A DNA stretch of 50,142 nt, taken from assembly GCA_018813285.1 (NCBI GenBank), contig JAHJBY010000043.1, positions 1 to 50,142 of the forward strand, written 5' to 3'. Shown one piece after another: positions 1-50,142 of the stretch (the stretch's first letter is position 1; every line of letters starts with the position of its first letter). The position numbers were made by a program, and so were the translations under genes. Source of the DNA: Candidatus Omnitrophota bacterium (lineage in GTDB: Bacteria; Omnitrophota; Gorgyraeia; Tantalellales; Tantalellaceae). The notes beneath the pieces were generated by a model. The model was not told the origin of the DNA. It ran no database searches and saw only the letters and a list, made by a program, of their open reading frames with translations.

Positions 1-330
1 CACGATTCACCATTCACGATTCACGATTTACCCCTCTGTGCCTCTGTGCCTTTGTGCCTTTTTTACCCCTTGACCCGACGTTTTAGGGCGAAAGATTTTT
101 CGCCCCTACGATTCACCATTCACGATTCACGATTTACCCCTCTGTGCCTTTGTGCCTTTGTGCCTTTTTTGCCCCTTGACCCTTTGTGCCTCTGTGCCTT
201 TGTGCCTTTTTTACCCCTTGACCCGACGTTTTAGGGCGAAAGATTTTTCGCCCCTACGATTCACCATTCACGATTTGCCCCTTGACCCTTTGTGCCTCTG
301 TGCCTTTGTGCCTTTTTTACCCTTGGCAAA
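1..330. repeat. Low-complexity repeat tract with a duplicated ~68-bp segment containing a GGGCGAAA-GATT-TTTCGCCC hairpin
   Basis: TTTTTTACCCCTTGACCCGACGTTTTAGGGCGAAAGATTTTTCGCCCCTACGATTCACCATTCACGATT occurs from about 60 and again from about 208; surrounded by 7-8 bp quasi-tandem repeats (ttcacga; tgtgcctc/t). Confidence 0.85.
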
Positions 331-358
331 AACCGCGTTTCATCATATACTACCCATC

Positions 359-2068
359 ATGAATCGAGACAATTCCGCGTTAAAACACGTACTCGCTAAT
401 ATTGATCTGGCACGAACGAATGTCGCCTCGGACAGGAATACGGGAATAGTCGTCCTGGTTTCCGGCGACGAGGTCAGCTGTGATTACTGGCAGAGGCGGC
501 TTGAGCGGACGGCGTACCGCGTATTTAACTCCGGCGGCGGAACCGTTATACTTTCGCTTCAGGAGAAGCAAGACGGGAAGGCCCGGACCGGTAATTTTTT
601 GGGGACATTACTGGCATATTCCCGCATGAAATCTGCCATGGGAAAAATCGGTGTGGATTACCGGAATTCCGTGGCCCTCATGGGGATGATCTTTGGCCGG
701 GGAGAAAGGATGTCCCCGTTTACGCAGATCGAGGGCAATTGTAAGCCCGCGATCGCGGGAGCGGCGGCAAATTTTGATATTAACGGAACAAAGACACCCA
801 TCTCGGAGATAGAAGAGTCTCTTATGTTCTTTTCGCCGGTGGCGAAATACCTGGAGGCCCGGGGGTTCAGAGGTGTGCTGGACAAATGGGGAGACGAAAC
901 AGAAATAGCCGCGATCGATCTTGGAGCCGTTCCGGATAAGGGTGAATCACTGAACGCGCACGACATCATAAAATTTGTGTCTGTATTCAAGATCACCGAG
1001 ACTCTTGCCAGGTCTCGAGATTGGGTAGTCCACGACGGAGAAAACAATATGCTTGATCAGGCCGCGCGTGGTGAAAAAGAAGTCCTGATCACCAGATTAA
1101 AAAAGCTTGGGATCAAACCGCGTACCGGAAAGGATGCCGAGGAGTATTACGCGGGGGTAAGCCTCGGGCCTGTGGCTGTATCGTATGATGTACTGGATAT
1201 TGCCGCGGAAATTTTCGCGGAAGATATTAAACGCCCGGGGGTTTGCCTTGATTTCGACCCGTACCTTTTGAAGGCGTTCGCTATGCGGGGCGATCAAGCC
1301 AAATGGAAAACTGCCTTAAAAAATGATCCGGCGCTTATGATTCTGGCGGGTCCGGCCGGGATGATCCCGGATCTTTTTGACAAGGCGCGCGCCGTGCGGG
1401 AGAGTTTTAAGAAAAAACACGGACGCGAACTTAATTTAAAAACGATCGACCTGGGTAAAGATATATTTTGGATGGATATCGGCCAGCATGACCGCCTGCG
1501 GGAAAAATACATGTCTCTCAACGCGCGGAACGAGCACGGCGTCATCGCGCGAAAACTTGAAGGTATCCCGGACGCGCCTGACGGGGACGGCAACATAATC
1601 ATCAATTCCGCGATCTCTCATGGTATAAGTGTGAAAGATTCAGTCATTATAAACAGCCGGGCCGAGGGGCAGGGGAGGATCGAGAGGAGTGTTATAAAAG
1701 ATTCCTTCTTCCGGGACATCGATATGCGAGACGCGTTCGCGGTTTTGAGCCGCCGCACGGGTAAGACGGTCCTCAAGAAAAACAGCGGGATATACAGATC
1801 GATCGGCAGTGTTTTTGACACTCTGGTGCTGGAAGACGGCATGAGATCCGGAACGTTACTGACATCATATGGGCCAATAGACATGAGGGTTTCAGAACAT
1901 ACCGATCTCGGAGATAGAGACAATACATATTGCGCGCCGATTTTCGGCAACAAGATCTCGTTTCGGGAAGCGTATGATGAGATGAGCGGTATAAGTTTTG
2001 ACGAGTTGGAGAGAAGGCGAAAAAACCTTCTGGCAAAAGTTGAGGGAATGGATGAGGGTGAATGGTGA
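359..2068 (+). CDS. Nucleotidyltransferase-like protein (NTP_transferase signature) with probable C-terminal beta-helix repeats
   Basis: GRGERMSPFTQIEGNCKPAI resembles the GxGxRxxPxT...KP sugar nucleotidyltransferase signature; C-terminal ISHGISVKDSVIINSRAEGQGRIERSVIKDSF suggests hexapeptide-like turns. ATG at 359 preferred because the upstream part of the listed ORF is translated repeat. Confidence 0.6.
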   Translation: MNRDNSALKHVLANIDLARTNVASDRNTGIVVLVSGDEVSCDYWQRRLERTAYRVFNSGGGTVILSLQEKQDGKARTGNFLGTLLAYSRMKSAMGKIGVDYRNSVALMGMIFGRGERMSPFTQIEGNCKPAIAGAAANFDINGTKTPISEIEESLMFFSPVAKYLEARGFRGVLDKWGDETEIAAIDLGAVPDKGESLNAHDIIKFVSVFKITETLARSRDWVVHDGENNMLDQAARGEKEVLITRLKKLGIKPRTGKDAEEYYAGVSLGPVAVSYDVLDIAAEIFAEDIKRPGVCLDFDPYLLKAFAMRGDQAKWKTALKNDPALMILAGPAGMIPDLFDKARAVRESFKKKHGRELNLKTIDLGKDIFWMDIGQHDRLREKYMSLNARNEHGVIARKLEGIPDAPDGDGNIIINSAISHGISVKDSVIINSRAEGQGRIERSVIKDSFFRDIDMRDAFAVLSRRTGKTVLKKNSGIYRSIGSVFDTLVLEDGMRSGTLLTSYGPIDMRVSEHTDLGDRDNTYCAPIFGNKISFREAYDEMSGISFDELERRRKNLLAKVEGMDEGEW

Positions 2069-2180
2069 ATGGGAAGAGCAGAGTTAAGGGGTAAGAGTAG
2101 CAAGAAGTATCAAAGTGTCATCGCTCACTTCGTTCGCTAGTGTCAAAGTGTTAGGAAATAAGGCTTATATTCGGATGTTG

Positions 2181-2340
2181 TGACACTCTGACACTCTGAT
2201 ACTCTGATACTCTGACACTCTGACACTCTGATACTCTGATACTCTGACACTCTGACACTCTGACACTCTGATACTCTGATACTCTGACACTCTGACACTC
2301 TGACACTCTGACACTTTGACACTCTGACACTTTGACACTT
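2181..2340. repeat. Tandem octamer array, 20 units of TGAYACTY
   Basis: Direct reading: TGACACTC/TGATACTC units in blocks (CC TT CC TT CCC TT ...), ending with TGACACTT variants. Confidence 0.95.
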
Positions 2341-2445
2341 TAAAAAGGAGCAGTAGGGCACCCTTTAGGGTGCCGGAGGTGAGTTGAAAAAAGCTGAAGG
2401 CTGAAAACTGAGAATTGATATCCGGCTGACAAAAGGGGACGAAAA

Positions 2446-3609
2446 GTGGATAAGATCATAGAGGTTGTTAGAAAAGGCGCGCCCATATATTTGAAACCGT
2501 ACGCTGAACCCAAAGTGTGGGGCGCGGGCGGCATAGGCGAGTATTGGTATGGGGCCGAACCCGGAAAGAAAAGCTCTACTGTCGTTATTGATGAGTGGCG
2601 AGTTCGGATGGTGGAGTTAGTGAACTCTATCCCGGAAGAAGTGCTTGGAAAAAATGTGGTTAAGTCTTTCGGCAAAACACTTCCTTTGGTCAAGATATTG
2701 ACACCGAAAGCCCGGCTATCGGTGCAGTTCCATGACGCGAAGAACGAGCTGTGGGTGGTTACAGGCATCGATGACGCTATAGTTTCCGGCTTCCCGAGGA
2801 TCATAATAGGGTTTAACAAGGAAAAGATCGGAAAATATGGCGATAAGGTCAAAGACAGATACAAATGCGCGCTCGAAATTTATGGCCATGCGCTCAACGC
2901 GCTCATCAGCGAACTTGAAAAGGGAGGGCATGGATCCATTCTGAATGAGACCCGCGATGTTATTATCGCGGCGGAGAGTGTAAAAGCCGGTAATGCGGCT
3001 GTTCAGGGGCTGCTTGAGGCTTTGTTAGAAGCGGGAAGAACACTGGACGGATTTTACAACTATGTTGAGGTTCGAGTAGGCGATGTGATCCCCGTTCCGC
3101 GGGGAACATTGCATGCCCTGGGGCCCGGCATCGAGGTTGTTGAGCCGCAGATACCGGGTCCAACCCAATCTTTGGAGGATGGTTCGACATACCCCGTGAG
3201 GTATTACTTTCCCGGGTATCCGGCTTCCGGATCCGGAAAAAAGCTTGATCTTGACAGAATCAATGAGATGAATACCACGGTTTGGGAGACTAAAAAACCG
3301 GCGGTGATTGTTACGGATAATGGTGTTAAGATCGAACGCCTTCCGGGTGGATTTGAGGATAAGGGGATGGAAGTTGATAGAATAGCCATGGAGGGCGGCC
3401 GAGAGCTGAAATACAACGGGATCAAGAGCTACCATACGCTTGCTGTTATCACGGGTTCGGCTGCGGCAACCGTTAAAGGGCAGGATTATGATATACCCAG
3501 GGCAGTTCCGGGTGGGGAAATGATGCTTATTACATCCTGTGCGGAGAATTTTAAGATCCGAGCCAAAAAAAACACCTTGATCTTAGATACATTTACGCCA
3601 ATTTCGTAG
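2446..3609 (+). CDS. manA: Mannose-6-phosphate isomerase, class I (cupin)
   Basis: Protein reads as type-I PMI: KPYAEPKVWG, PLVKILTPKARLSVQFHDAKNE, VPRGTLHALGPGIEVVEPQ; GTG start. Confidence 0.75.
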   Translation: MDKIIEVVRKGAPIYLKPYAEPKVWGAGGIGEYWYGAEPGKKSSTVVIDEWRVRMVELVNSIPEEVLGKNVVKSFGKTLPLVKILTPKARLSVQFHDAKNELWVVTGIDDAIVSGFPRIIIGFNKEKIGKYGDKVKDRYKCALEIYGHALNALISELEKGGHGSILNETRDVIIAAESVKAGNAAVQGLLEALLEAGRTLDGFYNYVEVRVGDVIPVPRGTLHALGPGIEVVEPQIPGPTQSLEDGSTYPVRYYFPGYPASGSGKKLDLDRINEMNTTVWETKKPAVIVTDNGVKIERLPGGFEDKGMEVDRIAMEGGRELKYNGIKSYHTLAVITGSAAATVKGQDYDIPRAVPGGEMMLITSCAENFKIRAKKNTLILDTFTPIS

Positions 3610-3640
3610 CCGCGGCAGAATGTCTACTTTTTGATAGTGA

Positions 3641-3669
3641 TTGACACGACACAAGTTTTCCTGTACAAT
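3641..3669 (+). promoter_or_regulatory. Sigma70-type promoter of the sugar uptake operon
   Basis: TTGACA (3641-3646), 17-bp spacer, TACAAT (3664-3669), upstream of the permease gene. Confidence 0.7.
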
Positions 3670-3693
3670 AATGTTCAGTGTCTCTTTATAAAG

Positions 3694-3707
3694 TGTTTTA
3701 ATAAACA
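3694..3707. promoter_or_regulatory. Inverted repeat TGTTT-TAAT-AAACA, candidate operator
   Basis: Perfect 5-bp palindromic arms in the leader between the promoter and the first permease gene. Confidence 0.4.
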
Positions 3708-3724
3708 TAAACATTAAGAGGAGT

Positions 3725-4639
3725 TTGGTGGAAGACGGATCCTTTTTAGAGAAATTGAATCGGCAGAAAGTGTCATATCTCTTTATCGCGTTGCCGTTTT
3801 CTTTGTTTTTCATATTTCAACTTATCCCATTATTCGCGTCATTTTTTCTTTCCTTTACGCAATACGACGTTGTCCATTCCCCTAAATTTGTGGGATTGGA
3901 AAATTACCGGAACATTCTATTTAATGATCCTCTGTTTTGGAAGGCTATCGGAAATACAGTGATCTACGTGATCGGTGTAGTTCCCGTGGGGATATGTATC
4001 TCGCTTATTTTAGCGGTCGCGATAGACCAGAGAATAAAATTCAAGAATTTCTTCAAATCCATATTCTTTTTACCGACGGTTACGGCTATCATAGCTGTTT
4101 CCGTGATCTGGAAATGGTTATACGCGGGCGGAAAGTATGGCCTGCTCAATTATTTTATCATAAAACTCGGCGGCCAGCCGATCGATTGGTTGGCGTCGCC
4201 GGAATGGACGCTCCCCTCGATCATGATAATGTCCATATGGGCTGGTTTGGGATACAATATGATCCTTTTTCTGACTGGGCTGCAAACGATACCGCGCGCG
4301 ATGTACGAGGCGGCGGAGATAGACGGCGCTGGCTTTTGGTGCAAGTTTTTTCACGTCACTTTACCTTTATTGAAACCGACCATAATTTTTGTATCGATGA
4401 TGAGCTTCATTTTCAGTTTTCAGGTGTTTGAGCAGGTGTATATCATGACGGGTGAACAGGGGGGCATAGGCGGTGTTCTGAATTCCGGCCTTACGATAGT
4501 GGCGTATTTGTATGATCAGGGTTTTCAGAAGTTCCACATGGGATACGCTTCGGCGTTGGCATACATGGTGGCTTTTTGTGTTTTCCTGATAACTATGGTG
4601 AATAAGGCCATCACCAAAGAGTCGCGTGTAGATTATTGA
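3725..4639 (+). CDS. Carbohydrate ABC transporter permease (MalF/UgpA type)
   Basis: Multi-TM protein with the EAAEIDGAGFWCKFFHVTLPLLKPT EAA motif. Listed start is TTG; GTG at 3728 is also possible. Confidence 0.88.
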   Translation: MVEDGSFLEKLNRQKVSYLFIALPFSLFFIFQLIPLFASFFLSFTQYDVVHSPKFVGLENYRNILFNDPLFWKAIGNTVIYVIGVVPVGICISLILAVAIDQRIKFKNFFKSIFFLPTVTAIIAVSVIWKWLYAGGKYGLLNYFIIKLGGQPIDWLASPEWTLPSIMIMSIWAGLGYNMILFLTGLQTIPRAMYEAAEIDGAGFWCKFFHVTLPLLKPTIIFVSMMSFIFSFQVFEQVYIMTGEQGGIGGVLNSGLTIVAYLYDQGFQKFHMGYASALAYMVAFCVFLITMVNKAITKESRVDY

Positions 4640-4660
4640 GGACGGGAAGGGAAGGGAAGT

Positions 4661-5512
4661 ATGGCAAACCACGATGTGGGCATAAGGAGAGATTCGCTTA
4701 TCATAAAGGCGTGTGTATATGCCTTTCTGATAGCGGGTGCCGCTACAATGGCCGTACCATACGTATGGATGTTTGTGACGTCGATAAAGCCCCTGGCCGA
4801 GATACAGGCGTTCCCTCCGAGCTTTATTGTGAAAAACCCGACATTGGAACCCTACAAGGATCTTTTCAGGATGGTTCCGATGATGCGGTATATGTTCAAC
4901 AGTCTTTTTGTCGCCGGCAGCATAACCCTTTTTAACGTTTTCGCGACGTCACTCGCGGGTTACGCTTTCGCAAAACATAAATTCTGGGGAAGAGACAAGA
5001 TATTTTTCATTTTCATAGCGTCTCTTATGATCCCCTGGCAGGTCAATATTATTCCCGGGTTCATTATTGTGAAGAACCTCGGGTGGCTTAATACGTATCG
5101 GGGGCTTATCATACCCTCTATGGCATGGTGCGCGTTCGGCATTTTTCTTAATCGTCAGTTCATTTACAGCATACCGGATGACCTTATTGATGCCGCCAGG
5201 ATCGACGGGTGCAGTGAATTCAGGATATACGCGCAGATTATTTTACCTCTCATTAAGCCTGTTTTAGCGACTCTGGCGATATTTACTTTCCTGCAGCAGT
5301 GGAATAATTTTGTGTGGCCGCTGGTAATAATCCACACGAGTTCGATGCGTACTTTGCCGTTGGGATTGGCTGTTTTAACCGGCCAGTTCGGGGCTAACTA
5401 TGCTATGGTAATGGCCGGCGCCGTTGTGGCGACGATGCCGATGCTTGTTGTTTATTTGTTGTTTCAAAAATACATCATCAAGGGTATCGCGATGACCGAG
5501 TTGAAAGGATAG
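4661..5512 (+). CDS. Carbohydrate ABC transporter permease (MalG/UgpE type)
   Basis: EAA motif DAARIDGCSEFRIYAQIILPLIKPVLATLAIFTFLQQWNNFVWPL; C-terminal KGIAMTELKG. Confidence 0.9.
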   Translation: MANHDVGIRRDSLIIKACVYAFLIAGAATMAVPYVWMFVTSIKPLAEIQAFPPSFIVKNPTLEPYKDLFRMVPMMRYMFNSLFVAGSITLFNVFATSLAGYAFAKHKFWGRDKIFFIFIASLMIPWQVNIIPGFIIVKNLGWLNTYRGLIIPSMAWCAFGIFLNRQFIYSIPDDLIDAARIDGCSEFRIYAQIILPLIKPVLATLAIFTFLQQWNNFVWPLVIIHTSSMRTLPLGLAVLTGQFGANYAMVMAGAVVATMPMLVVYLLFQKYIIKGIAMTELKG

Positions 5513-5515
5513 GAA

Positions 5516-7231
5516 ATGAAGAGAATAGTTTTATCTATCGCGTTTGTGTGTGTTTTAGGTGTTATGATCACCGGTTGTTCCGATAGCGGGACGGCATCAC
5601 GTGAAGCCGCGAGCGGCGAGCGGGGAAAGAAGATAGGGGATATGCTGGAAGTTGCTATAGTTCCGGCGGAGGCACCCTTGTACTATTTACCTGTATCTCG
5701 CGCGAAAGTGTCCAGTTTTGATCAAACTCCCGATTGGGCGCCGGCACCGGACCCCATGGCTCCTGTCGACGGGGACATGCTGACCAGATGGTCGAGCGAT
5801 TATGAGGATAGTGAACAGTGGATATATTTTGATCTTGGTTCTGAAAGTGTGGTAAATGACGTTATCATACGGTGGGAAAACGCGTATGCCACTAAGTTTC
5901 TTATATTGGCCTCGAAAGACGCGGAGAATTGGATGGAAGTACACCGGGAAAATGACGGCACAGGCGGTGTTACGGAAGCTGTTTTCCCGGCGGTTAAATG
6001 CCGCTACATAAAGATCCTTGGGACGAAAAAGGTAAAGGAGCAATGGGGGATCTCGATCTGGGAAGTGGAGATATACGGTCCCGGCAGTCTTAATCCCGCC
6101 GCCACTGTATCCAAAGAAGAGTATGCGGGTAAAGGCGCGGAAGAAGACAAAAAAGAAACCGTACAAAAGTTAATAGAACAGCTTGCGTCGCCGGTCGTTC
6201 CCATCAGCGAGGAGCCGTTCCAGAAAGGTGTCGTCTACACGTCATGGACAGCGGATGAGCTATCAACAACGGCATCGGATGCTACGCTTGCCGGGCTTAA
6301 GGAAATGGGGTTTAACACTCTCGCCTTGATGGTTCCGGTGTATCAGGAAACGCTTAACTCAAAAGAGATATTTATCAACGACGGTTTGGGCGGGGATACC
6401 CCAACGCAGGAAGCCTTGCGGCATGCCATAGAAACCTGCCACAAACTTGGTATGCGCGTGATGATTAAGGTTCATGTGGATCCGAGGACGGATGAGGCCA
6501 GGGTCAACATATTGCCTTCCGAAGAATGGTTTGATTCGTATGAAGAGATCATTTTGAGGTATGTTATTTTTTCGGCGGCAAACGATGTCGAAATTTTCTC
6601 GATAGGCACGGAACTTGAAGCGACTACATTTGATGCCTGGGATCACCGGTGGAAAAGCATAATATCCAAAGTACGCCTCATTTACAGAGGTGAGCTTACG
6701 TATTCGGCCAACTGGACAGAGTATAAGGGAGTTCCATTTTGGCATGAGCTGGACTTTATCGGGATAGACGCGTATTTTCCGCTCACAGAGAATGACGAAC
6801 CGACGATGGAAGAATTAACGGGCGCCTGGGAAAAGCACGCGGATGAAATAGAAAAGTGGCTTAAGACAAATGACCTTATGGACAAAGGTGTTGTCTTTAC
6901 GGAAGTCGGGTACACTTCGACGGTTGGCGCTAATCGCCAGCCGTGGGCGGCTGTGTCGAACAAAGAAGATCAGCAGGAACAGGCGGATTGTCTTCAGGCG
7001 ACATTCAGTGTGTTAACTGAAAGGCCGTGGTTCAAGGGATATGAGATATGGCAGTGTATGCCGCAGAAGAGATGGAGCCCGCTGGGTTTTACCATTAACG
7101 GAAAAAAAGCGGAAGATGTAGTAAAAAAATGGTTAAAAACATCTTCAGCGTTGGAGAAAGCACAGCCCGAAAAAGAAATGGTGGTAAATGAAAATGTTAC
7201 AGAAGAAAAAATTGAAGGAGGAACGAAATGA
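5516..7231 (+). CDS. Lipoprotein with F5/8-type C (discoidin/CBM32-like) domain and GH113-like glycoside hydrolase domain
   Basis: Lipobox-like MITGCSD; discoidin-like DGDMLTRWSSDYEDSEQWIYFDLG...; TIM-barrel motifs IFSIGTELEATT and FTEVGYTS as candidate catalytic acids. Confidence 0.7.
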   Translation: MKRIVLSIAFVCVLGVMITGCSDSGTASREAASGERGKKIGDMLEVAIVPAEAPLYYLPVSRAKVSSFDQTPDWAPAPDPMAPVDGDMLTRWSSDYEDSEQWIYFDLGSESVVNDVIIRWENAYATKFLILASKDAENWMEVHRENDGTGGVTEAVFPAVKCRYIKILGTKKVKEQWGISIWEVEIYGPGSLNPAATVSKEEYAGKGAEEDKKETVQKLIEQLASPVVPISEEPFQKGVVYTSWTADELSTTASDATLAGLKEMGFNTLALMVPVYQETLNSKEIFINDGLGGDTPTQEALRHAIETCHKLGMRVMIKVHVDPRTDEARVNILPSEEWFDSYEEIILRYVIFSAANDVEIFSIGTELEATTFDAWDHRWKSIISKVRLIYRGELTYSANWTEYKGVPFWHELDFIGIDAYFPLTENDEPTMEELTGAWEKHADEIEKWLKTNDLMDKGVVFTEVGYTSTVGANRQPWAAVSNKEDQQEQADCLQATFSVLTERPWFKGYEIWQCMPQKRWSPLGFTINGKKAEDVVKKWLKTSSALEKAQPEKEMVVNENVTEEKIEGGTK

Positions 7232-7815
7232 AGAAAATGATCTTTGCGTTACTGGTAGTAGGATTGATGTTCGCGTCTGTATCCGCGCATGCCGAAGAGG
7301 AAGTCCTGTTCGGGTTTGAGAACGGGCTTGAAGGTTGGGATGTGCCGGACTGGGCGTATGAGAAGCCCGATCATGTTCAAAGAGAGATCAATCTTTCCGA
7401 CGCGGTAGCGCGCGAAGGGACGCACAGCCTCGAGGTTATGGCCGAATTTCCCGGCAATAGCTGGTCGGGTGCGATAGTCGAAGTGGCGCAATATTTCGAT
7501 TGGTCCGATTACAGCAAAATTGCCTGTGATGTATACCTCCCGGCGGACGCTCCAAAGGGTTTGAAAGTCAAGATGATACTGACCGTGGGAGATACCTGGA
7601 AATGGGTCGAGATGAGCAGAGAATTTGCGCTTGTCCCGGGCAAATGGGTGACTGTTAAAGCTGATCTCATGCCGGGCAGCATAGACTGGAAACGTGTACA
7701 GGTCGATCCCGGGTTCAGGCAGGATATCCGGAAACTTGATATACGGGTCGTGTCTAACGGACAACCCGCTTATTCCGGTCCGTTTTATATCGATAACGTA
7801 AGAGTGATAGAATAA
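7228..7815 (+). CDS. Secreted CBM-like (jelly-roll) carbohydrate-binding protein
   Basis: Signal peptide MKKMIFALLVVGLMFASVSAHA; FGFENGLEGWDVPDW ... YIDNVRV typical of CBM-like beta-sandwich domains; paralogous to the next gene. Confidence 0.6.
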   Translation: MKKMIFALLVVGLMFASVSAHAEEEVLFGFENGLEGWDVPDWAYEKPDHVQREINLSDAVAREGTHSLEVMAEFPGNSWSGAIVEVAQYFDWSDYSKIACDVYLPADAPKGLKVKMILTVGDTWKWVEMSREFALVPGKWVTVKADLMPGSIDWKRVQVDPGFRQDIRKLDIRVVSNGQPAYSGPFYIDNVRVIE

Positions 7816-7966
7816 AAGCGCGCAGGGCGCATAGGGCAAGAAGTGATGAGTGAAGGGTGAAGAGTGAGAAACGGGAGGGTTCCCTCCTGTTATCCTGATG
7901 CGCCCTTCGACTTCGCTCAAGCTGAGTTCATGGCGAAGAATCTAACTTGACGACAAAAAGGGGAGA

Positions 7967-8650
7967 ATGATGAGGAGTTTACGATCCGGTTTGTTGGTTT
8001 GTCTGGTGGTTTGTGCGGCTGGTGTTTCAATGCTTCTGGCCGGATGCGGCGGCGACGGCGAGCCTCAAAAAACGGAACAACCGAAGTCGGTTGAAGTCGG
8101 CAATATGCCTTCAAAGAAACCCATAACTGAAGAAAAAACCTATTACGGCTTTGAAGAAGATCTTGCCGGTTGGGAAATACCCGCATGGGCAGCCGGTAAA
8201 AGCGACTATGTGGCTACGGATCTGGTTCTTTCGAAAGACTTCGCTTCGGAAGGCACATCCAGCATGCGTGCTACGGTAGTATTTCCTGGTAATAGCTGGT
8301 CCGCCGGACTGGTTGAGATACAACAGTATCTTGATCTTAGCGCTTATCGGGTGATAAGCGCGGATGTTTATATTCCCGCGGATGCTCCGCAAGGCCTTAA
8401 GGCCAACCTGATCCTAACTGTTGGGAATAACTGGAAATTCGTTGAAATGAACCAAAGTGTACCGCTTATACCCGGTGAATGGACGACTGTTCGCGCCAGT
8501 GTCGAACCCGGTAGTTATGATTGGAAACGGGTAGTGCCGGATGAGGATTTCGCGAAAGACGTGCGGAAGATTGCCGTAAGAATAATTTCAAACCGTAAAC
8601 CGGTATACACCGGTCCGGTATATATCGACAATGTCAGGGTTGGCAGGTAA
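7967..8650 (+). CDS. CBM-like lipoprotein, paralog of the preceding gene
   Basis: Lipobox LLAGCGG; shares FPGNSWS, ILTVG, YIDNVRV and most of its length with 7228-7815. Confidence 0.6.
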   Translation: MMRSLRSGLLVCLVVCAAGVSMLLAGCGGDGEPQKTEQPKSVEVGNMPSKKPITEEKTYYGFEEDLAGWEIPAWAAGKSDYVATDLVLSKDFASEGTSSMRATVVFPGNSWSAGLVEIQQYLDLSAYRVISADVYIPADAPQGLKANLILTVGNNWKFVEMNQSVPLIPGEWTTVRASVEPGSYDWKRVVPDEDFAKDVRKIAVRIISNRKPVYTGPVYIDNVRVGR

Positions 8651-8674
8651 TACATTCGGCGGCGCTAATCCCCG

Positions 8675-8756
8675 CCCGCCGTTTACGGCGGGGACACATA
8701 TGAGCCGCCTCAGTATGAATTCCTCCCCGGGAACCCTGGGCTTCAGCCCGTGGAGT
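8675..8756. repeat. Paired hairpins (CCCGCCG-TTTA-CGGCGGG; GGGCTTCAGCCC within a larger CTCC...GGAG arm)
   Basis: Direct inverted-repeat reading in the intergenic gap before the second GH113-like gene. Confidence 0.55.
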
Positions 8757-8768
8757 TGAAAGGATTCA

Positions 8769-9917
8769 TTGGAGAAAAAGGAACCTAAAATGGGGCGAGA
8801 GCCCCGAATAGCAAAGGAAGGCAATATGGCTGCTAAAGGAAAGACCGTGCCCAAAAAGAAGGTTGAAATAAAAAAGGTGGTGACAGTTATCGTTGTTCTG
8901 GCGGTTATTGTTGCCGGCGTTCTGGGGATCAAGTTTCTTACCGGCGGAATAAAACCGACGCTTGAATTTCAGAAAGGCATGGGATATTGTTCATGGTCTA
9001 AAAACAGGTATGAGGGAAAAACCTCGGAGAGTTCGCTCAAGGCGATGGAAGCGACGGGGACCGATCATACCGCCATACTGGTAACCTGGTACCAGACAAA
9101 TTGCTGGTCGGGTGACATAAGACGGTTGGGGACCACGCCCTCGGACGAGTCCCTCATATACGCCATACGAAAAGCTCACGAACTTGGCATGAAAGTCATG
9201 CTTAAGCCGCACCTGGATCTGATCGATAAGTCGGATGGCAGTTGGCGGGGAGAAATAGGCTGCCTGAAAGAAACGTCGTGGGAGAGTTGGTTCAACAATT
9301 ACACGGATTTCATAATGCATTATGTGGACATCGCTAAAAAAGAAAAGGTGGAACTTTTCTGTATCGGCAATGAACTGTCTACCGCGGCGACGACAAAAGG
9401 TTACTTTTGGAAGGTGCTTGTCAGGAAAATAAGAAAGCGATATTCCGGCCTTCTAACCTACGCGGCACACTGGGACAGATACCAGGATATACGTTTTTGG
9501 GACGTATTGGATTATGTGGGGATCAACCCGTATTTTCCGCTTTCCGAAGAAATGAACCCTACTTATGAACAGCTAAAAGACGGGTGGACGAAATGGGTCA
9601 GGGAAATGGAAGAATTTCAGGCGAGAGTGCGGAAACCCATAATTTTTCCGGAGGCCGGCTGCAACTCATGTGACGGTGCCGTCATCCGTCCATGGGAACA
9701 CACCCCCAGGCGGGAAATAAATCTTGAACTACAGGCGAATTACTACAAGGTCCTGATGGAGATCTTCTTTGAAAAAGAATGGTATTACGGCCAGTATTGG
9801 TGGTACTGGGGGACTAATCCGGATATGGGAGGGCTTTCGAATCGTTCGTTCATTCCGCAGAATAAACCGGCGGAGAAAGTCGTAAAAGAATGGTACGCTA
9901 AACGGGTCTTGCGGTAA
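8769..9917 (+). CDS. GH113-like glycoside hydrolase with N-terminal membrane anchor
   Basis: N-terminal TM VVTVIVVLAVIVAGVLGIKFL; FCIGNELSTAA and FPEAGCNSC motifs; similar to the C-terminal half of 5516-7231. Start uncertain (8769, 8790 or 8826). Confidence 0.68.
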   Translation: MEKKEPKMGREPRIAKEGNMAAKGKTVPKKKVEIKKVVTVIVVLAVIVAGVLGIKFLTGGIKPTLEFQKGMGYCSWSKNRYEGKTSESSLKAMEATGTDHTAILVTWYQTNCWSGDIRRLGTTPSDESLIYAIRKAHELGMKVMLKPHLDLIDKSDGSWRGEIGCLKETSWESWFNNYTDFIMHYVDIAKKEKVELFCIGNELSTAATTKGYFWKVLVRKIRKRYSGLLTYAAHWDRYQDIRFWDVLDYVGINPYFPLSEEMNPTYEQLKDGWTKWVREMEEFQARVRKPIIFPEAGCNSCDGAVIRPWEHTPRREINLELQANYYKVLMEIFFEKEWYYGQYWWYWGTNPDMGGLSNRSFIPQNKPAEKVVKEWYAKRVLR

Positions 9918-9933
9918 ACCGGGAGGATTCAAC

Positions 9934-11193
9934 ATGAGAGGTTTTCTTGACAAGGAAGCCAGATTGTCAGAAAAAGAGAGACGGAATCTCAGCATTCTTG
10001 ACGCTATACGCAGGGACGAGGAGATATCCCGGGCCGATATCTCAAAATCCACCGATCTAAACATAGTTACGGTCTCTAACTACGTAAGTAAATATGTGAA
10101 AAGCAAACTTGTTTTTGAAACTGGATTAGATATTTCTTCCGGGGGCCGGAGACCGGAACTTTTGAAGCTCAATCCTGAATATTGTTACTCTATTGGCATA
10201 GATCTCGGCGCCCCGCATCTTACTTCCGAAACTTCTGTTGTTGCCGTTCTTTTAGACGTCACCGGAAAAGTGGTGGCCAGAGAGCGGGTAAAGAAAGAGA
10301 AAGAATCTTTTGAAAAATTATCCGCGCGGGTACTTGATATGGCTCACGTTCTTGTTGAAAATGCCGGCATTTCGTCTTCAAGTATCCAGGGTATCGGGGT
10401 CGGTATATGGGGTGTTATCGATCGCTATCGCGGCATGGTGAGATACGCTGTGGAGGATGAAAGCATAGTAAGTTATACCGGCCTGTTGGATCAATTGGAA
10501 AGTAGTTTCGGAGTGCCGACTATTATTGAACACGACGCGACACTGGCGGCGTTCGGCGAAAAGTGGTCCGGTGCCGGCGCGATCTCGAGTGCCGATAATC
10601 TTATTTTTATGTGTTCCGATTCAAGCTGCGGTCTTGTGATAAAGGGAGAACTTTACTATGGTGCTTCGAAAAGCGCCGGAGAATTAAATTTAAGCCCCCC
10701 GAGACCGGACGCTCAGGCCGAGCCGGACAGATGTTGGGCGAGTTATAACTATGCCTGCTGTATGCGTTCAAGAGGGCTGGATCTGGGTATTCCCGGCAGG
10801 GTCAGGGAGTATATAGAAAAAAATAGTGATAACGGCGGAGCAATACTTAAGGTTGCGCGGGGGGATACCGGGAACATTGAACTTAAGGCGGTTGTCGCGG
10901 CCGCCGTCTGCGGTGACGGTGCCGCGAGGAAGATCATAGAAGACGCGGGGGAATATTTGGGCACCAAGATAGCTTTTTTGGTGAACTTATTTAATCCGGA
11001 AGTTGTTGTTATAGGCAGAGGGATTGAAGTCGCGGGTGACATGTTTTTTTCAGCTGTAAGAAAATCCGTGCGTCGGTGGGCGTACGAGGAATCCGTTAAG
11101 GTGGCCAAGATATTGCCGGCCTCACTTGGAGAAGAGGCGGTGGCCGTGGGGGCAGCCGCGCTTGTTACGCAAGATTTCTTCGCGAAGATTTAA
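9934..11193 (+). CDS. ROK family transcriptional regulator/sugar kinase-like protein
   Basis: N-terminal HTH (ISRADISKSTDLNIVTVSNYVSKYVKSKLV), ROK domain IGIDLGAP, GIGVGIWGVID, VVVIGRG. Confidence 0.85.
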   Translation: MRGFLDKEARLSEKERRNLSILDAIRRDEEISRADISKSTDLNIVTVSNYVSKYVKSKLVFETGLDISSGGRRPELLKLNPEYCYSIGIDLGAPHLTSETSVVAVLLDVTGKVVARERVKKEKESFEKLSARVLDMAHVLVENAGISSSSIQGIGVGIWGVIDRYRGMVRYAVEDESIVSYTGLLDQLESSFGVPTIIEHDATLAAFGEKWSGAGAISSADNLIFMCSDSSCGLVIKGELYYGASKSAGELNLSPPRPDAQAEPDRCWASYNYACCMRSRGLDLGIPGRVREYIEKNSDNGGAILKVARGDTGNIELKAVVAAAVCGDGAARKIIEDAGEYLGTKIAFLVNLFNPEVVVIGRGIEVAGDMFFSAVRKSVRRWAYEESVKVAKILPASLGEEAVAVGAAALVTQDFFAKI

Positions 11194-11231
11194 CCAGTGG
11201 CATTGGTCGATCGAAATAGAGAGAAGCGTTC

Positions 11232-12464
11232 ATGAGTTTCAAAAGGATCGTCTCAATATTAGTTGTTGTCGGGTACGCTTTGACCTGTGCCGGGTGTGGC
11301 GGGGCGGCCAGGAAGGATGAACTGGTCATGTGGCTCGTCAGTTCGGAAGCCCAGGCGCGGACCATAATGGAACTTTCCGGTGAATTTACGGAGAAGACGG
11401 GAAAGAAAGTCCTGTGCCAGGCGATCTCGTGGAACAACGCCCACAGTAAATATCTCACGTCTATCGCGGGCGGTGTTACACCGGATATCGGTACGATGGG
11501 GCTGACCTGGGGGATAGAGTTCGGCGAACTGGGCGCTATGGTGGATCTTAACGCGGCGTTTCCGGAAGATATTTCAGAACTTTCGAAAAAGAATTTTCCA
11601 GGCATAGTGGAATCCACAAAGGTAGGCAATAAGGTGTATGGTGTCCCGCTGGACATGTCGGAACACATCATGTTTTACAGGACAGATATTATCCCCACGC
11701 CACCGGCGGACTGGGATGAGTTGATGACCCTTCTTAAAAAACTGAGGCGAGAGGGACGGGGCATGATCCTGGATTGGGGTTCTTTGCAATGGATAAAGTT
11801 TGCGCCTTTTTTGTGGCAGGCGGGGGGGGACTTTTTCAACAGTGATTATACGAGCGTCACGATCGATAAACCGGCGGCTGTTACCGCGCTTACTTATTTC
11901 GGACAATTGTACGCTAACGGGGTGTCCAGGACAACGGTTCCGTTGGAGCAGGGAATGCGGACCGGAGACTATCCGCTGGCTATATCGGGCAACTGGAAGA
12001 TCATCAGCTTGATGTTAGGAGCTCCTGAAATAAAAGGAAAATGGGCGATCGCGATGCTCCCACGCGGGCTCTCCGGCAAGCGGACAGCGTTCATCGGCGG
12101 AAGAGTAATGGGAGTATTTTCCGCGTCCACCATGAAAAACGAAGCGTGGGAGTTCATAAAGTTCCTTTCCCGTCCCGACATTCAGACAAAATTATATGAA
12201 GCCTCTCTTGAGACGGAAGATTCTTACTTACCTCCTAATATGGACACGTGGAGAACTCTGCCGATGGATGAGAAATTCAAAAAAATTCTTGAAAATCAGG
12301 CAAAGGATGCCAAAGGTCCGCCGCCTGTTCTTGGCTGGGATTCGGTGACGCGGTTCGTGAATCACGCGATACAGATGGTTGTGTTTAAAAGGGCCGATCC
12401 GGCAGTGGAGCTCAAAAAAGCGGCTTCCGAGATAAGAATAGAACTAAGCAAAAAGCGAAGATAG
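11232..12464 (+). CDS. Sugar ABC transporter substrate-binding lipoprotein
   Basis: Lipobox TCAGCGG; family-1 solute-binding pattern (IAGGVTPDIGTMGLTW, FIGGRVMGVFSASTMKNEAWEFIKFLSRPDIQ). Confidence 0.88.
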   Translation: MSFKRIVSILVVVGYALTCAGCGGAARKDELVMWLVSSEAQARTIMELSGEFTEKTGKKVLCQAISWNNAHSKYLTSIAGGVTPDIGTMGLTWGIEFGELGAMVDLNAAFPEDISELSKKNFPGIVESTKVGNKVYGVPLDMSEHIMFYRTDIIPTPPADWDELMTLLKKLRREGRGMILDWGSLQWIKFAPFLWQAGGDFFNSDYTSVTIDKPAAVTALTYFGQLYANGVSRTTVPLEQGMRTGDYPLAISGNWKIISLMLGAPEIKGKWAIAMLPRGLSGKRTAFIGGRVMGVFSASTMKNEAWEFIKFLSRPDIQTKLYEASLETEDSYLPPNMDTWRTLPMDEKFKKILENQAKDAKGPPPVLGWDSVTRFVNHAIQMVVFKRADPAVELKKAASEIRIELSKKRR

Positions 12465-12476
12465 ACAGGAGTAAAA

Positions 12477-13400
12477 ATGGCGAACGAAACAGTTTTCAAA
12501 CGATATAAAGGAAACCCGATAATCACGGCGGCGGCTGTTCCGCGCGCGAACAGCATACACAATAGCGCTATAGTGACGTTCGAGGATGGGTACGCCGGGA
12601 TCTTTCGCGTAGATGAGATCGATTTCAATTTCACTATGCATGTGGGAATGAGTAAAGACGGCATCAACTGGAAGATCGACCCTGAGGCGCTAAAAATGGA
12701 GTGTGATGATCCCGAAATCCCGATCGATGAGCGCGCCTATGACCCTCGATTGACAAAGATAGATGATACATACTATTTCACGTGGTGTATCGATTCCAGG
12801 CAGGGACCGTGTATCGGGTTTGCGACCACGAAAGATTTCAAGTCTTTCAAACAGATGGAGAATATCACCATTCCGTCCAACAGGAACTGTGTCATATTCC
12901 CGCGCAGGATCAACGGTAAATACGCTATTTTTTCACGCCCGAGTGATATGGGGCACACACCTTTTGGGCCTATGTTCTATTCGACGAGTCCGGATCTGGT
13001 TCACTGGGGATGTCACCGTTTTGTGTTTGGAACTGTTAGAAGCAGTTGGCAGTCTACGAAGATAGGCCCCGGGCCGGCGCCGATAGAGACAGATGATGGA
13101 TGGCTCCTGATCTATCACGGCGTATGGACGAGCTGTAACGGGTATCTTTATTATACCGGCGGCGCTTTGTTGGATAAGGAAAAACCATGGAAAGTCCTCT
13201 ACAGGACCAGAGATTATCTTCTTGCGCCCACCGAACTCTACGAAAGGGTAGGAGATGTACCGAACGTTGTATTTCCGAGTTCTGCCATAGTCAAAGATGG
13301 GGTCCTGCGGCTTTATTATGGATGCGCGGATACCTGTGTTTCGATAGCGGACGCGAAGCTTGATGAACTTATCAGATTTATCAAGACCCATAGTTTGTGA
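12477..13400 (+). CDS. Glycoside hydrolase family 130, probable beta-mannoside phosphorylase
   Basis: YKGNPIITAAAVPRANSIHNSAIV, DERAYDPRLTKIDDTYYFTWC, NCVIFPRRINGKYAIFSRPSD, GPGPAPIETDDGWLLIYHGV are GH130-type motifs. Confidence 0.85.
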   Translation: MANETVFKRYKGNPIITAAAVPRANSIHNSAIVTFEDGYAGIFRVDEIDFNFTMHVGMSKDGINWKIDPEALKMECDDPEIPIDERAYDPRLTKIDDTYYFTWCIDSRQGPCIGFATTKDFKSFKQMENITIPSNRNCVIFPRRINGKYAIFSRPSDMGHTPFGPMFYSTSPDLVHWGCHRFVFGTVRSSWQSTKIGPGPAPIETDDGWLLIYHGVWTSCNGYLYYTGGALLDKEKPWKVLYRTRDYLLAPTELYERVGDVPNVVFPSSAIVKDGVLRLYYGCADTCVSIADAKLDELIRFIKTHSL

Positions 13401-13420
13401 TCATAAATGTCAGGGGTATA

Positions 13421-13450
13421 AAAAAGCGGAGGATCTTTCCTCCGCTTTTT
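13421..13450. terminator. Bidirectional intrinsic terminator
   Basis: AAAAAGCGGAGGA-TCTT-TCCTCCGCTTTTT between convergent genes. Confidence 0.9.
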
Positions 13451-13466
13451 TATATCCGAGTACGTT

Positions 13467-14384
13467 TTAGAACTGAGCAGATATTTTCATAACTACTTCC
13501 TGACTGGCATCGGTATTTCTTCCCCAAAAGGTGAGGCCGTATTGAGCTTCAAATGTCAAAGACTTACCGCCCCTGGTAACCGAATAGATAATGGCTTCGG
13601 AAGCATCTTTAGGAGTCCCTTTAGTGAATTTATTCACTATCATGTCATAAATCTCCAAAAGCTCGATCGCCGGTCCGATTCGCCATATGGCGTAATCTTT
13701 TTCCGTTGAAAGGTCTCCCGTACCGTTTATACCCCATACCGCGTCGATCTCACTCTTTATGAGTAGCCAATTAGAGGGCCAGAAACCGGCTTCAACAAAA
13801 CCCGGCACTTCATCACAGACCCGCCTGTTCTTAAGCCTATAACCAAGTTCTCCTGAGACATAAAAAGGTATTTTAGTGTCAAACTTTTTACTCGCGATTA
13901 TACGCATATCCAGCGCGTCGTTGCCGGCATACAGCTCCGGAACTTTATTTTTTCCATATCCGGTGTAAAATATACCTTTGATTTGTCCGCTAAGAACGAC
14001 AGGATTCTCAAGTGCCCTCATGCGGGCGCCGACTTCCCAGCTTGTAACAGCACTGCTTGTTTTTGAATATGGTCCCCAGGAAGAAGGGCGTACGTACTCT
14101 TTGTAAGTTGAGGTCTTACCTTCAAGAGCGCCTATCAGCGTGAACCAGTCGGTGACACCGTACTCCACTTTAGGAATGAACGACCATCCCCATCCGCGGG
14201 CATCCTTTCCGGGACCGCCCATTTTACCGGGGTCTCTGTCAGAGCCAAAAGCCCATTTTTCCCAGTGATATTTCGTGTACCATTCCGCCCAAACACTATT
14301 TTTAGGCAAAGTCCATGCCCCTCCAAAGGCGAGCTGTGGTGCGATGAAACAGGCGAGTGTCAGTAGAATAATGACCTTTTTCAT
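13467..14384 (-). CDS. Outer-membrane beta-barrel-like protein of unknown function
   Basis: Signal peptide MKKVIILLTLACFIAPQLAFG, alternating amphipathic strands, C-terminal Phe (VVMKISAQF). Confidence 0.55.
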   Translation of the reverse strand: MKKVIILLTLACFIAPQLAFGGAWTLPKNSVWAEWYTKYHWEKWAFGSDRDPGKMGGPGKDARGWGWSFIPKVEYGVTDWFTLIGALEGKTSTYKEYVRPSSWGPYSKTSSAVTSWEVGARMRALENPVVLSGQIKGIFYTGYGKNKVPELYAGNDALDMRIIASKKFDTKIPFYVSGELGYRLKNRRVCDEVPGFVEAGFWPSNWLLIKSEIDAVWGINGTGDLSTEKDYAIWRIGPAIELLEIYDMIVNKFTKGTPKDASEAIIYSVTRGGKSLTFEAQYGLTFWGRNTDASQEVVMKISAQF

Positions 14385-14669
14385 AAGTCTCCTTTTGTTG
14401 TAGCAACAGCCTCATGCAAAACGCGTAAGGCTTTGTCGCTTCGCTGCTATGAATAACGTCAAACGTCATTTTGCGGGAGTCTTCGTAGCAACCTTATTTT
14501 GTTGAATTATACCCCCCACAGAGTAACAAGTCAAGGCAGTTTTAGCTCGAAATTCGAAGTTTGGGGCGATCAAAATGGGCGATCAAAATAGCGTTGACTT
14601 CGCTACGTTCTGACTATATCATATATGGACTGTTGGGGGCGAAGAGCACAAGAGCACGAGTTGATCCTT

Positions 14670-16298
14670 ATGGCGAGACACATTACTATACTTTTGCTGA
14701 TAAGCTTGTTTTTATTCCTTTTCGGTTTGGGTAATATGGCGCTTACCGATCCCGATGAGACCTTTTATGCCCAAACGGCTAAAGAGATGGCCTCGTCCGG
14801 TGAGTGGGTGACACCGGTCATATTCGGTCAACCGCAGTTCGAAAAACCCATATTGTACTACTGGCTCATCGAGATCAGCTACAAATTTTTTGGAATAAAC
14901 GAATTTTCGGCTCGATTACCATCAGCCTTGTTCGGCATAGCCGGCATATTGGGCATATACTTTATTGCCCGGTTAATTTTCTCTCCGCTTTGCGGATTGT
15001 TATCGGGTTTCGCGATGGCTTCGTGTGTTCAGTATATCATCCTTTCCAGAGGATGTGTAACTGATATGGTGTTGACGGTTCTAATACTTTTTAGCTTTTT
15101 GTTCTTTCTGTACGGATTTTCCGGCAGATGGAAGGGGTGGTATTTGGTCTCGGCGGCCATGTGCGCTCTGGCCGTCTTAACAAAGGGACCGATAGGCCTT
15201 TTTGTCCCGGGCGTAGTTATTATGGGGTATCTTGCAAGCGGGGGAAGGTGGAAGCAGCTAAAAAAAATCCCTGTTTTCTGGAGTATCGCGATATTTCTGA
15301 TAGTGTGCATGCCATGGTACATTTTGATAACAAAGATCCATGGCAGCGGCTTTATCAATGAGTTTTTCGGTTTTAGAAATATGACGCGTTTTTTGGAGGC
15401 AGAACATCGCATCGGCAGCAGTCCTTTTTTTTACATCCCTGTTATTATTGGGGGAATTTTTCCTTGGACCTCGTTCCTGTTTTTTGGAGCATGGGCTGTT
15501 TGCAGGAAAGATCGTTTTGTTTCAGGTGTTACAGGGCATAAATTGTTCCTCTCTTTGTGGTTTTTAGTTGTATTTGTCTTTTTTTCGGTGTCCAAAACAA
15601 AGCTTGTAACATATGTCCTTCCGCTTTTCCCGGTTATAGCTATCGTTATCGCCAGATTTTGGGAGATGGCGATAACGCCTGGCAGCGGCCATAAGATGGC
15701 AAGATCCATGAACGCCGCGTACCTGATGTTTATTATACTGACATTTGCAGGATTGATCGGCAGCTATTTATTCGCGAGATATGAATATGTCGGTGCCGCA
15801 AAGTATGTCCTGTTGTGCGGCGGGATCTTTTACACGGGTATTCTTTTATCGATCTTTTTTTTCATCCGGGGAAAAAAATTATCATCATTTTTTGCGATCG
15901 TGTTATCGGTCATGCTTGTTATTGTTCCCCTGGTAAAAAGCGTACTGCCGTTTATCGAGGCGCGTGAGTCGAGTAAATATCTTGCTTTAAAGGTTAAAGA
16001 GATGGCCGGAGAAGATGAACCCGTCGGCGGTGAGTCGGACCATCGCGGGGGTGTAGCTTTTTATACGGACAGGACAGACATTGAAGACATTCATTCGTAT
16101 GAAGATCTTATCACTTTTATTTCTATGAAAAAACGGGTTTGGGGCATCATAAAGGTCAAACATTGCAAGGAGCTCGAAAAACAACGCAAAGACCTCTATA
16201 TCGAGACGGTCCTGGGCTCCGGGAAATATGTGATTATCACAAACAAACCGTATCGATCCGGGCGTGGAAACGATGAACAGCCAGAAGGCGGAAAATAA
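14670..16298 (+). CDS. ArnT/GT39-like membrane glycosyltransferase
   Basis: DPDETFYAQTAKEMASSGEWVTPVIFGQPQFEKPILYYWL is diagnostic of the ArnT/PMT-like family; multi-TM. Start at MARHIT preferred over the listed 14625. Confidence 0.85.
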   Translation: MARHITILLLISLFLFLFGLGNMALTDPDETFYAQTAKEMASSGEWVTPVIFGQPQFEKPILYYWLIEISYKFFGINEFSARLPSALFGIAGILGIYFIARLIFSPLCGLLSGFAMASCVQYIILSRGCVTDMVLTVLILFSFLFFLYGFSGRWKGWYLVSAAMCALAVLTKGPIGLFVPGVVIMGYLASGGRWKQLKKIPVFWSIAIFLIVCMPWYILITKIHGSGFINEFFGFRNMTRFLEAEHRIGSSPFFYIPVIIGGIFPWTSFLFFGAWAVCRKDRFVSGVTGHKLFLSLWFLVVFVFFSVSKTKLVTYVLPLFPVIAIVIARFWEMAITPGSGHKMARSMNAAYLMFIILTFAGLIGSYLFARYEYVGAAKYVLLCGGIFYTGILLSIFFFIRGKKLSSFFAIVLSVMLVIVPLVKSVLPFIEARESSKYLALKVKEMAGEDEPVGGESDHRGGVAFYTDRTDIEDIHSYEDLITFISMKKRVWGIIKVKHCKELEKQRKDLYIETVLGSGKYVIITNKPYRSGRGNDEQPEGGK

Positions 16299-16301
16299 AC
16301 G

Positions 16302-17024
16302 ATGGAGACCGACAAACGTCTAAGTATATCATTCGTTATGCCGATGTATAACGAGAAAGACAATATTGCCGGTACGATAGATAAGATCAGATCCGTAGCC
16401 GGCGAACTGACACATGACTATGAGATAATAGTGGTCGACGATGGGTCAACTGATGGCTGCGGAGAGGTGGTAGATCAAATCGCTGATGCCGATAATGCCA
16501 TAAGATCTTTCCGCCTGGAGCAAAACACGAAGTTCGGAGGGGCATTCGCGGAAGGTTTCCGCCGGGCGTCCCGAGACGTAATAATGTACATGGATTCGGA
16601 TATGCCCGTAAGCCTTGATCATATTAAGAGGTCATTTCCGCTTATACACGAAGCGGATATTGTTACCGGATACAGCGAGGTAAAAAAAGGTGACACATTC
16701 AGGAGAAAGGTTATTTCCGGAGTTTATAATCTAATGGTACGGGCATTATTCGGGCTTCACATCCGGGATATTAATTCCGGCTATAAGATCGTGAGACGGG
16801 CGCTGGTCGAAGACCTGGATTTTATATCTCGTAGCCCGTTCATTGATGTGGAACTTTTTTTGCACGCCAAAAAGAAGAACGCGCGGGTACAACAATTCCC
16901 GCTCATTTTCCATTCTCGTACCGCAGGCAAATCATACATTGCGCGGTTGCCGGTTATTTTTGCGACTTTTCGAGATATGATAAAGGTGAAACTGAATGAG
17001 ACGTTTAATCGTAAATGCCGATGA
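16302..17024 (+). CDS. Family 2 glycosyltransferase (dolichol-phosphate mannosyltransferase-like)
   Basis: SFVMPMYNEKDNIAGTID, EIIVVDDGSTDG, DVIMYMDSDMPVSLD. Confidence 0.88.
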   Translation: METDKRLSISFVMPMYNEKDNIAGTIDKIRSVAGELTHDYEIIVVDDGSTDGCGEVVDQIADADNAIRSFRLEQNTKFGGAFAEGFRRASRDVIMYMDSDMPVSLDHIKRSFPLIHEADIVTGYSEVKKGDTFRRKVISGVYNLMVRALFGLHIRDINSGYKIVRRALVEDLDFISRSPFIDVELFLHAKKKNARVQQFPLIFHSRTAGKSYIARLPVIFATFRDMIKVKLNETFNRKCR

Positions 17025-17823
17025 TTGCGGGTGTTCCGCCTCCGTCAACAAGGCCGTCGAAGAGTGTTATCTCGCGGGAAGGATCACCGGGGTGAGCATT
17101 ATGCCTGCCGGCGAATTTTTCCAAGAAGCTGTATCCATGTTGAAGGATCTGAAAAAGGCCGATGTTGGTGTGCATCTGGCATTGACCGGTGGGCTTCATC
17201 CATCCAGTTCTGAGACGGGCCGCCTGTCGGCGCTTCTCGGGCCGACAGGGGTTTTTGTTTCAGGTTACCCGGAGCTGGCGATGAGACATCTGTCCGGCCG
17301 GATTCGTTTGGAGCATATCTATCCTGAGCTCAGGGCACAGATCAAAAAAACCGTTGATTCAGGGCTATCGGTGACCCATCTGGACGGCCACGAACACATT
17401 CATATGTTTCCCGGTATTTTAAAAGTGCTTCTGAGATTGGCCTGTGAATTCGGTATTCCGTACATACGCGTTCCGATTGAGAACCCTGTTGTTATCACCA
17501 GATCTTTTTCGGTGGGCGATCTAATAAGATACACCTTGCTCAGAACGATCGCCGGTATAAACAGGAAACATATGAAGGGAACCGGAATCAAATACAATGA
17601 CGCGTTTTTTGGACATTTCCATTCCGGGCGCATGACTGATGATATCTTTCGTTTTATTCTTGATCACATACCGCCGGGGATAACGGAGATCGCTACCCAT
17701 CCGGATATATCACCTTCTAAGAGACCAGGCGAATTCGACATGTTGATGAACGGGGTTTGGAAGGTCCGGGCGGAAGCAATGGGGATAAAACTCGTGTCGC
17801 ACAGAGAGGCGCTCGTTTCGTGA
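16996..17823 (+). CDS. YdjC/ChbG/HpnK-like carbohydrate deacetylase
   Basis: LIVNADDCGCSASVNKAVEECYLAGRITGVSIM, DVGVHLALTGG, THLDGHEHIHMFPGI; overlaps the preceding gene by 29 nt. Confidence 0.85.
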   Translation: MRRLIVNADDCGCSASVNKAVEECYLAGRITGVSIMPAGEFFQEAVSMLKDLKKADVGVHLALTGGLHPSSSETGRLSALLGPTGVFVSGYPELAMRHLSGRIRLEHIYPELRAQIKKTVDSGLSVTHLDGHEHIHMFPGILKVLLRLACEFGIPYIRVPIENPVVITRSFSVGDLIRYTLLRTIAGINRKHMKGTGIKYNDAFFGHFHSGRMTDDIFRFILDHIPPGITEIATHPDISPSKRPGEFDMLMNGVWKVRAEAMGIKLVSHREALVS

Positions 17824-18044
17824 ATAGTGAAGGCAAGAGGCGAGAAGTGAAAAGTGAAGAGTGATGGGTGTCGCGATACGCTAAACGGAGGCGAGAGGCA
17901 AGGGTCAAGGGGCTCGTAGGGGCGGGGTTCCCCCGCCCTGAAACGTCTTTGGCATTCGGTCGGGATAATAAATGTTCAAATCCTTTTATTGTTATTGGGC
18001 AAAATTTGTGATAGATTAATTTTATTGCAAAGGAAGTTGGGAGC

Positions 18045-18131
18045 TGGTGCGGGCGAAGGGACTTGAACCCCCAAGGAGTTGCCTCCATATGGACCTGAAC
18101 CATACGCGTCTGCCAATTTCGCCACGCCCGC
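18045..18131 (-). tRNA. tRNA-Leu (anticodon CAG), CCA encoded
   Basis: Reverse complement GCGGGCGTGGCGAAATTGGCAGACGCG-TATGG-TTCAGGT-CCATA-...-GGGGGTTCAAGTCCCTTCGCCCGCACCA; long variable arm. Confidence 0.93.
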
Positions 18132-18167
18132 AATAGGATTTTATGGATCGGTTGACAAGCAGAAGGA

Positions 18168-18196
18168 ATTATACTATAAAACATGTACAGAGTCAA
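18168..18196 (-). promoter_or_regulatory. Sigma70-type promoter of tRNA-Leu
   Basis: On the minus strand TTGACT-N17-TATAAT, immediately upstream of the tRNA. Confidence 0.75.
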
Positions 18197-18286
18197 TTCT
18201 GGCATGTTACCATGGCCACCTACGGGGTGGGTATGGGTTAACATGGTGCGATTTACGAAAGATTATGGTACAATAAAGGTAGAATC

Positions 18287-18739
18287 ATGACGCAGAAGGG
18301 GCCGGTAGTATCGAATCGACAGGCTTTTCGTGATTTCAAGATAGAGAAGATCTTTGAAGCCGGTCTTCAGCTATTTGGTAATGAAGTAAAGTCTTTAAGA
18401 GCCGGCGAGGCCAACTTGAAAGGCAGTTTCGCGAAGGTCGATGGCGAAGAGATAGTGTTGCATAACATGCACATAAGCCCATATGAATTTTCGCGTGACG
18501 AACAAGATCCTCTTCGGCCGAGAAAACTTTTATTGCATAGATCCGAGATAAGGGCTATCATTACAAAAATAGCGCAGCGTGGATACACGCTTGTGCCGCT
18601 TAAAGTATATTTCCGGCGAGGTTACGCAAAAGTGGAGATCGGCCTTGCCCGGGGCAAGAAACAGTATGACAAACGCGCCTCGCTTAAAGAAAAGCAGGTT
18701 CGACGGGAGGTGGATCGAGAGGTCCGCAGCAGGCGATAG
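18287..18739 (+). CDS. smpB: SsrA-binding protein SmpB
   Basis: NRQAFRDFKIEKIFEAGLQLFGNEVKSLRAGEANLKGSFAKV, HNMHISPYEFS, DKRASLKEKQ. Confidence 0.97.
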   Translation: MTQKGPVVSNRQAFRDFKIEKIFEAGLQLFGNEVKSLRAGEANLKGSFAKVDGEEIVLHNMHISPYEFSRDEQDPLRPRKLLLHRSEIRAIITKIAQRGYTLVPLKVYFRRGYAKVEIGLARGKKQYDKRASLKEKQVRREVDREVRSRR

Positions 18740-18814
18740 ATAGGTTCTTTGACATAGCAATGGATACTTTTACAGAAGGAAGGAGAGTAATCTTTGAACC
18801 TTCATATATGAGGA

Positions 18815-19201
18815 GGGGGTGACAGGTCTCGACATGTTATCTTGATCCATTGAGCAGCATGCAGAGGTTGTCAGGTGGCCTCTTTAAAAACCTGGCAAAA
18901 AAAATAAATGCAGACTACAATCCAGTAGCTGACGCCGAGGCTATTTTAGCCGAAGGCACACTAGCTCCTCAATACGCAGGGGCGGGTTCATTATTTGGCG
19001 CTCTGGCCATCTAATTTAACCTTAAACTAAGCAGAGACGCCCGGAGTTTTATCTTCTGCCTCCGGGTCTGATCTAAGAAGGTTGCTTTCGGAAAGGCCCA
19101 GTTTACCAGGCCTTCCGGGAAAAGATAAGGGTAGACTAAGCATGTAGATACTCGTTGGGTAAGTTCCATGGACCCGGGTTCGAATCCCGGCACCTCCACC
19201 A
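18815..19201 (+). ncRNA. ssrA: tmRNA (SsrA) with an extended tag reading frame
   Basis: 5' GGGGGTG pairs with 3' CACCTCC(A)CCA; PK1 region GCAGAGGTTGTCAGGTGGCCTCTTTAAAAACCTGGCAAAAAAAATAAAT; GACTAAGCATGTAGA; T-arm GGGTTCGAATCCCGG; directly downstream of smpB. Confidence 0.95.
19187..19201 (+). repeat. att-like direct repeat, copy 1 (tmRNA 3' end CCGGCACCTCCACCA)
   Basis: Identical 15-mer at 19900-19914. Confidence 0.85.
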
Positions 19202-19403
19202 TTTAAAACCAAAAGCGGAAGAGAATAAACTCTCCTCCGCTTTTTTGTTTTAAATGTCTGCAATGCCTTCGGCATTCCAGGTTTATTCGGCTCGTCGCAT
19301 TTTGTGAATAAATTCAAAAAATACTCCTCACCTCATAAACTTGTGTAGGCACCGGGGTCCCTCGGTCTGGTTGTACAGGGTTGTATCTTCAGACCTCGGT
19401 CTC
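19196..19403. repeat. Direct repeat of about 208 bp, copy 1
   Basis: CCACCATTTAAAACCAAAAGCGG...GGTCTGGTTG...TCAGACCTCGGTCTC recurs with few differences at 19561-19768. Confidence 0.9.
19211..19246 (+). terminator. Intrinsic terminator downstream of ssrA (copy 1)
   Basis: AAAAGCGGAAGAGAATAAACTCTCCTCCGCTTTTTT. Confidence 0.85.
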
Positions 19404-19438
19404 CCGGCACGCTGATATTTGAAAATAAACTTTGGGAA

Positions 19439-19560
19439 ATACAGTACCGTTTATCAGGGAAATACAGGAAAAAGGAAATACAGTACCGTTTATCAAATCA
19501 ATCCCACACCTGTACCTGGAAATACAGTACCGTTTATCAAATCAATCCCACACCTGTCCC
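19439..19560. repeat. Dispersed repeat family GAAATACAGTACCGTTTATCAAATCAATCCCACACCTGTACCTG (left cluster)
   Basis: Core ATACAGTACCGTTTATCA occurs three times here and again at about 21388. Confidence 0.9.
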
Positions 19561-19768
19561 CCACCATTTAAAACCAAAAGCGGAAGAGAATAAACTCTCC
19601 TCCGCTTTTTTGTTTTAAATGTCCGCAATGCCTTCGGCATTCCAGGTTTATTCGGCTCGTCGCATTTTGTGAATAAATTCAAAAAATACTCCTCACCTCA
19701 TAAACTTGTGTAGGCACCGGGGTCCCTCGGTCTGGTTGAATCCGGTTGTATCTTCAGACCCCGGTCTC
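19561..19768. repeat. Direct repeat of about 208 bp, copy 2 (includes a second terminator copy, 19576-19611)
   Basis: See copy 1; offset 365 bp. Confidence 0.9.
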
Positions 19769-19899
19769 GCGTTCTTCGCCGACGAAGTCCTTCGTAGCCC
19801 AATAAAATGTAAATAATTTGGCGAAGAAGGAAGGCGAAGGTTGATGCTGGGAGGGCGTTAAGCAATGCGACGAAAAGGAGCATTGTAGCCCGAGCAGTG

Positions 19900-19914
19900 C
19901 CGGCACCTCCACCA
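19900..19914 (+). repeat. att-like direct repeat, copy 2
   Basis: CCGGCACCTCCACCA, identical to the tmRNA 3' end. Confidence 0.85.
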
Positions 19915-19929
19915 GTATGTTTCAGCAGA

Positions 19930-19960
19930 AAGCCGATTTCAGTCACGAAGTCGGTTTTTT
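19930..19960 (+). terminator. Intrinsic terminator after the distal att-like copy
   Basis: AAGCCGATTTC-AGTCAC-GAAGTCGGTTTTTT. Confidence 0.8.
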
Positions 19961-20050
19961 ATGCTAATTATTCCGATGATTTGTGCATAAAATATTGTTG
20001 ATTTGTGCATAACGATATGGTATACTTGTAGCCATAAGAGGGAGGGAAGT

Positions 20051-21271
20051 ATGAAATATATTCCACGATGGCTAGAGGTAAGACTTGAAGGAGCTCTTCA
20101 GGCGAATCCGGTTATCGTTCTTACTGGGCCTAGACAGGTAGGGAAAAGTACACTTTTAGAATATGCCAATTTCTTAAAAGAGTGGAGATATTTAACTTTG
20201 GACGATCCTGACACGTTAGAACAGGCCAAAGAAGATCCCAAGGGACTTTTTTTGGAAAATAAACCTACGATAATTGATGAAGTCCAGAGATGTCCGGAAC
20301 TTTTGCTTACAGTTAAATATCTTGTTGATAAGTCTCGGCGATCTCGAAAATTCATACTTTCTGGATCCGGTAATATCTCTTTGCGACAGGCACCCAGAGA
20401 AACATTAGCAGGACGAGCCAGATATTTACATTTAACGGGTTTTGCTTTTAGGGAATTTCTTGGACTGTCTGCGCAAGGTATTTTTGATCAAATATGGGAG
20501 GGTGCTGATATTGAGGCTTCAAATGTCAAAGCGAGTTTCAATATGGATCATACCGTATGGCGAGGGGGTTTACCCGGTATTATTCTTTCCTCAAATGATA
20601 AAATAGCCCTAGAGCGCTTGAGTGGGTATGTTGATACATATATTCGTAGAGATATTCAAGATTTGGTTAAAGTGAGACATCCTCAGAATTTTCGCCGTTT
20701 AATGGAAGTTCTGGCAAAGTCGGCGGGTTGGGAATCTGTCCAGGAAGAATTATCTAAAGCTTGTGGGGAAACAAGAACCAATGTAAGTAGATATATTAGC
20801 CTTTTGAAAGATACGAATCTTTTGTATGATCTTAAGGGATATGTGTATAAAAATGAAAGAGCGTATAGACAGTCGAAGTATTTTTGGTTTGATTCCGGCA
20901 CCGCTTGTTTTCTTGCAGGTATTAGATCAACTAAGGATCTAAATAGACAAAGAGCAAGAGGAAGGTATTTGGAGAATTTTATTCTGCAACAGATATTGGC
21001 ATGGACTTCCTTGCAGATTGAAGAGCCGGAGATATTCTATTGGAAACCTAAAAACGCGGATGGAGAGGTTGATTTTGTGGTTACTTCAGTGGGAAAAGGT
21101 GTAGGAATAGAAGTAAAATCCTCAAAAGAGATCAAATTTAAAGATACTCGACATATGAGAAGTTTTCTTAAGGTCCATCCGGAAATTGAGAAGGGCATTA
21201 TAGTATATGCAGGTGAGAAGGTTTACCCGGTAGCTTCGAATGTTTATGCTGTTCCTTGGTTCGTTTTCTAA
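20051..21271 (+). CDS. AAA-family ATPase with DUF4143-like C-terminus (AAA_14)
   Basis: VIVLTGPRQVGKSTLL (Walker A), NKPTIIDEVQRCPELLLTVKYLVD (Walker B), FILSGSGNISL, REFLG, C-terminal EVDFVVTSVGKGVGIEVKSS nuclease-like fold. ATG at 20051 preferred. Confidence 0.9.
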   Translation: MKYIPRWLEVRLEGALQANPVIVLTGPRQVGKSTLLEYANFLKEWRYLTLDDPDTLEQAKEDPKGLFLENKPTIIDEVQRCPELLLTVKYLVDKSRRSRKFILSGSGNISLRQAPRETLAGRARYLHLTGFAFREFLGLSAQGIFDQIWEGADIEASNVKASFNMDHTVWRGGLPGIILSSNDKIALERLSGYVDTYIRRDIQDLVKVRHPQNFRRLMEVLAKSAGWESVQEELSKACGETRTNVSRYISLLKDTNLLYDLKGYVYKNERAYRQSKYFWFDSGTACFLAGIRSTKDLNRQRARGRYLENFILQQILAWTSLQIEEPEIFYWKPKNADGEVDFVVTSVGKGVGIEVKSSKEIKFKDTRHMRSFLKVHPEIEKGIIVYAGEKVYPVASNVYAVPWFVF

Positions 21272-21385
21272 GGCAAAAAGAGGGTTAGAAAGAATAAAAT
21301 AGAGGGTAATCTCTGAAAAAACGTAACTACTCAGGTGCCTTCCCCTTCCATGCAATTCCACGAAATTTCATAAAAAACTGGACTC

Positions 21386-21550
21386 AAAATACAGTACCGT
21401 TTATCAAATCAATCCCACACCTGTACCTGATCGCAATCCCACACCTGTACCTGATCGCAATCCCACACCTGTACCTGATTGCAATCCCACACCGGGTGAA
21501 AAGTTAAAGATAGACCCGTTCCCGGAATCAATCCCAGGCCTGTCCCCTTG
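21386..21550. repeat. Dispersed repeat family, right cluster (CAATCCCACACCTGTACCTGATCG tandem)
   Basis: ATACAGTACCGTTTATCAAATCAATCCCACACCTGTACCTG followed by tandem copies of ATCGCAATCCCACACCTGTACCTG, ending ATCAATCCCAGGCCTGTCCCC. Confidence 0.9.
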
Positions 21551-21729
21551 ATGGTGACGACGGTTTGAAAACATACCAATAACGACGGATAGTCGGTGTA
21601 CCATGTACCACGTGTTTTATTACTTTTTATTCCATCCTGAAATCACTACTGTCTCGTTGTTTGAAAAATATGTTTCATATCATCTTGCAGTATAGCCAGT
21701 TATACTAAAAATGACTTTTTTCGACTTGA

Positions 21730-21961
21730 AATCAGTTTACTGAGAAAATAACATTTGGAAACAGATCAGAGAAAAGCGCCCAAGTACATGATGTTGTAAT
21801 GAGCGTTCTGCAAGCGGCAAAATTAAATAATCCGGATTTTGTAAAGTCACTACACGATATCTTATTGCCGGATGGTAGGAATCCGTTTACAGAAATCCTT
21901 TCTTCTCCCAGAACTTGGGATAGGAGACACATCCCGATGATGTTTTCTTTCAAAAAATCGT
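21730..21961 (+). pseudogene. Possible C-terminal fragment of a transposase-like gene
   Basis: Open frame without clear start: NQFTEKITFGNRSEKSAQVHDVVMSVLQAAKLNNPDFVKSLHDILLPDGRNPFTEILSSPRTWDRRHIPMMFSFKKS*. Not in the ORF track; family (IS66-like?) is a guess. Confidence 0.35.
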
Positions 21962-22036
21962 AAAAATATGTTCACATACACGTGTTCGTCGACATGAGAA
22001 GCAGTGTGATATCATGCCTGAACCCGGTATTTTTGC

Positions 22037-22066
22037 TTGACGCGATCAAATCGTGAGGGGTACAAT
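22037..22066 (+). promoter_or_regulatory. Sigma70-type promoter of ligA
   Basis: TTGACG-N18-TACAAT. Confidence 0.6.
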
Positions 22067-22083
22067 GCAACAGGAAGGAAACC

Positions 22084-24093
22084 ATGCCGCAAAATATCAA
22101 GAAAAGAATAGACGAGCTCAGAAAACAGCTAAACAAGCATGGCCGGCTGTACTACACGCGGGGGGCTCCGGCGATCTCTGATTCCGAATATGATGAGATT
22201 TTGAGAGAACTGGAACGCCTGGAAAAATACCATCCCGAGTTTATGTCCCCGGATTCTCCGACGCGGAAGGTGGGACGGGCGGTTCGGGACGGTTATTCAA
22301 AGGTAAGCCATACCTCGCCAATGTTAAGTCTGGGAAGTGTTCACTCAGCAGAAGAATGCCGTAAGTTTGACGCGACATCCCGAAAGGAAATTGGGGCCTC
22401 AAAAGTAGATTACGCGTGTGAACCGAAACTTGACGGCCTTAGCGTAGAGCTTGTGTATGAAAACGGTATTTTCGTGCGCGGCGCGACCCGGGGAGACGGT
22501 TTAGTCGGTGAGGATGTGACGGAAAATATCAGAACCATACGTAATGTACCGAAAAAACTTACCGGTAAAAATCCCCCTGAACTGATAGCCGTGCGCGGTG
22601 AAGTTTTGATGCATATCAGGGATTTCCAAGAATTGAATAAAAGGCAAATTTCTATGGGGAAAACTCCCTTCGCCAATCCTCGAAACGCCGCCGCCGGATC
22701 TCTCAGACAACTTGATTTTAAGATCACAGCGGAGCGAAAACTTGATGTGTATTGTTACGGAATACTTGAATATTCATGTGATATGCCGGACACTCAGGAA
22801 GAAGCTGCTCGCCTGATAAGTGAGTTCGGTCTTAAAACAGCGCCGGACGCGCTTTATTGCCGCACAATAGACGATGCTGTCAAGTATCATCATGAACTCG
22901 AAGCTAAACGAGATGATCTCGACTATGAAATAGATGGTGTAGTGATTAAAGTAAACAGGTTCGCGTTCCAACAAAAGCTGGGTATGCGGACGACAAACCC
23001 GCGCTGGGCTGTCGCGTATAAATTTAAACCACGTAAAGAGATCACTCGCATCGAGGAAATAATTGTCCAGGTAGGGCGCACAGGGATTCTTACCCCCGTC
23101 GCTTTGCTGCAGCCGGTCGAGGTTGGTGGCGTAACTGTTTCACGGGCGACTCTTCACAATATGGATGAGATCGCGAGGCTCGATGTAAGAATAGGGGATT
23201 ATGTGAAGATACATAGAGCGGGGGACGTTATTCCTAAAGTTATCGAAGTGATATCCGCTAAACGGACCTGGAAAGAGAAAGTTTTTCATATGCCTGAAAA
23301 ATGTCCAAGCTGCGGTTCCGTTCTTGAAAAAGAAGACGTACATTATAGATGTCCCGGTGGATTTACCTGTCCCGCACAGGTTAAAGAAGCCATAACACAT
23401 TATGTCAGCAGATCAGCGGCGGATATTGAAGGCCTTTCCGATAGGACCGTTCAGCAACTGTATGAAGAAGGATTGGCAGGCAGTATCGCTGATATCTATT
23501 CCTTGAGACGGGAAGACATTTTGAAATTGGAAGGGTGGAAAGAAAAGAAAACAGATAATTTGCTATCGGCTATTGATGCTTCAAAAACTATCACTCTTGA
23601 CAGATTCATGTTCGGTCTTGGTATACGTAATGTCGGACAGCATATTGCCTCAGTGATCGCTGCGCGTTTTGGCAGCTTAAACGCGATAATGCGATCGTCA
23701 AGTGATGAGCTTATGGAGATCAAAGAAATAGGACCGGAAATAGCGGAGAGTGTTATAACTTTTTTTCATGACAAGAAGAATGTAAAACAAATAGAAGCCC
23801 TGGTAGATGCCGGGGTTCATGTGATCCAGAAAACGTCTAAAGGAAAATTTTCCGGTAAAAAAGTGATATTTACCGGAAGCCTTGGGTCTTTTAGCCGTTC
23901 CGAAGCGAAAAAACTTGTAGAATCCGAAGGCGGGGAAATCGCGTCAAGCGTCTCATCGGATGTCGATTTTGTTGTCGCGGGGGAAAAGGCGGGTTCCAAG
24001 TTGGACGCGGCGCGCAAGAAAAACATACCTGTCCTTACGGAGAAAGAGTTCCTCAAACTTACCGATCAGCCTTCAGCGAGGGCAAGAGGATAG
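22084..24093 (+). CDS. ligA: NAD-dependent DNA ligase LigA
   Basis: EPKLDGLSVELVYENG (KxDG), NPRNAAAGSLRQLD, Cys4 zinc finger CPSCGSVLEKEDVHYRCPGGFTCPAQ, HhH and BRCT domains. Confidence 0.97.
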   Translation: MPQNIKKRIDELRKQLNKHGRLYYTRGAPAISDSEYDEILRELERLEKYHPEFMSPDSPTRKVGRAVRDGYSKVSHTSPMLSLGSVHSAEECRKFDATSRKEIGASKVDYACEPKLDGLSVELVYENGIFVRGATRGDGLVGEDVTENIRTIRNVPKKLTGKNPPELIAVRGEVLMHIRDFQELNKRQISMGKTPFANPRNAAAGSLRQLDFKITAERKLDVYCYGILEYSCDMPDTQEEAARLISEFGLKTAPDALYCRTIDDAVKYHHELEAKRDDLDYEIDGVVIKVNRFAFQQKLGMRTTNPRWAVAYKFKPRKEITRIEEIIVQVGRTGILTPVALLQPVEVGGVTVSRATLHNMDEIARLDVRIGDYVKIHRAGDVIPKVIEVISAKRTWKEKVFHMPEKCPSCGSVLEKEDVHYRCPGGFTCPAQVKEAITHYVSRSAADIEGLSDRTVQQLYEEGLAGSIADIYSLRREDILKLEGWKEKKTDNLLSAIDASKTITLDRFMFGLGIRNVGQHIASVIAARFGSLNAIMRSSSDELMEIKEIGPEIAESVITFFHDKKNVKQIEALVDAGVHVIQKTSKGKFSGKKVIFTGSLGSFSRSEAKKLVESEGGEIASSVSSDVDFVVAGEKAGSKLDAARKKNIPVLTEKEFLKLTDQPSARARG

Positions 24094-24208
24094 AGGTGCG
24101 AGGCAGGGTCATTTACGGGTCAAGAACCACGAATCGCAAAAATTCGGCCTTACCGGCGTTTCTTTATGTCATGCATCTGATATGATCCCATAACGTGACG
24201 TGAGGGGG

Positions 24209-24404
24209 CTAATAGATCAAAATCCTCCCCAATCAAAGTTTTTCAACGCTATTTTTCTATCCTTTTGCAGGGTGTTAAAAAATTCACCCTCGAGATCTTT
24301 TTTGAGATCTTAACGCCGGGGTTCATACTTTAACACTATCCCCTTCAAAAGGTATAAAAATAATTAAAACTTTGAAATGGGTCACCTGAATTTTAATCTA
24401 TTAG
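24209..24404. mobile_element. MITE-like long hairpin element, copy 1 (196 bp)
   Basis: Terminal inverted repeats CTAATAGATCAAAAT / ATTTTAATCTATTAG with internal complementarity (e.g. CTATTTTTCTATCCTTTTG / CAAAAGGTATAAAAATA); near-identical element at 48960-49153. Confidence 0.8.
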
Positions 24405-24481
24405 TCCTTTCACGCACATAAATCTCCCTTCTTGCCTCTTACTTCTTTGCTTCTTTACTTCCTTCTTGCCCCTTGCCTCTC

Positions 24482-24749
24482 GCCTCGTGCCTCCCTCAGC
24501 GTATCGCTTTACCCATCACTCATCACTCTTCACTTCTCGCCCCGTGACCCATGCCCCTTGTCGTTTTGCGTCTCGCGTCTCGCGTTAATACACAACGCAT
24601 AACGCCGGGCGAGATGTCGTTCCGCGTTCCGCCTCTTGCCTTTCAATCTGTGGACTATCGACCGTGAACTGTGGACCGTGGACTATTTTGCCTCGTGCCT
24701 CCCTCAGCGTATCGCTTTACCCATCACTCATCACTCTTCACTTCTCGCC
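24482..24749. repeat. Low-complexity tract containing a 60-bp direct duplication (24482-24541 and 24690-24749)
   Basis: GCCTCGTGCCTCCCTCAGCGTATCGCTTTACCCATCACTCATCACTCTTCACTTCTCGCC occurs twice. Confidence 0.9.
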
Positions 24750-24929
24750 TCTCGCCTCGTGCCTCTCGCCTATTCACGATTCACGATTCACGATTCACGA
24801 TTTACCTCTCGCCTCCGTTTAGCGTATCGCGACACCGCAAACCTCAAACCGCGAACCGCAAGCCGCACACCGCGAACCGCAAACCTCAAAGCGCGAACCG
24901 CAAACCTCTTACCTCCACGAGTTATAAGT

Positions 24930-24958
24930 TTGACACTCCTACGCATTATAGCTATAAT
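24930..24958 (+). promoter_or_regulatory. Consensus sigma70 promoter upstream of lysS
   Basis: TTGACA-N17-TATAAT. Confidence 0.85.
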
Positions 24959-25037
24959 TGTGGTGTTAAAGTGTACCCGTATTATGCAGTATTCTCATTT
25001 TTATACTTGTTAACACAAAACGTGGAGAAAACAAAAG

Positions 25038-26489
25038 ATGGATGAGAACATAAAGAACGCCGAAGAGAAGAATGAACTCGTCGAGCAGAGGTATAAGAAC
25101 CTTCGGAAGTTGGAGGAATCAGGAATAGACCCTTTTGGCGGGAAATTCCCGGATACGGAAAAGGCAATATCGATAAAGAGTAATTTTTCTCCCTCCCGCA
25201 AGGTCCGCATGGCCGGCCGGATCATGGCCAAACGGACCATGGGTAAAAGCATCTTTATGGATCTTAAGGACTCTACCGGAAAAATACAGCTGTATCTTAA
25301 AAAAGACACAGTCGGCGAGGCCGCCTTTAACATTATCAAAGTACTGGACATAGGGGATATCGCCGGTGTCTCCGGCGAGCTTTTCAAAACTCATTCCGGA
25401 GAAGAGACTGTCCAGGTCACCGGATTTACGGTCTTGTCAAAATCGTTACGTCCGCTTCCGGAAAAATGGCATGGGCTCAAAGATGTTGAAGCGCGGTACC
25501 GCCGGAGATATGTCGATCTCATTGTTAACGATGCTGCCCGTGATATTTTCAAAGCGCGAGTAAATATTATCAAAAGCATACGAGAGTTATTAGATGGGCA
25601 GGGATTTCTTGAGGTGGAGACGCCGATGATGCAGCAGATAGCAGGCGGCGCGGCCGGTAAGCCATTCAAGACACATCATGAGGCCCTTGATATGGATCTC
25701 TTTTTAAGGATCGCGCCGGAGATATATCTCAAAAAATTGCTGGTTGGAGGATTTGAAAAAGTGTATGAGATAAATCGTTCTTTTCGGAACGAAGGCATCT
25801 CAACCCGGCATAATCCTGAATTTACCATGATAGAGGTCTATGAGGCATACTCTGATTGCGAGGGTATGATGAAACTTACCGAAGAACTCATCAGGCGAGC
25901 GGCTAAGACAGTTCTGGGTACGGAAAAATTTGAATATCAGGGGCGCCAGATCGATCTATCGCGTTGGAAGAGGGTTTCTTTCGAGGAACTCATGAAAGAG
26001 AATTATGGGATCAGCGTTAATGATCCGCTTTCCGCGTGGGTGGAGAAGTTGAAGAAAAAGGGGATCGAGATCGAAGGCGGCAAAGTCAGCAAGACACAAC
26101 TATTGAATATAGTGGGAGATCTGGTAGAACCGGAAGCGGAAAAGCATCCCGTTTTTGTAGTGGATATATTCAAAGAGTTGAGCCCTCTGGCTAAAGAAAA
26201 AAAAGACGCGCCCGGGATCACAGATCGTTTTGAGTTGTTTATCGGCGGTATGGAAATAGCGAACGCGTATTCTGAACTTAACGATCCGGTGGATCAGCGC
26301 CGCCGGTTCGTAGAACAGGCAAAAGAAGATCCTGAGGCCAGGATCGACGAGGATTTTATACGGGCGCTTGAATATGGCATGCCGCCCGCCGGCGGACTGG
26401 GTATAGGCATAGATCGCCTTACGATGATACTCACCGATTCGGCGAGTATACGAGAAGTGATATTGTTTCCTCAAATGCGTCCGGAATAA
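25038..26489 (+). CDS. lysS: Lysyl-tRNA synthetase, class II
   Basis: VRMAGRIMAKRTMGKSIFMDL, FLEVETPMMQQIAGGAAGKPF, FRNEGISTRHNPEFTMIEVYEAY, GLGIGIDRLTMILTDS. Confidence 0.97.
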   Translation: MDENIKNAEEKNELVEQRYKNLRKLEESGIDPFGGKFPDTEKAISIKSNFSPSRKVRMAGRIMAKRTMGKSIFMDLKDSTGKIQLYLKKDTVGEAAFNIIKVLDIGDIAGVSGELFKTHSGEETVQVTGFTVLSKSLRPLPEKWHGLKDVEARYRRRYVDLIVNDAARDIFKARVNIIKSIRELLDGQGFLEVETPMMQQIAGGAAGKPFKTHHEALDMDLFLRIAPEIYLKKLLVGGFEKVYEINRSFRNEGISTRHNPEFTMIEVYEAYSDCEGMMKLTEELIRRAAKTVLGTEKFEYQGRQIDLSRWKRVSFEELMKENYGISVNDPLSAWVEKLKKKGIEIEGGKVSKTQLLNIVGDLVEPEAEKHPVFVVDIFKELSPLAKEKKDAPGITDRFELFIGGMEIANAYSELNDPVDQRRRFVEQAKEDPEARIDEDFIRALEYGMPPAGGLGIGIDRLTMILTDSASIREVILFPQMRPE

Positions 26490-26493
26490 TAAA

Positions 26494-27702
26494 ATGTGGC
26501 CTGTATTTTTAAGCATACGGTATTTTTTAGCAAAGAGCAAAGAGGGGATCATTTCCTTCATTAGCTTTGCTTCTGTCGTAGGTATGGCTATCGGCGTGGC
26601 GGCCCTTATCATCGTACTTTCGGTGATGAACGGTTTTGACCGGGAAGTCGAGGCCAAGATAGTCGGTACTTATGCCCACATTATGGTTTTGGGGGACGGC
26701 GGGATAGAGCGTCCTGAAAGGATATCATCGGAGATAAAGGCCTCGCCGGGTGTCAAAAATACAGCGGAATTCATAACCGGACAGGCCATTTTAAGAAAAG
26801 GCGATGTGGCGCGAGGTGTCCTTTTGAAAGGAGTAGACGTGTCTCAGGAGTGCGGCACTACGGATGTGGCCTCTTTTGCCGACGGTATAGAAAAACTTGG
26901 CAGGAACACCATTATTATCGGCAGTGAATTGATGAAGAATACGGGAATCTCTCTGGGGGACACCGTTAATCTGGTCGTGCCGCGTTCAATGGTGGATTCC
27001 GCGGATGCCGCTTTTACCGTTGTCGGCGAATTTACATCGGGCAGGTACGATTATGACGCCAATATTGTTGTAGTAGACCTCGTGGCCGCGCAGTGGCTTT
27101 ACAAAATGGGTCCTCGTGTAAGCGGTATCGCTATCAGGGTTGATGATGGATATGAAGTCAGCAAAATAAAAACACGTTTACAGCAACTCCTGGGGTACTC
27201 ATATACCGTAAAGAGCTGGATGGATCTTGATCGAAACCTGATCTCCGCTCTGGCTTTGGAGAAGAAAATGATGTTTATCATCCTGGGTGTCATTATTGTG
27301 GTCGCGTGTTTCAACATATGCAGTTCTTTGATCATGATGGTGATGGAGAAGACCCGGGACATCGGCGTATTAAAAACACTTGGAGCTAATTCCGCGGGTG
27401 TCAGCCTGGTTTTTCTGGTGGAAGGATTTATTGTCGGAGCGCTGGGCGTCGTTCTGGGTACAGGTGCGGGTATTTTTATCGCGAACCGGGTAAATGAGAT
27501 AATCGCCTTTTTTAAGCAGATGACAGGTTGGGAGATATTTCCGAACGATGTTTATTATTTCAGCACGATACCGGTCGAGATAAAAACGCAGGACATATGC
27601 GTGATAATTTCTTTCGCGATGTTGTTCGCCCTGGTCTCGGGCATATATCCTGCCTGGAAAGCTTCCAGGTTAGATCCGGTTGAGGCGATAAGATATGAGT
27701 AG
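26494..27702 (+). CDS. lolC: Lipoprotein-releasing ABC transporter permease (LolC/LolE family)
   Basis: FLSIRYFLAKSKEGIISFISFASVVGMAIGVAALIIVLSVMNGFDRE; FtsX-like C-terminus; followed by lolD. Confidence 0.9.
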   Translation: MWPVFLSIRYFLAKSKEGIISFISFASVVGMAIGVAALIIVLSVMNGFDREVEAKIVGTYAHIMVLGDGGIERPERISSEIKASPGVKNTAEFITGQAILRKGDVARGVLLKGVDVSQECGTTDVASFADGIEKLGRNTIIIGSELMKNTGISLGDTVNLVVPRSMVDSADAAFTVVGEFTSGRYDYDANIVVVDLVAAQWLYKMGPRVSGIAIRVDDGYEVSKIKTRLQQLLGYSYTVKSWMDLDRNLISALALEKKMMFIILGVIIVVACFNICSSLIMMVMEKTRDIGVLKTLGANSAGVSLVFLVEGFIVGALGVVLGTGAGIFIANRVNEIIAFFKQMTGWEIFPNDVYYFSTIPVEIKTQDICVIISFAMLFALVSGIYPAWKASRLDPVEAIRYE

Positions 27703-28390
27703 TTGCCGGAAGATGCTTGTCGCGAAAGGTCTTAGCAAAACGTTTTTGCAGGGGAGAGGGGCCGTTCATGCTGTTTCGGGTGTGGATATGGAGATCGCCG
27801 GCGGCGAAAGGGTGTGCATACATGGTCCCTCGGGAGCCGGGAAATCAACGTTTCTGGATATGCTGGGAGCTTTAAGCAAACCTTCTTCCGGAACGGTTGT
27901 TTTTAAAGGAAAAGAGTTGTATGGTATGTCTGATCGCGCGCGCAGTATCGTAAGGAACAAAAATTTTGGTTTTGTATTTCAATTTTATCATCTTTTGCCG
28001 GAACTTGATGTGGTGGAGAACGTTATGCTCCCCGGCCTGATATCGGGAAGAGGCAGGACGCGGGATGTGCGCGCGCGCGCGCGCGATCTGATCGAGCGTG
28101 TAGGGATGGGGCATCGCCTCAAACACAGGCCGTCTCGTCTTTCAGGCGGCGAATCGCAGCGGGTAGCGATAGCACGGGCGCTCATAAACTCTCCCGACAT
28201 GTTGTTCTGTGACGAACCGACGGGAAATCTTGATTCCGCGATGAGTGAAGCGATCTATTCGCTTCTTTTGGATATTAGCCGAGAGAAAAACATGAGTGTA
28301 TTGGTTGTGTCGCACCGTGAAACTACCCCGGGATTTTTTCATGCGGGATACGCGATGAAAGACGGAATATTAAGCGAAAAGGAGAGCTGA
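27695..28390 (+). CDS. lolD: Lipoprotein-releasing ABC transporter ATP-binding protein LolD
   Basis: Walker A GPSGAGKST, signature LSGGESQRVAIARAL, FVFQFYHLLPELDVVENVMLP. Confidence 0.92.
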   Translation: MSSCRKMLVAKGLSKTFLQGRGAVHAVSGVDMEIAGGERVCIHGPSGAGKSTFLDMLGALSKPSSGTVVFKGKELYGMSDRARSIVRNKNFGFVFQFYHLLPELDVVENVMLPGLISGRGRTRDVRARARDLIERVGMGHRLKHRPSRLSGGESQRVAIARALINSPDMLFCDEPTGNLDSAMSEAIYSLLLDISREKNMSVLVVSHRETTPGFFHAGYAMKDGILSEKES

Positions 28391-29262
28391 TGGGACTTAC
28401 GATCTTTTTGGATGGGGAATTCGTGGACAAGGAGCACGCGAAGGTCTCCGTTTTTGATCATGGTTTGCTGTATGGTGACGGCATTTTTGAGGGGATAAGG
28501 GCATATGGCAGGAAAGTTTTCCGGCTTGACGCGCATCTGGACCGTTTATACGCCGGTCTTAAGAAAATACGGCTTTCGCCCCCCATGGCAAAAGAAGATC
28601 TAAAGAAAAAGATCCTCGAGACGTTGAAACGGAACGATCTGGATGACGCGTATATCCGTGTAGTTGTGACAAGGGGTGTCGGGGACCTCGGGCTTGATCC
28701 TCGTAAATGCGGGAAACCCACAGTTTTTATAATTGCCGATAAGATAGCGTTATACCCCAGGGAGTTTTACACGAAGGGGTTGCCCATAGTGATCGCGAAG
28801 ACCCGCAGGAACCATCCTTCTTCCATGCCGCCGGAAGTGAAATCGTTGAACTACTTGAACAGCATTTTTGGAAAAATGGACGCGATCGACGCGGGAACAG
28901 ACGAGGCGATAATGCTTACAACTGATGGATACGTCGCGGAGTGTACGGGAGATAATATTTTTATCGCAAGAAACGGCAAGCTATCAACGCCGCCTTACGA
29001 GATAGGGTCTCTTGACGGCATAACCCAGAATGTTGTCATCCAGCTTGCCGGGGAAGCGGGGATCAAAATTAAAAGGGACATGTTGACGCCGGATGACCTA
29101 TATGCCGCGGATGAATGTTTCTTAACGGGCACCGCGGCAGAGGTGATCCCCGTTATTAGTGTAAACGGTACGTTGATCGCCGGAGGCATTCCCGGCAAAA
29201 TAACGATCGCCATGATGAATGCTTTTTCCGAGCTTACCGGCATCGAAGGAGTGAAGTATTGA
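28390..29262 (+). CDS. ilvE: Branched-chain amino acid aminotransferase (class IV)
   Basis: FDHGLLYGDGIFEGIRAYGRKVFRLDAHLDRL, EVKSLNYLNSIFGKMDAIDAGTDEAIMLTTDGYVAECTGDNIFI. Confidence 0.92.
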   Translation: MGLTIFLDGEFVDKEHAKVSVFDHGLLYGDGIFEGIRAYGRKVFRLDAHLDRLYAGLKKIRLSPPMAKEDLKKKILETLKRNDLDDAYIRVVVTRGVGDLGLDPRKCGKPTVFIIADKIALYPREFYTKGLPIVIAKTRRNHPSSMPPEVKSLNYLNSIFGKMDAIDAGTDEAIMLTTDGYVAECTGDNIFIARNGKLSTPPYEIGSLDGITQNVVIQLAGEAGIKIKRDMLTPDDLYAADECFLTGTAAEVIPVISVNGTLIAGGIPGKITIAMMNAFSELTGIEGVKY

Positions 29263-29263
29263 G

Positions 29264-29791
29264 ATGAAGTGCGATGAGTGCGGTATCAGGGAAGCGGCGA
29301 TCCACTTGACCGAAGTTGTGAACGATAAAGTGACCAAACTGCATCTTTGCGAACAATGCGCCAGGGAAAAAAGCAAGGAGATGCAATCCCATTTTGGTTT
29401 AACCGATCTCATCTCGGGCCTTATGGATTTTGGGCCACAGCAAAGGCAGGAAGCCGCCTCTCCGCGAGGAAAGGGTCCCACATGCGGGTCTTGTGGAATG
29501 AGTTATAGTGAGTTCCAAAAATTCGGGAAATTAGGTTGCGGTAAATGCTACGAGGCTTTTGAGGATAAATTCAGCTCTTTGCTCAGGAGCATACACGGTT
29601 CGGACAAGCATATAGGAAAAATGCCGTTTAGAGGTACAAGCGTAGTGCCTGAACAGGAAAAAATGAGGCAATTAAAAGAAGAACTGGAAGCGCTTATTCG
29701 GTCCGAAGAGTTTGAAAAGGCTGCTGTTATGCGGGACAGGATAAGAGAGCTTGAGGAAACAGTGGAGAAACATGGTGAAGATGGATCTTAA
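29264..29791 (+). CDS. mcsA: McsA-like protein (Cys-rich, UVR motif)
   Basis: CDECG, CEQC, CGSCG, CGKC pairs; C-terminal UvrB/UvrC motif LKEELEALIRSEEFEKAAVMRDRIRELE; followed by mcsB and clpC. Confidence 0.9.
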   Translation: MKCDECGIREAAIHLTEVVNDKVTKLHLCEQCAREKSKEMQSHFGLTDLISGLMDFGPQQRQEAASPRGKGPTCGSCGMSYSEFQKFGKLGCGKCYEAFEDKFSSLLRSIHGSDKHIGKMPFRGTSVVPEQEKMRQLKEELEALIRSEEFEKAAVMRDRIRELEETVEKHGEDGS

Positions 29792-30836
29792 CGATCTTGT
29801 CAACGAAAAAAGCGAGTGGCTTCGAGGAGAAGGGCCCAGATCCGACATAGTGATGTCGACCAGAGTGCGTTTGGCGAGAAATCTCGATGGATATCCGTTT
29901 TTTAGCAGGGCAAAGGACGAACAGCGGAAGAACGTGCTGGAAAAACTTGTCTCTGTGTTTAAGAAAAACGATCTTTTAAAGGATGCCGCGTTGATCCGCA
30001 TCAAAGACATATCTGAAGTGGACAGAGAATTTTTAGTGGAACGGCATTTGATGAGCCAGGAACATGCCGTGTGCGTGGAACGAAAGGGGTTGGTTGTCGG
30101 CAAAGGGGAGATCCTCAGCATCATGATCAACGAAGAGGATCATTTGAGAATGCAGATCCTTCGTTCGGCTCTTAATATCCGAGAAGCATGGACGGCTATT
30201 GATGCCCTCGATACGAGCCTTGGGAAATCTCTTACGTTCGCGTATTCGAACAGGTTTGGATATCTCACGGCATGTCCGACAAATACGGGTACGGGACTCA
30301 GGGCTTCGGTCATGCTGCATTTGCCGGCTTTAGAAATGACGGGACAGATCGAGAAAGTGTACGAAGCTATATCAAAACTGGGATTAACCATCCGCGGTTT
30401 TTACGGCGAAGGCTCGGAAGCGGCCGGTAATTTTTTTCAAATATCCAACCAGGTGGCTCTGGGACATTCTGAAGGGGATATTCTTGATAATTTGGAGAGA
30501 GTTATTAACAGGACGATATCAAGGGAAGAACAGACGAGAGGCTATTTGATCGATAAGAAAAAGCGGGAGACCCAGGACGGGATCTTCAGGTCATATGGTA
30601 CGCTGAAAAGCGCGAGGATCATTACGTCAAGGGAGACGATCAAGCTGCTTTCAGCCGTGCGGCTTGGTGTGGATCTGGGGATAATATCCGGCATAGACAC
30701 GTCCTCGCTTAATGAGATCCTTTTGCTGATGCATCCGGCGCACTTGCAGAAAATAAATTCCAAACAACTTAGTTCACACGAGAGGGATATTAAGAGAGCG
30801 GATATGATCAGGGGAAAAATAGGGGGAGGGAATTAA
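29781..30836 (+). CDS. mcsB: Protein-arginine kinase McsB
   Basis: DIVMSTRVRLARNLDGYPF, CPTNTGTGLRASVMLHLPAL, RGFYGEGSEAAGNFFQISNQVALGHSE; overlaps the mcsA end. Start uncertain (29751, 29772 or 29781). Confidence 0.93.
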   Translation: MDLNDLVNEKSEWLRGEGPRSDIVMSTRVRLARNLDGYPFFSRAKDEQRKNVLEKLVSVFKKNDLLKDAALIRIKDISEVDREFLVERHLMSQEHAVCVERKGLVVGKGEILSIMINEEDHLRMQILRSALNIREAWTAIDALDTSLGKSLTFAYSNRFGYLTACPTNTGTGLRASVMLHLPALEMTGQIEKVYEAISKLGLTIRGFYGEGSEAAGNFFQISNQVALGHSEGDILDNLERVINRTISREEQTRGYLIDKKKRETQDGIFRSYGTLKSARIITSRETIKLLSAVRLGVDLGIISGIDTSSLNEILLLMHPAHLQKINSKQLSSHERDIKRADMIRGKIGGGN

Positions 30837-30838
30837 TA

Positions 30839-33307
30839 ATGGCGGCATTTAGTAAATTTACCGAAAGGGCGAGAAAAGTTATTTTGTTAGCTAAGGAAGA
30901 ATCAAAACGGGTTAACCATGAATATATCGGAACTGAACATGTGTTGCTCGGATTGGTGAAAGAGGGGGAGGGTGTAGCCGCGGCAGTGCTGAACTCTCTG
31001 GGGCTAGACGCGGAAAATATCCGTAATGAAGTAGAAAAACTTGTTCAACCCGGTCCCACTCCGGTCATGAATACGGACATACCCTTTACGCCTAAAGCAA
31101 AAAAAGTCATAGAATTGGCGATGGATGAAGCTCGCAATCTCGGGCATAATTATATCGGGACCGAACATTTGTTATTGGGTCTCATACGCGAAGGGGATGG
31201 TGTAGCGGCGCAAGTTCTCCTGAATACGGGGCTTGACCTTAAGAGCGTGCGAGACGAAGTTCTCAACCTTTTGGGATCATCCGTTCCCGGGTATTCTACG
31301 ACGCCGGATGCTAAACGTAATAAGAGGAAGACTAAAACCCCGGCATTGGATTCTTTTGCCAGGGATCTTACAGAGATGGCCAAGGAGGATAAATTGGATC
31401 CGGTCATAGGCCGGGATAAAGAGATACAGAGGGTAGTGCAGATCCTCGGTCGCCGCAAGAAAAATAATCCGGTGTTAATAGGCGAAGCGGGTGTCGGCAA
31501 AACAGCCATCGTTGAGGGATTGGCTCAGAAGATAGTCGCAGGGGATATCCCGGAAATACTCAAGAAAAAAAGGGTTCTTATACTGGATCTGGCGTCGATG
31601 ATAGCCGGTACTAAGTACCGCGGACAATTCGAAGAGAGGATAAAAGCGGTTATGAAAGAGATCAAGTCCTCATCCGAAGTTATTGTTTTCATAGACGAAA
31701 TACACACGCTTGTCGGCGCTGGCGGCGCCGAAGGGGCTATAGACGCGTCAAATATGTTGAAACCTTCGTTGCAGAGGGGGGATATACAGTGCATAGGCGC
31801 CACTACTTTTGATGAGTACAGAAAAACTATAGAGAAAGACCCGGCGTTGGAAAGGCGCTTTCAACCTGTTATCGTAGACGCACCCAGCGTGGAAGACACG
31901 ATAGGGATATTAAAAGGTCTCCGGGACAAATATGAGGCGCACCATAACGTTAAGTTCACCGATTCGGCGCTCTCGGCCGCGGCTAAACTTTCAGACAGGT
32001 ACATAAGCGCCAGGTTTCAGCCGGATAAGTCGATCGATCTCATGGATGAGTCGGGGTCTCGGGCGCGCCTGTCTACCATGATCATGCCGACGGACTTGAA
32101 ACAGGAAGAGATAAAGATCGAGGAATATAAGCGGGAAAAAGAAGAAGCCGTAAAAAATCAGGATTTTGAAAAAGCAGCCCGATTCAGGGATCTTGAAAAA
32201 AAAGGAAAAGATGAGCTGGATGAGAAACAAGTGGAGTGGAGAAAACGACAGAACCAACAAGAAGTGTTAGTGGATGAGGAAGATATTGCCACCGTTGTTT
32301 CCGAATGGACGGGTATCCCTCTCGTAAAAGTGGAGGAAAAAGAGTCGGAGAAGTATTTAAAATTGGAGAAGAATCTTAAAGAGCGTGTTATCGGCCAGGA
32401 CGAAGCTATATCGGCTATCGCGCACGCGGTCCGGCGTTCCCGTGCCGGCATAAAAGACCCCAATAGGCCGATCGGGACATTTGTTTTTCTTGGTCCGACC
32501 GGTGTAGGCAAGACATTGCTTGGAAAAAAGTTGGCCGAAATAATATTTGGCAATGAAGACGCGATCATTCAGGTCGACATGTCCGAGTATATGGAAAAAT
32601 TCAATGTGTCAAAACTTGTCGGTGCTCCCCCGGGTTATGTGGGATATGATGAGGGAGGGCAGTTGACCGAGAAAGTGAGACGGAAACCGTATGCCGTGGT
32701 TTTGCTTGATGAGATCGAAAAAGCACATCCGGATATTTTCAATATACTGCTGCAGCTTTTAGATGAAGGCCGCCTTACGGATTCTTATGGCAGAAAGGTG
32801 AGCTTTAAACATACGATACTCATTATGACCTCGAATATCGGTGCGGATCTTCTTAAGAAGACCGGCGCTATCGGATTTCAGAACCCGAAAGACTCGGATT
32901 CATATTCTGACATGAAGGGACGGCTGTTGGAAGAGGTGAAGAAAACTTTTAAACCTGAATTTCTCAACAGGATAGACGATGTCATTGTTTTTCACGGGCT
33001 AACCCGAGAGGATATGGATCGGATCGTGGACATTGAAGTGTTTGAGTCCGCATCCAGACTGAAAGAACAGAATATCGTTGTCACACTGGATCGGGCCGCA
33101 AAAGATTTTCTTATCGCTAAAGGTTTCAATAAGGCTTTTGGCGCGCGTCCGTTAAAAAGAGCCATTCAGAAGTATCTTGAGAACCCGCTTGCCGAGGAGA
33201 TCCTCTCAAACGCGTTCGAGAAGGGATCGAAGATACGGGTAACGGCCGATCCGGCCGCGGAGGCTCTTCAGTTTATAGATGAGGTGAACGAAAATAGTAA
33301 GAAATAG
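30839..33307 (+). CDS. clpC: ATP-dependent Clp protease ATP-binding subunit ClpC
   Basis: Two Clp-N repeats, two AAA domains ([25 protein letters not shown]), UVR-type middle linker. Confidence 0.95.
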
Positions 33308-33329
33308 TTTTTAAAGGGGTGTTTACAAG

Positions 33330-34838
33330 GTGCGGGGTGTATTTGTTCGCAAGAGAGTGATACGGTTATCGATACTGGCAGTGGTGTTGTCTGTTTACTC
33401 TGCCGTTTCTTTTTGGAATATGTTCTGGATGAAAAGTCTTGCCGAGGCCAAGATCTCGGAATTTTTAGGAAACAGATTTGACGTCAGAGTCGGGGGGATA
33501 AAAGGCGGCCTATTCGGCAATACTGTATTGCAGGACGTTATTTTGAAGACGAACGGTAAAACTGAAGACGCGGTTTTACGTCTTGAGAGGGTGGAAATAT
33601 CCTACAGAGTGTGGCAGGCATTCCTCGATAAACTGGGCCTTGTTCCTAAAGAGCAATTCCCGATCAAAGAGGCCGGGGTGTATTTCAGTGAACGAAATCC
33701 TTTTATCCGGGGGTTCGTCAAAATATACAGTTCCGGGGGTTCTATAAATGTTTTTGGAAGCGTTTCCCCGGTGATTTTTGGAGATGATAGAAGGAAGGCC
33801 TTCAAAGGGACGTTCAGCAAAAGGGATGATGGTTTTTACGATTGTGATATCTTCTGGGACGGAAACCATGAAATAAGGGGCATGATGAATCCTGTTAACA
33901 AGTCCCTGGAATTCAGCGTTTTTCCGGTATCCGGCGAAGGAGAAGAAATCAAGGTCACCTGTACGATCGATAAAGAAGGGAAGATCGAAATATATTCCAG
34001 ATTATACAGGTGGTTTATTAACGGGAAAGAGGTCGTCGGGGATATATGGATGTCTTTAGGGGATGATGGGACCATCTTTTCTGTTAAGGCGAAAAACCTT
34101 CTTATCGACAAGTACCCTGTGTGGGATGTCAATTGCATGGGTAGTTATGATCCCGACGCGGGGAGACTCCGGTTCAATGCTCTGGAATGGGGAGGCGGAA
34201 GCCTGGTGATGAACGGGATAGTCTCCATAAAACCGCCTTATCCGGTCAGATTGAACCTGTCTCTGCGGAAACTTGACCTGGCGGAACTTGCAAAAGTCGC
34301 AGGAGGCGGAGATGAACCTGTCGCCGGTATTTCGACAGGGAATATAGAGTTTACCGGGCCTGCCAAAGGCGCATTGGTGTCTGGCAGGCTTTTTGTGGAA
34401 AAAGGAGTTTTGGGTGAACTGGAGTTTGTGTCGATGTTTGCCACTTTAAGCGGCAATCTGCCGGTGATAAAAGTTTCTGACGCGCGCGTTGTAAAAGACG
34501 GAGGCCACATCACTGTTAGCGGCGAAGTGGATCTCAGTAAAATGCGTGAAGATACAGCAATGGAAAATCTGATCTTTGAAACAGATAACAAGGTGGCCGT
34601 CTGGGAAAAATGGCAGATAACCAAGGATGAAGGGCCTAATAAGGTGGAGGCCAGGAAGGATCGATTGGTCTTTTGCACATCTTTTGAAGGGGATCAGCCG
34701 CAACTGGTTCGGAAGGGCGAAGAACACCAACAGCAAGATATGTGGTTTAAGTATAAACTGGATGAGTACAATAGTCTTAAGATGGAAGTGAAAGAAGACG
34801 GGGATTTTTTAGGGGTGGAACATAAGGTTCAATTTTAG
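33330..34838 (+). CDS. AsmA/TamB-like membrane-anchored protein
   Basis: Single N-terminal TM, repetitive beta-strand body, C-terminal YKLDEYNSLKMEVKEDGDFLGVEHKVQF resembling TamB/DUF490-type ends; directly upstream of mlaE. Confidence 0.5.
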   Translation: MRGVFVRKRVIRLSILAVVLSVYSAVSFWNMFWMKSLAEAKISEFLGNRFDVRVGGIKGGLFGNTVLQDVILKTNGKTEDAVLRLERVEISYRVWQAFLDKLGLVPKEQFPIKEAGVYFSERNPFIRGFVKIYSSGGSINVFGSVSPVIFGDDRRKAFKGTFSKRDDGFYDCDIFWDGNHEIRGMMNPVNKSLEFSVFPVSGEGEEIKVTCTIDKEGKIEIYSRLYRWFINGKEVVGDIWMSLGDDGTIFSVKAKNLLIDKYPVWDVNCMGSYDPDAGRLRFNALEWGGGSLVMNGIVSIKPPYPVRLNLSLRKLDLAELAKVAGGGDEPVAGISTGNIEFTGPAKGALVSGRLFVEKGVLGELEFVSMFATLSGNLPVIKVSDARVVKDGGHITVSGEVDLSKMREDTAMENLIFETDNKVAVWEKWQITKDEGPNKVEARKDRLVFCTSFEGDQPQLVRKGEEHQQQDMWFKYKLDEYNSLKMEVKEDGDFLGVEHKVQF

Positions 34839-34850
34839 GGGCGCGCGTTC

Positions 34851-35648
34851 ATGAGATTAAAATTGCTGGTTAGACGGACATATGGTTATTGGAAGAGGGC
34901 GGTGCTTGACGTGTTCAGATATACGGGGAGTCTGAGCCTTTTACTTGGGCTCACGATCTACTGGACGTTTGTGCCCCCCCACAGGAAATGGTATACCCTC
35001 GAGCAGATGAATAAAATAGGGGTTGCGTCATTTCCTATCATATTCCTGATAAGTTTGTTCACTGGCATTGTGCTCGCGTTGCAGAGTGCCTACCAGATGC
35101 AGAAAATGTCCGCGGAGATATATATGGCTTCACTCGTCGCGCTTTCACTGGTGCGAGAGCTTGGCCCGGTGCTCACGGCGCTGATTATTGCCGGCCGTTG
35201 CGGAGCGGCAATAACCGCTGAGATCGGAACGATGAAGGTCACTGAGCAGATAGACGCGCTGGAAACGTTATCCGCGAATCCGGTTAAATATCTCGTGGTG
35301 CCGAGGTTTCTGGCCCTATTGCTAATGGTGCCGCTTTTGACGATCTACGCCGATTTTTTCGGGATAGTCGGAGGGTATCTGATCGGGGTAGGCAAACTTA
35401 ATATTCCTCATTCCATGTATCTGAAAATGACGTTTGATCCGATGGTACTAAAAGACCTTCTGACCGGGCTTATTAAGAGTGTGTCGTTTGCTGTGATAAT
35501 TTGTCTGACATCTTGTTACGAAGGGATGAATTCGGAGGGTGGGGCCGAAGGCGTCGGTAAGGCAACGACGGCCAGCGTGGTCCGGAGTTTCATCTTGATA
35601 ATCATCGCGGATTGTTTCTTTACGGCGTTATTTTATTTCGCGAAGTAA
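34851..35648 (+). CDS. mlaE: MlaE-family phospholipid ABC transporter permease
   Basis: VRELGPVLTALIIAGRCGAAITAEIGTMKVTEQIDALETLSANPVKYLVVPR. Confidence 0.95.
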   Translation: MRLKLLVRRTYGYWKRAVLDVFRYTGSLSLLLGLTIYWTFVPPHRKWYTLEQMNKIGVASFPIIFLISLFTGIVLALQSAYQMQKMSAEIYMASLVALSLVRELGPVLTALIIAGRCGAAITAEIGTMKVTEQIDALETLSANPVKYLVVPRFLALLLMVPLLTIYADFFGIVGGYLIGVGKLNIPHSMYLKMTFDPMVLKDLLTGLIKSVSFAVIICLTSCYEGMNSEGGAEGVGKATTASVVRSFILIIIADCFFTALFYFAK

Positions 35649-35668
35649 CCGTTCTCCAAGGAGAGTAA

Positions 35669-36433
35669 GTGGAAAATCTGATAGAGCTTGTGAATGTGAG
35701 GAAGTCGTTTAACGCGAGACCTGTTCTTTTAGATCTGAATCTCTCTATCAAGAAGGGGGAATCCCTGGTTATAATCGGAAGAAGCGGTTGCGGAAAAAGT
35801 GTGCTACTTAAACATATCATAGGCCTTCTGCGTCCGGATTCCGGAGACGTTATTGTGGATGGGGTGAACATTACGAAGCTCGACAACAGGGGCCTCAGCA
35901 GGATACGTAAGAAGATTGGTATGCTTTTTCAGGGATCGGCGCTTTTTGATTCGTTGACGGTGTTCGAAAACGTTGGTTTTGAGCTTATTGAACATTCGGA
36001 GAAAAACATGGAGGAGATCGCGGAGCGCGTAGCCGAATGTCTTAAGATGGTGGGGCTGCACGGAATAGAAGAGCTCAAACCGGCGGAATTGTCCGGTGGA
36101 ATGAAAAAAAGAGTGGGTTTGGCCAGAGCAGTCTGCATATCGCCGGATATAATACTGTTTGATGAACCGACGACCGGAATTGATCCCATAATGGGGGATA
36201 TCATAAATAATTTGATAAGATATTTGCATCATAAGCTTAATGTGACATCGATCACTGTGACGCATGATATGAAAAGCGCCTATAAGATCGCGGACAGGAT
36301 CTGTATGTTCTATGACAAAAAGCTTGTAGACGTCGGCACGCCGGAGGAGGCGCGGCATTCCAAAAGCGAGATCGTGCGACAGTTCATAGATGGAGCCGCC
36401 AGGGGACCCTTAACAGAAGACACCGAACGTTGA
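35669..36433 (+). CDS. mlaF: MlaF-family ABC transporter ATP-binding protein
   Basis: GRSGCGKSVLLKHIIGLLRPDSG, GMLFQGSALFDSLTVFENVGF, LSGGMKKRVGLARA. Confidence 0.94.
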   Translation: MENLIELVNVRKSFNARPVLLDLNLSIKKGESLVIIGRSGCGKSVLLKHIIGLLRPDSGDVIVDGVNITKLDNRGLSRIRKKIGMLFQGSALFDSLTVFENVGFELIEHSEKNMEEIAERVAECLKMVGLHGIEELKPAELSGGMKKRVGLARAVCISPDIILFDEPTTGIDPIMGDIINNLIRYLHHKLNVTSITVTHDMKSAYKIADRICMFYDKKLVDVGTPEEARHSKSEIVRQFIDGAARGPLTEDTER

Positions 36434-36487
36434 CGTTCAGCATCCGGTGTATATGGTAATAATATTGTTTTCAACGAGGAGAAGCAA

Positions 36488-37138
36488 ATGTTCAGGGATG
36501 AAAAACTTGAGTTGAGGGTCGGATTGTTCATTGGTGTCGGGATAGTTTTGATGTTCTTGATAGTCTTTTCGATTAAAGACATTTCTTTTATGGGGAAGGG
36601 ATACGAGATCAATGTAGTGTTCGATTATGTGAATGGAATAACGGAAAGCGCTCCGGTGAGATTAGCCGGGGTGAATGTAGGTGAAGTTCGCGAGATAAAG
36701 CTTCATTATGACGAGAAAGCAGGGAAGACCCGCGTGAGGCTCAGTACACGCATCAGGGACGGTGTGAGAATTGAGGAAGACGCCGTTGCGCGGATAAACA
36801 CATTGGGGCTTCTAGGGGAAAGATACATGGAAATATCACCAGGGGTATCCATGATCTTTGTAAGCGACGGCGATATTTTAGACGGCCACGACCCCGTGGA
36901 TATGGGGATGCAGATGGAAAAGATGAATGAGTTTCTGGCTTCAGCTACCGCGATAGCTCAACATGTTGAGAAGGGAGAAGGATCGCTTGGAAAATTTGTA
37001 ATGGACGATGGTTTTTATAACGAGATGGAGGCTTTCGCGGCGGATATCAGGTCGAATCCGTGGAAGCTGCTGAACAAACCACGGAAAAAACGCGACGAGG
37101 AGGATGAACAAAAAGGCAGTGAAGTAAGCGTCCGGTAA
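36488..37138 (+). CDS. mlaD: MCE/MlaD-domain protein
   Basis: ELRVGLFIGVGIVLMF, GYEINVVFDYVNGITESAPVRLAGVNVGEVREIKL, NTLGLLGERYMEISPG. Confidence 0.93.
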   Translation: MFRDEKLELRVGLFIGVGIVLMFLIVFSIKDISFMGKGYEINVVFDYVNGITESAPVRLAGVNVGEVREIKLHYDEKAGKTRVRLSTRIRDGVRIEEDAVARINTLGLLGERYMEISPGVSMIFVSDGDILDGHDPVDMGMQMEKMNEFLASATAIAQHVEKGEGSLGKFVMDDGFYNEMEAFAADIRSNPWKLLNKPRKKRDEEDEQKGSEVSVR

Positions 37139-37221
37139 ATATCCGGAATATTGTATATGACCCGATGTCCGGCGGGGATCTTTTATAACCATATTTTTAA
37201 AAAAGGAAGTGTGAAATAACC

Positions 37222-38247
37222 ATGATAAGACTAATACGATTGTTCTTTTTACTGTTATCCGCGTTTTGCGGGTATTATTTGGGCTCTATTTTTATTGATT
37301 TTTCTTCTCAAGGGGAATTATACGGGATGATAGGCGGTTTAATGTTTGGCGCGTTGTTTATTTTGACCGAGATAAGGTTAAGACAGGTATCCTTGCGGAA
37401 CCTTTCAGCCGGTGTCTTTGGACTCGCGTTCGGATTTTTCGTGGCCTGGATATTGATCAGGATATTAAGCCTGACACAGATGGATGAAAGTACCCTGGCC
37501 GTATTTCAGATAGTGTTTACGCTTGTCTTTTGCTACATGGGGATGGCCATCTCTATAAAAGGCAAGGATGAGTTTAACCTTATTATCCCGTATGTCAGGT
37601 TTGCCCGCCAAGAAGAGGATGACAAATTATATCTCGTCGATACGAGTGTGATAATAGACGGAAGGATCACGGGTGTATGTGAATCAGGCTTTGTCAGCGG
37701 AAAACTTCTGGTGCCGCGTTTTGTTTTGCATGAGCTTCAAACTATAGCGGATTCCAAGGATGACGCGAGGCGGATCCGGGGGCGCAGGGGGCTGGATATG
37801 TTGGAAAAGTTGCGTAAGATATCGGGAGTCGAAGTTATAGTTCATGATGAGGATCTTTCTCAAATAAAGGAAGTGGACGCAAAATTACTTCGTCTCGCCA
37901 AAATGCTGGGGTGCTGTGTTCTGACGAACGATTTTAACCTTAGCAAAGTCGCCAAGATCGAAGGTGTGACCATTCTTAACATCAATAATCTCGCTGCCGC
38001 CATGCGTGTAGTGGTATCTCCCGGAGAGGAGATGCATGTCTACATACGCAAAGAAGGCAAAGAGAAAAACCAGGGTGTGGCATTTTTGGATGACGGGACG
38101 ATGATAGTGGTAGACAACGCGCGAAAGCTTATCGGTAAAAGCGTAAAAGTGTCGGTTGCCAGCGTCTTGCAGACGTCCGCCGGACGGATGATCTTCGCGA
38201 ATCTTATAGAATTGCCTGATAATAACAGGGGAGCGAAAGTACAGTGA
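37222..38247 (+). CDS. PIN/TRAM-domain membrane protein (YacL family)
   Basis: N-terminal TM helices; LYLVDTSVIIDGRITGVCESGFVSGKLLVPRFVLHELQTIADS PIN domain; C-terminal TRAM EGKEKNQGVAFLDDGTMIVVDNARKLIGK. Confidence 0.93.
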   Translation: MIRLIRLFFLLLSAFCGYYLGSIFIDFSSQGELYGMIGGLMFGALFILTEIRLRQVSLRNLSAGVFGLAFGFFVAWILIRILSLTQMDESTLAVFQIVFTLVFCYMGMAISIKGKDEFNLIIPYVRFARQEEDDKLYLVDTSVIIDGRITGVCESGFVSGKLLVPRFVLHELQTIADSKDDARRIRGRRGLDMLEKLRKISGVEVIVHDEDLSQIKEVDAKLLRLAKMLGCCVLTNDFNLSKVAKIEGVTILNINNLAAAMRVVVSPGEEMHVYIRKEGKEKNQGVAFLDDGTMIVVDNARKLIGKSVKVSVASVLQTSAGRMIFANLIELPDNNRGAKVQ

Positions 38248-38723
38248 GAATGTACGTTGGGATCGGCTATGATATTCACCGGTTGTTTCCCGGCCGGCCG
38301 CTTAAGATCGGCGGCGTTGATATCCCTTTTATAAAAGGGTTAGAGGGGCATTCCGATGCTGATGTCCTGCTGCACGCGGTTTGCGACGCGATACTGGGTG
38401 CTATCGGAGACGCGGATATCGGTTCTATTTTTCCTGATACAGATCCTGAATTCAAGGATGTTTCAGGTAAAACACTTCTGGCGGATGCAGGAGCCAGGGC
38501 CGCGGCAAAAAACCTGAAAATTAGCAACATCGATTGCGTTATTATGGCCGAAGAACCGAAGATCGCCCTTTATAGGGACGAGATTAGACGGTCAATATCT
38601 GAGGTGCTCAATATTTCATCCGACGTTGTGAACGTCAAGGGCAAAACCAACGAAGGGTTAGGCGCGATCGGGTCGGGCACGGCCATAGCGGCGCAGGCAG
38701 TGGTGCTCGTTGTCGGGGAGTGA
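38244..38723 (+). CDS. ispF: 2-C-methyl-D-erythritol 2,4-cyclodiphosphate synthase
   Basis: GIGYDIHRLFPGRPLKIGGVDIPFIKGLEGHSDADVLLHAVCDAILGA; TNEGLGAIGSGTAIAAQAVV. Confidence 0.97.
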   Translation: MRMYVGIGYDIHRLFPGRPLKIGGVDIPFIKGLEGHSDADVLLHAVCDAILGAIGDADIGSIFPDTDPEFKDVSGKTLLADAGARAAAKNLKISNIDCVIMAEEPKIALYRDEIRRSISEVLNISSDVVNVKGKTNEGLGAIGSGTAIAAQAVVLVVGE

Positions 38724-38735
38724 TAAGGAGGAAAA

Positions 38736-39455
38736 ATGTTGCTGAACATATCGGCAGTTATAGTCATTAGCTTATGTGTATATTATTTTTTGGTCAGATT
38801 GCTTTACAGAAAAGAAATTAAAGCTATTTTAGAAAGAGATCCCGCCGCGAAAAGCTACGTGGAGATCATTTTTACTTATGCCGGATTACACGCTCTTATT
38901 TTCCATAGCATAGCGCACTTGCTGTGGAAGGCGAAGGTTCCTTTTTTTCCGCGTTTTCTCTCTCAGTTATCCAGATTTACAACCGGCATTGAAATACACC
39001 AGGGCGCGGCGATCGGTGAAGGGTTTTTCATCGATCATGGTACCGGTGTGGTTATAGGAGAGACCGCGATAATCGGTGATAAAGTTACTCTTTTTCAAGG
39101 TGTGACCCTTGGCGGCACCGGAAAGGAAAAAGGCAAGCGGCATCCCACACTCGGTAATAATGTCGTTATTGGGGCCGGAGCCAAGATCCTTGGAGACATT
39201 AAGATCGGGAATAATGTGAATGTCGGGGCGAACGCTGTTGTTTTGCGGGACGTTCCGGATGATTCCACCGTTGTAGGCGTTCCCGGGCGCGTGGCAAGAA
39301 AGCTCGGCAGGCGCCTCCCCGGCGGAGTAAACCTGGACCATACTTCATTGCCGGATCCGCTTCAGCAGGCGTTGGAAAAATTACAGCACGAGATAGACCG
39401 TATCGAGTCGGAGATCAAAGACTATCACGAAAAGAAAAAAGAGGAAGGTCGTTAG
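38736..39455 (+). CDS. cysE: Serine O-acetyltransferase
   Basis: [69 protein letters not shown]. Confidence 0.95.
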
Positions 39456-39464
39456 GATATCCAT

Positions 39465-40892
39465 ATGCTGAAAATATACAACACACTGACGAAAGAAAAG
39501 TCCGATTTTAAACCCATCGAAAAAGACAAAGTAAAGATGTATGTTTGCGGGCCTACTGTGTATGATTCGCCGCACATAGGCCATGCGCGAAGCGCTTATG
39601 TTTTTGAGACGGCGCGGAAATATTTTGAATACATTGGGTTTAAAGTGGTTCTCGTTAGAAATGTTACGGATGTAGATGACAAGATCATAAATAAAGCCGC
39701 GGGCGAACTTGAAAAAACTTCCGGCATCGATGCCGGCTATGCTCTGCGAGAAAAGTGCAGGGAAGTGGCAAAACGGTATCTTGATGAGTACCACAAGGCA
39801 ATGGATAGTTTGGATATACGGAGGCCGGACCATGAACCGAAAGCCACAGAAAACATAAATGAGATGATACGGTTCATCGAGGCTCTTTTGAAAAAGGATC
39901 ACGCGTATCGCGCGGGCGGGAATGTTTATTTTAGTGTTGAGAGTTTTGATAAATACGGGGAACTGTCGGGCCAGGACGCAAGGAACATGAGATCAGGCCC
40001 TCGCGCGGATGCTGATGGGGACAAACGTCACCAGCTGGATTTTGCTTTATGGAAAAAAGTTAAATCGGGTGAACCTTCATGGGGAAGCCCGTGGGGAGAG
40101 GGTCGTCCAGGGTGGCATATAGAGTGTTCGGTGATGAGCACGGTTATACTGGGCCACGAGTTTGATATACATGGCGGCGGTCTGGATCTCGTCTTTCCGC
40201 ATCATGAAAATGAGAAAGCCCAGGCCGAAGCTAAAACGGGAAGCGCTTTCGCGCACGTTTGGATGCATAACGGTTTTCTTACCGTTCGCGGCGCGAAGAT
40301 GTCGAAATCGCTGGGCAATTTTATTACCGTAGAAGACTATTTCAAAAAACATCCTGATCCGGATCTTTTAAAGATCATATTCCTTTCGAGCCACTACCGC
40401 AGTCCCGTTGACTATAGCGAAGATAAGGTTAAAGAGGCCGCTGCCGCGAAAGCGCGTATCACGCGATTTATTAAAAATGTGGAACTCGAGATCGAGCGCG
40501 ATCCGTCAAAGAACGTTCCTATTCCTGACCGGGACGCTTCGGTAAGTTCTTTCCGAAGGGCGATGAACGATGATTTCAATACGCCGGACGCGCTTTCGGC
40601 AATATTCGAAGCAGTTCAATCGGGAAACAATTTCTTAACGAACGGAAAAACCAAAGAGGCTTGTCGGGAAAGGAATTTTATTGTCAAATGTGCCGATATC
40701 CTCGGCCTTTCCCTCAAAGTCCAGGATGTCGATAAGCGTTCCGCGGGAGAAATAGAGTCTCTTGTTGCCGAACGCGAGATTGCGCGCGGGCGAAAGGCGT
40801 TTCAGGAGGCGGATGCGATAAGGGAAAGGCTGAAAGAAATGGGCGTAGAAATAGAGGATACTTCGGAAGGTACGATATGGCGCAAGAATTGA
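39465..40892 (+). CDS. cysS: Cysteinyl-tRNA synthetase
   Basis: MYVCGPTVYDSPHIGHARS, HIECSVMSTVILGHEFDIHGGGLDLVFPHHENEKAQ, KMSKSLGNF. Confidence 0.97.
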   Translation: MLKIYNTLTKEKSDFKPIEKDKVKMYVCGPTVYDSPHIGHARSAYVFETARKYFEYIGFKVVLVRNVTDVDDKIINKAAGELEKTSGIDAGYALREKCREVAKRYLDEYHKAMDSLDIRRPDHEPKATENINEMIRFIEALLKKDHAYRAGGNVYFSVESFDKYGELSGQDARNMRSGPRADADGDKRHQLDFALWKKVKSGEPSWGSPWGEGRPGWHIECSVMSTVILGHEFDIHGGGLDLVFPHHENEKAQAEAKTGSAFAHVWMHNGFLTVRGAKMSKSLGNFITVEDYFKKHPDPDLLKIIFLSSHYRSPVDYSEDKVKEAAAAKARITRFIKNVELEIERDPSKNVPIPDRDASVSSFRRAMNDDFNTPDALSAIFEAVQSGNNFLTNGKTKEACRERNFIVKCADILGLSLKVQDVDKRSAGEIESLVAEREIARGRKAFQEADAIRERLKEMGVEIEDTSEGTIWRKN

Positions 40893-41530
40893 CGAAAGGT
40901 TTGTTTATTACTTTCGAAGGCCCCGAAGGCAGCGGCAAGAGTACTCATTCTAAACGGTTGTATAGAGATCTTCTGAATGAGGGGTACGATATCACGCGCA
41001 CTTCCGAACCCGGGGGTACCGCGCTTGGGGAAGGGATAAGGGAGCTTCTTTTGAAGACGGATTCTGTCCGGCTTGACAATATGTCGGAACTATTCCTTTT
41101 CGAGGCGGACCGTGCCCAGCACGTGCGGGAGATGATAAAGCCTTCCCTTAAGGCGAATAGAATAGTGCTATGCGACAGATTCAATACCGCCACTTTTGCT
41201 TATCAGGGATATGGGCTGGGTATGCGTATGGATTTGATAGAGGAACTTGACGCATTGGCGACGGATGGGGTTCGGCCGGACTTGACCGTACTGTTGGATG
41301 TGGATGTCCCGACCGGTATGGCGCGAGCAAAAGCCCGCGGACCGGCGGATAGAATGGAAAGACGGGATATAAAGTTTCATGAAGATGTCAGGCGCGGGTA
41401 TCTCGCTCTCGCGGCTCTCGAGGCGGAAAAGATCCGGGTGGTGGCGGCCGGTGATGATATTGATCGAGTGTACGACAGCGTAAAGAAAGAAGTCTATGGT
41501 CTTATTGAACGATATAAAAGGACAGGATAA
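40877..41530 (+). CDS. tmk: dTMP kinase
   Basis: FITFEGPEGSGKSTHSKRLYRDLL, TSEPGGTALGEGIRELLL, DRFNTATFAYQG. Confidence 0.95.
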   Translation: MAQELTKGLFITFEGPEGSGKSTHSKRLYRDLLNEGYDITRTSEPGGTALGEGIRELLLKTDSVRLDNMSELFLFEADRAQHVREMIKPSLKANRIVLCDRFNTATFAYQGYGLGMRMDLIEELDALATDGVRPDLTVLLDVDVPTGMARAKARGPADRMERRDIKFHEDVRRGYLALAALEAEKIRVVAAGDDIDRVYDSVKKEVYGLIERYKRTG

Positions 41531-42521
41531 CGCTCTCCGGTACCTTCGCAATTCTCTTTCAGCGGGCAGAATAGCCAATGGATATTTGTTTGTCGGGCCT
41601 CTTGGCGTGGGAAAGGCGACCGCGGCAAAAGGTTTCCTGATGGAGCTTATGTGCGGCGTACCGGGAAAAGGGGCCTGCGGAGAATGCGCTGTGTGCAGGA
41701 GGGTGGACGCCCTGAATCATCCCGATATCATGTGGATAAAACCCGAGAAGGCAAAGCGTATCAGGATCGGGGAAATACGTAAAGCAAAAGACATGCTTAG
41801 CCTTAAACCGTATGAGTCATCGGTTAGTGCCTGCGTTATAGAAGACGCGCATCTCCTGACGCGGGAAGCGGCGAACGCGCTTCTTAAGGTGTTAGAGGAA
41901 CCGCCGGGCCGGGCGCTTGTGGTACTTATCTCTGGTAAGCGCGAATTACTGCTACCGACGGTTATTTCACGATGTATGGAAGTCAGGTTCCATTTGTTAT
42001 CTGCTGATGAGACAAGAAATATCCTGCTTGAGCGCTCCGATATCAACGCGGAAGACGCGCGGTTCCTGGCTAATTTTTCCGGAGGTTCTCCGGGAAGAGC
42101 CATCGCGATGGCTGCCGGAAATATTCAAGCGCGTAAAAAAGAGATCTCGAAGTTACTTGACGCGATAGCGGCCGAGGAAGACCCTTTCCTGATGGCCTGG
42201 GACAGGGAGGATAGAACAGGCATTCTGGAGGATCTGGAATTCCTGATTATGTTTTTGCGTGATGCCGCCGCGGCGCGCCCCCTTGTGGGTTCAGCGGATC
42301 CCGTTTTTTTTGACAAATATTCAACAGGTGAAATATATGACATTCTCGGACGGCTGATAGACCTTAAGAGGGCATTGGAGGGTAATGTCAATCCGAAGCT
42401 TGTTGCCCCGGTCTTGCCTGGGATCTTAGGAAGGGATCAAGGGTCATCCCTCGATAAAATCCCGAGCGCAGCCGAGGGGCTCGGGACAGGAGGGCCAAGG
42501 GTCAAGAGAGCTGAAAACTGA
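41496..42521 (+). CDS. holB: DNA polymerase III delta' subunit
   Basis: GQDNALRYLRNSLSAGRIANGYLFVGPLGVGKATAAKGFLMELMC, CGECAVCRRVDALNHPDIMWIKP, NALLKVLEEPPGRALVVLIS. Confidence 0.92.
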   Translation: MVLLNDIKGQDNALRYLRNSLSAGRIANGYLFVGPLGVGKATAAKGFLMELMCGVPGKGACGECAVCRRVDALNHPDIMWIKPEKAKRIRIGEIRKAKDMLSLKPYESSVSACVIEDAHLLTREAANALLKVLEEPPGRALVVLISGKRELLLPTVISRCMEVRFHLLSADETRNILLERSDINAEDARFLANFSGGSPGRAIAMAAGNIQARKKEISKLLDAIAAEEDPFLMAWDREDRTGILEDLEFLIMFLRDAAAARPLVGSADPVFFDKYSTGEIYDILGRLIDLKRALEGNVNPKLVAPVLPGILGRDQGSSLDKIPSAAEGLGTGGPRVKRAEN

Positions 42522-42543
42522 AGGCTGAAAAAGGAAGTAATAT

Positions 42544-43344
42544 ATGGATGAGATGATAAGGGTTAAGCTGAGGTCCGCGGGAGATATAAGATGTTTTTTA
42601 TCGAACGGGATGAAATTTTTACCGGGTGATGCCGTTATAGTGGAAGCGGACAGAGGGTTGGAGTACGGAGAAGTTGTTTCTGCCGGAGATGCCCCTCGCG
42701 ATTCGCGTTCTATTCGTAACCCGCTTCGAAAGATCATCAGAAAGGCCAACCCCTGGGATGAAAAGCAGATAGAGAAGAACAAAGAAAAGACCAAAGATCT
42801 CATGAACATATGTGTTCAGAAGATTCGGGAACATGATCTTCCGATGAAGTTGGTAGACGCGGAATATTCGTTCGATCGTTCGAAAATAATATTCTACTTT
42901 ACGTCTGACAGTCGTGTGGATTTCAGACGTTTAGTTAAAGATCTGGCCAGTATTTTCCGTGTGCGAATTGAGTTAAAACAGATAGGCGTAAGGGATGAGG
43001 CGCGCATGGTGGGCGGGTTCGGTCCGTGCGGCCGATCGCTTTGCTGCGCTATCTTTTTGAAGGATTTTAACCCTGTTACGATAAAAATGGCAAAGACACA
43101 GAACTTGCCGCTCAATCCTTCGAAAATATCGGGGCTATGCGGCCGCTTGATGTGTTGCCTCGGGTATGAACACGGATGTTACAGGGAGCTTTCGAAGGGG
43201 CTCCCCAAAATAGGTAAGGATATAAAAACAGAGCACGGCAAAGGAAAGGTCATAAAAGTGAACCCGATAAAGAGAACCGTGACCGTAGATTTCGGAGAAG
43301 GGGATATAAAAAACATACGATTAGATGAGAAGGAATCTAAATAA
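42544..43344 (+). CDS. ricT: PSP1-domain protein, RicT/YaaT family
   Basis: MVGGFGPCGRSLCCAIFLKDFNPVTIKMAKTQNLPLNPSKISGLCGRLMCCLGYE. Confidence 0.92.
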   Translation: MDEMIRVKLRSAGDIRCFLSNGMKFLPGDAVIVEADRGLEYGEVVSAGDAPRDSRSIRNPLRKIIRKANPWDEKQIEKNKEKTKDLMNICVQKIREHDLPMKLVDAEYSFDRSKIIFYFTSDSRVDFRRLVKDLASIFRVRIELKQIGVRDEARMVGGFGPCGRSLCCAIFLKDFNPVTIKMAKTQNLPLNPSKISGLCGRLMCCLGYEHGCYRELSKGLPKIGKDIKTEHGKGKVIKVNPIKRTVTVDFGEGDIKNIRLDEKESK

Positions 43345-43360
43345 TGTTTGAAAGGCGATC

Positions 43361-44926
43361 ATGAAAAAATTTTATATCACCACCCCTATATACTATGTGA
43401 ATGCGAACCCGCATATCGGTCACGCGTATACGCAAATAGCGGTTGACGCCGTCGCGAGATATCATAAGATGTTGGGAGATGACGTTTTTTTTCTTACCGG
43501 CACGGATGAGCATGGTGAAAAGATAGAGGAAGCTTGCATTGCCGCGGGTTTTGGGAAAGGCAAGGAGAGGGAGTTCGTCGATTCGATAGTGGTTAATTTT
43601 AAAAAGGCATGGGATGTGTTGGACATCGCGTATGACCGGTTCATAAGGACCACAGACGATGAGCACAAGAAAGTCGTTCAGGAATTCATGGCGTGCCTCG
43701 CGGATAACGGGGACATTTACCTGGGACAGTACGACGGATGGTTTTGCGCTCCGTGTGAGACCTTTTGGACCGATACCCAGGCCGAAAACGGGGTCTGTCC
43801 CGATTGCGGGCGCGCTACCGGGAGGATAAAAGAGGAAAATTATTTTTTCAAAATGAATAAGTATCAAAAATGGCTTACTGACTACATTAATGATAACCCC
43901 GGTTTTATTATGCCGGAATATCGCAAGAATGAAGTTTTGGGGTTTCTCAGAGAAGACCTGACAGACCTGTGTATTTCACGGCCTCGAGATCGTATGTCCT
44001 GGGGCGTTCCGCTGCCGTTTGATGAGGATTATGTAGTGTATGTATGGTTTGACGCCCTGATAAACTACCTTACCGGATGTAATTATGCCGGCGGCGGGAA
44101 AGATTTTTCTGAGTGTTGGCCGGCGAATTTTCAAGTTATTGCTAAAGATATTTTGCGGCATCATGCCGTATATTGGCCGATCATGCTTAAAAGCGCGGGG
44201 CTCGCTATGCCGCAGGTCGTTTTCGCCCACGGATGGTGGAAAATGGGCGATGAGAAGATGTCAAAGTCAAAAGGGAATATCGTCGATCCGTTGGATCTGG
44301 TAAATAAATACGGGGTTGATCCTATCAGATATTTTCTATTGAGAGCTGTTAAATTCGGTCAGGATGGTGTCTATAGTGAAGACGCGCTGGTTACCATGTA
44401 CAATAATGACCTCGCGAATGATATGGGCAACTTATTAAACAGAACGCTCACTATGGTGGACAAATATTTTGACGGTATCGCCCCCACGGCTCCTGCGAGA
44501 GCGGCTGATAATGTCCTCGCGGCGCTTAGTGGAGCTATTGAGGAAAACGCGAAAAGCATACCCTCGGATGTTGACATGTATTTTAAAGATCTTCGCTTGA
44601 ACATGGTCCTTGAACGTGTGTGGCAGCTTGTTGGTATGGCAAACAAATATATAGAGAAGTCTGCTCCATGGAAATATTCAAAAGAAGGCAACTCTCCAGC
44701 CGTTAAGACCATAATAGCGGATCTGTTGGAAGTGCTTAGAATTGTCGCTATATTTGTTTTCCCTTTTATGCCGAGGACATCTATGGAAATGTGGAAACAG
44801 CTGGGGCTTTCGGACGATGTGAGCCGGGTGTCCTTAAAGAAGCTCAACACCTGGCGTGGTTTTCCGGCAGGTACAAGGATCGCTAAAGGTGAGCCGCTCT
44901 TTCCCAGGATAAGTAGTGCCCTCTAA
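43361..44926 (+). CDS. metG: Methionyl-tRNA synthetase
   Basis: KKFYITTPIYYVNANPHIGHAYTQIAVDAVARY, FFLTGTDEHGEKIE, DEKMSKSKGNIVDPLDLVNKYGVDPIRYFLLR. Confidence 0.97.
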   Translation: MKKFYITTPIYYVNANPHIGHAYTQIAVDAVARYHKMLGDDVFFLTGTDEHGEKIEEACIAAGFGKGKEREFVDSIVVNFKKAWDVLDIAYDRFIRTTDDEHKKVVQEFMACLADNGDIYLGQYDGWFCAPCETFWTDTQAENGVCPDCGRATGRIKEENYFFKMNKYQKWLTDYINDNPGFIMPEYRKNEVLGFLREDLTDLCISRPRDRMSWGVPLPFDEDYVVYVWFDALINYLTGCNYAGGGKDFSECWPANFQVIAKDILRHHAVYWPIMLKSAGLAMPQVVFAHGWWKMGDEKMSKSKGNIVDPLDLVNKYGVDPIRYFLLRAVKFGQDGVYSEDALVTMYNNDLANDMGNLLNRTLTMVDKYFDGIAPTAPARAADNVLAALSGAIEENAKSIPSDVDMYFKDLRLNMVLERVWQLVGMANKYIEKSAPWKYSKEGNSPAVKTIIADLLEVLRIVAIFVFPFMPRTSMEMWKQLGLSDDVSRVSLKKLNTWRGFPAGTRIAKGEPLFPRISSAL

Positions 44927-44945
44927 AAACCAGAAACCAAAAACT

Positions 44946-46322
44946 ATGCGACTTACAGATACACATTGCCACCTTGAACTTGAAGATTACGCGAGTGACC
45001 TCGAAGAGGTTATAGATCGTGCGGTGCTTGGCGGGGTCGAAAGGATGATCTCACCCGGCATAGACCTCGCGAGTTCGCGCCGCGCGGTCGAAATAGCGCG
45101 CAAATATCCGTCTGTCTTTGCCGCGGTTGGTGTTCACCCGATAAGCGCCGATACTGCCTGCGAGAAAACCATTCCGCGTCTCAGAGATCTATGCGCGGCC
45201 GGAGGCAAAGTTGTGGCGGTAGGAGAGGTAGGGCTGGATTATTACCGAAGATACGCGAGTGAAAAAAACCAGAAGAAATTATTCAACGAATTCATCGAAT
45301 TCAGCATAGAGATGGATCTTCCGCTTATTCTGCATAACCGGGCGGCGTCGGAGGATTTTCACGATATGCTCAAAAGAACGGGACAGGGTGTTATTCGGGG
45401 TGTTGTCCATTGTTTTTCCGGAGATGAAAAGCTTTTAGAGGAAGTTCTCGCGATGGGTTTTTTTATTTCGTTCGCGGGAAATATCACGTTTAAGAAGGCG
45501 GGACCGCTTAGAGAACTTATCAGGCGTGTTCCGCTGGACAAGCTTCTTCTGGAAACAGATTCGCCGTATTTAGCGCCGGAACCGGCGAGAGGCAGGCGGA
45601 ATGAACCGGCCAATGTGCGGTATCTTTTAGATACATACGCGGAGATATACGAGCATACCCCCAGTGATATCGCGCGAATAACGACACACAATGCCGACGT
45701 GCTTTTTAAACTGGGATTGGGGGATACCGGCAAAATAGCTTACGAGATAAGGGATTCGGTGTATCTTAATATCACCAATCGTTGTACGAATGAATGCACT
45801 TTTTGTACACGGGAAGTCTCCAACTACGTAAAAGGCCATAATCTTAAGTCTGACCGGGAACCTGAAGCGGATGAGATCATTCTTGAGATGGGGGACATAT
45901 CCCGTTATCGCGAGATAGTATTTTGCGGTTTTGGTGAACCAACTATGCGTTTGGACACGGTTAAAAAAGTGGCTGATCACGTAAAACGCGAGGGTGGAAG
46001 GGTTCGGATCGTCACCAACGGCACGGGTGATATCATTAACGGCAGAAACATATCAGGAGAGCTTAAAGGCCTGGTTGATGTTGTTTCGGTAAGCCTAAAC
46101 GCGCCTGACGCGGAAACGTATGATCGTATCTGTCAACCTGCGTTTGGAAAGGATGCTTATCAGGGCATTTTAAAGTTTATCAAAGAATGCAGGGAGCAGG
46201 GTATAGAAGTTGAAGTTACGTGTTTAGATATTATCGGTGAGGAAGGCCTTGCCGCATGCCGTCGTATCGCGAACGATCTTGGGGCGTTTTTTCGTTTGCG
46301 TCATTTGAATGAAGTCGGGTAA
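44946..46322 (+). CDS. TatD-family nuclease fused to a radical SAM domain
   Basis: TatD half: LTDTHCHLELEDYASDLEEVI, GEVGLDYYR, LLLETDSPYLAPEPARGRRNEPANVRYLLD; radical SAM half: VYLNITNRCTNECTFCTRE (CX3CX2C), IVFCGFGEPTMRLD. ATG at 44946 preferred. Confidence 0.93.
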   Translation: MRLTDTHCHLELEDYASDLEEVIDRAVLGGVERMISPGIDLASSRRAVEIARKYPSVFAAVGVHPISADTACEKTIPRLRDLCAAGGKVVAVGEVGLDYYRRYASEKNQKKLFNEFIEFSIEMDLPLILHNRAASEDFHDMLKRTGQGVIRGVVHCFSGDEKLLEEVLAMGFFISFAGNITFKKAGPLRELIRRVPLDKLLLETDSPYLAPEPARGRRNEPANVRYLLDTYAEIYEHTPSDIARITTHNADVLFKLGLGDTGKIAYEIRDSVYLNITNRCTNECTFCTREVSNYVKGHNLKSDREPEADEIILEMGDISRYREIVFCGFGEPTMRLDTVKKVADHVKREGGRVRIVTNGTGDIINGRNISGELKGLVDVVSVSLNAPDAETYDRICQPAFGKDAYQGILKFIKECREQGIEVEVTCLDIIGEEGLAACRRIANDLGAFFRLRHLNEVG

Positions 46323-46349
46323 TTCAAGGGGCAAGAGGTAAATCGTGAA

Positions 46350-46400
46350 TCGTGAATGGTGAATCGTAGGGGCGAAAAATATTTCGCCCTAAAAAGTGAA
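46350..46400. repeat. Inverted copy of the 5'-end hairpin repeat (GTGAATGGTGAATCGTAGGGGCGAAAAATATTTCGCCCTA)
   Basis: Reverse complement of TTTAGGGCGAAAGATTTTTCGCCCCTACGATTCACCATTCAC at 84-120 and 232-270, with loop differences. Confidence 0.85.
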
Positions 46401-46457
46401 TAAATGATGGATGGAAGAGGCACAGAGGCACAGAGGGGCACGAGGCGAGAAGTGAAG

Positions 46458-47513
46458 ATGACAGTCGAGACGATACGGTGGAAGAATAACAGAGTAGAAC
46501 TGATAGACCAGAGATTGCTTCCGGCAAAGTTGAAATACGCGATCTGCGTGACAGATAAGGATATGTGGACGGCCATCAGAACTCTCAAGGTGCGGGGGGC
46601 TCCAGCCATCGGGGTTGCCGGTGCCTACGGGGTTTACCTTGGGGTAAGAGAGAGTAAGGCGAAAGTCTACAAGGCGTTCAGGCGGGAAGTTGACAGAATA
46701 ATCGAGTATCTTGCCCGATCAAGGCCGACCGCGCGTAATCTTTTCTGGGCACTTGAACGCGTTTTGGACGTTGTCGAGAAAAACAAAGATAAAAAAATAT
46801 CGGTGATAAAAAAGATCATTCTGCGGGAAGCGCACACAATCCTTAAAGAGGACAAGAAGACATGCCGCGCTATCGGCAGATACGGTTCGGTGCTTATTCC
46901 CAGGGGTTCAACAGTATTGACACACTGTAATGCCGGCGGCCTGGCAACGGTGGATTATGGGACCGCATTAGGCGTTATTTTTACCGCGAGAAAGAAGATA
47001 AAAAGGGTTTATGTGGATGAGACCAGGCCTGTTTTGCAGGGAGCCAGACTTACCGCGTGGGAGCTGAAGAAACAGGGCATTCCTGCGACACTTGTGTGCG
47101 ATAATATGGCGGCGTCCTTGATGGCAGACGGGGAAGTGGACACGATTATCGTGGGGGCTGATCGCATTGCCGCTAACGGTGACACGGCTAACAAGATCGG
47201 GACTTACGGTCTCGCGATTCTGGCTTCCTATCACAATATACCGTTCTATGTGGCGGCGCCTGTCTCGACTTTTGACCTATCTATTTCAAATGGCAGAGAG
47301 ATCCCCATTGAGGAAAGGGATTCTCTGGAAGTTAAGAAGATAGGAAAGGAGTATATTACTCTGAAAGACATGGATGTTAGAAATCCCGCTTTTGATGTAA
47401 CACCGGCCAAGCTGATTACGGCGATCATAACGGAACGCGGCCTGATCAAATCGCCGTGTCGAAAGCGGATAAGGGATGTAGTGAATAGGCAAGACGCACG
47501 AGGCAAGAAGTGA
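46458..47513 (+). CDS. mtnA: S-methyl-5-thioribose-1-phosphate isomerase
   Basis: LKVRGAPAIGVAGAYGVYLG, THCNAGGLATVDYGTALGVIF, VYVDETRPVLQGARLTAWEL, IIVGADRIAANGDTANKIGTY. Start before MTVETIRW preferred. Confidence 0.95.
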   Translation: MTVETIRWKNNRVELIDQRLLPAKLKYAICVTDKDMWTAIRTLKVRGAPAIGVAGAYGVYLGVRESKAKVYKAFRREVDRIIEYLARSRPTARNLFWALERVLDVVEKNKDKKISVIKKIILREAHTILKEDKKTCRAIGRYGSVLIPRGSTVLTHCNAGGLATVDYGTALGVIFTARKKIKRVYVDETRPVLQGARLTAWELKKQGIPATLVCDNMAASLMADGEVDTIIVGADRIAANGDTANKIGTYGLAILASYHNIPFYVAAPVSTFDLSISNGREIPIEERDSLEVKKIGKEYITLKDMDVRNPAFDVTPAKLITAIITERGLIKSPCRKRIRDVVNRQDARGKK

Positions 47514-47567
47514 AGAGTGACGGGTGATGAGTAACGCGAAACGAGTCAATACTATAAACATCAAATA

Positions 47568-48467
47568 ATGAAAGAACTTAAGATCGCAGAAGAGATCAGG
47601 AAGACCGCCGGGAATCCGGGCAAAGGTGTGCATGTGGGCATAGGCGACGATTGTGCCGTGCTTACGTATGATAGGCGCAAATATCTCTTATGGGCGGCGG
47701 ACATGCTTATCGAGGATGTTCACTTTAATGTCAAAAGCGCAGGTTATGAGAGGATCGGGCGTAAGGCCGTCGCGGTTAATATCAGTGATGTTGCCGCGAT
47801 GGGCGGTGTCCCGAAATATATTACGGTTAGCATAGGCATACCGCCTGCCAGACGGGTCGCGAGTATCGTAAAGACTGTTTACAAAGGGATAAACAAGGTT
47901 TGTCGCGAGTATGGTGTAAAAATAGTGGGAGGAGACACCAATCGATCGGAAAAATTAGTGATAGATGTGTCTATAATTGGTTTTGTCACAAAAAAACAGC
48001 TTGTAACCCGCGCCGGCGCGAAAGAAGGAGACTTGGTTCTTATCACCGGACCGGTGAGAGACGGCAAAAAAGCGCATTTGGATTTTGATCCGAGAGTAAA
48101 AGAATCCGGATCGCTTGTTCGAGATTATAGAATACATTCGATGATAGATGTTTCGGACGGCATTGCCCCGGATCTTGGAAGGATATGTGACCGGAGCGGT
48201 GTGGGTGCCGTGGTGTCGGCAGATTCCGTTCCTCTTTCAAGAGGGTTGAGCCTTAAGGACGCCCTTTATTACGGGGAAAGTTTTGAGCTTCTATTTACGA
48301 TGTCTACCTCAGGCGCGAAAAGACTGCTAAAGGACAATGCTTTCCGCCGCGAAGGTTGTAAGTATTTTGTTATCGGGGAAGTAACACAAAAAAAAGACGG
48401 TCTGCGGCTTATGGACGAAAAAGGCGTGGAGACCGCGTTGAAAATGCGGGGATTCGAGCACCTGTGA
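47568..48467 (+). CDS. thiL: Thiamine-monophosphate kinase
   Basis: GIGDDCAVLTYDRRKYLLWAADMLIEDVHF, AVNISDVAAMGGVPKYITVSIGIP, GGDTNRS, MIDVSDGIAPDLGRIC. Confidence 0.95.
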   Translation: MKELKIAEEIRKTAGNPGKGVHVGIGDDCAVLTYDRRKYLLWAADMLIEDVHFNVKSAGYERIGRKAVAVNISDVAAMGGVPKYITVSIGIPPARRVASIVKTVYKGINKVCREYGVKIVGGDTNRSEKLVIDVSIIGFVTKKQLVTRAGAKEGDLVLITGPVRDGKKAHLDFDPRVKESGSLVRDYRIHSMIDVSDGIAPDLGRICDRSGVGAVVSADSVPLSRGLSLKDALYYGESFELLFTMSTSGAKRLLKDNAFRREGCKYFVIGEVTQKKDGLRLMDEKGVETALKMRGFEHL

Positions 48468-48473
48468 AGTGGA

Positions 48474-48938
48474 ATGATCATGTTTGAGGAACGAGTAACA
48501 ACATATTCGCCGGATGAAACGATAGCGCTTGGGGAGAAGGTCGCCAAAGATCTTAAGAAAGGAGATGTAATTGCCCTGGAAGGCGGACTTGGCGCGGGTA
48601 AAACCGTTTTTGTCAAGGGCTTGGCGAAAGGTCTCGGGGTTCAGGATCACTTTTATGTGAATAGTCCGACATTTGTGATAATCAAAGAGTATCAGGGAAG
48701 GCTTGACTTGTACCATTTTGATGTGTACAGGCTGAATGAAGAGCATTTCTCGGATACGCTGGATTACCGGCGTTATTTTTACGGCGCGGGAGTGACCGTG
48801 ATCGAGTGGGCGGATAAGATAAAGGGCTTACTCCCGGATGAGCATTTGGAAGTCAGGATCACCCATACAGGTGAGACGGAGAGGCAGTTTGAGTTTCGAT
48901 CTCATGGAGTAAGTGCAGATCACATGGTGGGGATTTGA
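48474..48938 (+). CDS. tsaE: tRNA t6A biosynthesis ATPase TsaE
   Basis: VIALEGGLGAGKTVFVKGLAKGLG, NSPTFVIIKEYQGRLDLYHFDVYRL, VTVIEWADKI. Confidence 0.94.
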   Translation: MIMFEERVTTYSPDETIALGEKVAKDLKKGDVIALEGGLGAGKTVFVKGLAKGLGVQDHFYVNSPTFVIIKEYQGRLDLYHFDVYRLNEEHFSDTLDYRRYFYGAGVTVIEWADKIKGLLPDEHLEVRITHTGETERQFEFRSHGVSADHMVGI

Positions 48939-48959
48939 AAAAAATGTTGCGCAGAGAAA

Positions 48960-49153
48960 CTAATAGATCAAAATTCTCCCCATCAAAGTTTTTTAACGCT
49001 ATTTTTCTATCCTTTTGAAGGGCGTTAAAGAATTCGCCCCGAGATTTCTTTCGAAATCTGAAAGCTGGGGCTCATACTTTAACGCTGTTCCCTTCAAAAG
49101 GTATAAAAATAGCTAAAACTTTGGAATGGGTCCCTTGAATTTTGATCTATTAG
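48960..49153. mobile_element. MITE-like long hairpin element, copy 2 (194 bp)
   Basis: Terminal inverted repeats CTAATAGATCAAAAT / ATTTTGATCTATTAG; internal arms TTTAACGC...CCTTTTGAAGGG / CCCTTCAAAAGG...; closely matches 24209-24404. Confidence 0.82.
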
Positions 49154-49303
49154 TTCCTCATGTGTCAACAGTATGGGAGCAATGGGAACAAAAGATGAGT
49201 ATTTCTGTGTAAACAATGAAAGTATCGGTAAAAAAAGCGGCGCTATAGACAAACACGATACTCAATATTCAATACGCAATACGAAAAAGATAAAGCCTTA
49301 ACA

Positions 49304-49981
49304 ATGAAAACACTGGCGTTTGATACATCAACAAAGTTTTTAAGTATAGCTCTTCTTGAAGGTGATCGGCTTATTGCCGAGTCGCATGAAGAAGCGGGGA
49401 TAAGACACAGTGAATTGCTTGTTCCCGTTATCAAAGATATGCTTGATGAGGCCGGATGGAAAGTTGATGATATTGGTTTGATAGCCGTGGGCCTGGGCCC
49501 TGGGTCTTTCACCGGACTCCGTATCGCGGCCGCGACAGCAAAAGGCATGGTGGCCGCGACCGGAAGCAAAGTGATCGGAGTTCCCTCAATGGATGCCATG
49601 GTTAGAAATTTTACCGCCGGCGGAAAGAAAAAATTGATACCGCTCATAGATGCCCGGAAAGAAAAAGTGTATGTGTGTATTTATGATTATTCGGGCCAGG
49701 AACCGGCAAGGGAGTCTGATTATATGCTTGTTTCGATAGATGATTTTCTCCTCGTCCTCCGGGATGAAGCGGTATTCTTTGGGGACGCGGTCATGAAGTA
49801 TAAAGAAAAACTAGACGCTTGCCCCCGGGCCGGCTATATTGAAGATATTGACTGGTATCCGCGCGCTTCCTGGATCGGCCGGATCGGAATGGAGAGGGCG
49901 CGGCACGGAACGGACGATCCGGATACGCTCGAGCCGTTATATCTGCACGCGAAAGAATGTAATGTCGTGAATCGTGGATAG
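49304..49981 (+). CDS. tsaB: tRNA t6A biosynthesis protein TsaB
   Basis: TLAFDTSTKFLSIALLEGDRLIAESHEEAGIRHSELLVPVIKDML, GLGPGSFTGLRIAAATAKGMV. Confidence 0.95.
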   Translation: MKTLAFDTSTKFLSIALLEGDRLIAESHEEAGIRHSELLVPVIKDMLDEAGWKVDDIGLIAVGLGPGSFTGLRIAAATAKGMVAATGSKVIGVPSMDAMVRNFTAGGKKKLIPLIDARKEKVYVCIYDYSGQEPARESDYMLVSIDDFLLVLRDEAVFFGDAVMKYKEKLDACPRAGYIEDIDWYPRASWIGRIGMERARHGTDDPDTLEPLYLHAKECNVVNRG

Positions 49982-50051
49982 TGAACCGCGAACCGCAAAG
50001 CGCAGGAAGGGGCAAGAAGTAAGAAGTAAGAGGCAAGAATAACAGACAGTG

Positions 50052-50142
50052 TCAAAGTGTCATCGCTCACTTCGTTCGCTGGCATCAAAGCGTAAAAAAA
50101 ATAAGGCTTATATTCGAATGCTGCTATATCCTGACACTTTGA
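50052..50142. repeat. Second copy of the leader of the octamer repeat locus, truncated by the window end
   Basis: GTCAAAGTGTCATCGCTCACTTCGTTCGCT...AAATAAGGCTTATATTCGaATG... matches 2110-2186. Confidence 0.85.

Follow-up and report, generated by a model that had tools for sequence, protein, structure and literature searches.

A tmRNA of an uncultured Omnitrophota bacterium with a conserved 34-codon tag frame ending in ALAI

The tmRNA found in the window, by which we mean the whole analysed stretch of 50,142 nucleotides, is a genuine ribosome-rescue tmRNA of an uncultured Omnitrophota bacterium, with a tag frame of 34 sense codons ending in ALAI instead of (L)AA. The explanation which we regard as probable as a whole is that of a working long-tag tmRNA whose frame was lengthened by stop loss in helix 5, whose AA end disappeared together with ClpX, and whose tagged products would be handed to another AAA+ protease. 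The features on which this reading is built are collected in Table 1.

Table 1. Features of the tmRNA locus and of the candidate protease genes in the window
Feature	Position	Strand	Evidence or remark
smpB, 150 aa	18287..18739	+	NF003843 183.9 bits, TIGR00086 168.9 bits (each above its cut-off); PF01668
ssrA, a complete one-piece tmRNA gene, 387 nt including CCA	18815..19201	+	Infernal, ARAGORN, end-to-end alignment of 12 homologues from the family
Pseudoknot 1 (PK1) region	18864..18897	+	S1 and S2 pair in 13/13
Resume codon GCA	18910..18912	+	right after PK1 and AAUAAAU motif; Rfam alignment
Tag reading frame, 34 sense codons and TAA, ADYNPVADAEAILAEGTLAPQYAGAGSLFGALAI*	18910..19014	+	frame kept in 13 genera
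Former helix 5, now in-frame hairpin	18964..18983	+	18964-18969 with 18978-18983
CAA (Gln, codon 21), probable ancestral TAA position in old helix-5 loop	18970..18972	+	judged from relatives, alignment of f1/f8/f40 with f19/f16/f58
New helix 5 enclosing the stop	18997..19041	+	18997-19005 with 19032-19041
Second pseudoknot, CCCGGAG/CTCCGGG with CTTCT/AGAAG	19040..19085	+	pairing in 94.5% and 86.8% of cells; numerous double changes
Final pseudoknot, ahead of the tRNA-like domain	19087..19138	+	pairing in 86.8% and 94.5% of cells; numerous double changes
mcsA-like	29264..29791	+	Cys-rich sequence alone
mcsB-like	29751..30836	+	PF00217 guanido phosphotransferase, 212.7 bits
clpC-type AAA+ unfoldase, 822 aa, candidate ClpP partner (putative role)	30839..33307	+	two Clp_N, UVR, AAA_2, ClpB_D2-small; AIGFQ loop

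A tmRNA had been proposed at this place by an earlier sequence-only reading, and both programs used here bore it out. The Infernal match to RF00023 (160.9 bits, E 4.1e-65) covered the full model, 1-374, and the gene ends given by ARAGORN were identical. The full-length covariance match includes the tRNA-like domain, complete in acceptor stem, T arm and terminal CCA, and the acceptor and T stems are paired in all 13 relatives. No second RF00023 match over the family cut-off was present in the 1.76-Mb window genome. A permuted or two-piece tmRNA was rejected, with one sub-threshold hit of 17.6 bits as the only candidate. The partner protein SmpB is encoded immediately upstream of the tmRNA. Judged by its sequence, the window tmRNA is predicted to be alanylated and to act in trans-translation, adding the charged alanine and 34 encoded residues onto stalled proteins. 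Six genomes of the family, to which Candidatus Omnitrophus magneticus also belongs, gave no tmRNA match (G007, G008, G009, G015, G016 and G017). Assembly gaps are the likely cause, because four of these six lack smpB as well and in G008 smpB lies 218 nt from a contig end.

The surroundings of the gene showed some further features. A tRNA-Leu(CAG) gene (18045-18131) lies on the opposite strand near smpB-ssrA; most members of the family, and several further families, also have this tRNA gene next to their tmRNA. A second copy of the 15 nt that close the tmRNA (CCGGCACCTCCACCA, 19187-19201) lies about 700 nt downstream at 19900-19914, with a terminator-like hairpin after it. The stretch between the two holds a 214-nt direct repeat (19193-19406 and 19558-19771, 96%) as well as three copies of a 43-nt repeat. 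The repeats 3' of ssrA resemble what remains of an element that had integrated at the 3' end of the gene. Just past this element-like stretch comes a 422-aa ORF (20003-21271) whose sequence includes the ATPase-like motif GPRQVGKST.

The frame running from GCA at 18910 to the TAA at 19012-19014 was exactly the one suggested earlier, as were the early stops in the other two frames, which were found at codons 6 and 7. When the tmRNA-borne alanine is counted, the tag has 35 residues. The non-Ala terminus is likewise real and probably affects protease recognition. The tag frame was open in all 13 genera compared (the window and 12 other genera of its family), with indels in frame; a single one-codon indel was seen among the 13 frames, each of which stops at TAA, and they share the pattern [AV]-x-Y-[ND]-P-V-[AT]-[ED]-A-E-x-I-L-A... 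There was no frame disruption and no sign of excision. An assembly indel was rejected, since the frame is intact in 12 other genera from separate assemblies. Pairwise differences among the 13 genera numbered 730, 437 and 1109 at codon positions 1, 2 and 3, and the median dN/dS of the tag frame was 0.26. For codons 1-18 the synonymous share of codon differences was 0.53, against 0.20 and 0.09 in the shifted frames. From codon 19 to the end, position 3 changed most (0.457 vs 0.335 and 0.229 at positions 1 and 2). By these substitution patterns codons 1-18 are under amino-acid constraint, and we infer that all 34 codons are translated in the cell.

The stop codon had been placed inside helix 5, and this helix is real: its core pairs in 13 of 13 relatives, with double changes at 3 of the 5 core pairs. 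The frame contains a further hairpin, 18964-18969 with 18978-18983, in which 98.7% of cells are paired and 4 of 6 pairs have changed on both sides. A different hairpin noted before, GGCTA-TTT-TAGCC at 18939-18951, is present in the window, without conservation among the relatives. Covariation identified three pseudoknots, compared with the usual, though not universal, four. PK1 sits upstream of the resume codon, and the place of PK2 is taken by coding sequence and the new helix 5. In two family members (L018 and L019), about 30 extra nt were seen in the PK1 loop, in columns 69-103 of the tmRNA alignment, and in four other tmRNAs (L050, L051, L152 and L171) the resume codon is unusually distant from the 5' end.

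The additional length had been read as some 60 nt of extra sequence lying between tag start and tag end. This was not upheld when short-tag relatives were compared; they point to stop loss, with the tag extended on its 3' side across the old helix 5. These relatives, with tags of 20-23 codons, share the N-terminal half (ANYNPVAEAEAILA...) and carry their TAA within the helix-5 loop, the helix being of the type GTTGCC-TAA-...-GGCAAC. TAA is found in the homologous loop in the tmRNAs of families f19, f16 and f58; the same hairpin is retained in f1, the family of the window, and in f8 and f40, where the loop is without a stop. From the site of the lost stop onward the frame has 14 more codons before it meets a second stop, enclosed by the new helix 5. 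The short form is probably ancestral, because f58, which has short forms, is outside the class. With the tag region left out of the tree, the long-tag rows grouped together, and a single clade was not rejected (p-AU 0.36); in the tmRNA tree, family f5 was placed within f1 via a long branch. One f8 tmRNA (L058) ends at a TAA in the old hairpin, and the f8 tail is readable downstream of it, out of frame. The order of events may then have been as follows. The TAA in the ancestral helix-5 loop would have changed to CAA, lengthening the frame; the old helix 5 would have stayed as a hairpin, now read through by the ribosome; and a downstream stop in the new helix 5, at the place of pseudoknot 2, would have replaced the old one.

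Two other readings of the extra codons were considered. The check by Infernal and ARAGORN recommended earlier supported the gene in both cases; as to the tag, a covariance model does not call frames, and ARAGORN reported no more than the last 16 codons of this frame (APQYAGAGSLFGALAI). The true tag could be this peptide, read from GCT at 18964, with the first 18 codons serving as RNA only, and ARAGORN made similar cuts in several relatives. We consider this very improbable, as 18964 is 54 nt beyond the expected resume point and within a helix arm, while the canonical resume motif and the Ala codon are at 18910. The start called by ARAGORN also shifts among close relatives sharing one frame, and the synonymous share over codons 1-18 exceeds that of the other frames. 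Some caution is in place here, as tag callers such as ARAGORN truncate or miss long Omnitrophota tags. The extra length could also answer a need of the RNA, the in-frame hairpin being structural and the added codons a by-product. Compensatory changes do maintain the hairpin, but it is the old helix 5, present around the stop in short-tag tmRNAs as well, and 31-52 codons are reached in other families with different sequences, so that we hold this reading to be improbable. The stop-loss reading would make the loss of a stop in helix 5 a simple route by which the reading frame of a structured RNA lengthens.

Long tags were common throughout the phylum. The survey covered 217 tmRNAs from 215 genomes in 53 families; tags were read automatically, with the resume codon set by eye at about ten loci. 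Tag length had a median of 26 codons and ranged from 6 to 52. Tags of at least 20 codons were carried by 186 of the 217 tmRNAs and tags of more than 35 codons by 14, whereas a review gives 8-35 residues for tmRNA tags (PMC8012679). The first residue was Ala in 206/217. A hairpin-like stem around the stop (score >=18) was present in 51%, vs 11.5% in shuffles. Most of the tags no longer end in AA. The other ends are diverse (N, R, L, V, Y, H, I, C, W), mostly hydrophobic, and alike within family groups, such as LGY/LAY/LAI in f1, f8 and f40 and FGLN/FAN in f3. The longest tags, of 51 and 52 codons, occur in two genomes of family f26 (L094 and L126) and end in ALAP and ALAH; the two differ at 3, 8 and 14 sites at codon positions 1, 2 and 3, with the frame and most of the end kept. 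The shortest, ATNVAA, has six codons and belongs to a ClpX-positive genome (L161 in G051). In f23 the tags seemingly start with Asp and finish with Cys (DAGCVSFSFC, DAGCVPFSFC and DASCGVAFSLC in L175, L243 and L152), the apparent resume codon being GAC in place of an Ala codon.

The ending of the tag was associated with ClpX. Among 190 genomes surveyed, ClpX was over the curated cut-off in 34 and missing in 156, and ClpP was present in 184. The ClpX zinc finger (PF06689) was detected in precisely the same 34 genomes. Concealment of ClpX by loss of the zinc finger was rejected, since the core model TIGR00382 passed its cut-off in the same 34 as well. The window genome, which is 96.7% complete, gave no match to PF06689 or TIGR00382, and in it tig-clpP is followed by an aminotransferase gene, not clpX; in another genome (G047) the site after spoVG is likewise occupied by a gene other than clpX. 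In the 150 genomes with a read tag (25 with ClpX, 125 without), an AA ending was found in 24/25 of those with ClpX and in 13/125 of those without (Fisher p 2e-17, from counts that are not independent), the remaining 112 of the latter having a non-AA ending. By family the table was 10/1/3/29 (p 1.5e-6, with family labels that are not independent). The 30 ClpX proteins that were read have canonical RKH and GYVG pore loops. The single ClpX-positive genome with a non-AA tag, G039, ending VIL, was kept as a true exception and not as contamination, because its ClpX neighbours and loops are like those of other Omnitrophota. Loss of ClpX does not force a change of the tag end, because thirteen genomes without ClpX retain AA. 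The existence of such genomes, while the opposite combination hardly occurs, fits a loss of ClpX first and a later change of the degron. Tag length showed only a weak relation to ClpX (median 23 vs 27 codons); its explanation by ClpX loss was unsupported, as many ClpX-positive genomes are also at 18-26 codons.

We propose that the window tag is without the AA end read by ClpX because ClpX was lost in its lineage while ClpP was kept. Tagged proteins would then most likely go to another AAA+ protease, ClpCP in the first place and FtsH in the second. ClpCP comes first because ClpP is kept and a Clp_N protein was found in 34 of 35 sampled genomes. About 12 kb downstream of the window tmRNA, a clpC-type gene directly follows mcsA-like and mcsB-like genes (29264-33307), a row whose arrangement is known from Firmicutes. 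The window genome also encodes a second long Clp_N protein (912 aa), probably ClpB, two FtsH and one LonB/LonC-like protease. A LonA-grade match was absent from it, as from most sampled Omnitrophota.

Common ancestry might carry much of the association between ClpX and AA, because so few pairs on supported branches of the tmRNA tree are independent: about three agree and none disagree (p 0.25). If the old groups simply kept ClpX and AA and the rest lost both, no causation would be involved, and the dependence of the family labels suits this view. On the same tree, however, at least 12 ClpX changes and at least 9 AA changes are required, no pair runs in the opposite direction when ClpX is taken as the first trait, and in mycoplasmas, too, ClpX and the usual tag end are known to have been lost together (PMC3985003); we find ancestry by itself an unlikely account. 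The association keeps its direction on the tree and is consistent with the proposed link, at a support too weak for significance. The main competitor to the proposed hand-over to another protease is drift of the tag after ClpX loss, with degradation unneeded and only ribosome release of importance. The many different ends would agree with drift, and a review places ribosome recycling above degradation in importance (PMC3985003). Against it stand the excess of position-3 changes from codon 19 to the end, the likeness of ends within family groups together with their mostly hydrophobic nature, and the retention of frame and most of the end in the 51- and 52-codon tags. Drift therefore appears to us doubtful, though it deserves to be taken seriously. 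In the preferred reading, the tag is directed to a protease other than ClpXP. Its extension to the phylum, that ClpX was repeatedly lost with ClpP kept, that the tag was re-aimed to ClpC, and that frames grow by stop hopping between hairpins up to 52 codons, is offered tentatively, as a possibility that we would not put at even chances.

To our knowledge, the AA end of the tag is treated as near-universal, mycoplasmas being the only exception that has an explanation. A second would be added by Omnitrophota, in which ClpX alone goes and ClpP stays. The natural series of genomes with ClpX and AA, without ClpX and with AA, and without ClpX and with another end lets degron and unfoldase be matched in vitro, and Omnitrophota tags are possible new orthogonal degrons. 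No link between Omnitrophota and ClpX was found in a literature coverage that is incomplete and does not establish priority, and tmRNA and Omnitrophica appeared together in passing mentions alone.

The canonical one-piece tmRNA (RF00023) is exemplified by that of E. coli, with the 10-codon tag AANDENYALAA. The window tmRNA shares with it the tRNA-like domain, PK1, the resume codon after PK1, the stop in helix 5 and SmpB, but it has 34 codons and not 10, about threefold the tag length, ends in ALAI and not ALAA, carries a former helix 5 inside its frame, and has three identified pseudoknots and not four. With no (L)AA end and no ClpX match in its genome, the window tag is also unlike a tag read by ClpXP. 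Chlamydial tags, from the PVC group like Omnitrophota, are longer than usual too, at about 22 residues, but end in AA, with ClpX present. The mycoplasma tag has a length of about 27 residues and is read by Lon. In mycoplasmas the tags end in AFA, ClpXP is absent, and the ALAA end was lost together with ClpX (PMC3985003). Omnitrophota resemble them in the long tag and in the loss of an ALAA-type end along with ClpX. They differ in that mycoplasmas miss ClpP too, whereas Omnitrophota keep it and are mostly without a LonA-grade match, and the sequences are unrelated; in the window genome ClpP is present, a LonA-grade match was not obtained, and the tag end is ALAI and not AFA. Tags of Carsonella end in lysine, and their frame was recognised by strain comparison (PMC4131195). 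A non-AA terminus and comparative recognition of the frame are common to both cases, but Carsonella represents extreme genome reduction, while Omnitrophota tags are long and constrained. The window tmRNA is of a known kind, and the mycoplasma case is its closest precedent.
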